A stretch of DNA of 64,000 bases, from NCBI GenBank assembly GCA_001899315.1, contig MOYA01000001.1, forward strand, positions 62,001 through 126,000, given 5' to 3'. The first letter of the stretch is position 1. Each line of letters begins with the position of its first letter. Below the pieces are notes generated by a model. That model ran no database searches. It worked only from the letters and a program-made list of their open reading frames with translations, and was not told where the DNA came from. Positions 1 through 64,000 of this stretch are shown here, in pieces. Source of the stretch: Candidatus Obscuribacter phosphatis (GTDB lineage Bacteria > Cyanobacteriota > Vampirovibrionia > Obscuribacterales > Obscuribacteraceae). A program made the position numbers and the translations under genes.

Positions 1-1795
1 CTTTGGTGAGAAGTAAGATCTGTTTGTCGTAAAGACCGTTGGCGGCCAGTCGCCGTCCCAAATCTACCAGACCGCCTACCACCGCCGAAAGATCGGCGTC
101 GAGCTGTTTCGAAATGATCACTTCGTCGCCGTTGCCATGATCCAGCTTGGCTGCTTCTACCGCGATTCGATCTAGTTCGCGGTCGGCCATGGCATAGTCT
201 TCCAACAATCTATCGGTCAAGATTTGATTGATTTCTTTGAGGGTGGCTTCTTTATTGGCATTGTCGTTAGCCTTTGTATAAAGCTCGAGCTTGGCTCTTA
301 AAGCGGCCGCCTTCTTTGAGCCGCGGTCTGAGAAGAGGCGGGTAATATAGATGGCGTGATTGTAGAGAGCTTCTGCACCCTGGTAATTGCCCGAACTCTT
401 CAGGCTATCGCCAATGCCCATGGCAATTAGATAGCGATTGCGATTGAAAAATGTCCCTTTGTCGGTCGCCGGTCCGTCCCAGAAAAAATAGATATAGCTT
501 ATCGCCGATAAGAAGGAAGCAGAAAAAATCAGGCCGGTGAGAGTCTTGCCGCGTCGTTTGGGATCTTTGATGCCTGAAACTATGGCGGTCTTGCTCAGTC
601 TTTCCAGAATTTTGTTTTTAGGTCCGCCTTTGGCATTTTTCCCTGCCGGTGTTCCCAAAGCTAAAGACTGATCGCCTGATGCCTGACCTCGACTATTGGT
701 GACTATGGTACCGCCATCGGTGCTGACTGCCGTACCGGTATTATAATTATTGCTATTTTGACTCTTGACCTGCACTTGCAGGCTAAGGCTGGATGCTCCT
801 TTGGAAGAGCCAGTCGATGAGCCGGCTTTGGGGATTTTCTCGCCGAAGAGAATGTTGTACAGTTCGGCTACGCTTTCAAATCTATCTTCCGGACGTTTCT
901 CTAGGCAGTGCATGATTACTTGTTCAAGCTCTTGCGAGATAACTATACGCGGTGCAATTTCAGAGGGTTTGGTAGGTCTTTCGCGCAGATGCTTGTGCAT
1001 GGTGTCCAAAGCGGTCTGCCCAATTAGAGGGGTCTTGCCTGCCACAGTCTCGAACATGACGCAGCCAAAAGAATAGATGTCACTGCGGGCATCGAGTGAT
1101 TGTCCAGAGCATTGTTCCGGGCTCATATACAAAGGTGAGCCAAAGACCTCACCGGTTCTGGTGAGATTCTGCCCGCTTTCTGTTTCGCCAGGCGCGGTGC
1201 TGATTTTTGCTATGCCGAAATCGACCAACTTGACGATGATGGAGCCGTCATCTTGTGGTTCTAGAAATAGGTTGCTTGGTTTAAGATCGCGGTGAATGAC
1301 GCCTTTGCTATGGGCATGATCGAGACCGAGACAGGCTTGTCTAAAGATTTCTCTTGCCTGTGCTTCCGGCAAAATAACTTCTCTTTCTAAAATTGAAGCT
1401 AGATCTTCGCCCGACAAATAATCCATGACCAGATAGGCTCTGCCATCATTGGTAATACCAAAATCATGCACGCCCACCACATTAGGATGATTGAGGTTGG
1501 AAGCAGCCTTGGCCTCATATTGAAAGCGCTGAAACATCGAGGCATCGGCAACGAGGAAAGGATGGAGCAGTTTGACTGCGCAAAGTCTCTCCATATATTT
1601 GTGTCTGGCTTGATAAATAACACTCATGCCGCCCGAGCCAAGCACTTTCAAAATTTGGTACTTGTCGGCAAAGACTGTGCCGACCAAGGGATCGACCGCT
1701 ACAGGCACTAATTGTCCCCCATCCTTCGGGCAGGATTCATGTGCCGGTTCAAATTCTTCTTTGCAGCTAAGGCAGACTTTTTTAAAGTTAGTCAT
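1..1795 (-). CDS. Ser/Thr protein kinase with N-terminal Cys motif, TM helix and TPR-like tail (3' end off the window)
   Basis: The start is the ATG at 1795; the reading frame stays open to base 1, so the C-terminus is missing. The protein opens with a short Cys motif (CLSC then CPKDG about 10 residues on), common at the N-terminus of bacterial Hanks kinases. The kinase domain follows: Gly-rich loop GSGGMSVIY, Lys in CAVKLL, catalytic loop HRDLKPSN, DFGIA, and SPLYMSPEQC in the activation segment. A Ser/Gly-rich linker, one membrane helix (about residues 435-455, SASFLSAISYIYFFW) and a helical, TPR-like outer region come next. All catalytic motifs are intact, so it should be active. It lies 32 bp behind the B-box membrane protein on the same strand and is probably cotranscribed with it. 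Confidence 0.9.
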   Translation of the reverse strand, partial: MTNFKKVCLSCKEEFEPAHESCPKDGGQLVPVAVDPLVGTVFADKYQILKVLGSGGMSVIYQARHKYMERLCAVKLLHPFLVADASMFQRFQYEAKAASNLNHPNVVGVHDFGITNDGRAYLVMDYLSGEDLASILEREVILPEAQAREIFRQACLGLDHAHSKGVIHRDLKPSNLFLEPQDDGSIIVKLVDFGIAKISTAPGETESGQNLTRTGEVFGSPLYMSPEQCSGQSLDARSDIYSFGCVMFETVAGKTPLIGQTALDTMHKHLRERPTKPSEIAPRIVISQELEQVIMHCLEKRPEDRFESVAELYNILFGEKIPKAGSSTGSSKGASSLSLQVQVKSQNSNNYNTGTAVSTDGGTIVTNSRGQASGDQSLALGTPAGKNAKGGPKNKILERLSKTAIVSGIKDPKRRGKTLTGLIFSASFLSAISYIYFFWDGPATDKGTFFNRNRYLIAMGIGDSLKSSGNYQGAEALYNHAIYITRLFSDRGSKKAAALRAKLELYTKANDNANKEATLKEINQILTDRLLEDYAMADRELDRIAVEAAKLDHGNGDEVIISKQLDADLSAVVGGLVDLGRRLAANGLYDKQILLLTK

Positions 1796-1827
1796 ATTTA
1801 GATAGTCTTGACTAACCTATGATACTA

Positions 1828-2385
1828 CTATTTGCCAAGTACCGGCAGAACCAAGCCCAAGAGAAAGAGCGCGGCGCCGAAAAGGGTCTCTTGCAAGATG
1901 GCTCGCGCGGCAGCCTGTGTCTCTATATCAGCTTGCAGCATGATCAGGGCGTTGCTTAAAGTATCGTGAAAAGGACCAAGAAAATAGCCCAAGAGAAAGC
2001 CGGCTATCACAGTCATCACTATTTTGCTGCCCAATTTATAGCCGACAGTTTTGTGCAACATTCGGCCGCTTAGATAGCCAAGTCCCATCAAAATTAGAAA
2101 ACCGTAAAAGCCGAAGCCTGGAAGCATAGGTTGCACAAAGCCAAAAACAAAGCCGACCACGGCGGTGAACAAGGCGGCTTTACCCATAGTAAGGGGAGAG
2201 ACTTGCAAAACATGACTGGTAAATCTACCGGCACATTTCTTGCAACGATTGCCCACGGCGCATGGCACAAGGCACTTTGGGCAGATCACTTCACTGCAGT
2301 CTATGCATTTAAGGCGAGAGTCGCCGCAGTTTTTGCAGCCTGTACTGCCAGGCTGTAATTCAGATTGTTTATCTTCATCTGTCAT
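1828..2385 (-). CDS. B-box type zinc-finger membrane protein
   Basis: A 185-residue protein. Residues 17-54 hold a dense Cys series (CKNCG, CIDCS, CPKCLVPC, CKKC) resembling a B-box/zinc-ribbon domain that should bind two zinc ions. Hydrophobic segments follow (about residues 67-85, 88-107, 118-137 and 160-182), giving three or four membrane helices with Gly-rich faces (FGFVQPMLPGFGFYGF). Bacterial B-box-TM proteins are known as a family without an assigned function. It precedes the kinase by 32 bp, and the kinase also starts with a Cys motif, so a shared membrane signalling role is possible but unproven. It is divergent from the dehydrogenase with 44 bp between starts. Confidence 0.75.
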   Translation of the reverse strand: MTDEDKQSELQPGSTGCKNCGDSRLKCIDCSEVICPKCLVPCAVGNRCKKCAGRFTSHVLQVSPLTMGKAALFTAVVGFVFGFVQPMLPGFGFYGFLILMGLGYLSGRMLHKTVGYKLGSKIVMTVIAGFLLGYFLGPFHDTLSNALIMLQADIETQAAARAILQETLFGAALFLLGLVLPVLGK

Positions 2386-2429
2386 ACTGCTAAGAATATC
2401 AAAAACGTAGGTTCAAGCGGGGGTCAGTA

Positions 2430-3317
2430 GTGATGACAGAGAAAGTCGCCTTTTTAGGAATGGGCATAATGGGCTCGGCCATGGCTGTCAATTTGTTAAA
2501 AGGCACTCCACTCACTGTTTGGAATCGCAGTCAGGGTAAGGCGATGGCTGCTGTAAAGGCCGGTGCGACCGAGGCTGCCTCGTTGGCTGAGGCGGTTGCC
2601 TTGGCTGATGTTGTATTCAGTTGCCTTGGCGACGAGCGCGACGTAGAGTCGGTCTTGATTGGCCAAGATGGAGTTCTTGATAAGCTTTCGCCGGGCTCAA
2701 TAATTGTCGATTTCAGCACAATTGGACCGGGGGTGGCTGTTAAGATTGCCGCCGCTTGCAGCGAGCGTCGCTGTCACTTTCTTGATGCGCCTGTCACCGG
2801 CGGCGACGTCGGCGCCAGAAACGGTACTCTGACAATTTTGGTGGGCGGGGAAGAGGCTATTTTTGAGCGGGTCAGGCCCCTTTTGCAATATATGGGCAAG
2901 ACCCTGGTTTATTGTGGGGGCAGCGGTGCCGGGCAGAGCTTGAAACTGGCTAATCAGGTGCTTTGTTCGGTGAATTTAGTGGCTATTGTCGAAGCTATGA
3001 AGCTTGCCGAAGGTTTAGGGTTGTCGCCGCGTCTGGTGGTTGAGGCTCTTGGGAACGGGGCCGGTGGATCTTGGGCTTTGAATAATTTAGGTCCACGCAT
3101 ACTTTCGGAAGATTTCAAGCCGGCATTTTCAATTCGTCATATGCTCAAAGATTTAAGGCTGGCCTCTGAATGCGCCGGCGACTCGCTCAAGCAACTGGGT
3201 GGCACAGTCTGGGCTATAGATAGATTCAAGCAGGTGGTAGAGCTTGAAGGCGAAGAAGGGCTTGAATTGGGCACGCAAGCCATGTACAAGGCTTACCCAA
3301 AATTGGGCAATAGCTAG
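2430..3317 (+). CDS. NAD(P)-dependent beta-hydroxyacid dehydrogenase (3-hydroxyisobutyrate dehydrogenase family)
   Basis: 295 residues, typical of the family. The N-terminal Rossmann motif GMGIMGSAMAVNLL (residues 10-23) is the family dinucleotide-binding signature, followed by the substrate-binding signature DAPVTGGDVGA (about 119-129). The catalytic Lys is in GQSLKLANQ (about 171-179). These enzymes oxidise beta-hydroxyacids such as 3-hydroxyisobutyrate or tartronate semialdehyde, or reduce succinic semialdehyde and glyoxylate (GLYR type). The substrate cannot be read from sequence. The start is GTG 2430 or the ATG directly after it at 2433. Confidence 0.88.
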   Translation: MMTEKVAFLGMGIMGSAMAVNLLKGTPLTVWNRSQGKAMAAVKAGATEAASLAEAVALADVVFSCLGDERDVESVLIGQDGVLDKLSPGSIIVDFSTIGPGVAVKIAAACSERRCHFLDAPVTGGDVGARNGTLTILVGGEEAIFERVRPLLQYMGKTLVYCGGSGAGQSLKLANQVLCSVNLVAIVEAMKLAEGLGLSPRLVVEALGNGAGGSWALNNLGPRILSEDFKPAFSIRHMLKDLRLASECAGDSLKQLGGTVWAIDRFKQVVELEGEEGLELGTQAMYKAYPKLGNS

Positions 3318-3439
3318 TGTATATATTGTTGTCTCGGCAAAGAATTTAATGACGAGGCAGTACACAAGCCAGTTAAGGTGGGGTAGCATGTGACGTCTGA
3401 TATTTTTTGTTCTCGCCTAAACTAGAGAGGAATTAGGGG

Positions 3440-3658
3440 ATGTCTACAGCCACAGCTACACCTACCGTAATGGATACTGCCGTTCTTGAAGAAGTCGTGC
3501 ACTGGGTGAAAACCCTCACTGCCGTCGGCGTCTCACCCGATGCCGCCGCCAAAGTGACCACCAAAATTCTTCTGGCTGCAAACGCCGACGACAACGAAAC
3601 CGACGATTTCTGGTCGGAAAGTGATGAAGACCTAGACGATATGGATGACGACGAGTAA
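3440..3658 (+). CDS. Small acidic protein of unknown function
   Basis: 72 residues. The N-terminal half is a predicted helix pair (VLEEVVHWVKTL, SPDAAAKVTTKILLAA); the C-terminal 22 residues are almost all Asp/Glu with one Trp. No family is recognised. The start is well supported: an AG-rich ribosome site (gagaggaattagggg) lies just upstream of ATG 3440. A strong terminator follows 17 bp after the stop, so it looks like a monocistronic gene. The acidic tail suggests a partner-binding or metal/cation-binding role, but this is only an inference from composition. Confidence 0.7.
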   Translation: MSTATATPTVMDTAVLEEVVHWVKTLTAVGVSPDAAAKVTTKILLAANADDNETDDFWSESDEDLDDMDDDE

Positions 3659-3675
3659 TTCATCTTCAGTCTCTT

Positions 3676-3708
3676 AAAACTCCCCGGGCTCCGGGGAGTT
3701 TTTCTTTT
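3676..3708 (+). terminator. Rho-independent terminator after the acidic small gene
   Basis: Perfect 12-bp stem (aaaactccccgg / ccggggagtttt) with a 3-base loop, followed by a T-rich run (tttttctttt). Classic intrinsic terminator separating the 72-aa gene from the kinase pair. Confidence 0.92.
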
Positions 3709-3730
3709 GCAAATCAGGTAAAAGAAAGTT

Positions 3731-5245
3731 ATGGACAGGAATGAATCTGTAAATAAGCTTTCTTTGCCGGATTCTCATCTGGATAAAGGTCCTGCGCCTG
3801 AGTTGCCGGTTTGTGCTTCGCCTGCACCGGTTTTGCCTCTTTCCAGTTTGCCGCTTCGCTCGCTGCAGTTGCTTTCGCTGCGCTATTTGCTTTATGCCCT
3901 AATGCCACTTTGGCTGTTCTGGCCTGCCTATCTGGCCTTCAGCGGCGGTCCGCTTTATGTATTTGCTATTTTGCTTGGCACTGGCGCTTTTGCTCTTGTT
4001 GTCACTTACGACAGAGCAATTGTCCTTTCTGACTTAGGTCTGCGCTTTCCCCTGCGCTTTTTGTTCGAAGCCCGCTTTAGACTCTTTCGCCCCTTTGAGC
4101 AATTGGTCGAGATTGATTTTAGAGAAGGCGCTTATGGTGACACAAGTGCCCTGAAGCCTGAATTCATTACATTTGTCTTCACCGATGGCGCTCGTATTTC
4201 TGTGCGCATAACCGAACTTGGGCGGGCTGCCTTGAAAAATATTCTTTTAGCCCTTTCGCTCAAATGTCCTGATTTGAAATATACACCGGCGCTGAAAGAT
4301 GTCGACTTAGACTTGCCAATTGAGGCTGACAACCTTGGTTGGCTGCATCCATCCTATACCCATCTTTGGGAAGAAGAGATGTCGGGGCGCTTTAGTTCTA
4401 CCAGTTTTGTGCCCCTCAGACCGGGTGATAGTCTTAAGAATGGCGCTCTCAAGATTTGCGCGCAACTTTCCTTTGGGGGCTTGGCTGCGGTCTATCTCGC
4501 TTCTCTGAAAGGGCAAACTGTCGTTCTCAAAGAAGCGGTTCTGCCTGCCGGTGCCAGCCCGGCTTTGCGCCAGAAAGCCCTCCATCTCTTCCGTCGCGAA
4601 GCTGAGATTTTGAGCAAGATCAAACATGAAAGAATCGTTTCTGTCATTGATTCATTTCAGGAGCAAGAGAGAAATTATCTGGTCCTTGAGCATGTCCGCG
4701 GGCTTGATCTGCGCCGCCTTGTCTCAGCGGCCGGCCCTCTGGACTATATTGTTGTCTTTAATATCGTCCAGGAAGTCTGCGACATTGTCGCTTACCTTCA
4801 TTCTCTCAGTCCTCCTATTGTGCATCGAGATCTTACCCCTGATAATATCTTGCTTGATTCTTCCGGTCGGGCATTTCTAATAGATTTTGGAGTTTCAGCT
4901 ACTTTTATTGGCACTGCTACCGGTACCATGGTCGGCAAGCAGTCGTATATATCGCCTGAGCAGTTTCGCGGTAAAGCTTGTCCTCAGAGCGATGTCTATT
5001 CGCTTGCTTGCACAATTTTCTTCCTGCTCACTGCCACTGAGCCTGAGCCTCTTAGCCGCATCCAAGCAGAGTCTTTGCCGCTTGCCGTGTTAGAGCGCTT
5101 GCCCAGTCATATTCGCTCTGAGATTATTACTTTGCTTTCGGCAATGACCGAGCAAGAGGTTTCTGACAGGCTCGACTTGATGCAGGTGAAGGAGCGGATA
5201 AAGCTCATTCTTGCTGGAAGAGCGGGAGTGCAAGAAGATGGCTGA
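3731..5245 (+). CDS. Membrane Ser/Thr kinase A (TM hairpin, middle domain, C-terminal kinase)
   Basis: 504 residues. A Pro/Leu-rich head precedes two close membrane helices (about 52-92), then a mixed middle domain (100-235) and a C-terminal kinase domain (about 236-495). Visible kinase elements are the Lys of VVLKEAV (267), HRDLTPDN (365-372), DFG (385-387) and the activation segment GKQSYISPEQFRGK. The Gly-rich loop is weak (LSFGGLAAVYL), and the usual catalytic-loop Lys (HRDLK) is Thr. This layout is the reverse of the usual PknB order, in which the kinase domain is N-terminal. It overlaps the next gene, a paralogue, by 8 bp, so the two are translationally coupled. The start is ATG 3731 behind an A/G-rich but weak ribosome site. 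Confidence 0.85.
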   Translation: MDRNESVNKLSLPDSHLDKGPAPELPVCASPAPVLPLSSLPLRSLQLLSLRYLLYALMPLWLFWPAYLAFSGGPLYVFAILLGTGAFALVVTYDRAIVLSDLGLRFPLRFLFEARFRLFRPFEQLVEIDFREGAYGDTSALKPEFITFVFTDGARISVRITELGRAALKNILLALSLKCPDLKYTPALKDVDLDLPIEADNLGWLHPSYTHLWEEEMSGRFSSTSFVPLRPGDSLKNGALKICAQLSFGGLAAVYLASLKGQTVVLKEAVLPAGASPALRQKALHLFRREAEILSKIKHERIVSVIDSFQEQERNYLVLEHVRGLDLRRLVSAAGPLDYIVVFNIVQEVCDIVAYLHSLSPPIVHRDLTPDNILLDSSGRAFLIDFGVSATFIGTATGTMVGKQSYISPEQFRGKACPQSDVYSLACTIFFLLTATEPEPLSRIQAESLPLAVLERLPSHIRSEIITLLSAMTEQEVSDRLDLMQVKERIKLILAGRAGVQEDG

Positions 5246-6701
5246 AGAAGAGAAATCGATCTTCTTTCCGGATGATAGCCACAAACTCTGGTCATTCGGT
5301 GATACACGCACTTATCAGCGTTTAAGCTCTAACTCGTCCGGTTTTCTCAGGCAGCTTTTTATCGTCAATATAGTCTTTTGGGCTGCTTTTCTTATCTATT
5401 TTGTTCTCACGGCTAGTCAGCCATTTGCAGTACAGCCGCTCTTATTGGCTGTGCTCTTGTTGCCCTCAATTTTTCTTTCTCTTTATGTCTTGGTGGCTTT
5501 GCGATCGGCGGAGCGCAAGAGGCTGAAGCTCAGGGCGTCTGGTTTTATTATTTATGCTCCGCTTTCACAAGATGTATTCAACGAGCATTGCATCGACTTT
5601 GATCAAGTGCGAAGTTTGCGGCTTGCTCTTCATAAGCGGCATTTTCTGCCCGAGGAAGAATGTTTGATTATTGAGAGGCGCGACGGTCGCTCTCTTGTTA
5701 TTCCCTTTGAAGAAGTGCTGACAGATATTAGGCGTTCAGATTTTATGGCACGTTTGTCGGCCTATCGGCCTGGTCTGCTGGATTTGTCTGAGGCTCCGGC
5801 ATTGCCGGGCGAGGGCGGCCCCTCTTTTACCGAGCTATGGTTGCACGACTTTGCCACGCAAGGAACGCGGGAGAGTCTAGGCTTATTGCCTGCTGGCGCC
5901 AGCTTGAAAGAGGGGAGTTATACCGTTGATGGTATCATCGGCGGTGGTGGTCAGGGTAATGCATATCTGGCAGAAGGTCCAAATGGGACTGTGGTTTTAA
6001 AAGAGTATGTCCTGCCTGTTTATCGAGGCACTCGTCTGTTTGAAGACCTGTCGGCTAGATTTTTTGCCGAAGCCAAACTGCTTTCTGCGTTGGACCATCG
6101 AGCAATTGTGAAATTGCTTGATCATTTTGTGGAAGACTCTAGAGGTTATTTGGTTTTAGAGTTTGTAGAGGGACCTTCTTTGAAAGAGTTGGTGGAGAAA
6201 GAGGGCGCCCAGCCTCTCTCTACGGTCATTTCAGTTGGTAAGGATTTGTCTGCGGCGCTGCTCTACCTGCATGGGCGCTTTCCCGCCGTTGTCCACCGCG
6301 ATCTCAGCCCAGACAATGTGATCCTCAGGGAGGATGGTTCGGCTTGCATAGTCGATTTCAATGTGGCTAGAGAGCTGGAGCGAGATTCACGCACTGCTGT
6401 GGTCGGCAAGCAGGCCTATATGCCCCCTGAGCAATTTAGAGGCAAACCTTGTCCGCAGAGTGATCTCTATGCTCTCGGGGCGACCTTGTATTTCTTGGCT
6501 GTCGGTCAAGACCCGCCGCCTCTGACCAATCTTTCCCCTTTTGAAGATGCCGCCGAGGCTCGGTCCAAGGACCCAGGTTTTGCCGAATTCGATGAAATTG
6601 TGCGTGGCTTGACCCGTCTCAATCTCGAGAAGCGAATTCGCAGCGCCGACTTAGTCTATGAAAAATTGTCAAGACTGGCGCTTAAGCGCCGCGAGTCTTA
6701 G
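5238..6701 (+). CDS. Membrane Ser/Thr kinase B, paralogue of kinase A, with DFN in place of DFG
   Basis: 487 residues from ATG 5238, which overlaps the stop of kinase A (ATGGCTGA); a TTG at 5211 is a less likely start. It has the same architecture as kinase A: two membrane helices (about 39-88), a middle domain, then a kinase domain (228-480). The Gly-rich loop is good (GGGGQGNAY), the Lys is in VVLKEYVLP (255), the catalytic loop is HRDLSPDN (353-360) and the activation segment is GKQAYMPPEQFRGK. The metal-binding DFG reads DFN (373-375): the Asp is kept but the Gly is lost. HRDLSPDN and HRDLTPDN show that the pair belongs to one subfamily. Activity is probable but not certain. The gene ends in a strong hairpin. 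Confidence 0.85.
   Translation: MAEEEKSIFFPDDSHKLWSFGDTRTYQRLSSNSSGFLRQLFIVNIVFWAAFLIYFVLTASQPFAVQPLLLAVLLLPSIFLSLYVLVALRSAERKRLKLRASGFIIYAPLSQDVFNEHCIDFDQVRSLRLALHKRHFLPEEECLIIERRDGRSLVIPFEEVLTDIRRSDFMARLSAYRPGLLDLSEAPALPGEGGPSFTELWLHDFATQGTRESLGLLPAGASLKEGSYTVDGIIGGGGQGNAYLAEGPNGTVVLKEYVLPVYRGTRLFEDLSARFFAEAKLLSALDHRAIVKLLDHFVEDSRGYLVLEFVEGPSLKELVEKEGAQPLSTVISVGKDLSAALLYLHGRFPAVVHRDLSPDNVILREDGSACIVDFNVARELERDSRTAVVGKQAYMPPEQFRGKPCPQSDLYALGATLYFLAVGQDPPPLTNLSPFEDAAEARSKDPGFAEFDEIVRGLTRLNLEKRIRSADLVYEKLSRLALKRRES
6671..6699 (+). other. Stem-loop at the 3' end of kinase B, with a TATAAT just after it
   Basis: The last codons of kinase B form a hairpin: aagact + ggcgc, loop ttaa, gcgcc, a 3-base bulge, then agtctt. 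The core ggcgcttaagcgcc (6677-6690) is a perfect palindrome. No T-run follows, so it is not a classic terminator; it could slow decay or attenuate transcription. A TATAAT lies at 6703-6708, 54 bp before the lipoprotein start, and may be a -10 element, but no well-spaced -35 is seen. Confidence 0.5.
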
Positions 6702-6761
6702 CTATAATAGACGTCTATATTTGGGCAAATCCACCCGAATCGGAAGGAAGAGGCTTTCAGA

Positions 6762-7721
6762 ATGCTAGTAAATTCGCTCAGGAACTTCTGTAAACAAAGA
6801 ACAGAAACCTCTGTAAAGCACAGGCTGACGCTTGCAGTTTCGCTTCTTTCTCTCACTGTATTTAGCGGAATTGGCCTAACTGGTTGCAATAGCGGCGCCG
6901 GCACTGAAACTGGTAAGCAAGCATCGTCCGACAATGCCAGCATAGTCGTTCAGGGCTCGGACACCATGGAAGAAATGGTGCGCGAATGGGCAAACGGCTT
7001 TATGACAGACAACAAAGGGGTGCAGGTGACTGTGCAATCTGGTGATACCGGTTCTGGTATTACCGGTCTGATTGAAGGAAAAATAGACCTGGCCAGTGCT
7101 TCGCGAGAGCTGACCGAAGAAGAGAATAAATTAGCTCATGCCAGGAAGATTCATCTGCGTCGACATATGGTGGCGCGGGACGCTATAGCTGTTATCGTCA
7201 ATCCACAAAACGATATTGATGAAATTGGTCTCGATGACCTGCGTAAGGTATACAGTGGCGAGATAAGCACTTGGGATCAACTGGTCAAAGGTGCCAAGCA
7301 AGAGCCGATAAGAGTTTTTGGGCGGGAATCGTCCAGCGGTACTTCCGACTATTTTAAAGAGCATGTCATGGGTGATAAAAGTTTCGCCAGTGAAGTCAAG
7401 CTCATGCCTTCTTCGGAAGCGGTTATCGGCGCTGTCTATGGCAATCGGCTCGGCATCGGTTTTGTCGGAATGTCTCAGGCTAGAGCTAATAACAAGCAAG
7501 TGAAAATACTGGAATTATCTCTGCGCACGGTCAAGATCAAAGAACCGGCGGTGGGCGAAGCCGCCAGCGCCTTGTCTGCCGATACTTATCCGCTTTCTCG
7601 CCCGCTTTATCTCTATTACGATAATTCTAGAGAACCTAAACTGCGCCCGATTCTGCAATATGTGCAGAGCGAGAAAGGGCGCAAAGTGGTTGAGAGTAGA
7701 GGCTTTATGACTTCTCCCTAA
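6762..7721 (+). CDS. PstS-family phosphate-binding lipoprotein
   Basis: 319 residues with a long basic N-region, a hydrophobic stretch and a lipobox LTGC (about residues 39-42), so a lipid-anchored, exported protein. The mature part carries the PBP-like signature of phosphate-binding proteins: VVQGSDTM near the start, GDTGSGITGL, the A-S-R-E-L switch motif (ASRELTEEE), VNPQNDI, and the phosphate-loop motif GRESSSGTSDYF. No pstCAB genes are nearby. It sits 60 bp after the kinase pair and 19 bp before metH. It is probably the phosphate receptor of a high-affinity system encoded elsewhere, or a sensor; the orphan location leaves both open. Confidence 0.85.
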   Translation: MLVNSLRNFCKQRTETSVKHRLTLAVSLLSLTVFSGIGLTGCNSGAGTETGKQASSDNASIVVQGSDTMEEMVREWANGFMTDNKGVQVTVQSGDTGSGITGLIEGKIDLASASRELTEEENKLAHARKIHLRRHMVARDAIAVIVNPQNDIDEIGLDDLRKVYSGEISTWDQLVKGAKQEPIRVFGRESSSGTSDYFKEHVMGDKSFASEVKLMPSSEAVIGAVYGNRLGIGFVGMSQARANNKQVKILELSLRTVKIKEPAVGEAASALSADTYPLSRPLYLYYDNSREPKLRPILQYVQSEKGRKVVESRGFMTSP

Positions 7722-7740
7722 AGAAGTCGGCAGGAGAACC

Positions 7741-10700
7741 GTGAATTTTAGGAAGGCTCTAAAAGAGAAGGTTTTGATTTTTGATGGAGCCATGGGTAGC
7801 TCCATTCATACCTTTGATCTGGGCATTGATGACTATCAGGGCTTGGATAACTGTCCTGAGATTTTGGTAGAAAGCTGTCCTGACGTTATCGCTTCTATTC
7901 ATGAGTCTTTCTTGCGGGTCGGTTGTGACTGTGTGGAGACCGATACTTTCGGCGGTTCTCCAGTTGTCTTGGCTGAGTTCGGAATCGCCCACCGGGCCTA
8001 TGAATTGAATAAGAAGGCAGCCTTGTTGGCAAGAGAAGTCGCTTCTTCTTTTGGTGATAAAAAACGTTATGTGTCGGGCTCAATCGGTCCCACTACTAAG
8101 ATTCCCTCCTTGGGGCACATCAGTCTAAGGGCTATGCAGGATGCTTATTTTGAGCAAGTAAGAGGTCTTGTGGACGGTGGTGTAGATGTTTTGCAGTTTG
8201 AGACCGGTCAAGACTTGCTGCAGGCTAAGGCAGCCATACTAGCCATTCTCGATTATTTGAAACAATGCGGCAAGGATATTCCCATTATCACCCAAGTCAC
8301 CCTAGAGGCTCCGCCACTAGGAACAATGCTTGTCGGTTCTGATATATCGGCGGCTTTAGCCACCTTGTCCGCTTTCCCTATAGATGTGATAGGTATCAAT
8401 TGCGCCACCGGTCCATCTGAGATGTATGACCCCTTGCGTTATCTTTGTGAGAATAGCGACCTTGCCGTTTCGGTTCTGCCGAACGCTGGTTTGCCTGAAA
8501 ACATTGATGGGCAAACGGTTTATAAGCTAAGACCGCAAGAGCTTGCCGAACATCTTAAGCAGTTTGCCGCCGTATTTGGTGCAAACATCGTCGGCGGTTG
8601 CTGCGGCACCACCCCCGAACACTTGGCTGAAGTGGTCGCTGCCGTCGATGGTATGGCGCCGCTCAGCCGCAAGCCCGATGTGAGTAGCGCCGTGGCCAGC
8701 ATCTACACCAGCTGTCCCCTGGCTTTTGACAAGTTGAACATGCAGCCGCCTCTGATAGTCGGCGAAAGAACCAATACAAATGGTTCTCGTAAGTTTAAAG
8801 AGCTGCTTGAACTGAGCGACTTAGACGGCATGGTTCGCATGGCTCGCGAACAAGAGAAAGAAGGGGCTCATATCTTAGATGTCTGCACCGCCTATGTCGG
8901 TAGAGACGAAAGCGCCGATATGGAAGCCTTCCTAAAAAGACTAAATACCGAACTCAATATTCCGATCATGGTTGATAGCACCGAATATGGTGTGCTAGAG
9001 AAAGCTTTGCAGCTTATCGCCGGACGAGCCATAGTCAATTCCATAAACTTGGAAGACGGTGAGAGCAAGATGATGGAGAAGGTTAGGCTGATTAGTCGCT
9101 ATGGCGCTGCCGCCGTCGCCTTGACCATAGATGAAGACGGTATGGCAAAAGATGCAGAGAAGAAGCTTGCTGTAGCGAAGCGTATTTATGACCTGGCTCT
9201 CGCCGGCGGCTTAAAGCCTGCAGATCTTGTCTTTGATGCCCTTACTTTTACTTTGAGTACAGGCAATCAAGAAGACCGTAAGCTTGGCCTTGCCACTCTT
9301 GATGGTATCAGATTGATCAAGCAGACTTTGCCCGGCGTGAAGACCATACTTGGTGTAAGCAATATCTCTTTTGGCTTTGATGCCCGCATTCGTCGAATTC
9401 TTAATTCGGTATTTTTGCACTATGCCGTGGAAGCCGGTTTAGATATGGCCATTGTCAATGCCCAGAAAATCTTACCGCTTTATAAAATCGACGAGAACGA
9501 AAGAGAGTTTCATAGACGTCTTGTTTTTGATCTTGCCGACACCGACTATGACCCCCTCTTTAGACTTTTAGAGTTTTACGACAAGAAAGAAAAAACCAGC
9601 AGCAAAGGCAATAGCGAGCTTAATCTCTCTGTGGAAGAGCGCTTGCAGAAGCGGATTATCGACGGCGATCGTGTTGGTCTTGATAGAGATTTAGAGCAGG
9701 CTCTGCTTAAGTACGCTCCTCTCACCATCATCAATACTATTTTGCTGGAAGGTATGAAAGTGGTGGGCGATCTTTTTGGCGCCGGCAAAATGCAATTGCC
9801 GTTTGTCTTGCAGTCGGCCGAAACAATGAAAGCGGCCGTCACTTATCTTGAGCCTCATATGGAGAAGCTGGGCGGCGAGAGTCGCGGCACCATGGTTTTA
9901 GCCACGGTTAAAGGTGATGTGCATGATATCGGTAAGAATTTGGTCGACATCATTCTCACCAATAACGGTTACAGAGTAATCAATCTTGGTATCAAACAGC
10001 CTATAGAGAACATTATCAGTGCTGCCTTAGAGCACAAGGCCGACTGCATAGGCATGAGTGGTCTTTTGGTCAAGTCGACGGTAATTATGAAGGAGAATCT
10101 CGAGATCCTAAACGCTCGGGGTATTACCATTCCTGTGATTTTGGGCGGTGCTGCTCTGACCAGGCGCTATGTAGAAGAAGATTGCCGGCGGGTTTATAAG
10201 GGCAGGCTCTATTATGGGCAAGATGCTTTCGATGACCTGCGCATAATGGAAGCCCTTGCCTCTGGGCAATGGCAAGAGGCCGAGCAAGTTCTTTCTTCTC
10301 GCGCCGAAGCCTGCCTAGACCAAGAATCTGATGGACCTGATGAACCTGATGAAAAATTAGAGATTGTCAGTCCGGCAAAGTCGAGCCAATTAGCAGAATC
10401 GATCCAAATTAAGATCAGGTCGGATGTGGCTCGTATAAGTCCGGCTGAGCCACCGTTTTGGGGGCGTAAAGTAGTAGAGGATTTTGACCTTGCCGAGGTT
10501 TTTTCTTTTATCAATGAAACTTCTTTGATCAAAGGTCAGTATCGAGTTAGGCAGGGCGAACTAAGCGACCATGACTATAGTCTGCTTTTGCAAGAGAAAG
10601 TCTATCCCGCTCTTGATCGCTTGAAAGAGAAGCTCTACAAAGAACGGCACCTGACTCCTCGGGCGGTTTATGGCTATTTCCCTTGTCAAAGCCGGGGCAA

Positions 10701-11250
10701 TGAGCTTTTGGTATTTGAGCCTGATAAGCTCTCAAAGCCCTTTGTCAGCTTCACTTTTCCACGGCAGTCTTTCGGGCGCCGTCTTTGTATTGCCGATTTC
10801 TTTGCTGATGAAAAAGAAGGCTTTGATGTCTTGCCTCTTCAGATTGTCACAATGGGTATGGCGGCAGCTTCTTACGCTGCTGAACTATTTAGTTCGGGCG
10901 AGTATGCCGACTATCTCTATTTTCACGGCTTAGCCGTAGAATCAGCTGAAGGTCTGGCTGAACTGATGCATAAGCGAATCAGGGCTGAACTGGGCTATGC
11001 CGGCGAAGACAGTCCCGACCGCCGTCGCTTCTTTCAACAGGGTTATCGAGGCACTCGCTTTAGTCCGGGTTATCCGGCCTGCCCTGAATTGGAATCACAA
11101 AAGCAGATATTTGCTTTGCTTAGGCCTGAAGAAATAGGCATGGAGTTGAGCGAAGAATATCAATTAGTGCCGGAAGAAAGCACGTCGGCTTTTGTCGTGG
11201 TGCATCCTGAGGCTAAGTACTTCAATATAGTCAGACGGGGAGAGGGGTAA
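7741..11250 (+). CDS. metH: Cobalamin-dependent methionine synthase
   Basis: 1169 residues with all four modules. The homocysteine-binding domain (1-310) has zinc-ligand motifs GINCATGP and GGCCGTTPEH. The pterin-binding domain follows (about 340-610, VGERTNTNGSRKF). The cobalamin domain (640-880) has the cap helix region and the cobalt-ligating motif GDVHDIGKN. The reactivation domain (930-1160) has the AdoMet motif RFSPGYPACP. It transfers methyl from 5-methyl-tetrahydrofolate to homocysteine. The start is GTG 7741 after an aggag site. The next gene begins 3 bp after the stop. A second homocysteine methyltransferase, fused to MTHFR, lies at 21-23 kb, so the window covers two consecutive steps of methyl supply. 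Confidence 0.97.
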   Translation: MNFRKALKEKVLIFDGAMGSSIHTFDLGIDDYQGLDNCPEILVESCPDVIASIHESFLRVGCDCVETDTFGGSPVVLAEFGIAHRAYELNKKAALLAREVASSFGDKKRYVSGSIGPTTKIPSLGHISLRAMQDAYFEQVRGLVDGGVDVLQFETGQDLLQAKAAILAILDYLKQCGKDIPIITQVTLEAPPLGTMLVGSDISAALATLSAFPIDVIGINCATGPSEMYDPLRYLCENSDLAVSVLPNAGLPENIDGQTVYKLRPQELAEHLKQFAAVFGANIVGGCCGTTPEHLAEVVAAVDGMAPLSRKPDVSSAVASIYTSCPLAFDKLNMQPPLIVGERTNTNGSRKFKELLELSDLDGMVRMAREQEKEGAHILDVCTAYVGRDESADMEAFLKRLNTELNIPIMVDSTEYGVLEKALQLIAGRAIVNSINLEDGESKMMEKVRLISRYGAAAVALTIDEDGMAKDAEKKLAVAKRIYDLALAGGLKPADLVFDALTFTLSTGNQEDRKLGLATLDGIRLIKQTLPGVKTILGVSNISFGFDARIRRILNSVFLHYAVEAGLDMAIVNAQKILPLYKIDENEREFHRRLVFDLADTDYDPLFRLLEFYDKKEKTSSKGNSELNLSVEERLQKRIIDGDRVGLDRDLEQALLKYAPLTIINTILLEGMKVVGDLFGAGKMQLPFVLQSAETMKAAVTYLEPHMEKLGGESRGTMVLATVKGDVHDIGKNLVDIILTNNGYRVINLGIKQPIENIISAALEHKADCIGMSGLLVKSTVIMKENLEILNARGITIPVILGGAALTRRYVEEDCRRVYKGRLYYGQDAFDDLRIMEALASGQWQEAEQVLSSRAEACLDQESDGPDEPDEKLEIVSPAKSSQLAESIQIKIRSDVARISPAEPPFWGRKVVEDFDLAEVFSFINETSLIKGQYRVRQGELSDHDYSLLLQEKVYPALDRLKEKLYKERHLTPRAVYGYFPCQSRGNELLVFEPDKLSKPFVSFTFPRQSFGRRLCIADFFADEKEGFDVLPLQIVTMGMAAASYAAELFSSGEYADYLYFHGLAVESAEGLAELMHKRIRAELGYAGEDSPDRRRFFQQGYRGTRFSPGYPACPELESQKQIFALLRPEEIGMELSEEYQLVPEESTSAFVVVHPEAKYFNIVRRGEG

Positions 11251-11253
11251 GCT

Positions 11254-11793
11254 TTGTCTACGAAGAAGGAGTCAGATCAAAAGCCCGAGGTGAAGGCTGA
11301 GATATTAATTAGAAAAGCCGGTTTGCTCGATGCAAAAGCCATTCTTAAGGTGCATTATGCTGCCGTTCATGACTCTAGACCTGGCAGTGCCTTATCTTTT
11401 TACGATCGTGAAACATTGGATTGCTGGTCTCCAGTAGTTGATGAAGAAAGAGTTGGTAACTTCATTTCCTGCTTTAAGCCGGATGATGAACTAATGTCTG
11501 TGGCCCTACTTGGCGATAAGTTAGTCGGCTTTGCTTCGATAGTGCCGCGTCTCAATGAACTGCGCTCCTGCTATGTAGAGCCAGCGTCCAGCTCAAATGG
11601 CATAGCCCGGCGCCTGCTTTTACACTTGGAAGAAGAGGCGCGCCAATTGCGTTTAGGCTTTCTTACTCTAGATGCTTCACTAAATGCTGAATCTTTCTAT
11701 CAAAAGTTGGGCTATCAATCTGATGGCTTAACACGGCATCCCTTGCCTGGTGGGCTTTCTATGACAGCTGTCAGGATGTATAAGTTCCTTTAA
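11254..11793 (+). CDS. GNAT-family N-acetyltransferase
   Basis: 179 residues; the start is TTG 11254, 3 bp after the metH stop, with the ribosome site (gagagggg) inside the metH end. The GNAT fold is visible: an early strand with RKAGLLDAKAILKVHYAAV, the central strand LVGFASIVP, ELRSCYVEPASSSNGIARRLL (the acetyl-CoA loop, in the variant form SSNGIARRL), and a C-terminal LGFLTLDASLNAESFYQKLGYQ typical of motif B. The acceptor is unknown. Cotranscription with metH is likely, but no functional link can be read from the sequence. Confidence 0.85.
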   Translation: MSTKKESDQKPEVKAEILIRKAGLLDAKAILKVHYAAVHDSRPGSALSFYDRETLDCWSPVVDEERVGNFISCFKPDDELMSVALLGDKLVGFASIVPRLNELRSCYVEPASSSNGIARRLLLHLEEEARQLRLGFLTLDASLNAESFYQKLGYQSDGLTRHPLPGGLSMTAVRMYKFL

Positions 11794-11875
11794 GGCGCTT
11801 AATCTCCGAAAGCAGTAATATTGCAGCTCCTGTATATCAGGATTTCAGCATATTTGGATTTCGGGAGTTAAAAAA

Positions 11876-13246
11876 ATGGGACAAGATCTGGAAAAAGCTA
11901 GAGCCAAATCCAGGGAAGTTCTTGAGTTTATCGCTAAGCCTAAACTCAATGAAGGCGAACGCAAGCAAGTTATCGAAGAGTCGGTCAAGTATTGGACCGA
12001 GCATGTCAACGCTGGTTTTTTGCAGTATAGAAAGTCAGTCAGTACAGACTATACAGCCGTAGAATGGGAAGACGAAGGCGCTACCTTTAGAGACATCAAT
12101 GGCAAAGAGTTCATTGATATGCTCGGTGGCTACGGTGTTTACAACGTAGGGCACCGTCACCCGCGGGTGCTCAAAACCGTGAGGGATCAGCTTGAGAAAC
12201 AGGCAATTCACTCGCAAGAACTGATCGACCCCTTGCGTACCTATTTGGCTTACTTGGTTTCGCTGATCACGCCCGGTGATCTGAAATATTCATTTTTCAC
12301 CAATTCAGGCACCGAGTCTGTGGAAGGTTGTCTGAAAATGGCTATGCTAGCCACTGGACGCCGGCACTTCATCGGCACTATCGGCGGCTTTCATGGTAAG
12401 AGTCTTGGTTCTTTAGGCGGTACTTCCAAGGCCGTGTTTCGTGAACCTTTCTTGCCTTTGCTCAACTGGTCTCATGTACCTTTCGGTGATGTGGAAGCCT
12501 TAGAAACAGTTTTTAAATGCTGCGATTTCTCGGGCGATCGTATTGCTGCTTTTGTGGTTGAACCCTTGCAGGGCGAAGGCGGTATAAACGTCGCACCGCC
12601 TGGCTATCTGGCCAAAGCCCGCGAACTTTGCGATAAGTATGGAGCCATGCTGGTCTTTGACGAGATTCAGTGCGGTATGGGGCGCACTGGAAAGATGTTC
12701 TATTGCCAGTATGACGATGTTAGCCCCGACCTCATGGCGCTCGGAAAAGCCTTTGGCGGCGGCGTCATGCCAATTGGCGCCGTTGTCGGAAATGAAAAGA
12801 CTTGGTCTAAGTATGTGGAAAATCCTTTCCTGCATACCACTACTTTTGGTGGCAATCCGCTCAGCTGTGCAGCCGCTATCGCCACTATTTCAATCTTGCT
12901 TGATGAAGACCTGCCGGCGCAAGCAAAGGCTAAGGGCGATTACATGATTCCCCGCATGAATGAGCTTGTGAAGCGTTATCCCGATGTGATGAAAGAAATC
13001 AGAGGGGTGGGCTTGATGCTCGGCATGGAGTTTACCGGCAACGACACCGGCTATGAGGTGGCGAAGCACTTGTTTGCCCGCAACATACTCATCTCAGGAA
13101 CCTATATCAACTCTAAATGTTTGAGAGTGGAGCCGCCCCTCACCATTTCTTACGAGCAGATAGATACATTCTTGAAAGCTCTGGAAGAGTCGGTGGCCGA
13201 GGTCTCCAAGTCAGCTAAGTCCGGATTGGCTCCCGCCATCTCCTGA
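11876..13246 (+). CDS. Class III aminotransferase, putrescine aminotransferase-like
   Basis: 456 residues, close to the 459 of E. coli putrescine aminotransferase, with the same N-terminal helical extension. PLP-binding features are FFTNSGTESVEG, the pyridoxal Asp in LVFDEIQCGMGRTG, and the Schiff-base Lys in LMALGKAFGGGVMPIGA. It would transfer an amino group from putrescine or another omega-amine to 2-oxoglutarate; an ornithine or acetylornithine substrate cannot be excluded. An arginase at 51-52 kb can supply ornithine, fitting arginine/polyamine catabolism. The 3' end overlaps the convergent LRV-repeat gene by 36 bp. Confidence 0.85.
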   Translation: MGQDLEKARAKSREVLEFIAKPKLNEGERKQVIEESVKYWTEHVNAGFLQYRKSVSTDYTAVEWEDEGATFRDINGKEFIDMLGGYGVYNVGHRHPRVLKTVRDQLEKQAIHSQELIDPLRTYLAYLVSLITPGDLKYSFFTNSGTESVEGCLKMAMLATGRRHFIGTIGGFHGKSLGSLGGTSKAVFREPFLPLLNWSHVPFGDVEALETVFKCCDFSGDRIAAFVVEPLQGEGGINVAPPGYLAKARELCDKYGAMLVFDEIQCGMGRTGKMFYCQYDDVSPDLMALGKAFGGGVMPIGAVVGNEKTWSKYVENPFLHTTTFGGNPLSCAAAIATISILLDEDLPAQAKAKGDYMIPRMNELVKRYPDVMKEIRGVGLMLGMEFTGNDTGYEVAKHLFARNILISGTYINSKCLRVEPPLTISYEQIDTFLKALEESVAEVSKSAKSGLAPAIS

Positions 13247-14800
13247 ACCGGCTATATCGAAGTCTCCGGTAACGGTGCCCAGATTGGTGCGCCTTAGCTG
13301 CTTGCGCGCCTCGTAAGCGACAAAGGGATCAACATCGTTTTCCAGCTGTCTTGCTACTTCAAGCGGGCAGTTTGGATTTTCGACCAGGCGCAATCTCACT
13401 TCTCGGGCTGCGTCTCTAGCTAAAATCTGGAAGGCTTCCGGCGGTGTGGCATAGTTTTCGGCGACCGCCTTCTTGACCGATTCGCTCTCGTGGCTGGCTA
13501 GTTCAAGCAGTCTAGAGGGCGGCGTACTATGTCGGGCAGCTACCATGGTGAGAAAGGCGATGGTATCAGTAGCCGAAGCCTGTACGATTTTCCGCTCTAT
13601 TCCTTGAGGTCCGTTGCGGTTGTAAACGCCGGCAGGGTTGAACTTAAGGTCTTTGACCGTGTCTTTCTGCTGCTTATAGGCTACTTTGGCTGAGTCCGAC
13701 TCGAGAGTATGCCATTCACCCGACACAGCACCAGGGGCGGCCGAAGCCGCTTCCTGAGTGCCGGTTTGGTTTGGTTGGTCGGAGGAAACTTGAGGGGGTT
13801 TGATGGCTTCCAGTGCCGTATAAGTGCTGGTGACCTGGTTGTTGGTCGGTCTAAACTTGTGAGTGGCTAAGAGATTGGCGCCTGTATTGTCCATTTCGCA
13901 GGTTTTCAATTTCTTGACCAGGGTGCTGCGTGCTTCTGAAGCCACGACTTTATTGCGGTCATTCGAAAGTTGTCTGAGAATATCTGTGCCGGTCTTGCGG
14001 TTAGCTGCTACTTTCGCCCTGACGCCGGCATCTTGGTCCTGAGCCAGGCGTCGCAGAGTGTCTTGCGGCGTAGAAGGATTGCTCGCCACTGCCGCTCTCA
14101 CTTCGGCATGGATTTGACCAGCTAGCCAGTTCAGGGTTGTGGGCGGGGTATGAGTATTTTCAGCTACTTGCCTGAAGGACTGTTCGGTGGCTGTGCTTTC
14201 TTGACTGTCGCCGAGCTTGGGATGATTGCCGGTCAAAGTCTCTGACTCTAAATGGAAGTCGCTTACCAGCATCGACTCGTTAGTAGCGCTCTCTCTTATG
14301 CCGCTTAGATTCTTTCTGGAATGATCGGCTCCGGGCTCATCCATTTCATTTTCAGTGCTGCCTTTTTCTTTGCTTTCTGAAATGGCAAAGTTGAGCACAG
14401 GAGTCCCTTTTTTCTCTTGCAACTCCGGCAGACTAGAAGGGGGTAGGGCTGTGACTTCACCTGGATTGGGTCTAGCAAAGCGTGAAAATGATTTACTTAC
14501 CCGCGCCGGTTCAAAGTCGTAGGTCTTTTCATTTTGGCTTTCAGACGTAGCCGTCGCTGCTTTGGATTCTTTATATTGTTCGCTTTCTAAATAAGGGGCG
14601 GTCTGCGCGGCAGCTGTCGCCGCCACTGCCTGACCAGGCATGGGTTCGAAGGAAGGCGAATCGGCAAAGTTCTCTTGGACTTTGTCTGCTTCGACACGGT
14701 CCGCCGGCTCTAATTTTGCAGGCTTCTCCGCTCCGCTGCTTTCCAGTCTCTCGACCAGTCTGCGCAGAAACCTCGCCAGTTTAGATTGAAAGGTTTCCAT
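13211..14800 (-). CDS. LRV (leucine-rich variant) repeat protein
   Basis: 529 residues, no signal peptide and no membrane helix. The first 200 residues are polar and low-complexity. Two blocks of about 28-residue helical repeats follow (about 207-295 and 414-505), each unit of the form V-A-x-N-x-x-T-P-x-x-x-L-x-x-L-A with a D-x-x-x-V-R element, for example VASNPSTPQDTLRRLAQD and VAENYATPPEAFQILARD. This matches the leucine-rich variant repeat, an alpha solenoid used for binding partners. The N-terminal Fe-S cluster Cys set of the Azotobacter LRV protein is absent. The function is unknown. The gene's end overlaps the aminotransferase end by 36 bp, tail to tail. Confidence 0.75.
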   Translation of the reverse strand: METFQSKLARFLRRLVERLESSGAEKPAKLEPADRVEADKVQENFADSPSFEPMPGQAVAATAAAQTAPYLESEQYKESKAATATSESQNEKTYDFEPARVSKSFSRFARPNPGEVTALPPSSLPELQEKKGTPVLNFAISESKEKGSTENEMDEPGADHSRKNLSGIRESATNESMLVSDFHLESETLTGNHPKLGDSQESTATEQSFRQVAENTHTPPTTLNWLAGQIHAEVRAAVASNPSTPQDTLRRLAQDQDAGVRAKVAANRKTGTDILRQLSNDRNKVVASEARSTLVKKLKTCEMDNTGANLLATHKFRPTNNQVTSTYTALEAIKPPQVSSDQPNQTGTQEAASAAPGAVSGEWHTLESDSAKVAYKQQKDTVKDLKFNPAGVYNRNGPQGIERKIVQASATDTIAFLTMVAARHSTPPSRLLELASHESESVKKAVAENYATPPEAFQILARDAAREVRLRLVENPNCPLEVARQLENDVDPFVAYEARKQLRRTNLGTVTGDFDIAGSGDGGSQSGLS

Positions 14801-15132
14801 CCCTCACTAACCCCACTTACGCCATGTAAGAAAAATGAAGAAATATAATCGATGCTATCGCGCCTGGCATGGGCGCGGGTATCTATTTGGCAGTATTTTT
14901 CTATAGGGGTTCCTATACAGTTTTTTTACTGTTAAAAGTCTCCAAAATCCGCTATTTTTTGCCGCCAATATAGCTTTTCCGTACAAAGTTATAAGTTTGG
15001 GGAGCAGCCAGAGTTGTCTGCACGGGTAAGAATTAAAGCGTGCCCCCTTAATTTGCCTCTTGGTGGACTCCACCATCCTCTTCTTTACTATGTCGCATCT
15101 ACTAAATTGAATCTGGATTATCCGAGGAAGCA
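14801..15132. other. Intergenic region between divergent genes
   Basis: 332 bp between the start of the LRV gene and the start of the TPR gene. No credible open frame or RNA gene is seen. It has imperfect inverted repeats (ctatagg ... cctatag near 14900-14915; cag-T7-actg near 14918-14932) and must hold the promoters of both genes. Confidence 0.4.
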
Positions 15133-15933
15133 ATGAAGTTAGAAACAATCACTGAATTGGAAAGGTTCTTGAATATTCAAGAACAAGCACTAGGAAGTGA
15201 TAGCCCGGAAGTGGCGAACACTCTCACTCGCCTGGCTGACCTTTATTTCTCCAAGGGACTTTTGGAAGAGGCGGAGGCTTTGTATCGTCGCGCCCTCAAT
15301 ATAAAGGAACAAAGTTCGGGGCTGCACAAAATAGATATAGAAAGTACAAGGCAGAATTTAGAGAAAGTTCTGACCCGGAAAAGGGCGCCTTCTCAGTCTC
15401 GTACACCTTCCAGTCATGTCCAGTGGCAGACCGATTCTTCTACTTCACTGGATGCGGTGCCTCCTTCGATGGCACTGGGTTGGCCTTCGGCATTCGACCA
15501 AGACAAAGATAAAGAGCTCGAAATCGAACTGGCGTCTATTAAGCATATGATGGGGCTGGAGCATCCCCAAGTGGCTGATTGCCTAACTCGTATCGCGGAC
15601 CAGTATTGCCGCAATAAGAGATATACCGAGATGGAGCCTGTCCTGCAGGAAGCCTTGCGTATCAGAGAAAGAGCTCTTGGTGCCGAGCATCCCCTTGTCT
15701 CTAGTAGTCTCAAGAATCTTGCCAGGCTCTATTATTTTCAGAAGCGTTATGAACTTTCCGAGCCTCTCTTTAAGCGAGCGCTTTCTATAAGGCAGAAGGC
15801 TTATGGCAAGAATCATGAACGTTATGCCGATGTGGAAGAGCAGTATGCCAAACTGCTTAGAAAGACTGGTAGAGCCCTACTCGCCCAAGACCTAGACGAC
15901 CACGTCAAACAAGTGCGCAGCGGTCGTCGCTAG
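15133..15933 (+). CDS. TPR protein, kinesin-light-chain type
   Basis: 266 residues with at least four tetratricopeptide units of the TPR_12 (kinesin light chain) type: the pattern L-G-x-x-H/S-P-x-V-A-x-x-L-x-x-L-A then LYRRAL-x-I-x-E occurs at about residues 16-60 and again in two to three copies at 130-250 (for example EHPLVSSSLKNLARLYY, FKRALSIRQKAYG). A polar linker separates the two groups. It has no signal peptide, so it is cytoplasmic. TPR arrays bind peptides; the partner is unknown. The start ATG 15133 lies behind a gaggaag site. Such TPR genes are abundant in cyanobacteria and planctomycetes. Confidence 0.8.
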   Translation: MKLETITELERFLNIQEQALGSDSPEVANTLTRLADLYFSKGLLEEAEALYRRALNIKEQSSGLHKIDIESTRQNLEKVLTRKRAPSQSRTPSSHVQWQTDSSTSLDAVPPSMALGWPSAFDQDKDKELEIELASIKHMMGLEHPQVADCLTRIADQYCRNKRYTEMEPVLQEALRIRERALGAEHPLVSSSLKNLARLYYFQKRYELSEPLFKRALSIRQKAYGKNHERYADVEEQYAKLLRKTGRALLAQDLDDHVKQVRSGRR

Positions 15934-15973
15934 AGGCGAGCCCCCGCAAAAATTTTCCCTGCCCGTGCCTGAC

Positions 15974-16057
15974 AGAAGAGGATGCAGAAATGCATCCTCT
16001 TCTAGATCTATATAGATTTTAGGATGCAGAAATGCATCCTCTTCTAGATCTATATAG
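15974..16057. repeat. Two direct copies of a 37-bp hairpin-bearing repeat
   Basis: A 37-bp sequence occurs exactly twice, at 15979-16015 and 16021-16057 (period 42). Each copy contains a perfect inverted repeat aggatgca-gaaa-tgcatcct followed by tctagatctatatag. In copy 1 the flanking bases extend the stem to 13 bp (15974-16003) with a GAAA tetraloop; in copy 2 it is 8 bp. It lies between the convergent TPR and protease genes, so it may work as a bidirectional terminator or processing site, although no T-run follows. Confidence 0.8.
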
Positions 16058-16068
16058 GTCCAGCTAAA

Positions 16069-17004
16069 TCAAGGTCTTCTGCTATTTTCGGTGATTCTTC
16101 TCAGATAACCGTTGACTTCGTTTTGGGTTATCGGAGTGAGAAGAGTTTGTGAGCGCATGCGCCGTTCATCAGGATGCACGCCGGTATTGATGGCGATAAC
16201 TTCACCGCGATTGTTATAGGTTGGACCTCCTGAATAGCCGCTATGAATTTGCGCCCGCGTGCCGATAAAGGATCGGTTCGGATTCTCGCCGCGCATAGCT
16301 GCTGTATAGGGCTCGCCGGTTAGGGCTTGGTATGTGCCGTTTCGATTGATTGTGCCGGGTGAAACATGAAAGGCATTACTTTGGTTTGGAAAGCCAAAAC
16401 TAGTTGCTTCGCCGCTAGTTGGACGTTGTTCGGCTATTTTTGCCGGCTGGCATAGCCTATCTGTATCGGCTCCAGTTCTCACTGAAAGTATGGAAAGATC
16501 TTTGGAAGGCAGTCTCATCTCGATGTTGGCAGGAAAGGCGCTGCCGTCGCCGAAGCGCACTTCGCGAGAGGTAATGTTTTGATTGTGCCGTTCTCCTGCC
16601 ACGTGGTTGGCTGTTGCCACATAGCAAGTATCAGCAGTTCTGCCGATGGCTACCCCGGTGCCGTGTCCGCCGACAGCTCCTTCTGAGATATTTATGCGAA
16701 CTGCCTGATTCTGAGCTCTTTCATAAAGTTGTCTAGTATTAAAATCAGGCATTTCGAAGTTACAACCGTTCGTCCGCTCGCCGGCTCGCAGGGTCGGTAG
16801 CTGGCCTTCCTGTGGTCCGCTTCGGCAGTTTCTGCCGTCGAAGTTGGTGATCGGCTCAGGATTGCGGCTGAACGTCTGATTCACTTCGCTGAGCATCTTT
16901 TCGCTTGCTCTGGTGCTTTCGTTAGAAGAATTCGCTGCTTGATTTTGGTTCTCTGTGCGTCTTTCAGCAGCCGCTCCTTTGTCGGGGGCGTTTTCTTGAC
17001 TCAT
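16069..17004 (-). CDS. Trypsin-like serine protease (S1 family)
   Basis: 311 residues. The catalytic triad can be placed: His134 in VATANHVAG, Asp169 in SKDLSILSV and Ser258 in HSGYSGGPTYN, all in the right order and spacing for chymotrypsin-fold DegP-like proteases. The first about 100 residues are polar and disordered, with Gln/Asn/Glu-rich stretches. There is no signal peptide and no PDZ domain, so either it acts in the cytoplasm or it leaves by an unrecognised route. The start ATG 17004 gives MSQENAPDKG. The gene converges on the TPR gene with the duplicated hairpin between them. The substrate is unknown. Confidence 0.82.
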   Translation of the reverse strand: MSQENAPDKGAAAERRTENQNQAANSSNESTRASEKMLSEVNQTFSRNPEPITNFDGRNCRSGPQEGQLPTLRAGERTNGCNFEMPDFNTRQLYERAQNQAVRINISEGAVGGHGTGVAIGRTADTCYVATANHVAGERHNQNITSREVRFGDGSAFPANIEMRLPSKDLSILSVRTGADTDRLCQPAKIAEQRPTSGEATSFGFPNQSNAFHVSPGTINRNGTYQALTGEPYTAAMRGENPNRSFIGTRAQIHSGYSGGPTYNNRGEVIAINTGVHPDERRMRSQTLLTPITQNEVNGYLRRITENSRRP

Positions 17005-17156
17005 ATAAGACCTATTAGAAAGAAAGGGGTGTGACCGAGACTGGCAGGCAGTCGGTAGTTGATAAGTAAGGGATAGAAAATAGAAAAATTTAGTGGGTGG
17101 TCTCTATAACATAAACCAGTTCTGTAAAAGAATTGAAAATTGCACAAGAGTAAAAT

Positions 17157-18296
17157 TCACTTTCTTGCACCAGCCAATTTTTTCCTCCATTTCTTGAGCG
17201 CCAAACCACTCAAGCAGGCGGCGGCAGGTAAAAGTCCGATGCCTAGCCAGAAAAACTTACCGGGTGTACCAAGGGCTCTGCCGAAATGCAAACGTGTAAG
17301 CCATGCCGTCACAGTATCAATATCAGTAAAATCAGAACCAATTACTTTTGCCTGTTGGGGAAAAACCCAGACTTCTAAGGGGACGTTCAGTTTGTCGTAA
17401 TAGAAAAACCTGTAGGCCCCAATGTGCTTTTTAGGAAAGGATATTTCTCTCAAAGCAAACTTCTCGCTGTTTCCCGAGGATTGAGAAGAGTCTCTGCCCG
17501 AGTCAATTAGAGCTTGTTCTGCTCGCTTCCTCAGTGAATTTAGATTGTCGAAACTGCCTTTTGGATCGAATTGGTAATGGGGGGCGCAGAACTTTCTGAA
17601 TTCGATAGGAAAGGCAAAGTTGAGGGCGCTTACGGTGAAGAGTAAGATTGGCAGAGTCGCAAGCAGGGCCAGATATTTATGCAAGAGAACTTTGTTCTTA
17701 AATGCAAACTTTATTCTATATAGATGCAACTCTTTCTTTAATGAGTATTGAGGCAGGAGAGTGAGAGCCAGACCTGAAGCCAATAGTAATTGAACGGCGA
17801 GAGCTAGATAACCTTGATATTGTTTACCCGTTTTGCCGAGAGCGAGGTTATGATGCAAATCAGAAATTTTCTCCAGCAGCCAATGTTCTTCTTTCTCTTC
17901 AACAAATGCGCCGGTGCTGCGGTCTAGACCAAGAGCTTTTGAGCCACCTTCTCCAGATATGTGAATATAGATAGGCTTGCCGTGCAAGCCATCAATGTTT
18001 TCTATGAACTTGACCTGGCTAGAGTTATTCGCCGGTTTTACTGCTGCCAAGGCACTTTGACAGAGTTTATCGAGATCGATATCTAAGCTGGTTCTCGATT
18101 CTAGGGCTTTCTTATTTTCAATAAAGCCAATTATTTCGTCTTTCAAGATAAGCGAAGAGCCGCTCAGGCTCATGAATAATAGATAGAGTCCAAGCAGGCT
18201 GCCCAAGACTCTGTGGATGGTCCGCATCGCCTGAGTCTTTCGGCTCTGGCTAGTTGTCTTGTCTTGCATTTTTGCGCTAGCTATGGGGCCGGACAT
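17157..18296 (-). CDS. PepSY-associated TM protein (PiuB-like)
   Basis: 379 residues with four membrane helices: HRVLGSLLGLYLLFMSLSGS (about 26-45), a pair near 165-185 and 205-235, and a last one near 345-365. The large loops between them match the PepSY_TM family. His residues at helix ends (HRVLG, LHHNLALG, LLHKYLALL, RLHFGRALG) are placed like haem ligands in this family, members of which act as inner-membrane reductases in siderophore or haem use. It is the last gene of a three-gene operon; its ATG at 18296 overlaps the MFS gene by 20 bp. Iron release is therefore a sensible guess, not shown. Confidence 0.82.
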   Translation of the reverse strand: MSGPIASAKMQDKTTSQSRKTQAMRTIHRVLGSLLGLYLLFMSLSGSSLILKDEIIGFIENKKALESRTSLDIDLDKLCQSALAAVKPANNSSQVKFIENIDGLHGKPIYIHISGEGGSKALGLDRSTGAFVEEKEEHWLLEKISDLHHNLALGKTGKQYQGYLALAVQLLLASGLALTLLPQYSLKKELHLYRIKFAFKNKVLLHKYLALLATLPILLFTVSALNFAFPIEFRKFCAPHYQFDPKGSFDNLNSLRKRAEQALIDSGRDSSQSSGNSEKFALREISFPKKHIGAYRFFYYDKLNVPLEVWVFPQQAKVIGSDFTDIDTVTAWLTRLHFGRALGTPGKFFWLGIGLLPAAACLSGLALKKWRKKLAGARK

Positions 18297-19662
18297 CTTT
18301 AAAGCGAAACCAGAGAGTCAGATCATAGATACATTTAAGAGCGCCGCCCAAAATGAGGGGCAGCCCGGCAGACATGCTTGATACCGAAAGCCCCGCCACT
18401 AGGGGAGCTAGTCCCTGTGCGAGGGCGCGGGCGCTGGCTGTGAGCGAAGCTGCGTAAGGGCGCTCTTCCGGTTTTACTAAAATCATTGAAAAAGCCTGTC
18501 TGGCTGGAATATCCATGCTTGAGAATAAGCTTCGCACCACCAGTAGTGCGCCAGCCGCACCGGCGCTGGGCATGAAGGGCATGAGGCAGAGGGCGAAACT
18601 GCAAGGTAGGTGTGTGAAGACCATGGTCGACAAAAGTCCGAACCGTTTAGCTAGGTAAGGTGCCATCAAGAACGAGACGGCTCCAAGTAAATTGGTTAGA
18701 CAAAAGATCAGACCGACAAAGTCGGCTTTGCAACCGTATTTGGTGATAAACCAAGCCGAAAGCAGAGATTGCACCACAAAGCCACCACCAAAAGCATCCA
18801 ATGACTGCAAACCAGCAAGCCAGCTTATATGGCGGTTCTTAAGGGCGCTAAAAGTGCATTCGCTTAGACTTGGTTTGGTATTCGCTATCTTCTCAGTGTT
18901 CTGTGTGCTATCTGTATTTTCTGGGTTCTTACTTTTACTGCTTCTGGGCGCTGTCTTCATCTGTGTATAGAGAAGTGAAAGAGTCAGTCCTATTCCAAAA
19001 TACGAAGCGAGAAGAATTCTTGTCGCGCCATCTCCACCGTTTGCCAGGCAGAGCCCGGCTATGAGCGAGCCCAAGGCCGCACCACCGAAGCCGCAGAGAT
19101 TATAGATAGATAGAATGCGTGTCAACTCTTCGGCGTGACTGGTCTCATTTTTTCTGCCTATTTCTTCTGAACTCTCAGCCAATAAAGACTGTTCAAGAGC
19201 GCTGAAAGCTCCACCTTCGAAGCCAGCCGGGCTAATGGTTCCGGCAATAATTGCCAGGGCGATGAGCGCTTTGTTATCAGTGCCGGCTAGAATCAGACCG
19301 CTTAAAGCGAGCAGCAAGCCTGAGAATAGAAGAATATTCTTGGCGCCATATTTAGTGGCGAGTAAAGCCAGTAAGGTGGTAACAATTGCGTCTTCAATTA
19401 AAGTGGCTGAGAGAAGGGCGCCTATCTCAAAATGGCTAAACTGGCAAGCCCTTAGATAAATGGCTAAGATCACTGCGACAGATCCGAAGGCAAAAGTACG
19501 CAGAGCCTTTGCTGAATAGATAATGGCTAGAAGTCTTGTGCGTTTAGTTTTATTTGCTTTCGCAAGGCGCAAGCTTTGCTCAAAGTCGCAATTTATTTCG
19601 CGACCTTCTTTCTCGAGAGAATCAAGTCCGGCATTACCTTTGCTTTTGACTAAGTTGCTCAA
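18277..19662 (-). CDS. MFS transporter
   Basis: 461 residues with about 12 hydrophobic helices. The N-terminal about 35 residues are hydrophilic. The first helix region (AFGSVAVILAIYLRACQFSHFEIGALLSATLIEDAIVT) and the loop after it follow the pattern of the major facilitator superfamily; the central polar loop (about 225-265, Lys/Asn/Thr-rich) splits two six-helix halves. The second half has RQAFSMILVKPEERPYAASLT. The substrate is unknown. It overlaps the upstream ligase gene by 4 bp (ATGA) and the downstream PepSY gene by 20 bp, so all three are coupled. In this setting an exporter of the ligase product is the simplest reading. Confidence 0.85.
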   Translation of the reverse strand: MSNLVKSKGNAGLDSLEKEGREINCDFEQSLRLAKANKTKRTRLLAIIYSAKALRTFAFGSVAVILAIYLRACQFSHFEIGALLSATLIEDAIVTTLLALLATKYGAKNILLFSGLLLALSGLILAGTDNKALIALAIIAGTISPAGFEGGAFSALEQSLLAESSEEIGRKNETSHAEELTRILSIYNLCGFGGAALGSLIAGLCLANGGDGATRILLASYFGIGLTLSLLYTQMKTAPRSSKSKNPENTDSTQNTEKIANTKPSLSECTFSALKNRHISWLAGLQSLDAFGGGFVVQSLLSAWFITKYGCKADFVGLIFCLTNLLGAVSFLMAPYLAKRFGLLSTMVFTHLPCSFALCLMPFMPSAGAAGALLVVRSLFSSMDIPARQAFSMILVKPEERPYAASLTASARALAQGLAPLVAGLSVSSMSAGLPLILGGALKCIYDLTLWFRFKDVRPHS

Positions 19663-20870
19663 GCAGTAACCTTTAGCCTCTCCTCTTGCGGTTTGCCACT
19701 CTCAACATTAGCAGGCTCAGTATGAGCAGTCTCATCTTTGAGTATTTCACTTGCTTCCCTCAGCAAGATGGCTTTTTCAATAGACCCCTCCAGTCTCGCC
19801 CGCAACAAAAGGTCGTGAACCGGTAGATGATTTTCTAGAACGCGCTTTTCGAGAACCTTTAGCTCTTGCTCTAAGGAAGACCTATCTATGTAGAAATAGT
19901 TGTCTAGACCTTGGTCTGTGGCAACCATTTCAATTACTCTACCAACCAGGTCTCTATCTGCCTGCTGGTTTGGTCCAGTCAGTGCCAGTCTCTGCAGATT
20001 GGCCCGGGCTTCACTGTCGCCGCATCTGCCCGGCAGATTCTCATTTGTCAGAACTGTCAGAGCTACCATAAATAGAGCCTGATAAATTTGCGTGCCGGGC
20101 GCCATTTCAAAACCCTTGAACTCAAAACGCAACTGACTCTGTTCCTCGTCTGGCCTGTCTCGATGAATATAATAAAGCGGAGCCCAAAGGGATCTTCTTT
20201 GGGTGCGCACCGAACAGATGGTTTGCCCTAACTGGCTTCTAGCCTCTTCTCCGCGCAGAAAGGGTGAGTTAAAAGTCAAAGCGAAGAAAGCAGGCATATA
20301 AAAATTGATCTTGTCGTTCAAGTCGGCAAGGTCTAACTTTCTAGTAATTTCAGCCGGCAGACTAATGTTGAAGTCTGGTCCATAGGTTGCAGTGGCTACC
20401 CGTGCCCAGTTCCAATAATCTTCTCTTTCATAGTTGCGCGGGGCATCAAAATCCGAGGCTCTAGGATGATGTCCTATACTCGCCGTCATCAAAGCTTCCT
20501 TCTTAAGCCTTTCATCTAGGCGCGTTCTCAAAATATTTAGTTCTTTAATTGCCGCTTGTGGAGAGCCGCAAATCGAAGTCCTGGCTTCAATTCCCTTTGG
20601 CAGTAGGTGCAAAGGTGTAGAAAAATCAGGTGACGTAAGGGTGTAACCCTCAATCAGATAATGTCCACGCTTACGATGTAAAGGCTTCTGATTCAAGCCC
20701 TGTAAACTCAGATCGGTTGTGTCTATTGAATCTACAGTCATTAGCAGATTACCCAATTCTAGGTCATTGATCCAGAGCGACTTTAGATCATTCTGCCGAA
20801 TCAACAGATATTCAGTTTCAATGCCAAAGCCGAAGCCTGAATCGTCTTGCTTCAAGGATACCTCTATCAT
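19659..20870 (-). CDS. GCS2-type carboxylate-amine ligase (glutamate-cysteine ligase family)
   Basis: 403 residues. The family signature is visible in order: GFGIETEYLL (residues 14-23, matching the G-x-E-x-E-x of GCS2/YbdK), the second acidic strand KGIEARTSI, MTASIGHHPRASDF (equivalent to the xxGTHP segment), ALTFNSPFLRGEEA (equivalent to LSANSPFW.G), and QLRFEFKGFEM for the late acidic strand. These enzymes join an amino acid or amine to a gamma-carboxylate using ATP. The family's central G-x-H-x-H motif is replaced by YGPDFNISLP, so the substrate may differ from classic glutamate-cysteine ligase. It is first in an operon with an MFS transporter and a PepSY-TM protein. Confidence 0.72.
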   Translation of the reverse strand: MIEVSLKQDDSGFGFGIETEYLLIRQNDLKSLWINDLELGNLLMTVDSIDTTDLSLQGLNQKPLHRKRGHYLIEGYTLTSPDFSTPLHLLPKGIEARTSICGSPQAAIKELNILRTRLDERLKKEALMTASIGHHPRASDFDAPRNYEREDYWNWARVATATYGPDFNISLPAEITRKLDLADLNDKINFYMPAFFALTFNSPFLRGEEARSQLGQTICSVRTQRRSLWAPLYYIHRDRPDEEQSQLRFEFKGFEMAPGTQIYQALFMVALTVLTNENLPGRCGDSEARANLQRLALTGPNQQADRDLVGRVIEMVATDQGLDNYFYIDRSSLEQELKVLEKRVLENHLPVHDLLLRARLEGSIEKAILLREASEILKDETAHTEPANVESGKPQEERLKVTA

Positions 20871-21057
20871 TTTTCTGATTTTGTTCTAGTAGGACCTTAA
20901 GAAAGGATAGCATTGTCGAAAGCTTGTTGAGAATAATTCTTATCTAGAAGCTGCTCTTATTGATTTTCAGAAAAACGCAGAAATTTCTGAATATCTACAA
21001 AGCATTACCAGAAAAGCATCTTCAGTCTCACTTTGCGATCTCTTGGCAGCCTGCTGG

Positions 21058-23034
21058 TTAGTTAGAGCTTGCAATTGTTCTCGATCTCTTCAGCCTCGTG
21101 ACAAGCGCTGCCATGTCATCGTATCTGCCGAAAGACGGGACCAAGTAAGTCCCTTCAATCAATTCGGTTACTTCGGCGAGGAGCGCCTCGGCCTGCTCAA
21201 GTCCAACACGGGCCCCGTCATCTCCGGCTCTAGCCATTTCTTCTCGAATATGCTTGGGAATAGTAATTCCAGGCACCTCGTTATGCAAATACTCTGCGTG
21301 TTTTGAACTATGCAAAGGCATAATCCCTACTAATAGAGGAACAGGGCAGCCGCCCATATCTTCGATGAAGTCAGCAAGATCACTCTTGCGGTAGATCGGT
21401 TGGGTCATGATAAAGTCGGCGCCGGCCTCGATCTTTCTTTTGATGCGCTCTAATTCGAGGGCACGATTTTGCGCCGTCGGGTTCAAAGCACAACCAATAG
21501 AGAGTGAAAGGGGGGCGCCTATGGTATTACCGGCGATATCTTGCCCTTGATTCAGTTGTTTGATTATTTTGATTAGACCAATTGAATCGACATCGTAGAC
21601 CGCAGTGGCATGAGCGTAGTTGCCCAAGGCGGGCGGGTCGCCGGTCAGGGCGAGGATATTGTGCAGACCTAAGGCCTGGCAGCCAATAAGGTCTGCCTGC
21701 ATACCCATCAGGTTGCGATCTCTGGTGGTGAAATGAATTATGGTATCGACACCGATGCGCTGGCTGAGAAGTTGGCAGGTGGCTAGCGAGGACATTCTTA
21801 CCCTCGCCATCGGGCTGTCGCCCACATTGATGGCGTCTGCCCCTGCCGCATAGAGCAGCTCCGCCGCTTGGGTAATTTTCTTGGTTCCGGCCCCCTTGGG
21901 TGGGTCCAGTTCGACAGAGATATAAAAGTCCTGCTCCGTTTTTTGTTTGATTCGACGCAAGCGCTCAGCCAGCGAAATTTTTGCATTTTCTTTCTGGCTT
22001 GCCGTCTCGACGGTGTTTTCGATTGCTTCGGGATTGTAGAGCACTGTCACGAGCGAGCCGACGCCTTTTGTCTCGGCTGTTTCTTTGCTCTCGTCCTTGC
22101 TTGAGTGCTCTTCGTTCTGCGCTATGTATTGGTCGAGAGCTTGCCTCATGGCTTTGATATGCTCTGGAGTGGTGCCGCAGCAACCGCCCACAATTCTAGC
22201 CCCGGCTCTCAGGTAAGGCTCGATGTAAGATGCGCAATATTTGGGTTTGCTCATGAACATCGGGCGTCCACCCATCAAGCTCGGTTGACCGGCATTGGGC
22301 AGGCAGGAAAAGGTGAGGCGATTGGGCGCAATTTTCAAGCTTTTGATGGCAGTTGTTAAGCGCAGAAATGAATCGAAGACAGGTCCCGGACCCGCACCGC
22401 AGTTGATACCAATTACATCGGGCATGTCATCCCCGAGTTCTTGCAAAAGTTTGACTATGTCTTCCGGCACTGCCCCGAGCAAGGTATGTCCTTCCACCGA
22501 GAAAGAAAGTTGAGCAATCACAGGCAGTTTGGAAACGTTGCGGGCGGCTTTCACAGCTAGGGCGGTTTCTTCCAGGCTGGACATAGTTTCAATAAGAAAG
22601 AGGTCGACGCCTCCGGCTAAAAGGGCTTCCATTTGCTCTTTGAAAGCATCGCAAATAGAGTCTCGGTCTGTGTCGCCGAGGGGTGGCAATAATTTGCCGG
22701 TCGGTCCCACCGAACCGGCCACGAAAACCGGTTGCCCGGTAATCTCTCTGGCGTTGCGGGCTACTTTGGCTGACCAGACATTGATTTTCCAGACCTCGGC
22801 ATCAAGTCCATGATTAGCCAGTTTAAATCTGTTTCCACTAAATGAGTTGGTTTCTATAATCTCCGCGCCGGCGTTGATATAGTCCACGTGGACTTGCTGC
22901 ACGGTCTCTTGCCTGGTCAGATTAAGGTGTTCGAAGCTGGCTTCTCCCGAAGTGCCTCTTGAATACAGGAGCGTCCCTATGCCCCCGTCAGCCAGGAGTG
23001 GGCGTTTGGCCAGGGTTTCGAGAAACGGGTGCAT
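21058..23034 (-). CDS. Bifunctional homocysteine S-methyltransferase / 5,10-methylenetetrahydrofolate reductase
   Basis: 658 residues, a YitJ-like fusion. The N-terminal half (1-310) is a zinc-dependent homocysteine methyltransferase: DGGIGTLLYSRG, TNSFSGNR, VIGINCGAGP and GGCCGTTPEHI carry the zinc Cys ligands. A polar linker (about 310-365) leads to a FAD-dependent MTHFR (366-658): VELDPPKG, HFTTRDRNL, HNILALTGDPP, DFIMTQPIY and VGIMPL. It would make 5-methyl-THF and methylate homocysteine. The MTHFR half also feeds MetH at 7.7 kb. The start is ATG 23034; lepA is divergent 201 bp away. Confidence 0.95.
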   Translation of the reverse strand: MHPFLETLAKRPLLADGGIGTLLYSRGTSGEASFEHLNLTRQETVQQVHVDYINAGAEIIETNSFSGNRFKLANHGLDAEVWKINVWSAKVARNAREITGQPVFVAGSVGPTGKLLPPLGDTDRDSICDAFKEQMEALLAGGVDLFLIETMSSLEETALAVKAARNVSKLPVIAQLSFSVEGHTLLGAVPEDIVKLLQELGDDMPDVIGINCGAGPGPVFDSFLRLTTAIKSLKIAPNRLTFSCLPNAGQPSLMGGRPMFMSKPKYCASYIEPYLRAGARIVGGCCGTTPEHIKAMRQALDQYIAQNEEHSSKDESKETAETKGVGSLVTVLYNPEAIENTVETASQKENAKISLAERLRRIKQKTEQDFYISVELDPPKGAGTKKITQAAELLYAAGADAINVGDSPMARVRMSSLATCQLLSQRIGVDTIIHFTTRDRNLMGMQADLIGCQALGLHNILALTGDPPALGNYAHATAVYDVDSIGLIKIIKQLNQGQDIAGNTIGAPLSLSIGCALNPTAQNRALELERIKRKIEAGADFIMTQPIYRKSDLADFIEDMGGCPVPLLVGIMPLHSSKHAEYLHNEVPGITIPKHIREEMARAGDDGARVGLEQAEALLAEVTELIEGTYLVPSFGRYDDMAALVTRLKRSRTIASSN

Positions 23035-23235
23035 GCACTTTACTCATTTTTGGTTTTCGGAATGTCTCTCCAATGATAACGTCTGTTCACCTGAGCGCCT
23101 TAGGAAGAGCTCTTACCTGGTAATATACTTAACGGTAAAGCGGTTTCTGCCGAGCCTGAACCGGGTTGCCGGTTCTTATGCTCTGGTATCGTCTTGCCGA
23201 TTACCTGAATCCGAAAACAAACAGAAGGACTCCCT

Positions 23236-25035
23236 GTGACCGATCCCGATCAAATTAGGAATTTTTCGATTATCGCCCACATCGACCATGGTAAGTCGAC
23301 CTTGGCCGACCGTCTTTTGGAAATGACCGAGACGATAAGCAAGCGCGAGATGCAGGCACAGGTTTTGGATTCGATGGATATCGAACGTGAGCGCGGTATC
23401 ACAATCAAAGCTCAGGCTGCGCGCATGGACTACATCGCTGATGACGGTAAGCATTATGTTCTCAATCTGATTGACACCCCCGGTCACGTCGATTTTGGCT
23501 ACGAAGTATCACGTAGCTTGGCGGCTTGCGAAGGCGCTCTTTTGATAGTGGACAGCACACAGGGTGTGGAAGCTCAGACTCTGGCAAATGTGCACTTGGC
23601 GGTCGAGAGCAATCTTGAGATAGTGCCGGTGATTAATAAAATCGATTTGCCCAGCGCAGAGCCAGAGCGCATAAAGGCAGAGATTGAGGAAGTTATTGGG
23701 CTCGATGCTAGTAATGCAGTTTTGGCCAGTGCCAAAAACAATATTGGTGTCAAAGAAGTGCTTGAGTCTATTGTCAAATATGTGCCGCCGCCCAAGAACA
23801 ACATAGATAAGCCTTTGCGGGCTCTCATTTTCGACAGCTATTATGATAGTTATCGTGGCATTATTGTTTATTTCAGGGTGAAGGACGGCGAACTCAAAGT
23901 CGGCGATCGCATTCGCTTTATGGCGAACGACAAGGCTTTCGATGTTGTCGAATTGGGGGTTCTGCGTCCTGCCCAGGTCAAGGTAGATAGGCTTGGTCCC
24001 GGTGAAGTGGGTTATCTAGCTGCGGCCATCAAAGACGTGTCCACTCTTGTTGGTGACACAATCACTCTCGACAGCGCCCGTGCTTCCGAGCCTTTGCCGG
24101 GCTACAGACCGGCTAAGCCAATGGTCTACGCTGGCATCTATCCAGTAGACAACGATCAGTATCCTGACTTACGCGAGGCTCTGATCAAGCTCAAACTCAA
24201 CGACTCCTCTCTTTTCTTCGAGCCTGAAACTTCAGACGCGCTTGGCTTTGGCTTCCGCTGCGGTTTCTTGGGCATGCTGCACATGGAGATTATTCAAGAG
24301 CGATTGGAGCGTGAATACAATCTCACTCTGATCACCACTTCTCCTTCTGTTGTTTACAGAGTGACCAAGACAGACGGCGAAGTGATTATGGTAGAGAACC
24401 CGGCGCTCCTGCCCGATCCCAATTACCGCGAGAAGATCGAAGAACCTTTCGTAGAAGCGAGCATTTTGACGCCCAACGAATTTGTTGGAACGATTATGGA
24501 GCTTTGTCAAAGTCGTCGCGGCATCTACATCGACATGAAGTATCTCGATCCGCGCCGGGCTATGCTGGTTTATCATCTGCCGCTGGCTGAAATCATCACA
24601 GACTTTTTCGACCAGCTCAAGTCGCGCTCTCGTGGCTATGCTTCGCTCGATTATCATTTCAGAGAGTACCGCACAGAACGTCTGGTCAAGCTCGATATTC
24701 TCATCGGCGGCGATAAAGTCGATGCTCTTTCGGCGATCGTTCATTTTGATCGCGCTCAATATGCCGGACGACTACTGGCCGAGAAGCTCAAGAAACTGAT
24801 TCCTCGTCAGATGTTTGAAGTGCCTGTGCAAGCTGCAATCGGCGGTAAGATTATCGCCCGCGAGACAATATCGGCGCAGCGCAAGAATGTGCTTTCTAAG
24901 TGCTACGGCGGTGATATCAGCCGTAAACGCAAATTGCTTGAGAAGCAAAAAGAAGGTAAGAAGCGGATGAAAGCTGTCGGTAAGGTTGATATCCCGCAAG
25001 AAGCCTTTATGGCTCTGCTTAAGTTGGAAGAATAG
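23236..25035 (+). CDS. lepA: Elongation factor 4 (LepA), back-translocating GTPase
   Basis: 599 residues, the normal LepA length. G-domain motifs are [10 protein letters not shown] (G1), RGITI (G2), DTPGH (G3), NKID (G4) and SAK (G5), followed by EF-G-like domains II, III and V and the LepA-specific C-terminal domain ([33 protein letters not shown]), which is intact. LepA works on stalled or newly assembled ribosomes. The start is GTG 23236 after an agaagga site. The SUFU-domain gene begins 1 bp after the stop. Confidence 0.98.
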
Positions 25036-25036
25036 T

Positions 25037-25936
25037 TTGCACGAACCTTCAGAAAGAGATAAGCAGAAAGAACTGGAGACGATTGCTTTTGAAAGAGAGC
25101 GGGAAGAGCAGCGTCTCTTGCTTTTACGTCAGGCCTGGCTTGGCCGCAATCGTCTATATAAGGAACTTTTCGGCGAGCCAACATGGGTTTCACCTAAGGG
25201 TTATGGACCACCGCCAACACAAATTGACGAAGAAAAGTTCTTCGGCTCTTCTCTTTTTGCCCAAGGAGCATCCCAGTCTTTTGATCCCGATCCCTATCAG
25301 GGCAATAAGCAGGAAGTGGACAGCACCGAGCAGCATTTGGCTGTCTTGGCTTATGGACCAGACCCCTTTCGTCCCTACTGGACTTATATAACAGCTGGTA
25401 TTGCCAGTCCATGGGTTCATCATGAACCGCAGGAAGTTTCTGGCTTTGGTTGTGAGCTCATGATCAAGAGTCCAGTGGACTTGCCCTGGGCGCCACAGGT
25501 GCTGCGCACCATGGCCTATTACATCTTTAATCATGCTGGTACTCTCAGCCCGGGGGTGCGTATCAGTCTGGGCGGACCAATAAAAGCCGGTTCTGATTCG
25601 CAAGTGCGCAATCTCATCATCTGGTATGCCGATGAGGCACCCGACTGTTGGTACCAACTTCCGTCAGGCGGCTTTGGTATTTTTCTGGCTATCGGTGTGA
25701 CCGAGGCCGAAGTGAAGTATGCCGAATCTGTGGAAAAGTATGGTACTTGGTGTGTTGAGCAGTTACTAAGGCGTAAGGGTTTTGGACAGGTTACCGATCC
25801 TGATAGGCGTTGCACTATGGCAGATGCTGATACGCCTGAGATGTTGCAGTCAATCAAACTATTCGCCGATACATTTAGAGAGAATGAAGCTGAGATCATG
25901 TCAGAGTTAGGCAATCAACAGTCTGATAGTTTCTAG
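25037..25936 (+). CDS. Suppressor-of-fused (SUFU) domain protein
   Basis: About 300 residues. The proposed start is TTG 25037, 1 bp after the lepA stop; an earlier in-frame start at 24986 would overlap lepA by 50 bp. After a charged N-terminal helix (about 1-50) the SUFU fold is recognisable: YWTYITAGIASPWVHH, SGFGCELMIKSP, APQVLRTMAYYIFNHAGTLSPGVRISLGGPI and GGFGIFLAIGVTEAEVKYAE, the last matching the family's F-L-x-x-x-G-L-T-x-x-E-L motif. Bacterial SUFU proteins are of unknown function; some act as immunity proteins in polymorphic toxin loci, but no toxin gene is adjacent here. The C-terminus (ADTPEMLQSIKLFADTF...) is helical. Confidence 0.8.
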   Translation: MHEPSERDKQKELETIAFEREREEQRLLLLRQAWLGRNRLYKELFGEPTWVSPKGYGPPPTQIDEEKFFGSSLFAQGASQSFDPDPYQGNKQEVDSTEQHLAVLAYGPDPFRPYWTYITAGIASPWVHHEPQEVSGFGCELMIKSPVDLPWAPQVLRTMAYYIFNHAGTLSPGVRISLGGPIKAGSDSQVRNLIIWYADEAPDCWYQLPSGGFGIFLAIGVTEAEVKYAESVEKYGTWCVEQLLRRKGFGQVTDPDRRCTMADADTPEMLQSIKLFADTFRENEAEIMSELGNQQSDSF

Positions 25937-26310
25937 TCAGAGTCTGGTGCGTAGATTTACTGTTGTTGCTCTTCTTCGTTTTTTGTTCTTTGCTCGCTCT
26001 TTCTTTTAGCGCACTCTTTTGCACCACGGGCGGTGACAGGCTGGTGTGAAAGTCTGTTTTGCTTACTCGGTCCTTAAGAAAGGTGATAAAGGGAGGATTA
26101 GTTATTTATTTGTGTTATAGTGAAGTTAGAGCGCATTGTGATGATGTAATTGCAATTTGGAGCTACGATGCGGCTTTATGGCTCCTGTTACGAAAAGCTG
26201 ACCGGAGATCGGCAGGGACGCGCTCACAAGTTTGATATTTAGTCGACCAATTCAACCTCGTTCTCGCCCTAGGTGTAGGCGCGAGTAATTAAACCTTCTG
26301 GAGGTTCTGT
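25937..26310 (+). other. Long leader upstream of the desaturase gene
   Basis: 374 bp without a credible open frame. It holds an AT-rich stretch with a possible -10 (tatagt at about 26116) and short inverted repeats near 26262-26285 (cgcc ... ggcg). The desaturase ribosome site ggagg is at 26300-26304. No known riboswitch could be recognised by eye. Desaturase leaders are often temperature-responsive; that is only a suggestion here. Confidence 0.35.
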
Positions 26311-27099
26311 TTGTTACTTTTTCTCGGCGCTTTTGCGCTGTTTTATATTTGGCACGGTCTGGGTGTGACCATTGGATACCACAGACTTCTCTCTCATCGC
26401 TCAATTGAATGCCGCAAAGCTCTTGAATATTTTTTTGTATTGCCCGGCTATCTGTCTTTTGAAGGTTCGCCAATCTGGTGGGCAACCATCCATCGCGCTC
26501 ATCATCGCCATGTGGATACAAACCTTGACCCGCATTCGCCCCGTTACGGGCTAAAGAATGCCTATGCCGGTTGGTTTACCAAGAAAACCTATCCTGAACA
26601 TATTAATCCGCAAGAGCAAGCTCCGGACATGCTCAAAGACAAGCTCTATCTCTTTCTTGAGCAAGGCGGCGACTGGAGAAAAGCCCATGTCCTTTCTTAT
26701 GCCGTCAATATAGGGTTCCGCTTGATCCTTCTCTATTATTTCGGCTGGACTGTTGCACTGGCCAGTTATCTGGCGGCTGTTTTGGTCTTGCAGATTCCAC
26801 TTATGCTTAACGTGGTTTGTCACATTCCTAAACTAGGCTATAAAAGATTTCATTCTGCAGATGATTCGGTCAATGTCTGGTGGGTGGCGGTTCTGGCCCT
26901 GGGCGAGGGTTGGCACAATAATCATCACCGCTATCCAGGTTCTGCCAAGACCGGTGTTTCTTTTTGGGAATTCGATTTGTCCTGGCTTGTTATTTCGGCT
27001 ATGAACCGGCTTGGACTATTAGATAGGGTGAATATTGCTCCGGCTAAGCAAGTAAGACTTGCCAACTGGAAAAAGAAAACTATGGTACAATCTAGGTAG
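26311..27099 (+). CDS. Acyl-lipid/acyl-CoA fatty acid desaturase
   Basis: 262 residues with the three di-iron His boxes of membrane fatty acid desaturases: HRLLSHRS (HxxxxH), HRAHHRHVD (HxxHH) and GWHNNHHRYP (HxxHH). Membrane helices flank them. The start is TTG 26311: ggagg sits 6 bp upstream and a stop (taa, 26290) lies in the same frame just before, so no longer form is possible. Although the N-terminus is short compared with delta-9 enzymes, the box spacing is normal. It would introduce a double bond into membrane acyl chains (probably delta-9), a step used in cold adaptation. Confidence 0.93.
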   Translation: MLLFLGAFALFYIWHGLGVTIGYHRLLSHRSIECRKALEYFFVLPGYLSFEGSPIWWATIHRAHHRHVDTNLDPHSPRYGLKNAYAGWFTKKTYPEHINPQEQAPDMLKDKLYLFLEQGGDWRKAHVLSYAVNIGFRLILLYYFGWTVALASYLAAVLVLQIPLMLNVVCHIPKLGYKRFHSADDSVNVWWVAVLALGEGWHNNHHRYPGSAKTGVSFWEFDLSWLVISAMNRLGLLDRVNIAPAKQVRLANWKKKTMVQSR

Positions 27100-27314
27100 T
27101 CAGGCGTGCTCAACATCGGGTTTTGCTTTCGCCACTGCCGATCTTCGAGTTAATTACGCCTACAGCCATTTGATTTGCTTTCATATATGACGACAAATAA
27201 GCCGCAAGGCCTGTTTGAAGTTGGCTTCGCGATTTTACTTTTATTGGCGTTGACTAACCGGCCGATTCGGGCTCCGCTCGAATTGTCGTAATCACAAATA
27301 AAAGGAGCATGTAA

Positions 27315-27605
27315 ATGCAAAACAAACTATTCGTCCGCAATCTCTCTTTCAAGTGCACAGATTCTTCCTTGCAAGATCTTTTCACCCAGTATGGTGAAGT
27401 CACATCCGCTAAAGTGGCTGTGGATCGCGAAACTGGCAGAGGTCGCGGCTTTGGCTTTGTAGAAATGTCTACACAGAAACAAGCCGAAGACGCCATCAGA
27501 GGCCTGGAAGGCAGCGACTTCGAAGGAAGAGTGTTGCATGTGGCCATGTCTGAGCCTCGCGAAAAGAGAGGCGGCGGCGGACGCAGCGGCGGTGGACGCT
27601 GGTAA
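27315..27605 (+). CDS. RRM RNA-binding protein (cyanobacterial Rbp type)
   Basis: 96 residues: one RNA recognition motif with RNP2 (LFVRNL, residues 5-10) and RNP1 (RGFGFVEM, about 45-52), then a Gly/Arg-rich tail (EKRGGGGRSGGGRW). This is the design of cyanobacterial Rbp proteins, many of them cold-induced. It lies behind the desaturase with a 215-bp leader; aaggag at 27301-27306 precedes ATG 27315. A second RRM gene without the Gly tail is at 31.6 kb. It is probably an RNA chaperone or mRNA-localising protein. Confidence 0.93.
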   Translation: MQNKLFVRNLSFKCTDSSLQDLFTQYGEVTSAKVAVDRETGRGRGFGFVEMSTQKQAEDAIRGLEGSDFEGRVLHVAMSEPREKRGGGGRSGGGRW

Positions 27606-27618
27606 CAATTAGAGTGAG

Positions 27619-27639
27619 GACCGGGGCTTAGCCCCGGTC
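27619..27639 (+). terminator. Probable terminator after the first RRM gene
   Basis: A 9-bp GC-rich perfect stem (gaccggggc / gccccggtc) with a tta loop, 13 bp after the RRM stop. The following sequence (tccctcaatttt) has only a weak T-run, so termination efficiency is uncertain. Confidence 0.65.
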
Positions 27640-27677
27640 TCCCTCAATTTTCCACTTCTTACTAGTTAGAGGTCCGA

Positions 27678-28022
27678 ATGGTAAAAGCAGTCACTTTTGG
27701 CAAAAGAGAACGGGTTCGTTTTCTTGGCGGAGCCACAATCGCCGATTGGAAGCCGATTGAGGGCGCGGCAGTTTACGCTCTCACATATAAGCAGGATCCT
27801 TTAAATAGACCGCGTGCTCATACTGTTGTTTATTTCGGTGAGACTGCCGATCTGGCTTTGCCCGAAATGCAGAACGAACTGTCTAGATGGTGGCATGAAA
27901 ATAGCGGTGCCAAAGGTGAGCTATTTTTCTTCTATCATCCGATGCCTGGTTCTAATCGTTATGAGCGCAATTTGGTTAAAGAAAAGCTTGCCGCCGAGTA
28001 TCAACCCGACGGCAATGACTAA
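27678..28022 (+). CDS. Small protein with GIY-YIG-like features
   Basis: 114 residues. The pattern AVYALTYK then HTVVYFGETADLAL, a central helix with Trp residues (ELSRWWHEN), a strand LFFFYHPM and the closing NRYERNLVKEKLAAEYQPDGND parallels the GIY-YIG nuclease fold: the two Tyr-containing strands, then a terminal helix with Glu and a x-Y-x-P-x-x-N end. The usual central Arg/His pattern is not obvious (R-Y-E-R is a candidate), so catalysis is doubtful. It lies between two terminators, so it is a single-gene unit. Moderate confidence in the fold, none in the role. Confidence 0.55.
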   Translation: MVKAVTFGKRERVRFLGGATIADWKPIEGAAVYALTYKQDPLNRPRAHTVVYFGETADLALPEMQNELSRWWHENSGAKGELFFFYHPMPGSNRYERNLVKEKLAAEYQPDGND

Positions 28023-28034
28023 ATTAGCAATCAG

Positions 28035-28063
28035 AAAAAACCAGCTCTAAAGCTGGTTTTTTT
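28035..28063. terminator. Bidirectional intrinsic terminator
   Basis: Perfect stem aaaaaaccagct / agctggtttttt with loop ctaa, with A-run and T-run on the two sides. It serves both the GIY-YIG-like gene (+) and asd (-), which converge here. Confidence 0.93.
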
Positions 28064-28066
28064 GTT

Positions 28067-29242
28067 TTAAACGGCTGCCAGTCCAGCTTTCACCCGTCTA
28101 AAGACATAGCCTTCTTTCACTGCTAGTTCGGTGGCGAGCACCGCACCGCCGGCAGCGCCAAGTATGGCGTTGTGCGCCAAGGCCGTGAAGCGTACGCTCC
28201 CTAATTCAGTGGCAGTGGCGTTCGCCTCGGCTTCTTCAACTTCCAGTTGTCCGATTGTCACAGCCATGCCGCCGTCGCGCATAACATCAAGGCGGGGTTG
28301 CGGTCTATCCGGTTCGCTTTGAAAATAAATCTGCTTGGCTGGAGCGGAAGGAAGACCTTTGGCCGGCGACTTATTGGTGAAAGCCTCCCAGGCGGCTAGC
28401 ACAGCTTCTTTGTTCGGGGCTTTCTTGAACTGCACATTGACATAAGCGGTGTGACCATCGGCTACCGCAACGCGCACACACTTGGCTTTGATCTTTGGTG
28501 TGCTGGCGCTACTGATGCCGCTTTCAGACAGAGTGCCCCAAATCTTCAGCGGTTCAATTTCAGATTTAGCCTCTTCACCGGCAATATAGGGAATTACGTT
28601 TTCGACCATTTCGGGCCAGCCGGCGAAAGTCTTGCCCGCGCCTGAGATGGCTTGTTCAGAATGTACCAGGACTTTGACCGGCTCGAATTCTTTCAGAGCA
28701 GTCAGGGCGAGTACATAGCTCTGAATTGAGCAGTTACTTTTCACTATAATGGCGCCGCTTTCATAGCCTCTTACTTGTCTTTGTTTGCTGAGTACAGAGA
28801 GATGCTCGGCATTGGCTGCGGGGATCATCATAGGAACAAGCGGATCCATGCGGTAAGCCGAATTGCAAGAAGTAACAAAGACGCCTTTTTTGGCCAGGGC
28901 ATCTTCTAGTTTCAGCACTTCGGCTTTGTCCATGCTGACGGCGCAGAAAACTATATCGACTGCTTCGGTCACGGCATCGAGGTCGGCGGCGTCGACAACT
29001 TTGATTTTACCTATTGCTTCAGGCAGGCTGAAATCCATAAACCAACGGTCTTTGACTGCATCTTTATAGGCGACCCCGGCCGAAGATGCTGATGCCGCAA
29101 GGGTGGTCACTTCAAACCAGGGATGCTCTTTCAGCATACGAAGCAATTGTTGTCCGACCATGCCGGTGGCGCCCACAATGCCCACCTTGAGCTTATTTCC
29201 CACTAAGCTTTTGCTGTCCGAATTGACTCTTGCTATTTCCAC
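28067..29242 (-). CDS. asd: Aspartate-semialdehyde dehydrogenase
   Basis: 391 residues. The NADP motif VGIVGATGMVGQQLLRML (about 21-38) is followed by the active-site Cys in VKSNCSIQSY and by HSEQAISGAGKTF with the substrate-binding region. The sequence is closer to the archaeal/fungal ASADH group than to the E. coli group, judging from the SNCS-type active site and the AISGAG stretch. It converts aspartyl phosphate to aspartate semialdehyde, the branch point to lysine/diaminopimelate, threonine and methionine. About 17 extra residues precede the Rossmann fold. It converges on the GIY-YIG-like gene with a shared terminator. Confidence 0.92.
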   Translation of the reverse strand: MEIARVNSDSKSLVGNKLKVGIVGATGMVGQQLLRMLKEHPWFEVTTLAASASSAGVAYKDAVKDRWFMDFSLPEAIGKIKVVDAADLDAVTEAVDIVFCAVSMDKAEVLKLEDALAKKGVFVTSCNSAYRMDPLVPMMIPAANAEHLSVLSKQRQVRGYESGAIIVKSNCSIQSYVLALTALKEFEPVKVLVHSEQAISGAGKTFAGWPEMVENVIPYIAGEEAKSEIEPLKIWGTLSESGISSASTPKIKAKCVRVAVADGHTAYVNVQFKKAPNKEAVLAAWEAFTNKSPAKGLPSAPAKQIYFQSEPDRPQPRLDVMRDGGMAVTIGQLEVEEAEANATATELGSVRFTALAHNAILGAAGGAVLATELAVKEGYVFRRVKAGLAAV

Positions 29243-29348
29243 TTAACTGTCCTCACACCGGTTTGTCGTACGAACCCTCAATCATGACAGGCTCTGCGAG
29301 TATAACAGCCCCTAGCCCAGGTTCTTTACAATTTGCTCTGAATATTGC

Positions 29349-30233
29349 TCAAAATTTGCGTTTCTCTTGCAATTCCTCTGCAAAGACAAGGTTCTTTAGG
29401 GCATTTGCTGTTTTTTCATCTAGGTCTACCAGTATCTGCGGAGCCTGTTCTTGCGCAGCAAAATTGACTTTGGTCGGTAATTTATTGATAGTCTCCGGCT
29501 CAAGCTCTTGCTTGTAATAGCTTCTGTAAATGTCCTTAAAGAGACTGAGGGCGATCAAATAGCTGCCTGCCTGGCTGGGATGGTGATTATCCTCCTGATA
29601 GAGTTCGATCTTCTCCTTGCCCAATTGCGCATTTTTGAAATTTTCTCCCACCGGGATAATCGGCATGGCAATGCCATCGCCGGCTCCGGCGCTCTCTACT
29701 GCAACTTTGCTCAAAGACGAGAGCTGCTCCTGATTTTTTTGATCAGCCTTTTCGCCATAGTCTTGAAAGAAGAATATTTGAGCCGGACCTAGTCCCCTCG
29801 CCGCACGACGCTGGTTGGCACGTGAGAGAGCCTGGCGCAAAAGATAGAGATAGCGAGCAAATCGTTTTGGTTCTACGATAAGGTCGCTGGCTTCTTGTAG
29901 AACAACAATGTCGAAGTTGCCGCTTTCCACATCAAGCAGGGTGCGGGCTGTATGGTAGTGACTTTCCAGGGTCTCACCCGGATAAGCAACCATGATTGCC
30001 TCCACCGGTTTACCGGCGCAATAGAAAAATTCTCGCACCAGCCATGGTGAGAAGTTGATACAAGTCAGTGAATTACCCAAAAACAAAAGTTTGGGTTTGC
30101 TTTTATAGATTTTAGTTGGGGCAGGCTCAGAGACTTTGGGCGGGCTATCCAAACTAGCTTCTTGCCCGTTCTTGCTGCAGGAACTGAGGAGCAGCGAAGT
30201 GGATGCGATGATAAGAAGGAGCTTCTCTCTCAA
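29349..30233 (-). CDS. SGNH/GDSL-type hydrolase lipoprotein
   Basis: 294 residues. An N-terminal signal ends in a lipobox LLSSC (Cys about 19). SGNH block I is LLFLGNSLTC, with the nucleophile Ser in GNSLT; the C-terminal block with the catalytic Asp/His is EDNHHPSQAGSYL (DxxHP pattern). In between are VLQEAS and FFFQDYGEK. It should be an exported lipid-anchored esterase or O-acyl hydrolase. It starts 10 bp after the upstream secreted protein gene, so the two are an operon. Confidence 0.82.
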   Translation of the reverse strand: MREKLLLIIASTSLLLSSCSKNGQEASLDSPPKVSEPAPTKIYKSKPKLLFLGNSLTCINFSPWLVREFFYCAGKPVEAIMVAYPGETLESHYHTARTLLDVESGNFDIVVLQEASDLIVEPKRFARYLYLLRQALSRANQRRAARGLGPAQIFFFQDYGEKADQKNQEQLSSLSKVAVESAGAGDGIAMPIIPVGENFKNAQLGKEKIELYQEDNHHPSQAGSYLIALSLFKDIYRSYYKQELEPETINKLPTKVNFAAQEQAPQILVDLDEKTANALKNLVFAEELQEKRKF

Positions 30234-30243
30234 TCTCTTTCCT

Positions 30244-31170
30244 TTACTTTCCTGTTAGGGGCGGATGTTCCTTTAGGTATTGGGCGGCACCGTCTGAAAG
30301 TAAGTCTCGGTGCATGCGCCACTTGTCGCTGAAGAAAGATACCGCCACGCCTTCGTCTAATATGTGAGTGCCCAGCAGGTTGAGGGCGTCGCTGTCTGAA
30401 TTGAGACCTTCCATATAGATGATGCGGTTGCCTTCTTCTTTTTCTTTGAGGAGGCGACAGAAATATTGGAAGTTTGAATTTCGTAGGCGGGGCATGTGTC
30501 CGCCTACGATTACTATTTTGATTTTGTCGAAGTCTTTGCCGAGCTTTTGGCGCCAATTGCCCACTGTTTGGTCGATAATCGCCAATTGACTGCTTACAGC
30601 CAAGTAAGCATTTTGCAAGATATCACTGCGCAATGACCGGGTAAATTCCTGCAGCTCTTTGGCTGAAATCTCTTTTTGTGCCAAGGCTTTATCGATGAAA
30701 GAGAGGCAAGCATCGACCATCTTGTACTGACGATCTAGCTCTTTCATTGAAAGATCATGATCTTTCAATTCGCTTCTCGCCTTTTCAACCAGTGCTTTAA
30801 AATCCAAAAGCTTTTGTCTGGATAGCTCAATATTGGGTTCTTTATACAAAAGACAGTAAAGGGCAAGGGGAATATGGGCCACTGTTTTGAAGGTCGTGTA
30901 GCGGTCTTTGATATTGGCCACTTCTTCTCTTTGGCTGCCGTTCAATAGCACAAGTCGATCTGCATAGCAGAGAATCAAAGGGTTGGATGCCTCAATTTCA
31001 TGGCTGCGAGCCGCGGCATAGAACTCTCTAAACTTATTGTTGAGAGCTGAAAGTTGGCTTTGTTCTTCGGCTGCACTTGGCTTTTGCCAGCCGGTGCAAA
31101 GCATTGCAGTCAATAAAATTGACAAACACCAGCCATTTTTCTTGGAATTAGTATTCATAAAGGTAAGCAT
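30244..31170 (-). CDS. Exported protein of unknown function
   Basis: 308 residues. A signal-like N-terminus (NGWCLSILLTAMLCTGW, then SAAEE) suggests export. The remainder is mainly alpha-helical and charged to about residue 200, followed by an alpha/beta section: KIKIVIVGGHMPR, RNSNFQYFCRLL, RIIYMEGL, HILDEGVAVSFF. The pattern of strand-loop with GGHMPR and a later Glu recalls ChaN/EreA-like folds, but this is weak. The start is ATG 31170 or ATG 31158. It is the first gene of a pair with the SGNH lipoprotein, so it may act on the same envelope substrate. Confidence 0.6.
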   Translation of the reverse strand: MLTFMNTNSKKNGWCLSILLTAMLCTGWQKPSAAEEQSQLSALNNKFREFYAAARSHEIEASNPLILCYADRLVLLNGSQREEVANIKDRYTTFKTVAHIPLALYCLLYKEPNIELSRQKLLDFKALVEKARSELKDHDLSMKELDRQYKMVDACLSFIDKALAQKEISAKELQEFTRSLRSDILQNAYLAVSSQLAIIDQTVGNWRQKLGKDFDKIKIVIVGGHMPRLRNSNFQYFCRLLKEKEEGNRIIYMEGLNSDSDALNLLGTHILDEGVAVSFFSDKWRMHRDLLSDGAAQYLKEHPPLTGK

Positions 31171-31256
31171 ACACCTTGCCGTGGTCGGTTCCGGCTAATT
31201 TGCCTGGATAAATATGGGGGTGCTGACAGGACTAGACGACTGGTCTATTCTTGTAT

Positions 31257-31286
31257 TTGTCGGACCGATGAAATTCCCCATAATAA
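31257..31286 (+). promoter_or_regulatory. Candidate promoter of the 53-aa gene
   Basis: ttgtcg (31257-31262), an 18-bp spacer and taataa (31281-31286), 18 bp before the small gene's ATG. The fit to the sigma-70 consensus is moderate. Confidence 0.45.
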
Positions 31287-31304
31287 AGTTCAAGAGGTCA
31301 AGAA

Positions 31305-31466
31305 ATGTCTAATTCAGTAGAAGAGAAAAAAGAAGCCTGCGCTACCACCACCTGCAGTGGCGAAGCTCAGGGTAAGAAAGATTTGGAGACTAAGCTGGAA
31401 AAAGAAGCCTGCGCTTCAGCTCAAACAAAGGCAAGCGAAGTCAAAAAAGGCGGCTGTTGCGGCTAA
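31305..31466 (+). CDS. 53-residue Cys-containing small protein
   Basis: A short open frame with ATG 31305 and stop taa 31464-31466. The ribosome site agagg (31292-31296) is 8 bp upstream. The protein is rich in Lys, Glu and Ala, has five Cys, and carries an internal near-duplication: KKEACATTTC (about 8-17) and EKEACASAQ (about 32-40). It ends KKGGCCG. It has no signal peptide. The vicinal Cys pair followed by a terminal Gly resembles metal-transfer or redox tails (C-terminal CC pairs of MerA or some thioredoxin reductases), so a metal-binding or thiol-redox peptide is likely. No database family is recognised. Confidence 0.68.
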   Translation: MSNSVEEKKEACATTTCSGEAQGKKDLETKLEKEACASAQTKASEVKKGGCCG

Positions 31467-31518
31467 CAGCAATTAGCTAGCCGTTCATTCGTCCCTATAT
31501 CTTTACCGACCGACCCAT

Positions 31519-31577
31519 AGTCAACTGCCCCGGCCTGATTAATCATTTCTGACTAATTGGTTTCGGGGCGGTTGACT
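31519..31577. terminator. Long composite hairpin, possible bidirectional terminator
   Basis: A 14-bp stem (agtcaactgccccg / cggggcggttgact, one G-T pair) encloses a 31-base loop which itself holds an imperfect inner stem (attaatca / tgactaat). It sits between the converging 53-aa gene and the second RRM gene. There is no T-run, but the tail is AT-rich (acttaatta). Confidence 0.6.
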
Positions 31578-31612
31578 ACTTAATTATGCGTGCCTTAGAC
31601 AGTGCTGGAGAC

Positions 31613-31876
31613 TTATTTAGCAGCTTTAGGGCGAGCCATGCTTACAGACATTTCGCGACCAGCGAGAGCGCGGCCGTTGAAGTCTTTGATGGCTTGTTCT
31701 GCGGCTTCTTGGGATTGCATCTCAACAAAGCCAAAACCGCGTTTTTTGCCTGTAGCTTTGTCGGTAGGTATTGATACCGACACGACTTCGCCAGCTTGGG
31801 CAAATACTTCTTGCAATTCGGTTTCGGTGACTTTGAAGGAGAGGTTTCCAACGAAGAGCTTGGTTTGGTTGTTCAT
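31613..31876 (-). CDS. RRM RNA-binding protein, short form
   Basis: 87 residues from ATG 31876, where the protein starts MNNQTKLFVGNLSF; an upstream in-frame start at 31963 would add 29 residues that do not fit the family. The single RNA recognition motif has RNP2 LFVGNL and RNP1 KRGFGFVEM, and ends in ARPKAAK. Unlike the RRM gene at 27.3 kb it lacks a Gly-rich tail. It is a cyanobacterial Rbp-type protein, probably binding single-stranded RNA. It is a single gene, convergent with the 53-aa gene and divergent from the secreted pair. Confidence 0.92.
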   Translation of the reverse strand: MNNQTKLFVGNLSFKVTETELQEVFAQAGEVVSVSIPTDKATGKKRGFGFVEMQSQEAAEQAIKDFNGRALAGREMSVSMARPKAAK

Positions 31877-32058
31877 CTGATCTCGTAGCAATGTCCGGCA
31901 TCCTAACACTAACCTGATACCGGTAACCCAGAAATGCTGAGGGTTCGCCCGATAGTATCTCATAGTTATCTATAAAGTGCATAGTAGGTTGCCAAAAAGG
32001 CAGCAAGACCAAACGACTGCTAATATTTTGGCTGGCTGGGGCGCTCTGAGGGACTGCG

Positions 32059-32691
32059 GTGGCGATGAAACTTTTGCGTTTTTTGACAATTCTTTCAGCA
32101 ATTCTAATCTCTGCCGCTTATCTTTTTTCTACTCAAATTAGTGCTCAAATTAGTCCTCAAGAGAGTGCCCAGGCAAGAGCCATAAATAAAGTACAGGTTG
32201 AGCTTTCAGACTTGGCTTCTGCCCCCGGCGGTGCCGGCAGTAATGACAAGGTATCTTTGACACAGTTGCGGCCTTCGGTTTATCAACTAAAGATTGAGCA
32301 TCGGCGCGGTATCGGCTCGGCGACGCTGACTTTGCCCGAAAACCACTCCAAAGTTGAAATTTGGCTGCGCTTTGCTGATTTTGCCAGTCTTGAAAATCTC
32401 ACCCTGACCGGGCCGGTTTATAGAATGCACACAAGCTCCAGGCGTCATCCTTGGGTCTTGCTTGAGAAGAGAGTGGCAGGCGATAGTGCCGATTTAGAGA
32501 AGTCTCAAGAGAAAACTCAAGAGAAAACTCAAGAGAAGTTTCAGGCCACTTCGAAACGCTTGAAGTTGTGGCTTGCTTTTGAAAATAAAGATATATTGGT
32601 GAAAGTCCCGGCTTTGATACTAGAGCAGGCAGACAGCAAAGCAGATAGAGAGGCTTCGGTAAAGATTTCATGGATAGACGCTTATCGCTAG
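32059..32691 (+). CDS. Exported protein of unknown function (first of an overlapping pair)
   Basis: 210 residues. An N-terminal hydrophobic helix (LLRFLTILSAILISAAYLFS) is followed by a Gln/Ser-rich stretch, so the protein is secreted or anchored. The centre looks all-beta (SVYQLKIEHRRGIGSATLTL, KVEIWLRFADF, NLTLTGPVYRM). A 4-residue tandem repeat (QEKT in about three copies; 12-bp DNA unit near 32508-32540) precedes a last beta section ending in KISWIDAYR. The start is GTG 32059 or ATG 32065. The 3' end overlaps the next gene by 22 bp, so the pair is translated together. No family is recognised. Confidence 0.6.
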   Translation: MAMKLLRFLTILSAILISAAYLFSTQISAQISPQESAQARAINKVQVELSDLASAPGGAGSNDKVSLTQLRPSVYQLKIEHRRGIGSATLTLPENHSKVEIWLRFADFASLENLTLTGPVYRMHTSSRRHPWVLLEKRVAGDSADLEKSQEKTQEKTQEKFQATSKRLKLWLAFENKDILVKVPALILEQADSKADREASVKISWIDAYR

Positions 32692-33521
32692 CAAGTGCGG
32701 GGCTTTTGTCATTTTTTCTTTCGCTCTCGTCGGGCATCTCATCCGCCCTCGCTGACAATTTAGTTCAGGGCAAGAAAAGTCCTGGGACTGAGCCTCAGTC
32801 TTCTTTGTCAGTGCCCTTTTTGCTTGAGTATTTCGACCGCACTGGTCCTGATAAGAATGCCGATATAAGCGCTTTTCAGAAATTGATCGAAGGAAATAAG
32901 AGCGACAAATTTGTCTTTCTCTATCAGCCGGTTCTGACCAAGGAAGTAAGTCCAATAGCCTTCAGCCAGACCGTGGCGCGAAACGCTCTCACTCGTTTCA
33001 ACTTTTATCTTTCCGCTCCGCAGAACAGCGAACTTATGAAGGTCTATGCGGCAAAGTCGAACGCAAGAAAAAGTTTAGCCATGCTCGATGGAGTCGAATG
33101 TGCTGCAGATGCAGTTTCTTTCAACAAAGCTTTGAGCAAAGTTAGACAAGATGCCAAACAGAGTTTGCAATTGCAAGCTTGGCAGCGAAGCGACAAGCTG
33201 AAAATAAGATACCAAGCAGATTTTAAGAATAATTTTTCAGAGGGCGGGCGCTTGACTCTCTTCTTGGTCGACAAGATAGCTTTGCCGCAGGGGCTTACTT
33301 TGCCCGTGGTTGTTCAAGCCGAAGACCTAGGTTATTTCGCCCATGGACATAAAGGCCCGTCCGAGCGTGTTTTCGAGGTTGATGCCGCCGTATTGAAACG
33401 GCGCCGCAATGAACCAGCGCCACTGAGGGCGATACTGATCTTGCAAAATAATTTCAATTTTCAGATTCTAGGTTTAGCCGAAACCACAGTCGAGAAGCCT
33501 GCCTTCTCTAACTTATTTTAG
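32670..33521 (+). CDS. Exported protein of unknown function (second of the pair)
   Basis: 283 residues with a clear signal peptide (MDRRLSLASAGLLSFFLSLS, cleavage likely after SSALA). The mature part mixes alpha and beta: FLLEYFDRTGPDKNADISAFQKL, KFVFLYQPVL, LTLFLVDKIALPQGLTLPVVVQAEDLGYF, LRAILILQNNFNFQILGLAET. No domain is recognised. It overlaps the upstream secreted protein by 22 bp and the convergent epimerase gene by 9 bp. Coupled expression suggests a two-subunit envelope component; this is inference from layout only. Confidence 0.62.
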   Translation: MDRRLSLASAGLLSFFLSLSSGISSALADNLVQGKKSPGTEPQSSLSVPFLLEYFDRTGPDKNADISAFQKLIEGNKSDKFVFLYQPVLTKEVSPIAFSQTVARNALTRFNFYLSAPQNSELMKVYAAKSNARKSLAMLDGVECAADAVSFNKALSKVRQDAKQSLQLQAWQRSDKLKIRYQADFKNNFSEGGRLTLFLVDKIALPQGLTLPVVVQAEDLGYFAHGHKGPSERVFEVDAAVLKRRRNEPAPLRAILILQNNFNFQILGLAETTVEKPAFSNLF

Positions 33522-34562
33522 GCTTTGGGCTACTTCTAGATTTTTCTTCGACCAGTAATAGTCTCGGTGTTGTCTATAAAACTCAAGTGTTTTCGCCAGA
33601 CCATCTTCTAATGATGTGGTCGGCCTCCAGCCTACGATTTTTTCAATCTTGCTGATATCTGAATAGAAGTCGCCAGGCTCTTGGGCCTTACGCTCTGGTG
33701 AAAATTCAGCATATTCCCAATGACCTTGCTTGGCTACACTCACTATTGTTTTCACTAAATCAAGGAAGCTGACAGGAATATCAGAGCCGACGTTGAAGAT
33801 CTCGCCGTAGGCTGCCGGTGTGATGGCGGAGGCGATAATTGCCTCTACGCAATCGTCCACATAACAAAAATCTCTCAAAATACTGCCGTCGCCATAGACC
33901 TGAATTTTGTCGTCATCCATAGCCAGGCGTACAAACCAGTTGCAGACGCCGAAACGTGAATGCTTCATCTGTGACCGGGGTCCATAGATATTGCTCAATC
34001 TGAGCAATACAGAGCGCACCCCGTGCACATCGTTGTAAACCTTGATGATTTTCTCGGCAGTGAGATTAGAGATCTCATAGATGCCTTTTGGATTTGTCGG
34101 TGCTTCTTCATTGACCGGCAGTGACACTGACGCGCCGTACTGTCCTCGTGTACCTGTGTAAACGCAGATAGCAGTGGGATTGTGCTTGCGCAAAGCTTCC
34201 ATCAATATGGCCGTGCCGGTGATGTTAAATTCGATATCTGGAAAAGGATTGGACAGACTCATCAAATGGCAGACTTGTCCAGCCAAGTGGAAGACATAGT
34301 CTTGTCCGCGCACCAAATAGTTGACCGCCGACTTGTCGGTAATATCGCAGAAGTTAACTTTTACTCGGTCTTTGACCGGTGCCAGGTTGAATTCGTTGCC
34401 GCCGTAATCGGGAATCATGGAATCAAGGATTGTTACTTTGGCGCCCAAATTAGCCAGCCTGATAGCCAGGTTTGAACCAATAAAGCCCATACCGCCTGTA
34501 ATTAGTGCGGTTTTGCCTTTGAAGGCAGTTTCGATAGTCTGGGTCATTTTCTTAAATTCCAC
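33513..34562 (-). CDS. NAD-dependent sugar-nucleotide epimerase/dehydratase
   Basis: 349 residues of the extended SDR family. The NAD motif is GGMGFIGSNLAIRLA, then DITD, FHLAGQ, YTGTRGQYG (substrate Thr/Ser region), and RLSNIYGPRSQ, FCYVDDCVEAI. The catalytic YxxxK appears as YEISN: the Tyr is present but the Lys is Asn, followed by the usual L-x-A-E-K. The start is GTG 34562 or, better matching the family, ATG 34547. The divergent DegT aminotransferase and the GT2 gene lie next to it, so it probably makes or modifies an activated sugar for a surface glycan. Confidence 0.85.
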   Translation of the reverse strand: MEFKKMTQTIETAFKGKTALITGGMGFIGSNLAIRLANLGAKVTILDSMIPDYGGNEFNLAPVKDRVKVNFCDITDKSAVNYLVRGQDYVFHLAGQVCHLMSLSNPFPDIEFNITGTAILMEALRKHNPTAICVYTGTRGQYGASVSLPVNEEAPTNPKGIYEISNLTAEKIIKVYNDVHGVRSVLLRLSNIYGPRSQMKHSRFGVCNWFVRLAMDDDKIQVYGDGSILRDFCYVDDCVEAIIASAITPAAYGEIFNVGSDIPVSFLDLVKTIVSVAKQGHWEYAEFSPERKAQEPGDFYSDISKIEKIVGWRPTTSLEDGLAKTLEFYRQHRDYYWSKKNLEVAQSLK

Positions 34563-34809
34563 TTAGAATGCCGCATTACTAGATATATTTCGGCGCCAAG
34601 ATCTTAGCATGAGGCGGCATTTTGCCGGATTCAAAACCAGTCTCTCTTTAGATTTGATGCGCTTTTGCTTTGCTTCCTGCCTTCTGTTGCTCTTTCGATG
34701 GATTAATTTTGTCGTAACGGTTGTCAACTAAACCCCTCTTAATTCGCAATTGGCTCTTTTCTTCTAATATTAGGGTCAGTGTGACCAGTTTTAGTGAGAG
34801 GCGAGAAAG

Positions 34810-35964
34810 TTGAAAGTTCCTTTCGGCAACATGAAAATCCATTACCAAGCTTATAAAGCCGAGCTTGATGCCGCCGTAGCCAGAGTAATGGAGAGCGGGC
34901 ACTATATATTGGGTCCCGAACTGGATAAATTCGAAAAGGACTTCGCTACTTTCCTCGGTGCTAAGTACACAGTTGGATGCGCCTCTGGTACTGAAGCAAT
35001 TTATTTGGCTTTGGCTGCCTGCGACGTGGGACCCGGCGACGAGGTCTTGGTGGTAGCCCACACAGCCGTGCCTACCATTTCCGCCATTTCCATGACCGGC
35101 GCCACTCCGGTTTTCGTTGATATCAAAGCTTCCACCTATGTAATGAGAGAAACTGAGCTGGAGGCCAAGATCACCCCCAAGACCAAGGTCATCATTCCGG
35201 TGCATTTGTACGGACATATGGCCGAGATGGAAACCATCATGAAGGTGGCAGCCAAGCATGGTTTGAAAGTGATGGAAGACGTGGCCCAAGCCACCGGCGC
35301 CACCTACAGAGGTCAGACCGCTGGTACCATCGGCGACTACGGTGCCTTTAGCTTCTATCCCAGCAAAAATCTTGGAGCCTTCGGCGACGGCGGCGCTGTT
35401 TCCACTAATTCAGAGGAAAACTACAAGAAGCTCGTCATGCTGCGCAATTACGGGCAGAGCAAGCGCTATTATCACGATATTGTCGGCATCAATAGCCGTC
35501 TCGATGAAATTCAGTGTGCTATTCTCGGCGCTCAACTGCCTTATGTGCATGAGTGGAACGATCGCAGACGTGAGATTGCCGACCGTTACACAGCCGGCTT
35601 GAAGGATGTGGTCATTACTCCGGTCGAACAGCCCGGCTGCAAGCATGTCTATCACCTCTATGTCATTCAGACTCCTTATAGAGATGAACTGCAGGAATAT
35701 CTTTTGGAAAGAGGCATCCAGTGTCTGATTCACTATCCGATACCGGCGCACTTGCAGCAAGCCTATAGCTTCTTGGGTTATAAACCCGGCACCTTGCCCA
35801 CCACAGAGCATGTGGTCAAACGCATTTTGAGTTTGCCGATGTTCCCCGAACTGACCGACGAGCAAGTCGATATGGTCATTGAGGGCATCAAAGACTTCCA
35901 CAAAGAACGCGGCATTACTTTTGAGATGGTTCAGAGCACCAGGGCTCTCGCCGAGACTGTCTAG
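34810..35964 (+). CDS. DegT/DnrJ/EryC1/StrS aminotransferase
   Basis: 384 residues; TTG start at 34810 with a gaggcgag site. Fold-type I PLP enzyme of the sugar aminotransferase family: SGTEAIYLAL, VHLYGHMAEM, MEDVAQATGATY with the pyridoxal Asp, and the Schiff-base Lys in FSFYPSKNLGAFGDGG. It would add an amino group to a 3- or 4-keto nucleotide sugar. Neighbours are a divergent epimerase/dehydratase and a downstream GT2 transferase (23 bp), giving the minimal set for synthesis and transfer of an amino sugar. Confidence 0.93.
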   Translation: MKVPFGNMKIHYQAYKAELDAAVARVMESGHYILGPELDKFEKDFATFLGAKYTVGCASGTEAIYLALAACDVGPGDEVLVVAHTAVPTISAISMTGATPVFVDIKASTYVMRETELEAKITPKTKVIIPVHLYGHMAEMETIMKVAAKHGLKVMEDVAQATGATYRGQTAGTIGDYGAFSFYPSKNLGAFGDGGAVSTNSEENYKKLVMLRNYGQSKRYYHDIVGINSRLDEIQCAILGAQLPYVHEWNDRRREIADRYTAGLKDVVITPVEQPGCKHVYHLYVIQTPYRDELQEYLLERGIQCLIHYPIPAHLQQAYSFLGYKPGTLPTTEHVVKRILSLPMFPELTDEQVDMVIEGIKDFHKERGITFEMVQSTRALAETV

Positions 35965-35987
35965 ACTAATCCAATCGAGTACGAGAA

Positions 35988-36725
35988 ATGACCAATATTC
36001 AGCAAATCGCTAGACCGGAAGAAACATCTGAACTGAAGAAGCTCCTTACTTCTGTTTCTTTGATCATCCCTGCCTATAACGATGAAGAAACAGTGGGCCG
36101 TCTAATCGATGATGGCGATGCCCTACTCAGCCAAATTGCCGGCGACTATGAAATCGTAGTTGTGAACGATGGCAGCAAAGATCGCACCTTGGAAGTGATT
36201 CAAGGTCGCGCCGAAGTAAATCCCAAAGTGCGAGTGATCAATCATCCAGTCAATAAGGGCTTCGGCTTCACCATTCGCGAACTCTATTTGGCCGGCGATA
36301 AAGACCTTATTTTTTCCTTGCCGGGGGACTATCAATACGCCCCCAAAGAAATTATCAAAATGGCAGAGGGTCTAAGAGACTATGACTTCGTCATTGGTCT
36401 GAGACTGCATAGAAATGATCCTCCCAGAAGGAAGATGCAGTCGAAGATCTATAACTTGATGCTGCGTACCTTCTATGGTCATAAGCACAAAGACGTCAAT
36501 TCAATTAAGCTCTTTAGAAAGAAAATCTTCGACAAAATTCAGCTGCGTTCGCAGACTCCTTTTGTCGATGCCGAACTTTGCATCAGAGCTGAAAGAGCCG
36601 GCTTCAAAGTCGTTGAAATTCCAATCGAGCATCTGCCCAGAATGACCCAAGGGGCTTCCGGCGGCAAGTTCTCGGTGATCTGGGAAACTTTCTCGGATCT
36701 CTTCAAGATGCGTTCGACCTTCTAG
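35988..36725 (+). CDS. Family 2 glycosyltransferase (DPM1/polyprenyl-phosphate type)
   Basis: 245 residues with the GT-A nucleotide-sugar fold: SLIIPAYNDEETVGRLI, VVVNDGSKDRTLEVI with the early Asp, HPVNKGFGFTIREL, and FSLPGDYQYAP at the DxD position, which reads G-D rather than D-x-D. KHKDVNSIKLFRKKIFDKI and FVDAELCIRAERAGFKVVEIP complete the pattern typical of dolichyl/undecaprenyl-phosphate sugar transferases. It has no C-terminal membrane helices, so it is soluble or peripheral. It lies 23 bp after the sugar aminotransferase and is probably cotranscribed. Confidence 0.88.
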   Translation: MTNIQQIARPEETSELKKLLTSVSLIIPAYNDEETVGRLIDDGDALLSQIAGDYEIVVVNDGSKDRTLEVIQGRAEVNPKVRVINHPVNKGFGFTIRELYLAGDKDLIFSLPGDYQYAPKEIIKMAEGLRDYDFVIGLRLHRNDPPRRKMQSKIYNLMLRTFYGHKHKDVNSIKLFRKKIFDKIQLRSQTPFVDAELCIRAERAGFKVVEIPIEHLPRMTQGASGGKFSVIWETFSDLFKMRSTF

Positions 36726-36747
36726 TTTGCTCTAGTCTAAAGAGCTA

Positions 36748-37020
36748 TTAGAGAAAGTCGGCGAATTTTGGTTCCTGGCTGTGTTGTTTAAACCAGTCGG
36801 CTAGTTTTTCTTGGTCGATTTCTATTTTGACTTCGATGATTTCGTCAATAACTTCTGGGGCGCTCAGGTCAAAGTTATTGAGAAAGTCGGCCAGTTCCTC
36901 GGTCTTCTCCAGGCAGTTCCAGGGAAGCTCCATTACATGGGGGTCGCAGTGGCTCTCGCTGTAAAAGTAGACATGCTTTTTCGGTGTCAGTACCAGCCAG
37001 CCTTCAACTAATGCCATCAT
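36748..37020 (-). CDS. Small acidic protein of unknown function
   Basis: 90 residues, no signal peptide. It begins with beta-like MMALVEGWLVLTPKKHVYFY, then HCDPHVMELPWNCLEKTEEL, then an acidic stretch (VIDEIIEVKIEIDQEKLADWFKQ). Two Cys and two His occur within residues 24-36, spaced C-x2-H-x7-C, a possible but weak metal site. There are no relatives by eye. Its frame is longer than expected by chance and it lies alone between the GT2 and KdpE-like genes. Confidence 0.55.
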   Translation of the reverse strand: MMALVEGWLVLTPKKHVYFYSESHCDPHVMELPWNCLEKTEELADFLNNFDLSAPEVIDEIIEVKIEIDQEKLADWFKQHSQEPKFADFL

Positions 37021-37163
37021 CCCGGATTCCCTAGTAGTTCTCTTATTTGTTCTCTAATTAGTAATTTAGTCTGGGGTGTATCAAGAAAGTATCAAGATTT
37101 TCGCTCTGCCGCTAATTTTATTTCTTTGCCAGGGGCAAAATTGGGTCAAACAGCTGACATAGT

Positions 37164-37859
37164 TCAGAAATTCTTGCTGGTAAAGCGATAGCCGACTCGG
37201 GTTTCGGTTTGTATGAAATGCGGTCTAGCCGGGTCGGTTTCGATTTTGTTACGCAGATTGGCAATATGCACTCTCAGTGAATGATGGTCTTCTGCATACT
37301 CCGGTCCCCAGACACGAGTCAGTAGCTGCCTATGGGTGAGTACACGGTTGGGATTATTGATCAACAGAGAAAGTAGATCGTATTCCTTAGGGGTGAGATG
37401 CACCACTTCTCCGGCTTTATGCACCAATCTTTTGTCCAGATCAACTTCCAAGTCGCCTTCGCTAAAGATAGGCGTGCCTAGGGTCTTTTCCGGTTGTTTA
37501 CTACGTCTGAGTACCGCCCTTACCCTAGCTAAGAGTTCGCCTACACCAAAAGGCTTACTGATAAAGTCGTCGGCTCCGCAGTCGAGTGCTTGAATCTTAT
37601 CTTCTTCCCGTTCACGAACTGATAGAACAATTATGGGAATCGAACTCCAGGAGCGGACCTGCCTGCATACTTCAAAGCCGTCTATTCCAGGCATAGCCAG
37701 GTCTAGAATGAGCAGTTCAGGCATTTCTACTGCCATTTTGTCGAGCCCCTCTTCGCCTGTGGCGGCCAGCTGCACTTCATAGCCATTGCGCTCAAAGCCT
37801 ATTTTGAGGGCTCGTCTAATTTGCGGTTCGTCGTCAATGACCAGAATTTTGGTGCTCAT
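37164..37859 (-). CDS. KdpE-like OmpR-family response regulator
   Basis: 231 residues. The receiver domain (1-120) has the acidic pair in VIDDEPQ, the phospho-acceptor Asp in LLILDLAMPG, Ser/Thr in VLSVRE and Lys in FISKPFG. A winged-helix DNA-binding domain (130-230) follows with LTPKEYDLLSLL and RVHIANLRNKIE. The wording of the receiver and PHFIQTETRVGYRF is that of KdpE. It overlaps the sensor gene by 4 bp (ATGA). No kdpFABC genes are present in the window. Confidence 0.92.
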   Translation of the reverse strand: MSTKILVIDDEPQIRRALKIGFERNGYEVQLAATGEEGLDKMAVEMPELLILDLAMPGIDGFEVCRQVRSWSSIPIIVLSVREREEDKIQALDCGADDFISKPFGVGELLARVRAVLRRSKQPEKTLGTPIFSEGDLEVDLDKRLVHKAGEVVHLTPKEYDLLSLLINNPNRVLTHRQLLTRVWGPEYAEDHHSLRVHIANLRNKIETDPARPHFIQTETRVGYRFTSKNF

Positions 37860-39313
37860 TCGAAAGCCTGGTTAGGTAATGTCACTCGCATAATAGTACC
37901 GCCTTCCGGATTATCCAAGGCTTCTATTTTGCCGCTATGTGCTTCCACCAATGCCTTACAAATGGCCAGTCCTACACCGACGCCCGGTATTGTCGATTCT
38001 GAAAGTCCATCTGCCCGAAAAAAGCGATCGAATATTTTGGGCTTGGCATCGCTCTTGATACCCTGACCTCGGTCGCTAACCTCGATATGGGTACTTCTTT
38101 CCCACTGTTTGATTCTAATTGTTACTTTGCGTTCCGGCGGCGAATACTTGAGGGCGTTTTCCACCAGGTTCTTGATCACCTGCTCTATTTGCACAGGGTC
38201 GAGCATTACTTCTTGCAATTCAGGGGCTATGTCCAGCTCAATGCGTTTATTTTCGTCTTCAGAAAAGCCGCTCAAACTGGCTCCCACTATCTCATTCAGA
38301 TCTGATAGCTCGGCCAATGGTCGCCAGGCACCGGCTTCCAGCTTAGACATGTCGAGAATATTGCCAATCATTCGATTCAAGCGGTCTGTTTCTTGTTCGA
38401 TACCTTGCAGCAACAGTTTCATTTCATTGCTTTCCACCGGTCTAAGCGTCGTTGACTCTTCTTGCAAGACTGATACTGCCGCCTTAATGCCTGTAAGAGG
38501 ACTTCTAAAGTCATGGGTAACCATCGATAAGAGTGCTGTCTTTAGGGTATCGGCTTCGGCAATGGCTTCCAACTTGCTTTGCTTGCGCGAGAGTTCTTCC
38601 CTTTGCAAAATTACTGCAGCATGATTGAGCAGGGCATCTAGAACAGTGCGCTTACTTTCATCCAGTTTCTGACCCTGGGCAAGCTTAAGATAAATGGCTC
38701 CCTGTCCAGTCTGCAAGGTTACTTTGTTTTCGTCTTTCCGGGGCTCTAGTTCACTATTCATCTCGGCTATGAGATTTTCTCGATCTTCTCCTAGGCAAGC
38801 CCTAATCACCATGCCTTCTTTTTCTCGGCTGGCGACCGCGGCAACATCGACAACCGTAAGCTTGGCTATTTGCTTTAAGACTTCGGTCAGGGCTTCTTCT
38901 GTTGTAATTTGCGAAGAAACAGCCCAGCTCGCACTGGCAAGTGTTTCAGTTTCGAGCTGTTTGCGGCGTGCTTCTTCTTCACTGCTCTTGAGCCTAGCTG
39001 TCAGATGACCGGTAATAATTGAAACAGTAAGAAGCATGCAGAGTGTGAGCCATTCGTTGGCGCTTTTTACTGCAAAAGTATAGCGAGGTTCGACGAAGAA
39101 CCAGTTGAAGGCGAAAAAGGCTAGAACAGCAGAAAGAATAGCGGCGCTTCTGCCAACATAGATACTAAGCAGAAAGACAAGCAAGAGATAGAGCAGTGAG
39201 ACATTGGCAAAGCCGCGGTCTAGATGAAAGATCTGAATGAGGATTGTCACCAGTATGACCAAGGTGATACTGGCGCCCCAGCGCAATGAATTATTCTTGG
39301 CCGGCTTAGTCAA
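37856..39313 (-). CDS. Shortened KdpD-like sensor histidine kinase
   Basis: About 485 residues from a TTG at 39313 that overlaps the hemL stop by 8 bp; an ATG at 39418 would overlap hemL by 113 bp and seems unlikely. It has the KdpD membrane block (DUF4118: four short helices, LLVFLLSIYVGRSAAILSAVLAFFAFNWFFV), then a GAF-like region, HisKA with the phospho-His in SMVTHDFRSPLTG, and HATPase (NLVENALKYSP, DRGQGI, GVGVGLAICKAL). The N-terminal KdpD sensor domain with its Walker motifs and the UspA-like domain are absent, so the signal probably differs from that of canonical KdpD. Confidence 0.85.
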   Translation of the reverse strand: MTKPAKNNSLRWGASITLVILVTILIQIFHLDRGFANVSLLYLLLVFLLSIYVGRSAAILSAVLAFFAFNWFFVEPRYTFAVKSANEWLTLCMLLTVSIITGHLTARLKSSEEEARRKQLETETLASASWAVSSQITTEEALTEVLKQIAKLTVVDVAAVASREKEGMVIRACLGEDRENLIAEMNSELEPRKDENKVTLQTGQGAIYLKLAQGQKLDESKRTVLDALLNHAAVILQREELSRKQSKLEAIAEADTLKTALLSMVTHDFRSPLTGIKAAVSVLQEESTTLRPVESNEMKLLLQGIEQETDRLNRMIGNILDMSKLEAGAWRPLAELSDLNEIVGASLSGFSEDENKRIELDIAPELQEVMLDPVQIEQVIKNLVENALKYSPPERKVTIRIKQWERSTHIEVSDRGQGIKSDAKPKIFDRFFRADGLSESTIPGVGVGLAICKALVEAHSGKIEALDNPEGGTIMRVTLPNQAFE

Positions 39314-40649
39314 GCTTGGCTGCAAAGTTGAAGGCAAACTCGAGGGCTGCTTCAACTTTGTCCAATGTTTCCTCGATGTCGGCAAGGCAGTGGGCGGCTG
39401 AGAGCACCGCCGCGTCATGAGCTGAGGGAGGCAAGTAGACCCCTTGATCTAAAAGATGGTGGAAGAACGCGGCATAAGCTTTTGTATTTATTTTTTTTGC
39501 GTCGGCAAAATCTTGCACCGGTCTCTCGGAGAAATTAAAGCCGAACATCGAGCCTTCTCGCTCTGGGCTAATCGGGTAGCCCTTCTTCTGTTTCAGTGTT
39601 TCCAGTCCCTGAAAGAGAATCTTAGCCATCTCTTCCATATGAGGAAAGGGATTGCTCTCTTTTAGAACTTCGATTGTGGTGATGCCACCAGCCATAGTGG
39701 CGGGGTTGCCGCTGAAGGTGCCGGCCTGATAGACATCCCCTAAAGGCATAAGTTTTTGCATGATCTCTCGGCGTCCGCCATAGGCTCCGATGGGCATGCC
39801 GCCTCCCAGCGCTTTACCGAAACAAGTCAGGTCCGGCTCGATATCATAAAGGGCTTGGGCTCCTCCTAAGGCGACGCGGAAGCCTGTGATCACCTCGTCG
39901 AAAATGAGCAGGGCTCCGTATTTGCGGCAGAGCTGACTGAGTCCGGCAAGAAAACCAGGTTGTGCTTTCACCAGTCCCATAGAGCCACAGACCGGCTCAA
40001 CCAGAACTGCTGCTATAGTCTTCGGCCTGGAGGTAAATAATTCTTCTAGGGCGGCAAGATTGTTATACGGCACCATCAATGTGGAGTTTGAGGCGGCACT
40101 GACTAATCCGCTTGAAGAACAATGACCGGTGGAAGCAAGCACGCTATCTGAATGACCATGATAGCCACCCTCGAACATGACTATTTTTTCTCTGCCGGTA
40201 AAGCCCCTGGCCAGCCTGATTGCACTCATCACCGCCTCGGTGCCAGAGTTGACGAAACGAATTGATTCAACCGAAGGTATAGTCTCAATGATCAGGGAAG
40301 CGAGCTTCAGTTCAAGCCTGTGTGGTGCACCAAATACAGCGCCATTATCTATGGTTGCCTTGACGGACTCTACCACTTGCGGATGCGCGTGTCCTAGTAT
40401 GGCCGGTCCCCAAGCGCCAAGGTAGTCGATGTACTGGTTGCCGTCTAAGTCGAAGAGCTTGGCGCCTAGGGCTTTCTCAAAGAAAATCGCCTCGCCGCCA
40501 ACTTCATGAAAAGCTCTAAAAGGGCTATCAACCCCTCCCGGGATTACTTCTTTGATTTGTGCCGCCAGGGCAAGCGAGGCTTTATAGCGAGCCGCTCTCT
40601 GGGCTTGCGGCAGGGCACCGGGCGGCAATTCTTCCACTAGATTCATCAT
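39306..40649 (-). CDS. hemL: Glutamate-1-semialdehyde 2,1-aminomutase
   Basis: 447 residues. PLP enzyme of the C5 tetrapyrrole pathway, converting glutamate-1-semialdehyde to 5-aminolevulinate. Signatures: PGGVDSPFRAF near the N-terminus, FVNSGTEAVMSAIRLARG, FEGGYHGHSD, LIFDEVITGFRVALGG and the Lys in CFGKALGGGMPIGAYGG. The start is ATG 40649 (or the adjacent ATG 40646), overlapping the IPT protein stop. A KdpDE-like two-component pair follows with 8- and 4-bp overlaps. The C5 route fits the cyanobacterial phylum. Confidence 0.97.
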   Translation of the reverse strand: MMNLVEELPPGALPQAQRAARYKASLALAAQIKEVIPGGVDSPFRAFHEVGGEAIFFEKALGAKLFDLDGNQYIDYLGAWGPAILGHAHPQVVESVKATIDNGAVFGAPHRLELKLASLIIETIPSVESIRFVNSGTEAVMSAIRLARGFTGREKIVMFEGGYHGHSDSVLASTGHCSSSGLVSAASNSTLMVPYNNLAALEELFTSRPKTIAAVLVEPVCGSMGLVKAQPGFLAGLSQLCRKYGALLIFDEVITGFRVALGGAQALYDIEPDLTCFGKALGGGMPIGAYGGRREIMQKLMPLGDVYQAGTFSGNPATMAGGITTIEVLKESNPFPHMEEMAKILFQGLETLKQKKGYPISPEREGSMFGFNFSERPVQDFADAKKINTKAYAAFFHHLLDQGVYLPPSAHDAAVLSAAHCLADIEETLDKVEAALEFAFNFAAKLD

Positions 40650-43072
40650 AGTTCCAATTCCGCTTCAAATTTTGCGGCACCTTTTTTGATTCGTTGAATC
40701 GGGACCACCACACTGTTGTCGCTGCCTCCGGAGCTGACCAAGCGGCTTTGAGTCAGTCTCACCAGGTCGGGCGATAGGTTAAAGACTTTCACCGGCACCT
40801 TGCTCTGCGTGCCCAAAACTTTGACCACAACTTTGCTGGCAACGGCATTGTCTTTTTCTCTTGCTTCGCCGATCACTTCAGCGGCGGCATATTCAAATGG
40901 AATTGGATTGCTGCGCATGCCCTGCGTGCTCACTACGATGGTGTGCAAGCCCGGGGTCAATTTGTAATTTTTCGGCATGGTGAATTTGAGCTGCACAGGC
41001 GATGCGGCGATAATCTCAGCATCCATGACGCCGTCGATGATTACTTTGTTGTTGTGGGCGACACCATCAAAATTGTGACCGTCGACAATCATGGAAGGGG
41101 TGCCGGTGGTCAGGGCTGTGGTTTTATCAAGCTTGGGCGGCTGCCCTTCCAAGGGATTACCCAAAGGCTGCAATACATCTACCATAGCCGGCATTTCATA
41201 AGAGCGGGCGGCTATGCTGATAATTAAAGACCGTCCGGGATTGGCGTCTTCAGGTACTTGATAGATAGCTTGCCCGCTGGCATCGGTGACTAAAGACATG
41301 CCGTTGAAAGTCAGTTCGACATTCGCTTCCGGTTGTTTCTTTTCATCTAAGAGAGCCACTGTTAAAGGCTTACCAGCCTGGGCGCGCTCGGGCAAAAGTA
41401 GGGTCGAGGTAGACTTAGGCATGCGCACACTCGGCGCCGCTGAAGCTGGATTTTGCATGGAAGCGGGGGGCGCATTTTGTACTGTCGGAGCCCCCGTCAT
41501 AGAGGCAATTAGCTGACTTTGATTAGGATCTTTAGCGGGTACTTTAGCCGGTTCGGCTTTTTTGTCTGTCACCTTTTCTATAGTTGCAGTTTTGACAGTC
41601 TTTGTTTGCTGCGCAGTCTGTTCGGAAGAATCGGCTCTTACTTCTTCTTTTACTTCTTCTTTTACTTTTGGCTTAGCGGCTTTCGCTACTTTAGGTGCAG
41701 TCTTTTCTGTCTCAGCCAGAGGCTCTTTCACTTTCTCGTTGGCAGCTGTTTCTTTTTCTGATTTTTCTTCTTCTGATTTTTCATGCTCGCTGATTTTTTC
41801 ATGCTCGCTGATTTCTTCATGCTCGTTGATTTCTTTATGCTCGCTGATTTTTTCATGCTCGCTTCGCGAGTGGTGCACACTAGGTTTGTCTTCGCTTACT
41901 TGATCTTGTTTATTCGGCAGCAGAGCTTCGGCAAGTTTTCTTTGTCTTTCGGCGGTGAGGCTAACCAGCTCATAATGCTTTCGATAGCTGTTAGTGAGTA
42001 GAGGCGGCAGGCTCAGAAGTTTTTTTTTTACTGGTTCTGTGCTTTGTGCGGGTAAAGATTTTTCTTCGGTGCTAGCTTCTTCGCTCTTGTTGACGCAGCC
42101 TGCTTCCACCGCTATCTGGTCGAGTTTACCCAACCAGAAGGTGACATTGCCCTGGCTCTGAATGTCAAAACCAGATTCCACAGGCGAGCGGGCTGATATA
42201 ACCACTAGAAATTCGTTGACTTGGCTGCCGTCTGGTGCTTTGCGATCGCGGCAGTCACCAGCAACGGTGACTGTCATAAGACCGCCCACTCTTTTGGCCC
42301 AGACAGCTGAAAGCGAGCCGTGAAACTTATCTGAGATTTCAATGTCCCCGGAAGACCAAGCCTCAGCCGAAAGTGAGTGACGCGCCTGACTTTCTTCCGC
42401 TTGAGGCAAGATGCGGTTGCCGATCACTTTTGGATCTTTCAGTGACTTTTCCAAAATCTCTTGGGCTAGCTTGACGACAAACTTTTCGTTTTCATCGCGG
42501 CTCGCCAGTATTTCTGGATTTTCTTTCAGGCTGCGGCTTAAATCATTCAAAACGCTAATAAGAGCCTTGTCCGGGACAAATTCGGGCAGCTTTTCTTCAG
42601 CCTTTTCTTTTGCCTCTTTTAAATTGCCTTCTTCAGTCTTCTTCTCGGCAGTCTCGTTCTTGCTCTCTTTGGCTGATTTAGAATCTCTCTCGGCTTTCTC
42701 TGTTTTCTCGGCTTTGACTGCCTTACCTGGCTTGTCGGCTTTCGCTTCTGCTTTCTCTTCTGCTTCTTGAGCCTCTTCTTTTTCTACTTGAGCTTCTTTA
42801 CCAAAGCCGAAGAAACCTTTCTTAGGTTTGGCTTCGGCTTTCTCTTTTTTGTTCTTCTTGTCTTGCTCTTTCGCTTGCTCTTTTACTTTTTTGTCTATTT
42901 TTTCAGTTTTGCTTGCCTCTTCTTTTGCTTTGGAAAAGACCGGGTTAACTGCAGTCAAAGGCAGAGTAAGAGCAAGGACAAGAGTGATTAGGCTTCCAGC
43001 ACCCTTCAGTTTGTCTGAAGTTTGGTTCATTTGGCTTAGTTGTTTTCTAGAACGCACACTATTGAACTGCAT
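40646..43072 (-). CDS. Large exported Lys/Glu-rich protein with IPT/TIG-like C-terminus
   Basis: 808 residues. The start is ATG 43072, fixed by gaggag 6 bp upstream. Signal segment LITLVLALTLPLTAVNPVFSKA (about 28-49). Then a highly charged Lys/Glu coiled region with the motif GFFGFGK, a compact section (about 160-330), a second low-complexity part with five 6-residue SEHEKI-type repeats, and a folded C-terminus: an Ig-like segment (LTVALLDEKKQPEANVELTF) and an IPT/TIG-like segment (PSMIVDGHNFDG, NKVIIDG, LTPGLHTIVVST). Probably an envelope-associated or surface structural protein. It overlaps hemL by 4 bp and follows the ARC6-like gene by 17 bp. Confidence 0.7.
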   Translation of the reverse strand: MQFNSVRSRKQLSQMNQTSDKLKGAGSLITLVLALTLPLTAVNPVFSKAKEEASKTEKIDKKVKEQAKEQDKKNKKEKAEAKPKKGFFGFGKEAQVEKEEAQEAEEKAEAKADKPGKAVKAEKTEKAERDSKSAKESKNETAEKKTEEGNLKEAKEKAEEKLPEFVPDKALISVLNDLSRSLKENPEILASRDENEKFVVKLAQEILEKSLKDPKVIGNRILPQAEESQARHSLSAEAWSSGDIEISDKFHGSLSAVWAKRVGGLMTVTVAGDCRDRKAPDGSQVNEFLVVISARSPVESGFDIQSQGNVTFWLGKLDQIAVEAGCVNKSEEASTEEKSLPAQSTEPVKKKLLSLPPLLTNSYRKHYELVSLTAERQRKLAEALLPNKQDQVSEDKPSVHHSRSEHEKISEHKEINEHEEISEHEKISEHEKSEEEKSEKETAANEKVKEPLAETEKTAPKVAKAAKPKVKEEVKEEVRADSSEQTAQQTKTVKTATIEKVTDKKAEPAKVPAKDPNQSQLIASMTGAPTVQNAPPASMQNPASAAPSVRMPKSTSTLLLPERAQAGKPLTVALLDEKKQPEANVELTFNGMSLVTDASGQAIYQVPEDANPGRSLIISIAARSYEMPAMVDVLQPLGNPLEGQPPKLDKTTALTTGTPSMIVDGHNFDGVAHNNKVIIDGVMDAEIIAASPVQLKFTMPKNYKLTPGLHTIVVSTQGMRSNPIPFEYAAAEVIGEAREKDNAVASKVVVKVLGTQSKVPVKVFNLSPDLVRLTQSRLVSSGGSDNSVVVPIQRIKKGAAKFEAELEL
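41774..41863 (-). repeat. Five tandem 18-bp units inside the IPT protein gene
   Basis: Five imperfect copies of an 18-bp unit (plus-strand form gattttttcatgctcgct) encode SEHEKI/SEHKEI/NEHEEI/SEHEKI/SEHEKS. The unit length keeps the frame, so copy-number change would alter protein length without breaking it. Confidence 0.9.
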
Positions 43073-43089
43073 CTTTCTCCTCGAATTCG

Positions 43090-44598
43090 TTAGCGGTTTT
43101 GTTTGTTTGAAGCAATCAGTTGGGAATCGCTGATGATCCAGCTGCCATCGCCGGATTTTTCCATGGTGTAATTGACGTTATATGAATCTTCCGATTCGTT
43201 GGCCTTGCCTGTAGCTTCATCCACAAGCTTGCTCAGCTCTTTTACTCGGGCTGTCACAGTATATTTGAGAGGATTTTGCGAAAGCACTTGATACTTGTCG
43301 ACTGTCACTCCCCGTGGTGTCATTTCGTAATATTTCTTGTTTGTGGTCAGCCATTTGATTCCGTCCTTTTGACGGGCTAAGGCTCGACCGCTCAGATATT
43401 TTTCCAAGCCTTCGATATTGCGTTCTCGCAGGGCGCTTTTCTTGTGTGTTTGCCAGGCGCGCAGAGCTTCTTGCAATTTGTCTTTCAAATCGTCGGCTGG
43501 TTTTGTCGGCTTGGGCGCTGTGCTCGCGGTCGAATTGGCATTAGCACTAGACTGACTGCTTGTCTGGTTTGCCGCCGGGTTGCCGGTGTTTTGAGACTTA
43601 GGTTTGACAGTTTGAGTTTTATCAGGCTGGGCTTTATCAGGCTGAGTTTTTTCAGTTTGGCTAGTGGTCGATTTTGAGATCACTTTCTGCTGCCCTGAAC
43701 CTGTCAGCCCCGGCAGCCGTTTTTCAATGTCGCCGTTTTCATCGGGTCTCAGTGAGCCTTGTTGCGGGGTTGATGCCAAAGCAATTAGTGAATGCGAATC
43801 GCTATGATGTTTCTTCACTTGAATGAGAAAGGCCGGATTCCCTTCTGAGACTGCACTCTTGAGAACTATATCATAGGGCCCACTGGTTGTCGAAATTGAA
43901 CCGGCATCTTTGCCACCGTGAACCAGCGAATGTTTGTGCTTCTCAAGAAAATCGTTGAAGTCTGCTATACGCTTATTTTTGGCACCGATAGCTTCCAACA
44001 AATAGGCAGATACCATCTGCAGATTGAGCATACCCAAGCCGTCATTCTTGTGTCCGATCAATAGCAGCTCGGCTCGTGCCAGCCTGTCTCCTTCTGCCTG
44101 AAAATGCAGTTTATTTTCTTGCGGGTCAGAAAGGCTGACTTCATTTTGAGATTGACCCTGTTTTTGGCTTTGGAAGGGACCAACGCCTGGCCAGCAAGAA
44201 GTCTTAACCAGTTCGCTCATTTTGAATGAATCGATAGTGCAGAGGGGCAAGTCTTGTTTTTTGCTTTCCCCTTTATTTAATGAGCTTGTCTTAACTTCTT
44301 CACCTGATGAAAGATCTGGTTCTAAGGCTCGGGGCGCAACTTCAGCCTTTGGGCTGGAACTCTTGCTCTCTTTGTTGATTTCCTTATTGCTTTCTTTATT
44401 GCTTTCTTTTCCGGATTCGTCAGACCACATCGAATCTAGAGAGCCGTCTGTGCCTTCGCGGTTTTCGCCATCTGCTTCCAATGCGTAAGCCGGCATGTTT
44501 AGGACAATCAGTCCGCATGAGATGGCAAGCAAACTGCTTTTCAATACTGCGACGAACGGGCTTTGCTCTCTCATATCAACCTGAATGACAAACTGCAA
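43090..44598 (-). CDS. Exported protein with a C-terminal ARC6-like (IMS) domain
   Basis: 502 residues; start ATG 44598 or ATG 44574. A signal peptide (SSLLAISCGLIVLNMPAYALEA) is followed by low-complexity Ser/Glu/Lys segments, a compact central part (about 150-290) and a Thr/Gln/Lys/Pro-rich linker with DKAQPDKTQP repeats. The last about 130 residues match the IMS domain of ARC6/Ftn2: LQEALRAWQTHKKSALRERNIEGLEKYLSG, KKYYEM, VDKYQVLSQNPLKYTVTARVKEL, WIISDSQL. In cyanobacteria this domain faces the periplasm in the division protein Ftn2; here it comes with a signal peptide and no J-domain. It lies 17 bp upstream of the IPT gene. Confidence 0.7.
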   Translation of the reverse strand: MQFVIQVDMREQSPFVAVLKSSLLAISCGLIVLNMPAYALEADGENREGTDGSLDSMWSDESGKESNKESNKEINKESKSSSPKAEVAPRALEPDLSSGEEVKTSSLNKGESKKQDLPLCTIDSFKMSELVKTSCWPGVGPFQSQKQGQSQNEVSLSDPQENKLHFQAEGDRLARAELLLIGHKNDGLGMLNLQMVSAYLLEAIGAKNKRIADFNDFLEKHKHSLVHGGKDAGSISTTSGPYDIVLKSAVSEGNPAFLIQVKKHHSDSHSLIALASTPQQGSLRPDENGDIEKRLPGLTGSGQQKVISKSTTSQTEKTQPDKAQPDKTQTVKPKSQNTGNPAANQTSSQSSANANSTASTAPKPTKPADDLKDKLQEALRAWQTHKKSALRERNIEGLEKYLSGRALARQKDGIKWLTTNKKYYEMTPRGVTVDKYQVLSQNPLKYTVTARVKELSKLVDEATGKANESEDSYNVNYTMEKSGDGSWIISDSQLIASNKQNR

Positions 44599-44714
44599 TT
44601 ACAGTCAGTTATTTAAGCATAAATTCGACAAATGAGTTGTTGAGCCCGGGCTGGTTAGAACTTTGCTCAATAAATTATTTTTGGGGCAGGTGGGTCTTCA
44701 AGTGTTTGTCGGCT

Positions 44715-45356
44715 TTAGAGCCCCATGACTCTTAGACCCATGTCCCGCAGTTCTTTGACCAAAAGTGGCACGGGCAGACCAATTACATTGGCTGGGCAGC
44801 CCTCGATATGATCGATTAGAAAGGCGCCAATCCCCTGCAAGGCATAAGCGCCGGCCTTATCGTCGGGCTCGCCGGTGGCAACATAGGCTTCCACCTCTTT
44901 AAGCTGCAAGCTTCTGACAACTACTTTTGTATCACCGAAAAAGGTGCGTGATTGGTGGGGCTCGCCCAAGTTGTGGGCGGTCAAGATCAAATGCACGCCT
45001 GTATAGACCGAATGAGACCGATTTGAGAGAGACATGAGCATCTTGACCGCATCTTGCCTATCGATCGGTTTTCCAAGCACTTGGTCGTCTCTTGCCACCA
45101 GGGTGTCGGCGGCGATGATGAGATATCTGCCCAGCTGGCTGAGTGACAGAGTAGAGAGAATTTTTTCGCCCTTTTGTCTGGCTAATTCGCAAACAATTTG
45201 GGGTGGGCTCAGCCCGGGCGGCACTGTTTCGTCTATGTCGGCAGGTTTGATCTCAAACTGCAAGGAAAGATTTTGCAAAAGCTGGATACGTCTAGGTGAA
45301 GACGAGGCCAGTATTATCTTTAGGTCGCCGTTGGCGGAGGCGTTGGGCTCGGACAT
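44715..45356 (-). CDS. maf: Maf-family nucleoside triphosphate pyrophosphatase
   Basis: 213 residues. Maf signatures are the N-terminal ILASSSPRRIQLLQNL, DIDETVPPG, AADTLVARDDQVLGKP, HSVYTGVHL, YVATGEPDDKAGAYALQGIGAFLIDHIEGCPANVIGLPV. These enzymes hydrolyse dTTP/UTP or modified nucleotides and have been tied to septum formation. It begins 3 bp after the kinase-NHL gene stop, so it is part of the same transcript. The next gene downstream codes for the ARC6-like exported protein. Confidence 0.95.
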   Translation of the reverse strand: MSEPNASANGDLKIILASSSPRRIQLLQNLSLQFEIKPADIDETVPPGLSPPQIVCELARQKGEKILSTLSLSQLGRYLIIAADTLVARDDQVLGKPIDRQDAVKMLMSLSNRSHSVYTGVHLILTAHNLGEPHQSRTFFGDTKVVVRSLQLKEVEAYVATGEPDDKAGAYALQGIGAFLIDHIEGCPANVIGLPVPLLVKELRDMGLRVMGL

Positions 45357-45359
45357 CTT

Positions 45360-47615
45360 TTACAATCTCATATTGTCTGAGGGAATCTGCAATACTTGCA
45401 CGCGCTTGCCGCCTCTATCTGCGACAAAGACAAGACCAAATTGATTGTCTATGGCAATATCAGAAGGGGTGGTCAAGGTTTCTGTCCCACTGCCGTAGTT
45501 GTAGATAAAGCCGCCGCTGCCGTCAAAAACAGCCAGTCTATTATTGAATGAGTCGCAAACATAGATGCGATCGAATTTATCAACTGCTACTGCCCGTGGT
45601 ATGTTCAAATCGCCGTCGCCTGAGCCTTTTTGTCCGAAGTGTTTGATTAGTTGTCCTTGTTTGTTGAATGTGAATATTTTGGAAGCGCCGTAGTCTGCCA
45701 AATAGATCTGGTTGAGTCGGTCAACCGCCAGTCCAGCCGGTAGTCTCAAATCAGGCGGTGCTTTGGGGTCGTTTCGGCGCGGATTTAGGTCACTGCGGGG
45801 CGAGACTGAACGCAACCAGACACCGGTTTCTGGTTGGAAAATTTGAATACAGGCATTGGAAGAATCGGACACATAGAGTAGACCAGTGGTATCAAAAGCG
45901 ATACCGGTGATGCCGGAATCACCGGCTTGGATATTCTTGAACTCGGAGAGGAAAAAGCCTTTGCTGTCGAAGATTCTGATGTATTGATCGCTGGCATCGC
46001 AGACATAGAGCCTGCCTTTGCCGTCGAAAGCCAGACCACCGGGGCGGGTTAATTTGCCAAACTTTGTGCGGGTATTGTCAACGCTCACTTCTTTTTCAGT
46101 CTTGCCAAAACCAAAGAAGCCGCTGGTTTTTTCCGGACGCGGGGCGGTTCGGTGTTGAATTTCGAAGAGCCAGCGCAAAGTGCCTTCGAAATTGTTGCCG
46201 TCATAGCTGAATACATTTATCGTTCTGGCGCCGGCGTCGGCTATGGCCAAGCGTCCCGAGTGGCAGGCCAGTACTGCCGGTTCGATAAAGGGCTTGGCTT
46301 TGCCAGGCAAGGCAATATAAGCATTTTGATTGTTGAGACTGGTCAAATAGATGAGTGATTCGGCTTCTCTTAAACGCGAGGGCACCGGCACTGCGGCAAA
46401 CATAGCAGGCGGACTCTGCTTGTATTGCCCAAATTCCGCCTGGGTCTTGCCGCTTAACAAGCTGTCTTCCAAGCTGTTTTTTTCTGGGCTGATTTCAACT
46501 TCAGTCTTAAGGTCTACATTGGTCTTTGGGCTGGATTCTTCTGCGGGTGCCGCTTCAGTTTTGGCCAGAGCTTCTATGACAGTGGCTTCTTGCCCTTGGT
46601 TATTTGTCGAACTCTTCTCGGCTTCTTTGGCCAATTGGGCTTCTGTATCGGTGGGCGTGACCATGTTATCAATCGAGGTGGCCCCGAACTGAGTCTTACC
46701 GGGCATCATCGCCTTAAAATCTGTGCCGGCGCTGCTTGTTTCGCGTGGCGGCGCCAGTTCGGCCAGGTCGCGCTTTTCTTCTTCGGCAAGGCAATTTTCA
46801 AAGGCTTTGACGAATTCTTGTACGGTCATATAGCGTTCTCTAGAGCGTTTGCGCATCGCTCTCGATACGGCGTTAGAAATGCCTATTGATACCGGCGGAT
46901 TGCAGGCTATATGTAGAGGGACTTCTTCTTGCGAGATGATCTTGACGATGGTGGCTGCGATACCATCGGCGGTGAAAGGTAAGTTGCCTGAAAGAGCTTC
47001 ATATGCCACTACCCCTAGTGAGAAAATATCAGCTCGGTGATCAACGCCTTTGGCGTCTTGCAGCTGCTCCGGCGAGACATAGGCGAGGGTGCCCATCATA
47101 ATTCCAGTTTTGGTTAGATTGGCATTTTCGTAGTCTGCAGTTCTGGCAATACCAAAGTCTGTTAGCTTTACCGTGCCGTTGCGCAAAATAAAGATGTTGT
47201 CGGGCTTGACGTCGCGGTGCACGATGCTCATGGAATGAGCAAACGAGAGGGCTTCGCCGACTTGCTTTAGGATGGGCAAGAAGTTTTCCACAGGCATTTT
47301 GCCGCCGCGCCTTAAAAGGTCTTTGCGCAGACTGTCACCGTCCAGAAACTCCATGACGTAAAAGTAGTCGTCTTTATTGAGAGATACGTCTAAAACCTCC
47401 ACTATATTGGGATGCTTTAGTCTGGCAATCGTGTGTGCTTCGCGGACGAAGCGGTCTTTGAATTCCTCTTTCTTTTCAGGTGAGATCTGGTCGAGGAAAA
47501 GCTTTTTAATCGCTACTATTTTATTCGAAGCCGGATGAATGGCTCGATAAACAATGCCCATGCCGCCGCGGCCGATCTCGCCGAGGAGTTCATAGTTCCC
47601 GCAGGATTCGACCAT
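45360..47615 (-). CDS. Ser/Thr protein kinase with C-terminal NHL repeats
   Basis: 751 residues. The kinase domain (about 7-270) has GEIGRGGMGIVYRA, Lys in VAIKKL, HRDVKPDN, TDFGIAR and GTLAYVSPEQLQ, all canonical. A polar linker (270-415) follows, then a beta-propeller region (about 420-750) with at least five NHL-type blades, such as GLAFDGKGRLYVCD, GIAFDTTGLLYVSD, GLAVDRLNQIYLAD, AVAVDKFDRIYVCD and DIAIDNQFGLVFVAD. No membrane helix separates the two parts, unlike PknD of Mycobacterium, so the propeller is cytoplasmic. The gene is 2 bp after an FHA gene, with a PP2C gene beyond. Confidence 0.93.
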   Translation of the reverse strand: MVESCGNYELLGEIGRGGMGIVYRAIHPASNKIVAIKKLFLDQISPEKKEEFKDRFVREAHTIARLKHPNIVEVLDVSLNKDDYFYVMEFLDGDSLRKDLLRRGGKMPVENFLPILKQVGEALSFAHSMSIVHRDVKPDNIFILRNGTVKLTDFGIARTADYENANLTKTGIMMGTLAYVSPEQLQDAKGVDHRADIFSLGVVAYEALSGNLPFTADGIAATIVKIISQEEVPLHIACNPPVSIGISNAVSRAMRKRSRERYMTVQEFVKAFENCLAEEEKRDLAELAPPRETSSAGTDFKAMMPGKTQFGATSIDNMVTPTDTEAQLAKEAEKSSTNNQGQEATVIEALAKTEAAPAEESSPKTNVDLKTEVEISPEKNSLEDSLLSGKTQAEFGQYKQSPPAMFAAVPVPSRLREAESLIYLTSLNNQNAYIALPGKAKPFIEPAVLACHSGRLAIADAGARTINVFSYDGNNFEGTLRWLFEIQHRTAPRPEKTSGFFGFGKTEKEVSVDNTRTKFGKLTRPGGLAFDGKGRLYVCDASDQYIRIFDSKGFFLSEFKNIQAGDSGITGIAFDTTGLLYVSDSSNACIQIFQPETGVWLRSVSPRSDLNPRRNDPKAPPDLRLPAGLAVDRLNQIYLADYGASKIFTFNKQGQLIKHFGQKGSGDGDLNIPRAVAVDKFDRIYVCDSFNNRLAVFDGSGGFIYNYGSGTETLTTPSDIAIDNQFGLVFVADRGGKRVQVLQIPSDNMRL

Positions 47616-47617
47616 GT

Positions 47618-47908
47618 TTACTCGACTACGAAAATCAGCTCGGTTTTACCGAAAGTGAGACGGTCTCCGGGCGCGATCTGACGGCGCTCCGAAAGTATTT
47701 CTCCGTTCAAGAGTGTGCCATTGGTTGAGCCTAGATCTTCAACCCAATAAGCCCCTTGCATTTGTAAGACCCAGGCATGGTGACGAGAGACATAATGATC
47801 TGCGGCAATAGCGATGTTGTTGGTCTGGTCTCGACCAATCTTGCTGACCGATTGATTGAGAGGATGGCGCTCGTTGGTGACTTTATTGAAGAGAAATGCG
47901 GCTCTCAT
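47618..47908 (-). CDS. FHA-domain phosphothreonine-binding protein
   Basis: 96 residues, a single FHA domain. The conserved residues are present: IGRDQTNNI (Gly-Arg), SRHHAWV (Ser-x-x-His), LGSTNGTLLNGE (Asn-Gly-Thr). FHA domains bind phosphothreonine peptides. It lies between the PP2C gene (119 bp) and the NHL kinase (2 bp), so it probably reads a threonine phosphorylated by that kinase. It has no other domain, so it would act as an adaptor. Confidence 0.95.
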   Translation of the reverse strand: MRAAFLFNKVTNERHPLNQSVSKIGRDQTNNIAIAADHYVSRHHAWVLQMQGAYWVEDLGSTNGTLLNGEILSERRQIAPGDRLTFGKTELIFVVE

Positions 47909-48027
47909 TCTTGCCCTGTTTTTCTGCTTACCGCTTAATTTTGGACCGTGAAACTCAATGATTGTACCAAAGTCTAGAAGGCAGTATTGCCTTCCTCTTT
48001 ACGGTTACGGCGAAGATATCGGTTGTT

Positions 48028-48777
48028 TTAGCCGTTGTCTTCGCTGTACTTGACCACTACCACTGTCACGTTGTCAGGGGCGTTGCCGTCAATAGTTTGT
48101 TTGACGAGTTCTTCGCAGACCGCCTCAGGTTCGACACCGGCTCCCAGTACGTCGCCAATCTGTTCGTCTCTAAGCACGGTGGGTAGACCATCGGAGCAGA
48201 GACAGATCCAGTCTAGAGGTTGCATTTCAACCGGTGTATGGTCTATTTCTACACGCTCTTCATGACCCAGGCAGCGAGTGATTAAGTTTTTGTAAGGGTT
48301 TATCCTGGCCTGCTCTTCGGTGAGTCGACCGGCTCTAACCATTTCCTGAACCACCGAGTGGTCATTGGTCAAGAGCTTAATCTTGCCGTCTCTGTATAGA
48401 TAAGCCCGTGAATCTCCCACATGGGCAATCTGAATATAGTTGTCTTCCGACTGCACCGCCACAACGATGGTGGTGCCCATACCTCTGACGCTCTGGTCTT
48501 CTTCCGCCGAATTCCAAACAGCAGCATTGGCTTCGTTAACCGCTTTGGTCAGCCAGGTCTTGATTGACTCTTTGTCAGTGCCGGGCGGTGGGCATTCCTG
48601 CCATTGCTTTTCAACGGCTTCCATTGCCAACTTACTGGCTCTGGCGCCACCAACAGCTCCACCCATGCCGTCGGCGACGGCAAAAACCCTAGAGTCAGGG
48701 CTTACGTAATAGTTGTCTTCGTTTCTCTGTCGCTGGCAACCCGCATCAGTTCGTGCCGCTGCACGCCATTTCAGCAT
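48028..48777 (-). CDS. PP2C-family protein phosphatase
   Basis: 249 residues, the compact bacterial PrpC/Stp type. Metal-binding Asp motifs: RQRNEDNYYV, VADGMGGAVGG, HVGDSRAYLYRDG, LCSDGLPTVLRDEQI and PDNVTVVVV. It should remove phosphate from Ser/Thr on targets of the neighbouring kinase. It starts 3 bp after the UbiB gene stop and is followed by the FHA and kinase-NHL genes, so eraser, reader and writer are coded in order. Confidence 0.96.
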   Translation of the reverse strand: MLKWRAAARTDAGCQRQRNEDNYYVSPDSRVFAVADGMGGAVGGARASKLAMEAVEKQWQECPPPGTDKESIKTWLTKAVNEANAAVWNSAEEDQSVRGMGTTIVVAVQSEDNYIQIAHVGDSRAYLYRDGKIKLLTNDHSVVQEMVRAGRLTEEQARINPYKNLITRCLGHEERVEIDHTPVEMQPLDWICLCSDGLPTVLRDEQIGDVLGAGVEPEAVCEELVKQTIDGNAPDNVTVVVVKYSEDNG

Positions 48778-48780
48778 CTT

Positions 48781-50742
48781 CTATCTCCGTCTACCTCTTG
48801 ATCTGTCAGCTTGCTTTCGGGAGGCCAAATCAGGTGGTCTAACCAATTGCCAAATACTAATTGCCACCATTGCGCCATTTCCAATCAGAAAAAACTCGAA
48901 ATATTGTGGAATTCCAGTTTTGGGAGTGAAACTCCAGTAGCAAAGTGAAACTACACAGGCGGCTAACACTGTAATTAATAACTTTACTCTATTTTTCCTC
49001 AGAGTCTTAACTTCTCTCTTCAAAATATATAAATGGGCTTCAAGCTTTCTGATCTCTTGGAGTCTCTGGGACAACTCGCGCTCTCTCAGCTCCAGTTCAG
49101 TCTTTTCGGACTTAGAGCTTCTCAAGGGATCGGCTTTGCGGCTGAGCCCCTTTAGCTTCTGGGAAAGCTCTCTTTCCGATGCCTCTGAAGCGCTCTGGCT
49201 CTTACTTTGAAATAGTTTGAGCACCCCTTCCTCAGAAAAAATTCCACGCTGGCCAAAAAGTTTTCCCTGGGTTAAATAGCCAAGAGCAAGATAGGCTTGG
49301 GCTGGGTTGGCAAGGGCCCATTTCTTCACAGTGGGCTTGGCTGCTTCTACAAAGCTGAAGTTGGGATGAAGAGATCTGGCTATGCCTTCAAGGGTGGAGG
49401 CAGTGCGCAGCAGATAAGCCAGCGAAGGAGGCAGCTTGAGAGAGCGGTCCATGGCTATCTGGTCTATATCGTGCTCCAGATTGGTGAAATCCAGTTCTTT
49501 GATCTGCTTACCTTTGTAATATTCGATAAAGGGCTCCACCGCCCTGAGCATCGACTCCTGTTTAGCATCTTCTTTGACGATGCCCAGCACCACCAGGTTT
49601 TTGATCAATTCCTGGGAGTTGATATTGATAACTGCGGCAATGCAGCCAAGTATTGCCTCTCGCTGCGACTGGCTGATTTCGCCAACCATGCCAAAGTCGT
49701 AAATGACAATTCGTCCATCCGGTCCTATCGCCAGATTGCCGGCATGGGGATCGGCATGAAAGAAACCGGCGTTTAGAACTTGTTCCATATAAGCTTGGAC
49801 GAGATTGTTGCCGATTGAGACCGGGTCGATTCCTTGTTTCTTAAGCTCGTCCACCTGGTCGATTTTGGTACCCGGCAGATACTCCATGGTCAGAACTCGT
49901 CTGCCGGTCATCTTCCAGTAAACACGCGGAACACGCACCGACTTCTCGCCTTTAAGTATCTGCCTGACTTTATCGGCGTTGCGCCCTTCCTGCAGATAGT
50001 CAATCTCTTCGAAGAGCGTGCGACCGAATTCGCCGGTGAGCGCCATCCAAGCATCCCAGTCGGAACTGGGACGCAGAATTGGTCCAAGTCTGGCAATAAA
50101 GCGCATGTAGCCTAGATCTTGATAAAAGGTTTCGGAAAGATCAGGTCTTTGTACTTTCACCACCACCGGTCTGCCGTCGGGCAGGCGAGCTCGATGGGCT
50201 TGTCCAATCGATGCCGAGGCAATGGGCGTTTTCTCGAACTCTTTAAATAGCTTCTCGGGACGGGCTCCCAATTCTCTTTCGATGATTTGTTCCAAAACTT
50301 CGAATTCAAAGGGCGGCACTCTATCCTGAAGCGAGGCTAGCTCTTGAGCCAATTCTTCTGAGATTATGTCTTTGCGCACCGAGAGAAACTGACCGAGCTT
50401 GATGAAAGTGGCGCCCAATTCTATTAGGGCTTGTTTCACCCGGGCTGCTCTTTTTCGTCTTTGGTCTGATTGGGGCGAACCCTTGCCCATACGATTCTTG
50501 ACTGTATCGAGAGCTGCTGCTGAGATAAGCGCAAGCAATGTATGAAGCGTATTCCAAAAACGTTTGTCTTTGAGCAAGCCCTTTAGAGAAATGGCTCGGT
50601 CTGCCAGTTCAGGATCGTAGATGCTGGCGCCGGTGAGCTGATTTTGCAGGGCATTAATCTGACCTGTCTGAATATGCGAGGCAGAAAGTTCCCCAAGTGA
50701 AACTCGGTTCAAATCGTCTTCTGGTGCGCTGGGCTGAGTCAT
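48781..50742 (-). CDS. ABC1/UbiB-family atypical kinase
   Basis: 653 residues. The family KxGQ motif is in FIKLGQFLSVRKD and the Ala-rich loop in IASASIGQAHRARL, followed by VVVKVQRP (Lys), FHADPHAGNLAI (catalytic loop) and VIYDFGMVGEI. After the kinase-like domain a coiled coil (about 535-595, ELRERELSQRLQEIRKLEAHL) leads to two C-terminal membrane helices (about 600-640). In E. coli UbiB supports ubiquinone synthesis; cyanobacterial members are linked to quinone and lipid metabolism. It opens the phosphatase-FHA-kinase string with a 3-bp gap. Confidence 0.92.
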   Translation of the reverse strand: MTQPSAPEDDLNRVSLGELSASHIQTGQINALQNQLTGASIYDPELADRAISLKGLLKDKRFWNTLHTLLALISAAALDTVKNRMGKGSPQSDQRRKRAARVKQALIELGATFIKLGQFLSVRKDIISEELAQELASLQDRVPPFEFEVLEQIIERELGARPEKLFKEFEKTPIASASIGQAHRARLPDGRPVVVKVQRPDLSETFYQDLGYMRFIARLGPILRPSSDWDAWMALTGEFGRTLFEEIDYLQEGRNADKVRQILKGEKSVRVPRVYWKMTGRRVLTMEYLPGTKIDQVDELKKQGIDPVSIGNNLVQAYMEQVLNAGFFHADPHAGNLAIGPDGRIVIYDFGMVGEISQSQREAILGCIAAVININSQELIKNLVVLGIVKEDAKQESMLRAVEPFIEYYKGKQIKELDFTNLEHDIDQIAMDRSLKLPPSLAYLLRTASTLEGIARSLHPNFSFVEAAKPTVKKWALANPAQAYLALGYLTQGKLFGQRGIFSEEGVLKLFQSKSQSASEASERELSQKLKGLSRKADPLRSSKSEKTELELRERELSQRLQEIRKLEAHLYILKREVKTLRKNRVKLLITVLAACVVSLCYWSFTPKTGIPQYFEFFLIGNGAMVAISIWQLVRPPDLASRKQADRSRGRRR

Positions 50743-50777
50743 TTAGCCCCGTCAATAAATATCGTTCAGTTTAGGGC

Positions 50778-51137
50778 TCAGACCGGGGTTTTCTGCTTGA
50801 GTTCGGCAATCTCTGCTCTCAATGTGGCAATCTCGGCGCGCAATTCGTTGATTTCAGTTGAATCGCCTAAAGCGCCCAGTGAAAAGTCTGCCACTTGTCT
50901 GCGAATCTTTTCACGTACTTGCCCTTCCAGTACGTCTGAGCGTTGCCAGATGGTCTGGGTGGCGTCCGAAACAGCTTGTTTAAGCCGGTCTCTAGTTTGA
51001 TGCAAGCGGTCTGAACCAGATGATTTGTATTCATCGGCTCTGGATGTAAATGTGTCCAGCGCATCCTCTATTTTTTCTCTGGCTACTTCAAAAGCAGCGC
51101 TGGCTAGAAAAACAATTTTGATAATGGGACGGAACAC
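50778..51137 (-). CDS. Small helical coiled-coil protein
   Basis: About 119 residues from GTG 51137, chosen because gagg lies 8 bp upstream; a TTG at 51191 would add 18 residues. The N-terminus (FRPIIKIVFLASAAFEVAREKIEDAL) is mildly hydrophobic; the middle is a long amphipathic helix, and the end (ELRAEIATLRAEIAELKQK) is a textbook coiled coil. It resembles phasin-like/apolipoprotein-like helical proteins in pattern only. It lies 35 bp upstream of the UbiB gene. Both share a coiled-coil tail, so they may associate. Confidence 0.62.
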   Translation of the reverse strand: MFRPIIKIVFLASAAFEVAREKIEDALDTFTSRADEYKSSGSDRLHQTRDRLKQAVSDATQTIWQRSDVLEGQVREKIRRQVADFSLGALGDSTEINELRAEIATLRAEIAELKQKTPV

Positions 51138-51303
51138 GTGACTGACCTCGTCTGAAGTTCTGTTCGAACAGTTTATCTGACGAACTTGCAAAGAATGAAT
51201 TATACACTAAGCCCTCTTTATATATTTTTTCTCTCAGGCAGCTCTTTCTAGATTGTCACAGACTGTAAGCTCAATTAGTCGATTGCTAGTCAGAGGGAAA
51301 GAA

Positions 51304-52284
51304 ATGTCCAAGACAGCCAAAGCCGAAAGAACCGGCAGTTCTAAACAAAAAGTTTCTTCAAAGCTTGAGAACAGGGCGGTCACTCTCATCTACTGTCCTT
51401 TGCATTTGGGTGGTCCCCATGCCGGTGTGAGCATGGGACCAGCAGCGGTGAAGGTAGCGCGCCTAGTCAGCAAGGTAGAAGCTCTTGGCTTCAAAGTGCA
51501 TAAACAGGTGGACATACCTGTGCCCGATGTCCTCTATTGGTGGGAAAAGAGCGGCAAGGTCGCTCATTGCGTCCCCGAGATTCGCGATGTCAGCCTGGCC
51601 CTCTCTAAAGCCGTCGAGGCTGCTCTCGATGATGGCACCGTAGCTGTAACCATCGGCGGTGATCACTCTTTGGCTATCGGCAGTATCGCTGGAGTTTCCA
51701 ATTACTACCGCAAGCGCAAGGAAGAGTTTGGACTGATCTGGTACGACGCCCACGGCGACATCAATACACCAGCCACCTCACCCTCGGGCAATGTGCACGG
51801 CATGCCCTTGGCGATCTCTCTTGGGCAAGGTGATGAAAGACTTACCGAACTATTAGGCTTTAGTCCGAAGGTGAAGAGCAAGCGTTGCGCCCTCATTGGC
51901 GTGCGCGACCTGGACCGGGCCGAAAGCGAATTGATTGACGAATCGGGAATCTTGCCCTTTTCTATGCGCGATATAGACGAGCACGGCATTGTCAAAGTCA
52001 CGCGCCAATCGCTCGATTATGCCGCTCGCGGCGTCGCCGGTTTGCATGTCTCCTTCGATCTCGATGTGATGGATCCAGATGTAGCGCCCGGTGTCAGTAC
52101 GGATAGCCGTGGCGGTTTGACTTACAGAGAAAGTCATCTCACCTTGGAACTTTTAGCCGACAGCGAACTTGTTCGTTCAATCGACATAGTCGAATTGAAT
52201 CCGGCTCGCGATGTGCGCAACCAAACAGCTGAACTGGCTGTGGAACTTGTCCAGTCCGCTCTAGGCAAGAATATCTTGTACTAG
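51304..52284 (+). CDS. Arginase (ureohydrolase family)
   Basis: 326 residues from ATG 51304, which has agaggg 7 bp upstream; a TTG at 51253 is less likely. Manganese-binding motifs are GGDHSLAIGS, WYDAHGDINTPATSPSGNVHGMPL and SFDLDVMDPDVAPG. The TSPSGNVHGMPL segment is the arginase, rather than agmatinase, version. The product would be ornithine plus urea. A lysine-rich N-terminal about 35 residues (KAERTGSSKQKVSS) precedes the fold. With the putrescine-type aminotransferase at 11.9 kb it suggests arginine-derived nitrogen use; no urease gene is seen here. Confidence 0.92.
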   Translation: MSKTAKAERTGSSKQKVSSKLENRAVTLIYCPLHLGGPHAGVSMGPAAVKVARLVSKVEALGFKVHKQVDIPVPDVLYWWEKSGKVAHCVPEIRDVSLALSKAVEAALDDGTVAVTIGGDHSLAIGSIAGVSNYYRKRKEEFGLIWYDAHGDINTPATSPSGNVHGMPLAISLGQGDERLTELLGFSPKVKSKRCALIGVRDLDRAESELIDESGILPFSMRDIDEHGIVKVTRQSLDYAARGVAGLHVSFDLDVMDPDVAPGVSTDSRGGLTYRESHLTLELLADSELVRSIDIVELNPARDVRNQTAELAVELVQSALGKNILY

Positions 52285-52297
52285 ACTAGCTTTCGGC

Positions 52298-53134
52298 TCA
52301 GGCTTCGCGGGTCTCGACTTCATCTTCTTCGAGGGCGCGCTCAATGCGCTCTTCGTAGTCACGCAATCTTTCTCTGGCTTCAGCTAAGCCTGGGAATTCT
52401 TTCTCGAGAGCCAGAGCTTGTTGCAAGCCTTTCTCTCCCAATGAGTTTAGTAACTCGCGAGCCTTTGCATCAAACTCCTTCATCTCTTTAGGTCGCTCCG
52501 GCTCAACCAAATAGAGTAATTTTCCGGACGCTTGAATTTCAGCTTCTCTCTTCTCGTAGGCATCTTTGGACGCCTGAAAGTTCAAACGCCCTCTCTCCAG
52601 TTGGAGAAGTTCTTCGGGCGGCAGGTTTCTCTCCATTGCGTTGAGCCCTTCGGCAAACTCTTTGATGAGTGGACCGGTTACTTGTTTTTCAAGGCGGTCG
52701 GAATACTTCTGCACCAGGCTTGAGGCTTTCTTGTAATCTTCTGCTTCTTCTTTTGACAAGACGGTGTCGGTGGCACCTATGCTAGGAATAAATATGAGGT
52801 CGTCATTAGACGGTTTATCTTCGCCGGCTTTACTTTCAGTCTTCCGTCCCTTGGTGGCAATGAAAGTCGCGGTTTCTTCTTCCAGATTGAGGTTGCGCGG
52901 GACTCCGTTAATCGATAATTCGGTATTGACTTCGGCAGCGTCCGGATTCTCTTTGCTCTTATTCTTTTCTGCTTCGGTTGCCGCTTCCGCTTGCGACTGC
53001 TCCGGTCCCTTCTCCGTCCCTTTCTTATCTAGCTCCGATTGCTTGTCAGAGGGCTTCACCTGCAGCTCTGTATGCCAGGGGCTGGCAGTGTCTACCGCTT
53101 CCTGATTTCTCTGATGTTCGAATTTTTCGCTCAT
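52298..53134 (-). CDS. Highly charged cytoplasmic protein of unknown function
   Basis: 278 residues, no signal peptide, no membrane helix. The first half is polar, Glu/Lys/Ala-rich and probably disordered. A short beta segment (TELSINGVPRNLNLEEETATFIATKG) leads to a long helical half (about 130-275) ending in EARERLRDYEERIERALEEDE, a likely coiled coil. It resembles the disordered starts of other proteins here (for example the protease gene at 16-17 kb, MSQEN...) only in composition. It is convergent with arginase at 13 bp. No function can be given. Confidence 0.6.
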   Translation of the reverse strand: MSEKFEHQRNQEAVDTASPWHTELQVKPSDKQSELDKKGTEKGPEQSQAEAATEAEKNKSKENPDAAEVNTELSINGVPRNLNLEEETATFIATKGRKTESKAGEDKPSNDDLIFIPSIGATDTVLSKEEAEDYKKASSLVQKYSDRLEKQVTGPLIKEFAEGLNAMERNLPPEELLQLERGRLNFQASKDAYEKREAEIQASGKLLYLVEPERPKEMKEFDAKARELLNSLGEKGLQQALALEKEFPGLAEARERLRDYEERIERALEEDEVETREA

Positions 53135-53366
53135 TTTGGTACCGCTGTGAATATTAAATGGGGATGGTTTCGTTTAATCTTTGTTTCGCTTGATTTCTGG
53201 CTGGGGGGATTTGATTAATCGTTGCTGGTGGCTGCTTCTGCCGATTTGGGTGGGCTGTTTTTGGGTGCTTCGAGGGTCGAAAAAAACGTAAATCGATAAC
53301 GATTAGCGTTCAACTTACATCTTTATACACAGAGAAATTGGTTTTTGGACTGCCTAGATTGGGGGC

Positions 53367-53396
53367 TCGACAAAATGTAGTAAAGGGTACTATACT
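53367..53396 (+). promoter_or_regulatory. Candidate lexA promoter with overlapping LexA-box-like sequence
   Basis: tcgaca (53367-53372), an 18-bp spacer and tatact (53391-53396) form a good sigma-70 promoter 31 bp before the lexA start. The sequence gggtactatacttacg (53385-53400) over the -10 resembles the cyanobacterial LexA target (a gtac half-site spaced from a second half), which would allow self-repression. Confidence 0.55.
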
Positions 53397-53427
53397 TACG
53401 TATGTGTATTGTCTCTGGAGTATTCCC

Positions 53428-54192
53428 TTGGAACTCAACAAACCACTACCTACTCGTCAACGTGAAGTCTTGAGCCTAATCGTCAGCTTCACTGAAGAGC
53501 ATGGCTATCCTCCAACTCTAGCCGACTTGGCTGGTTGTCTAGGTCTGAAGAATCGCATGACCGTACATCAGCATGTTGCCGCCCTCAAGAAGAAGGGGCT
53601 GGTGCACTGGGAACCTAAGTTAAATCGTTCGTTGCGCGTTTTGCCCGAGGGCTTGCAGGTGCTTGGTCTTAGGCCTGAGCAGGTGGGTAGTTTAGAGGCT
53701 GAAGAGTCCCCTGATGAACTCCTCCCTCAGGCGCGAAAGGCGGATAGAGTTCAATCTGCTGATCTTCGTGCTGTTGGCAAAGATAAGATTGTTGCCTTTC
53801 CTCAGACAAGTCAGCCAGGGATTCCTTACGCTGGCGCTATTGCCGCCGGCACCCCGATCGATGCCGCACTTGAATCGAAGGAATACTTGGAGGTCGAGAG
53901 CCGATACGGCGAAAGCGGTTGTTTTGCCCTAAAAGTGAAAGGGGAGTCAATGATCGAAGATGGTATCTTCGATGGTGATTTTGTCATTGTGAAGCCAAAT
54001 CCTTCTCCCAACAACGGAGATATGGTGGTGGCTTTACTTGAGGATGGTAGTGCCACTCTCAAGAGATTCTTCAAGGAGAAAGGCGGTTATCGTTTGCAGC
54101 CTGCTAACTCTTCTATGGAGCCAATCTTTGTTGACGCTGCCAGTGGACTGACAATTCAGGGCACTGTGGTTGGTCTCTTTCGCAAAATGTAG
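53428..54192 (+). CDS. lexA: LexA repressor
   Basis: 254 residues from TTG 53428 with ctggag 7 bp upstream; this gives MELNKPLPTRQREVL, the normal LexA start. The winged helix covers 1-70 (YPPTLADLAGCLGLKNRMTV as recognition region). The cleavage site is Ala140-Gly141 (IAAG) and the catalytic dyad is Ser174 (KGESMIEDG) and Lys212 (TLKRFF), so RecA-stimulated self-cleavage is expected, which some cyanobacterial LexA proteins have lost. The linker (70-125) is longer than in E. coli. It is expected to repress SOS genes and probably its own promoter. Confidence 0.95.
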   Translation: MELNKPLPTRQREVLSLIVSFTEEHGYPPTLADLAGCLGLKNRMTVHQHVAALKKKGLVHWEPKLNRSLRVLPEGLQVLGLRPEQVGSLEAEESPDELLPQARKADRVQSADLRAVGKDKIVAFPQTSQPGIPYAGAIAAGTPIDAALESKEYLEVESRYGESGCFALKVKGESMIEDGIFDGDFVIVKPNPSPNNGDMVVALLEDGSATLKRFFKEKGGYRLQPANSSMEPIFVDAASGLTIQGTVVGLFRKM

Positions 54193-54227
54193 CGAGACTG
54201 CAAGATTCTATTTGGTTTGCATAGGCT

Positions 54228-56195
54228 CTAGCGGTTTGGTGCGCCGCGGTCAAATAGCTGTTTCATAGCCTTGGGCATTGGCTTGGCTGTGTCAATTTCC
54301 AAGGTGCGTTCGTTTTCGTATCTAACGACGCCCGGCTTTTCGTTGGCAATCTTGCGTACATGTTTGCACTGGGTATAGACAACTCGCACCTTGCTGCCTT
54401 GCCCAGCTTTAGATAGTCTCGCTGCAATCTGCGCCGCTTCTTCAATAGTTCGAGCCGGCGGCTCTTGTTTCGATGAAGGAATGCGAATCAAGACATGAGC
54501 ACCGCCTTGCCCGAGAACGTGGAACCACAAGTCATTTGGTTGCGCCAATCGAGAGAGGAGATAGTCGTTTTCCATGCGGTTGCGCCCGACATATATCGTC
54601 CATCCATCGCTGGAGTTGAGGGTTATTAGCTTTTCTGTACGCTTTGATTTGCCTCCGACTCGACTTTGCTTAGAGCCACCCCCGCTTGCTTTACTAATGC
54701 CCTTCAGAGCATGTTGCAGGTCTTGAGGCTTTTTGCCGGTCAGTTGTTCCTTTATGGTTTTCAGTTCGAATATGCTTTCAGCTTTTCCCACCTGCAAAAG
54801 TTTTTGTTCCATCAGGTGACGACGCTCTTTGGCTTCTTCGATTGAACGGCTGGCGGTCTGATTACGAGAGCGCACTTTGGCATATTGTCTGTAATAGTGT
54901 TGTGCATTTTGGCTAACTGAGAGTAGCGGATTGAGTTTGATTTCAATTTGTCCGCCCTTTTCGTCAAAGATATTTTCTGCCAGCAAGACTTCTTGACCGG
55001 CTTTGATTTCGGTCATATGGGCGAGCAAGAGGTCCCCCGACCTTTTCAAATCTTCAATGGAAGAAGTTTGCAGTACATGCTCGGCTGCCGTCTTGATGCG
55101 GCTTTCCAGTTTACCTATTTCTAAACTGAGATCGGCTTTCAGTCTTTCCCTAAGCTGATTTAGCTGCTCTTGATATTCACATTGTCGGAAGTATTCTTCC
55201 ACCATGTCGTTTACAGCTGGAAACTCTTTCACCTCGTCTTTCTTATGCGGATATAGCCCGCGAACGCTGTAGCGGCTCAGGTCATTGAACATGAAGGGAC
55301 GAAATGCTGATGTCACCAACTCGCCGGTCTGACTGACTGTGTCTCTGTCTCTGTCTCTGTCTCTGTTCTTGTCGGTGTCGGTGTCGCGTTGCATTCCCTC
55401 GACAATGCTCCAAAGTCTTTCCAGTTGCTCATTGGTTGCTTTGGAAGCGCTGGCTGCGTCGCTCGGTAGACCTGCTGCTAAGACCAATTCTTCGCAGAGA
55501 TGTCTGCCCGCGCCGGTGAAAGTTTGAATAAGCCATTGCTCGAGGGTGGCAAACTTTGAAAAGTCTTGTCTAAAGCCTGAGTAGCAGTCGAACAGGACTT
55601 CCTTAGATAGGCTATACAAGCTTGGTCGGTCTTGGCTGGGTGGTCTTTCGTAGCTCAGTCCTGGAGCCACTTCTCTTTGGCGGCTCATGTCTTTTGTGAC
55701 CACATGGGAGGCTGTGATTATTTTGCCGCTGGCTTTATCCCAGAAAATGAGATTGCTGTGCCTGCCCATAATTTCAGCCGTCAGTATCTTTATTGAAGCA
55801 GAGCCGACTTCGTCAAGGGCTGAGAAGACAAAGTCCACTATTCTTTCGCCCTGAGGCTGTTCGGCAGCTATGAGGGTGGCACCCGCCAAGTGCTTTCTCA
55901 AAAGCAGGCAGAAATTGGGAATGTTATTGGCACCATACCTGGAGACGTAACGCTCTGCGTCAGTATTGTGGACATTATTTTTGGGGGCATTGGCAATATT
56001 GGGCTTGAGCAGGCAGATACGGCCGTGTACCGACTGCGCCGAGATGAACAGGCTATTTGTACCTGTCTTTCCTCTCAGTAAGAGCAGCAACTCATCGCGA
56101 CCGAGTTGCAAGATTTTCTCAATCTTGCGGTTGACAATGAGCGGGCGCGCTTCTTTGAGGACCGCTCGGATTGAAAGTGCGTCGAATGGTTGCAT
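54228..56195 (-). CDS. rqcH: NFACT-family ribosome quality control protein (RqcH/Rqc2-like)
   Basis: About 655 residues from ATG 56195, giving MQPFDALSIRAVLKEARPL, the family start; an upstream start at 56261 would add 22 residues. NFACT-N (1-220), a helical middle with a coiled coil (about 330-470) and the NFACT-R domain near the end (GWTIYVGRNRMENDYLLS, PNDLWFHVLGQGGAHVLIRIP) are all present. RqcH binds the split 50S subunit with peptidyl-tRNA and adds alanine tails for degradation. A low-complexity insert TDTDKNRDRDRDRDT comes from a DNA microsatellite. It is convergent with lexA at 35 bp. Confidence 0.92.
   Translation of the reverse strand: MQPFDALSIRAVLKEARPLIVNRKIEKILQLGRDELLLLLRGKTGTNSLFISAQSVHGRICLLKPNIANAPKNNVHNTDAERYVSRYGANNIPNFCLLLRKHLAGATLIAAEQPQGERIVDFVFSALDEVGSASIKILTAEIMGRHSNLIFWDKASGKIITASHVVTKDMSRQREVAPGLSYERPPSQDRPSLYSLSKEVLFDCYSGFRQDFSKFATLEQWLIQTFTGAGRHLCEELVLAAGLPSDAASASKATNEQLERLWSIVEGMQRDTDTDKNRDRDRDRDTVSQTGELVTSAFRPFMFNDLSRYSVRGLYPHKKDEVKEFPAVNDMVEEYFRQCEYQEQLNQLRERLKADLSLEIGKLESRIKTAAEHVLQTSSIEDLKRSGDLLLAHMTEIKAGQEVLLAENIFDEKGGQIEIKLNPLLSVSQNAQHYYRQYAKVRSRNQTASRSIEEAKERRHLMEQKLLQVGKAESIFELKTIKEQLTGKKPQDLQHALKGISKASGGGSKQSRVGGKSKRTEKLITLNSSDGWTIYVGRNRMENDYLLSRLAQPNDLWFHVLGQGGAHVLIRIPSSKQEPPARTIEEAAQIAARLSKAGQGSKVRVVYTQCKHVRKIANEKPGVVRYENERTLEIDTAKPMPKAMKQLFDRGAPNR
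55341..55386 (-). repeat. Hexanucleotide microsatellite in rqcH
   Basis: Four exact gtctct units followed by gttctt and two gtcggt units on the plus strand. The coding strand gives alternating Arg-Asp/Thr-Asp. The 6-bp unit preserves the frame. Confidence 0.92.
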
Positions 56196-56542
56196 TAGAC
56201 TTCTATTTTGTCGGGTTGCACAGTGCGCTAAGGTGAGGTTTAATAACTGACAATTTAGCAAACTCGAAGATGTTTTTAGTGGATGTTTTTATGAATATGT
56301 TCGAGTTGCTTTGGAAAGAGCCCCGAGAGAAAACCAAAAATTCTCAAGACGACGTTAGTTGTCGACTAGCAGGTTGAGAAGCAGTTGAGACAAAATTGAC
56401 ACAGGGATAGCCGCTTTGCCGAGAACTAGGAAATAAGCTTAGCACCCAATTTCCCAGGACCCTCAGAATCGAGTTCTTTAGCTAGCGCATAATTAGTGAA
56501 CCTTGTCAGAAATAGGTAGTTGAAAGCCCCATTAGTTAGGTT
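56196..56542. other. Intergenic region between divergent rqcH and gmk
   Basis: 347 bp with no believable open frame. A ttgaca (56396-56401) stands without a good -10 at the right distance, and taatta lies near 56492. It should hold the promoters of both genes and a long gmk leader. No known RNA motif could be recognised by eye. Confidence 0.35.
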
Positions 56543-57358
56543 ATGTCAGCCATAGGAAACGGTGCAACCATAGAGACAGATACCCGAGTAAAAGCCGCAG
56601 CCAAGGCTGCCAGTCAATCTGCCGGTAAAGCGCCAAATCAGGCGTCCGGCAATAAGACTTCTGGCGATCGGACTTCTGGAAAGCAGGCTGCCGGCAAAGA
56701 GATAGCGAAAGAGCCTGGCAAAGAGCCCGGCAAATCAGCCGGTAAAGAACGCAAGACTTCGGGCAAGTCCAAGCGTGGTCTGCGCTCCGGCAATCTTATT
56801 GTCATAACCGGTCCATCCGGGGTTGGTAAAGGCACCCTGGTCAAGAAGCTGATGGCTCAGATGGACCGTCTCAAATACTCTGTATCTGTGACCACAAGAC
56901 CGATAAGGCCTGGCGAAGTGGAAGGCACCTCCTACTTCTTCCGTAGCGTGGCAGAGTTCGAAGAGATGATAGGCCAGGGGGCGTTTATGGAATACGCCAA
57001 GTTTGCCGGTAATTATTACGGCACTCCCCGCGGCTGGGTCTCTGAAGAGCAAGAGAGCGGCGTCGATGTTATTTTAGAGATTGAGGTGCAGGGCGCTAAG
57101 CAGATTTATTCGCAGTATCCCGAGGCTGTCATGATCTTCATTTCTCCGCCCTCTTTCGAGGAATTGGAAGCCCGATTGAGGGGGCGTCAGACCGAAAGTC
57201 TCGATAAGATCAATCTAAGACTGGAGAAAGCCAGAGAAGAGTTACAAGAAAAAAATATTTTCCATTATGAAGTAGTCAACGATAAGATTGAGGATGCCGT
57301 TAACAATCTAGAGCATATCGTGTATGCTGAACGTTGCCGTATCGACAAGCGGCGCTAG
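56543..57358 (+). CDS. gmk: Guanylate kinase with a long Lys/Ala/Gly-rich N-terminal extension
   Basis: 271 residues: the catalytic core is residues 83-271, near the usual 190-205. P-loop ITGPSGVGKGTL, GMP-binding TTRPIRPGEVEGTSYFF, YAKFAGNYYGTPRGWV, DVILEIEVQGAKQI, and the lid region RLRGRQTESLDKINLRL. It phosphorylates GMP to GDP. The first about 80 residues are low-complexity with repeated short blocks (TSGDRTSGKQAAGKE, KEPGKEPGKSAGKE) and a strong positive charge. No start codon inside the extension gives a normal N-terminus, so the extension seems real. rpoZ follows by 41 bp. Confidence 0.93.
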   Translation: MSAIGNGATIETDTRVKAAAKAASQSAGKAPNQASGNKTSGDRTSGKQAAGKEIAKEPGKEPGKSAGKERKTSGKSKRGLRSGNLIVITGPSGVGKGTLVKKLMAQMDRLKYSVSVTTRPIRPGEVEGTSYFFRSVAEFEEMIGQGAFMEYAKFAGNYYGTPRGWVSEEQESGVDVILEIEVQGAKQIYSQYPEAVMIFISPPSFEELEARLRGRQTESLDKINLRLEKAREELQEKNIFHYEVVNDKIEDAVNNLEHIVYAERCRIDKRR

Positions 57359-57399
57359 ATAGTTGTTGCTATAAACCTTCAAAGCCAAGAGATAAACCG

Positions 57400-57612
57400 A
57401 TGAGTACCACTCGAATCCTGGACCAGCTTCTCAAAGACAACACCAACCGTTATGAGCTGGTTTTGCGTGTGGCGCAGCGAGCCAAGCAAATCAAGAACGA
57501 AAGCCGCGAGCAAGCCAAGACCGCCAATGCCGTTATTCAGGCTCTGCAGATGGTCGCCGCCGAAGGCGACGGAACTATCTTGATATCGCCCTCTGGGCAG
57601 TACATGTATTAA
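57400..57612 (+). CDS. rpoZ: RNA polymerase omega subunit
   Basis: 70 residues from ATG 57400; an in-frame start at 57334 would overlap gmk and is not credible. The family pattern is NRYELVLRVAQRAKQIKNE and ANAVIQALQMVAAEG. The short length is like cyanobacterial omega. Omega helps assemble RNA polymerase. The gmk-rpoZ pairing is common in bacteria. A hairpin about 80 bp after the stop may end the transcript. Confidence 0.93.
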   Translation: MSTTRILDQLLKDNTNRYELVLRVAQRAKQIKNESREQAKTANAVIQALQMVAAEGDGTILISPSGQYMY

Positions 57613-57694
57613 GAGCTAGGAAAGACTCCCCAGCAGAGCTTCCGTTTTTGTTGCCTGCTAAGTCTTAAGTCGAGTCTCTAGCCCGGTCATTAAC

Positions 57695-57721
57695 AGCCCT
57701 GGAACCTCTGGTTTCAGGGCT
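57695..57721 (+). terminator. Hairpin after rpoZ, probable terminator
   Basis: A 12-bp stem (agccctggaacc / ggtttcagggct, one G-T pair) with a tct loop. The tail ttaagc is weak in T, so it may be an inefficient terminator. Confidence 0.6.
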
Positions 57722-57853
57722 TTAAGCTGGGTAATTCCTTAAAATCTGTTTCAAAGTGGCATGCTATGGGAGAATTCCCGTTGCTAAAGAGCAAACTCGG
57801 GCTTAAACTTTTCTCGTCTGTGAGTGCAGTCGGTATTCGAGGGCTTTCTACTA

Positions 57854-58063
57854 ATGGATTTCTGGACTGTAATGCTACTTTTCGCCTTTATGGCCGGCAT
57901 CATGGGCTGGATAACCACACCCTTCGTCAACGCCATCTTATGGTACTGCGACTGGCGCGACGGCAACGACATTAACTGGGGACTTGATACTGCCTTTGCG
58001 GTCATGCTTCCCTTCGCCTGGATGTTCTCCATATTTGAGATCATTTTGCTCTACTGCAAGTAA
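57854..58063 (+). CDS. Small membrane protein, antisense-overlapping the dus gene end
   Basis: 69 residues from ATG 57854 with gaggg 10 bp upstream (an upstream in-frame start at 57824 is possible). Two hydrophobic helices (FWTVMLLFAFMAGIMGWI and AFAVMLPFAWMFSIFEIILLY) flank a short polar loop WYCDWRDGNDINWG. It looks like a genuine inner-membrane hairpin protein. Its last 126 bp lie antisense to the end of the dus gene, so one of the two ends may be over-called. No family is recognised. Confidence 0.6.
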   Translation: MDFWTVMLLFAFMAGIMGWITTPFVNAILWYCDWRDGNDINWGLDTAFAVMLPFAWMFSIFEIILLYCK

Positions 58064-59065
58064 AAAGTTCTCACGAGCAGTGCTGCCTTCGCTCATAAAG
58101 GCAAGTTCGGCGAGAATCTCTGCAGCATCTTTTTTGCTAGTTATTTGAGTGAGCCGGTTACGAAATGGGGCGGCGCCGCTTATTCCCTTTGTGTAATTGA
58201 TCATGTGTCGGCGGCTTTCATTGATGCCGACTCTCGCTCCCTTGTATTCAACCAGGGCGCTGGCGTGAGCATAGGCTGTAATCAGTCTATCGAGAGTGCT
58301 AGGCGCGTCGCTCAGCACGCCCTCATCTAGATAGCGTGTAATCGAAGGAATCAGCCAGGGATTGCCGAGGCTGCCGCGGGCCACGGCTACGCCGTCGCAG
58401 TTAGTTATTTCCAGCATTTGCATAGCTGCTTCCGGGCTGAAAACATCACCGTTACCAAAAACTGGGATGGTAAGCGCCTTTTTGACCAGGGCAATATGGC
58501 TCCAATCGGCTTTGCCAGAATAGAGTTGCTGTCTGGTGCGACCATGCACGGTCACCATTGAAGCGCCGGCTCCTTCTGCCATTTCGCCGAAACTAACACA
58601 ATTGCGGCTGGTATCGTCCCAGCCCAGCCTAAATTTGACGGTTACGGGTATTGAGACGGCACTCTTTACTGTTTTGATGATTTCTTCTGCCAGGTCAGGC
58701 TCTTTCATCAAGGCGCAGCCGTCTTTGCCCTTGGTGATTTTAGGCACCGGGCAGCCCATATTTATGTCTACGAAGTCGGCGCCTCGCTTTTCTGCTAGCT
58801 GGGCCGCATGAGCCATAACATCGGGCTCATGTCCAAAAATCTGAATGCCGATTGGGTGCTCTGCCTCACCCAGGTCCATAATGCGCGATTCTGGTCTGGC
58901 TAGGAGGGCTCTAGAGCTGACCATTTCGGTGGACATCAGGCAGCCTGGGTCAATTTGTCTAACGATAGAACGAAAAACCAAGTCGGTGACACCGGCCATG
59001 GGCGGCACATAAACTCGGCTATTGAGGGTGAAATTGCCAATCTTGACCGGCATCGCTCGTTCCAC
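57938..59065 (-). CDS. tRNA-dihydrouridine synthase (DusB-like)
   Basis: 375 residues. FMN TIM barrel of the Dus family: VYVPPMAGVTDLVFR, GIQIFGHEPD, VDINMGCPVPKITKGKDGCALM with the catalytic Cys in GCPVPK, VTVKFRLGWDD, VTVHGRTRQQLYSG and VFGNGDVFS. It reduces uridine to dihydrouridine in tRNA. The catalytic part ends near residue 330; the last about 40 residues (EQNDLKYGEHPGEGKH... VAVAPVAVP) are unlike the family and are coded antisense to the small membrane protein. The ATG at 59065 opens with MERAMPVKIGNF; ATG at 59053 (MPVKIG) is a possible alternative. Confidence 0.93.
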   Translation of the reverse strand: MERAMPVKIGNFTLNSRVYVPPMAGVTDLVFRSIVRQIDPGCLMSTEMVSSRALLARPESRIMDLGEAEHPIGIQIFGHEPDVMAHAAQLAEKRGADFVDINMGCPVPKITKGKDGCALMKEPDLAEEIIKTVKSAVSIPVTVKFRLGWDDTSRNCVSFGEMAEGAGASMVTVHGRTRQQLYSGKADWSHIALVKKALTIPVFGNGDVFSPEAAMQMLEITNCDGVAVARGSLGNPWLIPSITRYLDEGVLSDAPSTLDRLITAYAHASALVEYKGARVGINESRRHMINYTKGISGAAPFRNRLTQITSKKDAAEILAELAFMSEGSTARENFLLAVEQNDLKYGEHPGEGKHDRKGSIKSPVNVVAVAPVAVP

Positions 59066-59179
59066 TTTACAAGGACTGCTCTAGCATACTACATGGAGCT
59101 TGGCCCTAAGCGCAGATCACCGTGCCCGTTTAAACTATATTGATGGAAGAACGAGAAAGAACGAAAAATAGGTACAACT

Positions 59180-59962
59180 TTGCAGAGAGAAAATAATTTG
59201 TCGGTTCATTTATGTTTTTTGCCTAGACAGAAGGCAATGATTGGTTCCTTGCTTCTTTTGCTTCCCTTGCTTCCCGGCTTAGGTCTACTAAGTCTGCCTC
59301 CTGTTTTTGGAGGTGAACCAAAATTCAAGCTGCCGCCGCCGCCCGACCCCACCAGGCATGCGATTTCTGGTCGTGTTCTTTTGCCTGATGGCAAGGCTCT
59401 TGGAGATTGTGTCGTGCGTCTGTGGGAGGCTTCTGGCGAAGTCTCGCTTGAGACCAGGACCAAGGCTAACGGAGAGTTTTCCATCCCTCACAACAATTGC
59501 GGTAAGCTCACTTTAGAGGTGATACCCGAATTGGATAAAGGCTGCAGTCAATCTCTGGTGGAGAATCTGCCTGGTGATGAAACACGCAAATTGATTGTGC
59601 GATTGCGCCACGGGCATCTCGTCACAGGCAGAGTGGTTGCGGAAGAGGCGGCAAGCGGACTGGCGCTTGGTGGACTTATGCGTAAGAAGAATGCCACGGT
59701 CTTGAGAGGTCTTAAGGGTCTGACCATCAAGGTTGAGCCGCTGGACAAAGGTGATGATGGTCGGGCCCATCTTTATGGCAGTGGTGGTTGCGAAACTGGG
59801 CGGCAGGGCACATTTTCAATGCGTCTTACCTCTGGCAAAAAGAAATTGACAATTTATAACGAGCTCTATCCTGAATTAGTCAAAGCTGGTTCAAAGGAGA
59901 TTATTGTCGATGGAGACGAGCACCTAGGCGCCATTAAGTTGGTACCGAAGAAAGAGGATTGA
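59180..59962 (+). CDS. Exported protein with carboxypeptidase-regulatory-like beta domain
   Basis: 260 residues from TTG 59180; ATG 59237 is an alternative start. A strongly hydrophobic segment (SLLLLLPLLPGLGLLSLPPVFGG) is a signal peptide or anchor. It is followed by a Pro-rich stretch and a beta-sandwich: HAISGRVLLPDGKALGDCVVRLWE, TRTKANGEFSIPHNNCGKLTLEV, matching the carboxypeptidase D regulatory-like fold, then a second beta part (KLIVRLRHGHLVTGRVV, KKLTIYNELYP). It is likely periplasmic or surface-exposed. It ends 6 bp before larC, so cotranscription is likely. Confidence 0.65.
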   Translation: MQRENNLSVHLCFLPRQKAMIGSLLLLLPLLPGLGLLSLPPVFGGEPKFKLPPPPDPTRHAISGRVLLPDGKALGDCVVRLWEASGEVSLETRTKANGEFSIPHNNCGKLTLEVIPELDKGCSQSLVENLPGDETRKLIVRLRHGHLVTGRVVAEEAASGLALGGLMRKKNATVLRGLKGLTIKVEPLDKGDDGRAHLYGSGGCETGRQGTFSMRLTSGKKKLTIYNELYPELVKAGSKEIIVDGDEHLGAIKLVPKKED

Positions 59963-59968
59963 TTGTAG

Positions 59969-61624
59969 ATGCGCATTGCTTATTTCGACTGTTCTTTTGG
60001 CGCAAGCGGAGACATGCTCTTGGGCGCTTGTCTGGATGCCGGCGAAGCTCTTGGTTTTGGTTTGAAGGAGCTGACAGCCCAGCTTGAACTTTTGGGTTTG
60101 CCACCGGCAGAGTTCAGTCTTTCGCTTGAGAAAGTGCATCGTGCCGGTATTTTTGCCAGTCACCTCAATGTCCATTTGCAAGAGAATGTATTTTCTGCTG
60201 ATTCAAAAGCTTCGGACCCAAGACGTGCAGTCTCTCATTCGCATGAACATGGACACGGGCACGGACACGGACATGAACATGAACACGGGCATGGGCATGG
60301 ACACGAGCACGGGCATGAACATGAGCACGGACACGGGCATGAACATGGACACGAGCACGGGCATGAACATGGACACGGGCACGGACACGGACATGAACAT
60401 GAACACGAGCACGGGCATGGGCATCAACATGAACACGAGCACGGGCATGGGCATCAACATGAACACTCACATGAACACTCACATGAACACTCACATGAAC
60501 ACGGGCACGGGCATGAACACTCACATGAACACGGGCACGAGCATGAGCACGAACATGAACATGAACATGAGCACGAACATGAACATGAGCACGGACGTCG
60601 TCTCTCTGATATCTTGGCTTTGATTGAGAATTCGAAGCTGGCAGATGCGGTGAAGGCTCTGGCTACTAGAATTTTTGTCAACCTCGGAGAGTCCGAGAGC
60701 AAAGTGCATGGGGTGCCAATCCAGTCCATTCATTTTCATGAAGTTGGTGCCACTGATTCGATAGTTGACATTGTTGGTTTTGCCATAGCCTTTCACTCTT
60801 TGGGTATCGAGAGAGCGATTGTTTCGCCCCTGCCCTTGGGCAGCGGCGTGATCAAGTCTGCCCATGGTATCTATCCTGTGCCCGGACCGGCTACTCTGAA
60901 CTTGATTATGAGTGCCGGCGCCCCCACGCGTGACTATCCCAACGGCTATGAATGCTTGACGCCGACAGGGGCTGCCATTCTCACTACTATAGCCGAGCGC
61001 TACTCAGGACCACCGGCGTTTGAAAGAGTGCTTGGTACTGGATATGGTGCTGGAACTTATGCTCCTGAAGCGCATCCTAATGTGGTTAGGCTTATCGTGG
61101 GCAATGCGCTACCGCCGTCTCATCCACAAGTCGGCATTTCGAGCGGTGAGCGTGCTTCTTTTCGCTCAGAAATTATTTGCTGCCTAGAGACAAATATTGA
61201 TGATTGCAGTCCGCAGATACTTGCTTTCGCTGCCGAGAAACTGCTCGAGTCCGGCGCCCTGGATGTCTCTCTTTCGCCTTGTCAGATGAAGAAGGGGCGT
61301 TCCGGGCACTTCTTGAAGGTACTGGCTCGTCCTGAAGATGTCTATCACCTTTCAGATATTTTGCTGTCTGAAACTACTGCCATTGGTGTGCGCACTTACT
61401 ATACCGAGAGGCTGGCGGCAGACCGCGACTTTATCAACGTCAATCTTTTGGGGCAGGAAGTTAGAGTAAAGGCTTCGTATCGTCTAGATGGTAGTCTCAT
61501 CAACCTTCAACCAGAATATTCAGACTGTGTTTCTTTAGCAGAGCGTTCTGGACTGCCTCTCAAGCAAATCATGCAAGATTGCCTCGAGACCGCTATGGCT
61601 AACTTTAAGACTAAATCAAATTAG
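59969..61624 (+). CDS. larC: Nickel-pincer cofactor biosynthesis protein LarC with a giant His-rich insert
   Basis: 551 residues. LarC signatures: YFDCSFGASGDMLLGACLDAG at the start, IVSPLPLGSGVIKSAHGIYPVPGPATL, YECLTPTGAAILT, GTGYGAGT, LETNIDDCSPQ, CQMKKGRSG and ETTAIGVR at the end. LarC inserts nickel into the pyridinium pincer nucleotide of lactate racemase and related enzymes, using CTP. The two halves are one frame here, without the frameshift seen in Lactobacillus. Residues 89-208 are a run of about 60 consecutive X-His pairs, a probable nickel store. No larA/B/E is visible. The start ATG 59969 is 6 bp after the upstream stop. Confidence 0.95.
   Translation: MRIAYFDCSFGASGDMLLGACLDAGEALGFGLKELTAQLELLGLPPAEFSLSLEKVHRAGIFASHLNVHLQENVFSADSKASDPRRAVSHSHEHGHGHGHGHEHEHGHGHGHEHGHEHEHGHGHEHGHEHGHEHGHGHGHGHEHEHEHGHGHQHEHEHGHGHQHEHSHEHSHEHSHEHGHGHEHSHEHGHEHEHEHEHEHEHEHEHEHGRRLSDILALIENSKLADAVKALATRIFVNLGESESKVHGVPIQSIHFHEVGATDSIVDIVGFAIAFHSLGIERAIVSPLPLGSGVIKSAHGIYPVPGPATLNLIMSAGAPTRDYPNGYECLTPTGAAILTTIAERYSGPPAFERVLGTGYGAGTYAPEAHPNVVRLIVGNALPPSHPQVGISSGERASFRSEIICCLETNIDDCSPQILAFAAEKLLESGALDVSLSPCQMKKGRSGHFLKVLARPEDVYHLSDILLSETTAIGVRTYYTERLAADRDFINVNLLGQEVRVKASYRLDGSLINLQPEYSDCVSLAERSGLPLKQIMQDCLETAMANFKTKSN
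60233..60592 (+). repeat. 360-bp low-complexity tract coding about 60 X-His pairs
   Basis: The DNA is built from shifting copies of 6-bp units such as catgaa/cacggg/cacgga, with longer near-repeats (for example gggcatgaacatggacacgagcac appearing again 30-50 bp later). It codes for an uninterrupted X-His series with X = Gly, Glu, Ser or Gln. The period keeps the frame, so slippage would change only the number of His. Confidence 0.97.
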
Positions 61625-62556
61625 TGCTGAGCTCGTATTTGTTTAGAGCGCTCAATATCCTTTTTTGCAAGGGCGTTTAGACCGAGCTTCCTATAGGCTT
61701 CTGCCCGTAGCTCGAGGGCAGATGGTGCCGGTTCTTTGTTGAATTCTGTCTGAGCATACTGATTGAGATCGCTGATACATTCTTTATAGCGACCAAGGCT
61801 ATAGTAAATCTTTGCTCTCAATTGCAAGGCAATGTCGTTATTCTTTTCAATCTTGAGTATCTTCTCTAGATCTTTGAGAGCTTCTTGTCCTCTATTGTTT
61901 TGTTCAAGATAACCCGCATGGTTAAGCAGAACCTTCAAGTTGTTTGGATCCAGTGAAAGCGATTTTTCATATTCTTTCAAGGCCTGGTCCACTTGCTTGA
62001 GAGCCGAATAGCTGTAAGCCATCAACTCATGTCCGTAAGCATCTTCCTTCTTTTCCAATTTGAACTTTTCTTTTATGCAGGCTATAGCCTCGCTATGACG
62101 ATTCATCGATTGATAGAGTTTGCAAAGCCAGATTGCTGTCTCGCCGGCTTTATCCCCCAGTTGTGCGCTCTTGAGGCAATCGTTGAGGGCGGCTTCTTCG
62201 TCGAAATTATCGATGTGTGCTAAAGCTCGCCAGGTATAGATGTGTGGATAGCGCTTCGCTGAAGGGTCTGCCTCTATTAGTCGATTGCATTCTTCCAAGC
62301 GCGGTGGCTTTTCCGCGACTCTCCCAATCCGTATCTTTTCATACAGCAAAGAAAGATCGTGCGGATATTTACGGCAAAGTGCCTCATACAGTTTGAAGCC
62401 GGCTGCCGGAGATTTTTCACTGACGCTGCGCGCCTGCTTAAGCAGAAAGGCTTGTCCTTGAGCCGCAGCGGTTGACTGTGATAGCACCGTTAGTAGTACC
62501 AAAGAAATTAGCATGCGCTCTGTCTTGCTGAGAAAACTCTTGGGTTTATTGTTCAT
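61621..62556 (-). CDS. Exported TPR protein
   Basis: 311 residues. A signal peptide (ERMLISLVLLTVLSQSTAAAQ) leads into helical tetratricopeptide repeats: AALNDCLKSAQLGDKAGETAIWLCKLYQSMNRHSEA, GHELMAYSYSALKQVDQALKEYEKSLSLDPNNLKVLLNHAGYLEQNNRGQEALKDLEKIL and IALQLRAKIYYSLGRYKECISDL, about five or six units. It is periplasmic or surface-linked, a protein-binding scaffold. It overlaps the vWFA gene by 4 bp upstream (ATGA) and the end of larC by 4 bp, tail to tail. Together with the PDZ-vWFA protein it probably forms one envelope complex. Confidence 0.85.
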   Translation of the reverse strand: MNNKPKSFLSKTERMLISLVLLTVLSQSTAAAQGQAFLLKQARSVSEKSPAAGFKLYEALCRKYPHDLSLLYEKIRIGRVAEKPPRLEECNRLIEADPSAKRYPHIYTWRALAHIDNFDEEAALNDCLKSAQLGDKAGETAIWLCKLYQSMNRHSEAIACIKEKFKLEKKEDAYGHELMAYSYSALKQVDQALKEYEKSLSLDPNNLKVLLNHAGYLEQNNRGQEALKDLEKILKIEKNNDIALQLRAKIYYSLGRYKECISDLNQYAQTEFNKEPAPSALELRAEAYRKLGLNALAKKDIERSKQIRAQH

Positions 62557-64000
62557 TGATAAGTCTTATTGGCGTTGCGCTTTAGAGTGGTTTCTTTTTC
62601 ATCTATTTCAATAGGTTTCGGGGTGGCGCTTGCCGCTTCTGGATTTACTCCGGTGGGATGTGCCTTTACCGGTGGTGCCGGCTTGACCAGCTTATTGGCT
62701 GCACTGCTGCCTGGCGTCTGTCCGCTTGCTGCGCTTGTTGGTGTTGTTGTGCCGGGAGTTTTACTGGAAGTTGTTCCAGGCGCTGTTCCTGTTGGATGGG
62801 CTTTCACTGGTGGCGCCGGTCTGACATTATTGATGAAGGCTGAGCTATTATAGCTGTTGACATGACCGTTCAGGGCGTCGCGGGCTGCATTCTTATCTAC
62901 TGGTTTGTCTTCTTTGGGGACTGCGGCGGCAAGGGTGGCTGTCCAACCATCTTTTTGCGCTCTATCCATGGGCATGACCGTGACAACATCTGCTTTGGCG
63001 CCTTTTGGAACCAGGTCTGTATCAAGCTCTTTTAGATACTTTTCCGGCGTGCCCACTTCTATGAATACAATTGAAAGAAGTTTGGGATCGCTCAAACTGT
63101 TGACTCGATCGATTATCACTTTCTTCAAGTTTTCAGCGTCGGTTGGTCGACCATCTGAGATTATGGCAATCAGGGCTGGTTTCCCACCTTCTAGGGGTCT
63201 TCTTACCAGGGCAAGGGATTCTTGCAGTGCCTGTGCCATATTTGTCTCGCCATCAGGTGCGATTTCTTGAAATACAGATGAAAGTTGTCCGGCGCTGCAA
63301 TTCCGAAACGAACGAAACTGCGAATCGAAGGTTACGATTGAGATATCATTAGCAAGTAAGCCATTGTCCGCTAGATAGATTTCGCCTATGTGCTGCTTGC
63401 ACCATTGCCAACGGGACAAGCCTCCAGGGCAGTCTTTGGTATCCATAGAAGCCGACTTGTCTATCATAAAGACCAAGCTGCGCTCATGAAGTTTCTGCGC
63501 GGCGCTTCTTTCTAGGCCTGCTTTGAGCGGATCCTTTCGGTTTGGTTGGCTTTGCTGAATAAGAGTCGCTACATCTATGCGGCACAAATAGCGCTTGCCT
63601 GCCCGCTCAACAATGAGATCGGCGATTGTTCCTCGTACTCCTCTTGCCAGAATCTTATCGCCTGCGGCAAGACCGGCTCTATAGGCTAGCGAGTTGGGTG
63701 CAACATAGACGACATTCTCTGGAGGGCTCTTCTGTTGGCTCTCTGCCAGGTATCCGAGCTTATTTACCGGCCGAGGCGGACTTTCCTGAAGCATTTCTGT
63801 TTTGCCGACACCTCCAAGCAAGCGCTTTGGCGGCGGCAAGGTGTCAAGTGTTGGTGTCGCCGACTTCAATTGTAAGCCGGTGTCTTGGTCCTTTGATTGC
63901 GAGCCGGCTCTGCTGCAGATCTGCTTCGGGCGGCTAGGGTCTCGATTTGGCGTTGCTTTTGCCTGCTCAATCGGCTGTGATATGGCAACAATGGCAGCTG
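62553..64000 (-). CDS. PDZ and vWFA domain protein (5' end beyond the window)
   Basis: The frame is open to base 64000, so the start lies outside; the visible part codes for about 480 residues. The first visible residues (AAIVAISQPIEQAKA) look like the end of a signal peptide. A PDZ-like segment (VVYVAPNSLAYRAGLAAGDKILARGVRGTIADL) precedes a von Willebrand A domain with MIDAS motif DKSAS, then ETNMAQALQ and IIS-D-GRPTDA. A Pro/Thr/Gly-rich tail with a twice-used block (VKPAPPVKAHPTG / VRPAPPVKAHPTG) ends the protein. It is exported and metal-ion dependent for ligand binding. It is coupled to the TPR gene by a 4-bp overlap. Confidence 0.88.
   Translation of the reverse strand, partial: AAIVAISQPIEQAKATPNRDPSRPKQICSRAGSQSKDQDTGLQLKSATPTLDTLPPPKRLLGGVGKTEMLQESPPRPVNKLGYLAESQQKSPPENVVYVAPNSLAYRAGLAAGDKILARGVRGTIADLIVERAGKRYLCRIDVATLIQQSQPNRKDPLKAGLERSAAQKLHERSLVFMIDKSASMDTKDCPGGLSRWQWCKQHIGEIYLADNGLLANDISIVTFDSQFRSFRNCSAGQLSSVFQEIAPDGETNMAQALQESLALVRRPLEGGKPALIAIISDGRPTDAENLKKVIIDRVNSLSDPKLLSIVFIEVGTPEKYLKELDTDLVPKGAKADVVTVMPMDRAQKDGWTATLAAAVPKEDKPVDKNAARDALNGHVNSYNSSAFINNVRPAPPVKAHPTGTAPGTTSSKTPGTTTPTSAASGQTPGSSAANKLVKPAPPVKAHPTGVNPEAASATPKPIEIDEKETTLKRNANKTYQ

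Follow-up and report, generated by a model that had tools for sequence, protein, structure and literature searches.

Gene layout

Three open reading frames (ORFs) on the minus strand were confirmed within positions 17157-20870 of the window (the whole 64-kb stretch of DNA that was analysed), which belongs to a Candidatus Obscuribacterales genome of 5.49 Mb. They are joined by overlaps of 4 bp (ligase/MFS) and 20 bp (MFS/PepSY), and are preceded by a palindrome (Table 1). An earlier note on this DNA had described three overlapping minus-strand genes, for a GCS2-fold carboxylate-amine ligase, an MFS transporter and a PepSY-TM protein; its ORF coordinates and both overlaps were reproduced exactly. 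Scans for sigma-70 promoters and for terminators gave no signal above that of shuffled sequences.

Table 1. Features of the ligase-MFS-PepSY operon (window coordinates)
Feature	Position	Strand	Size and remarks
GCS2-superfamily (YbdK-like) carboxylate-amine ligase with invariant GPDxNxS	19659..20870	-	403 aa; ORF, profile and structure match
MFS transporter, probable exporter	18277..19662	-	461 aa; TTG start, 4-bp overlap with ligase stop
PepSY-TM protein, FoxB/PiuB-like four-helix putative di-haem metal reductase	17157..18296	-	379 aa; 20-bp overlap with MFS gene
Fur-box-like 7-1-7 palindrome TAAGAAT-T-ATTCTCA	20928..20942	minus-strand reading	57 bases to ligase ATG

Family and fold of the ligase

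Assignment of the ligase needed additional support, because its match to the Pfam GCS2 profile is sub-threshold (15.4 bits against a cut-off of 21); eleven of its orthologues pass this cut-off. There is also a match to an NCBIfam carboxylate-amine ligase model (E=3e-8), with a score far below the cut-off of that model. Since sequence-only searches of the PDB with the ligase gave no significant match, a fold search was used. An AlphaFold model made from 11 family members (mean pLDDT 75.6, with a low-confidence loop at 134-152) was matched by Foldseek at probability 1.00 to YbdK (1r8g, E=9e-9), plant glutamate-cysteine ligase (2gwc, E=3.7e-9) and PafA, with moderate TM-scores of about 0.4-0.6, and matches to Dop, GshA and glutamine synthetases were also returned. 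Identity in structural alignments with YbdK/GshA-type enzymes is 11-14%. An alignment with YbdK covers 163 columns (E=5.7e-5). With this loop and these TM-scores the protein can be assigned to the glutamate-cysteine-ligase fold, but no substrate pocket can be assigned. The structure prediction for which the earlier note had called is in agreement with its GCS2-fold claim. Membership of a known non-biosynthetic family, which the note had named as counter-evidence, was not the outcome for the ligase.

The fold, an N-terminal G-x-E-x-E motif and an E-x-R/A-T element are shared with the YbdK/GshA ligases, whereas the window protein has G-P-D-x-N-x-S in place of G-x-H-x-H, plus a C-terminal R-x-E-x-K element. 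The ligase thus lacks the central G-x-H-x-H motif of the GCS2 superfamily, and GPDxNxS is invariant in its subfamily. The altered central motif reported earlier, YGPDFNISLP, is present as described, but is not special to the operon and marks the whole subfamily, including cyanobacterial orphan genes. Even the far homologues all keep the G, P, D, N and S of GPDxNxS, in a span that takes in the Obscuribacterales, photosynthetic cyanobacteria, a further class of the phylum and a plasmid gene of Serratia symbiotica, and the ligase is thus a distinct subfamily of the fold.

The superfamily includes GshA, and the E. coli enzyme carries S-G-V-H-Y-N-F-S-L-P at the GPDxNxS position; in an alignment of low statistical support, Asp166 of the ligase lies opposite the His, and Asn168 opposite the Asn, of GVHYNFS. 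These likenesses would be consistent with a ligase whose product is a low-molecular-weight thiol (gamma-glutamylcysteine or similar) that serves redox balance and is exported by the MFS protein. However, no convincing glutathione synthetase was found in the host, in which a 28-bit ATP-grasp match was the only candidate, and true glutathione synthetase matches, of at least 138 bits, are confined to five other genomes of the order. No GCS2 match above the cut-off was found in the host. In the few other genomes that have canonical genes for GCS2 and glutathione synthetase, these sit at loci separate from the ligase cassette, which two of the genomes (G016 and G018) possess too. Nor do the Fur-box-like control and the FoxB-like partner, described below, suggest thiol homeostasis, and thiol synthesis is highly improbable. 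A role of the ligase in glutathione synthesis was rejected on this genome content.

Transporter and PepSY-TM protein

The product of the middle gene matches Pfam MFS_1 with 84.4 bits (cut-off 33.4) and is probably an exporter; an MFS profile searched against the PDB found no match. The third protein matches Pfam PepSY_TM with 96.4 bits (cut-off 28.8). It has four hydrophobic segments with invariant histidines (His28, His148, His206 and His337) at their ends, in agreement with the four-helix architecture that had been claimed for it. These residues align with histidines of FoxB, two per membrane face, and are putative haem ligands. FoxB (7ABW) was the only significant solved relative found with the PepSY profile (E=1.6e-17), and a Foldseek search with the PepSY model returned the same structure at 3.3e-10, with the next match above 1. 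The protein has the PepSY_TM domain, four transmembrane helices and FoxB fold of FoxB/PiuB reductases, and its likeness to the ferrisiderophore reductases FoxB, FpvG and HiuB, whose activity it may share, covers sequence profile, fold, transmembrane segments and the four conserved histidines. Unlike the genes for these reductases, the PepSY gene is overlap-joined to a ligase-MFS pair and not to a TonB-dependent receptor.

Upstream palindrome and candidate Fur control

The earlier note had proposed a search for Fur-box-like sites upstream of 20870, and the palindrome of Table 1 lies there and recurs at orthologous loci. Palindromes of the 7-1-7 form are a known type of Fur site (PMC11353095). 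In the 64-kb window this is the sole site scoring at least 12/14, and its degenerate form, TRAKAATNATTMTYA, has three exact matches in the 5.49 Mb genome, one of which is the operon site. When up to one mismatch was allowed, 19 sites were found in the whole host genome, compared with 5 for a reversed control. Another exact site precedes a flavodoxin gene, while a site pair at C1:1160005/1160180 has no recognisable iron gene alongside. A site scoring 11/14 lies 39 bases upstream of the ORF for FeoB, which is encoded in the host genome.

Of the 53 genomes of the order, 12 contain the strict palindrome, whereas the control gave a single match. Neighbours of the palindrome include genes for flavodoxin (host and sister), 4Fe-4S ferredoxin (two genomes), the ligase cassette (two genomes) and PF01475 regulators (three genomes, at up to several hundred bases); a cytochrome-type NO reductase and a NicO transporter are also found near it. 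It is well established that cyanobacteria starved of iron replace ferredoxin by flavodoxin, and the gene neighbourhood of the palindrome is that of a Fur box. The best scores in the upstream regions of 15 ligase orthologues add up to 173, compared with a mean of 130.4 (sd 2.9, max 140) for shuffled sequences, and the box is individually significant (p<0.03) at ten of these loci. Regulation of the operon by iron is very probable. The interpretation in the earlier note is borne out in part, and its link to iron is supported by these sites, by the similarity to FoxB and by the flavodoxin, Fur-family and ferredoxin neighbours of the palindrome.

The 7-1-7 form is also common to Zur and PerR sites, which speaks against a reading specific to Fur, and there are six Fur-family genes in the host. 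The palindrome might be read by Zur, PerR or a further regulator of the Fur family, and the PepSY-TM protein, together with a chelator, might serve copper or another metal. A role in copper has been proposed for CrpH, an example showing that PepSY-TM proteins need not serve iron (PMC13038864), and some PepSY paralogues in the order adjoin respiratory-type genes. Nevertheless, the palindrome also lies near genes that reflect iron status (flavodoxin and ferredoxin), and FetAB-like genes of the iron-efflux type adjoin a far ligase homologue; service to a metal other than iron is accordingly considered improbable.

Conservation and direction of transport

The ligase is present in 17 of the 53 genomes of the order. 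The MFS gene lies directly downstream in 14 of 16 assessable genomes (both exceptions are from genus g24, and one of them, G052, is readable only for about 1.4 kb downstream), and PepSY comes third in 9 of 13, a count that includes one genome (G045) in which an MFS 3' end and PepSY were read together on a separate contig. Two of the four genomes with no adjacent PepSY gene have one elsewhere and two have none. The recurrence of the same order in other genera shows that the three-gene arrangement is more than chance, and the conserved neighbourhood that the earlier note had anticipated in related genomes was found. Orthologues share about 40% identity and differ in their flanks, with the exception of one same-genus relative (78% identity), so that selection, and not descent alone, seems to have kept the gene order. 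The three proteins also have correlated pairwise distances (r 0.86 to 0.97), as expected of genes inherited together, although a common phylogeny could by itself produce such a correlation. PepSY_TM proteins occur in 11 of 17 genomes with the ligase and in 5 of the 36 others (p=3.4e-4, an optimistic value given that the genomes are related). Examination of the flanks of the cassette revealed no further conserved biosynthetic gene; the flanking genes encode TPR proteins, an alpha/beta hydrolase, a Mg-chelatase-family protein and a class II tRNA synthetase, with a second MFS protein in one genus.

IucA/IucC (NIS synthetase) genes were found in none of the 53 genomes of the order. No TonB-dependent receptor linked to the operon was found; a search of the host for Plug domains gave one weak match, below the cut-off and unlinked to the operon, which leaves room for passage through porins, for a receptor that escaped recognition or for a role in the periplasm. 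Such a gene content would also suit an iron-starvation operon that makes no chelator and uses the compounds of others, in which the MFS protein would import a small ferric chelate or apo-compound, the PepSY-TM protein would serve as a periplasmic reductase of ferric chelates and the ligase would conjugate or disarm the imported acid. The regulatory and FoxB evidence is the same for such scavenging as for chelator production, import is compatible with the MFS protein, and absence of a receptor is as expected for a small, porin-permeable compound. In addition, FoxB-type reductases often serve xenosiderophores (PMC13001220; PMC10866019). However, the ligase-MFS pair is the most tightly kept, while PepSY is dispensable, and since make-and-export fits this pattern better than uptake, scavenging is judged unlikely.

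Proposed mechanism

The best explanation, considered somewhat better than an even chance, is that the operon makes and exports a small iron chelator and recovers the iron reductively. Repression at the upstream palindrome would most likely be exerted by a Fur-family regulator. The ligase would use ATP to link a carboxylate with an amine and, since the cassette has no other enzyme for making the chelator, would convert common metabolites to a small metal chelator in one step, with export through the MFS protein. The ferric complex would then return to the periplasm, where the PepSY-TM protein may reduce Fe(III) with electrons passed via two bis-His haems, after which Fe(II) would enter through FeoB. 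Several observations speak against this explanation, namely the lack of an operon-linked TonB-dependent receptor, the 4 of 13 genomes in which PepSY is not adjacent and the 5 of 15 loci with no significant box.

The nearest working analogue of the proposed mechanism is the rhizoferrin cluster of Ralstonia pickettii, in which a single amide-forming synthetase and an adjacent MFS exporter suffice for a siderophore (PMC7857480). The two loci are alike in having one synthetase gene, an MFS gene directly next to it and no need of another biosynthetic gene, but the R. pickettii enzyme is an NIS (IucA/IucC-type) synthetase, whereas the ligase here is of the GCS2 fold and a putative PepSY reductase is added. 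No GCS-type siderophore ligase and no siderophore system of Melainabacteria was found in the open-licence literature, relative to which the combination is new, each part belonging to a known superfamily.

Known routes of siderophore synthesis employ NRPS and NIS synthetases. More tentatively, and with less confidence than is given to chelator production itself, the GPDxNxS ligase might be the first enzyme with the glutamate-cysteine-ligase fold to act as a siderophore or metallophore synthetase, a single enzyme making a chelator in one step in non-photosynthetic relatives of cyanobacteria, with the orphan homologues of photosynthetic species carrying out a related ligation. If so, a further enzyme fold would be added to siderophore synthesis, in a lineage that is uncultured and lacks NIS enzymes, and the compact three-gene unit could be tested in E. 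coli. It would also suggest how Obscuribacterales compete for iron, and would provide a functional context for a conserved, uncharacterised ligase family of photosynthetic cyanobacteria.

Distant homologues

Photosynthetic cyanobacteria carry full-length, uncharacterised GCS-like orphan genes, found here, whose products have 22-25% identity to the window protein. They share its GPDxNxS motif but not its neighbours or its palindrome: no adjoining MFS or PepSY gene was seen in the 12 loci read, and the palindrome was not in excess at 14 photosynthetic or far-class loci, whose upstream scores sum to 125, compared with 122.2 on average for shuffled sequences. Searches of plasmids returned one far homologue only, the orphan gene of S. 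symbiotica. In one far-class genome, genes for a mini-PepSY protein, the ligase, a FetB-like and a FetA-like protein follow one another with overlapping starts and stops, and in a second a mini-PepSY gene lies directly upstream of the ligase homologue. This is an independent arrangement with the same association of ligase, PepSY and iron. The four-gene string is in favour of chelator production, as is the PepSY gene of G049, a genome with no ligase, which is divergent from a flavodoxin gene.

Gene neighbourhoods of the operon and its relatives

The window also contains a MetH-like gene, as well as a gene that fuses homocysteine methyltransferase to MTHFR. The fusion gene lies upstream of the operon, which it adjoins only within the genus. 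Elsewhere, in three genera where the PepSY gene does not adjoin the MFS gene, a small related gene is convergent to the latter, and in genome G049, which lacks the ligase gene, a PepSY-TM gene and a flavodoxin gene point away from each other. In G026, the ligase gene is directly preceded upstream by a short Fur-family gene, and two palindromes lie upstream of the two preceding ORFs.

Locations of the features described
Feature	Location	Strand	Basis or relation
MetH-like gene	window 7741-11250		Pfam
Homocysteine methyltransferase-MTHFR fusion	window 21058-23034	as operon	Pfam
LarC-like protein	window 59969-61624	+	recognised by eye
Small gene convergent to MFS gene	L025 12393-12917		cytochrome c (Pfam)
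Small gene convergent to MFS gene	L021 12605-13132		related gene
Small gene convergent to MFS gene	L135 6976-7533		related gene
PepSY-TM and flavodoxin genes	L158 3632-5628		G049
Fur-family and ligase genes	L164 2715-3948		G026
Palindrome pair	L046 5006-5195		host C1, 1160005 and 1160180
Plasmid-borne ligase homologue	L030 9980-11077		far homologue

Observations away from the operon

A pair of Fur-box-like palindromes, 175 bp apart, is also present elsewhere in the host genome, beside TadE-like genes and a gene whose 235-aa product matches no Pfam family; no iron gene was recognised among these neighbours. Serratia symbiotica, an aphid symbiont, has a conjugative plasmid whose pil region contains a far homologue of the ligase, standing alone and apparently acquired by transfer. 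In the LarC-like protein (551 aa) there is a low-complexity insert, rich in His, Glu and Gly and considerably longer than 100 residues, that suggests storage of nickel or another metal.
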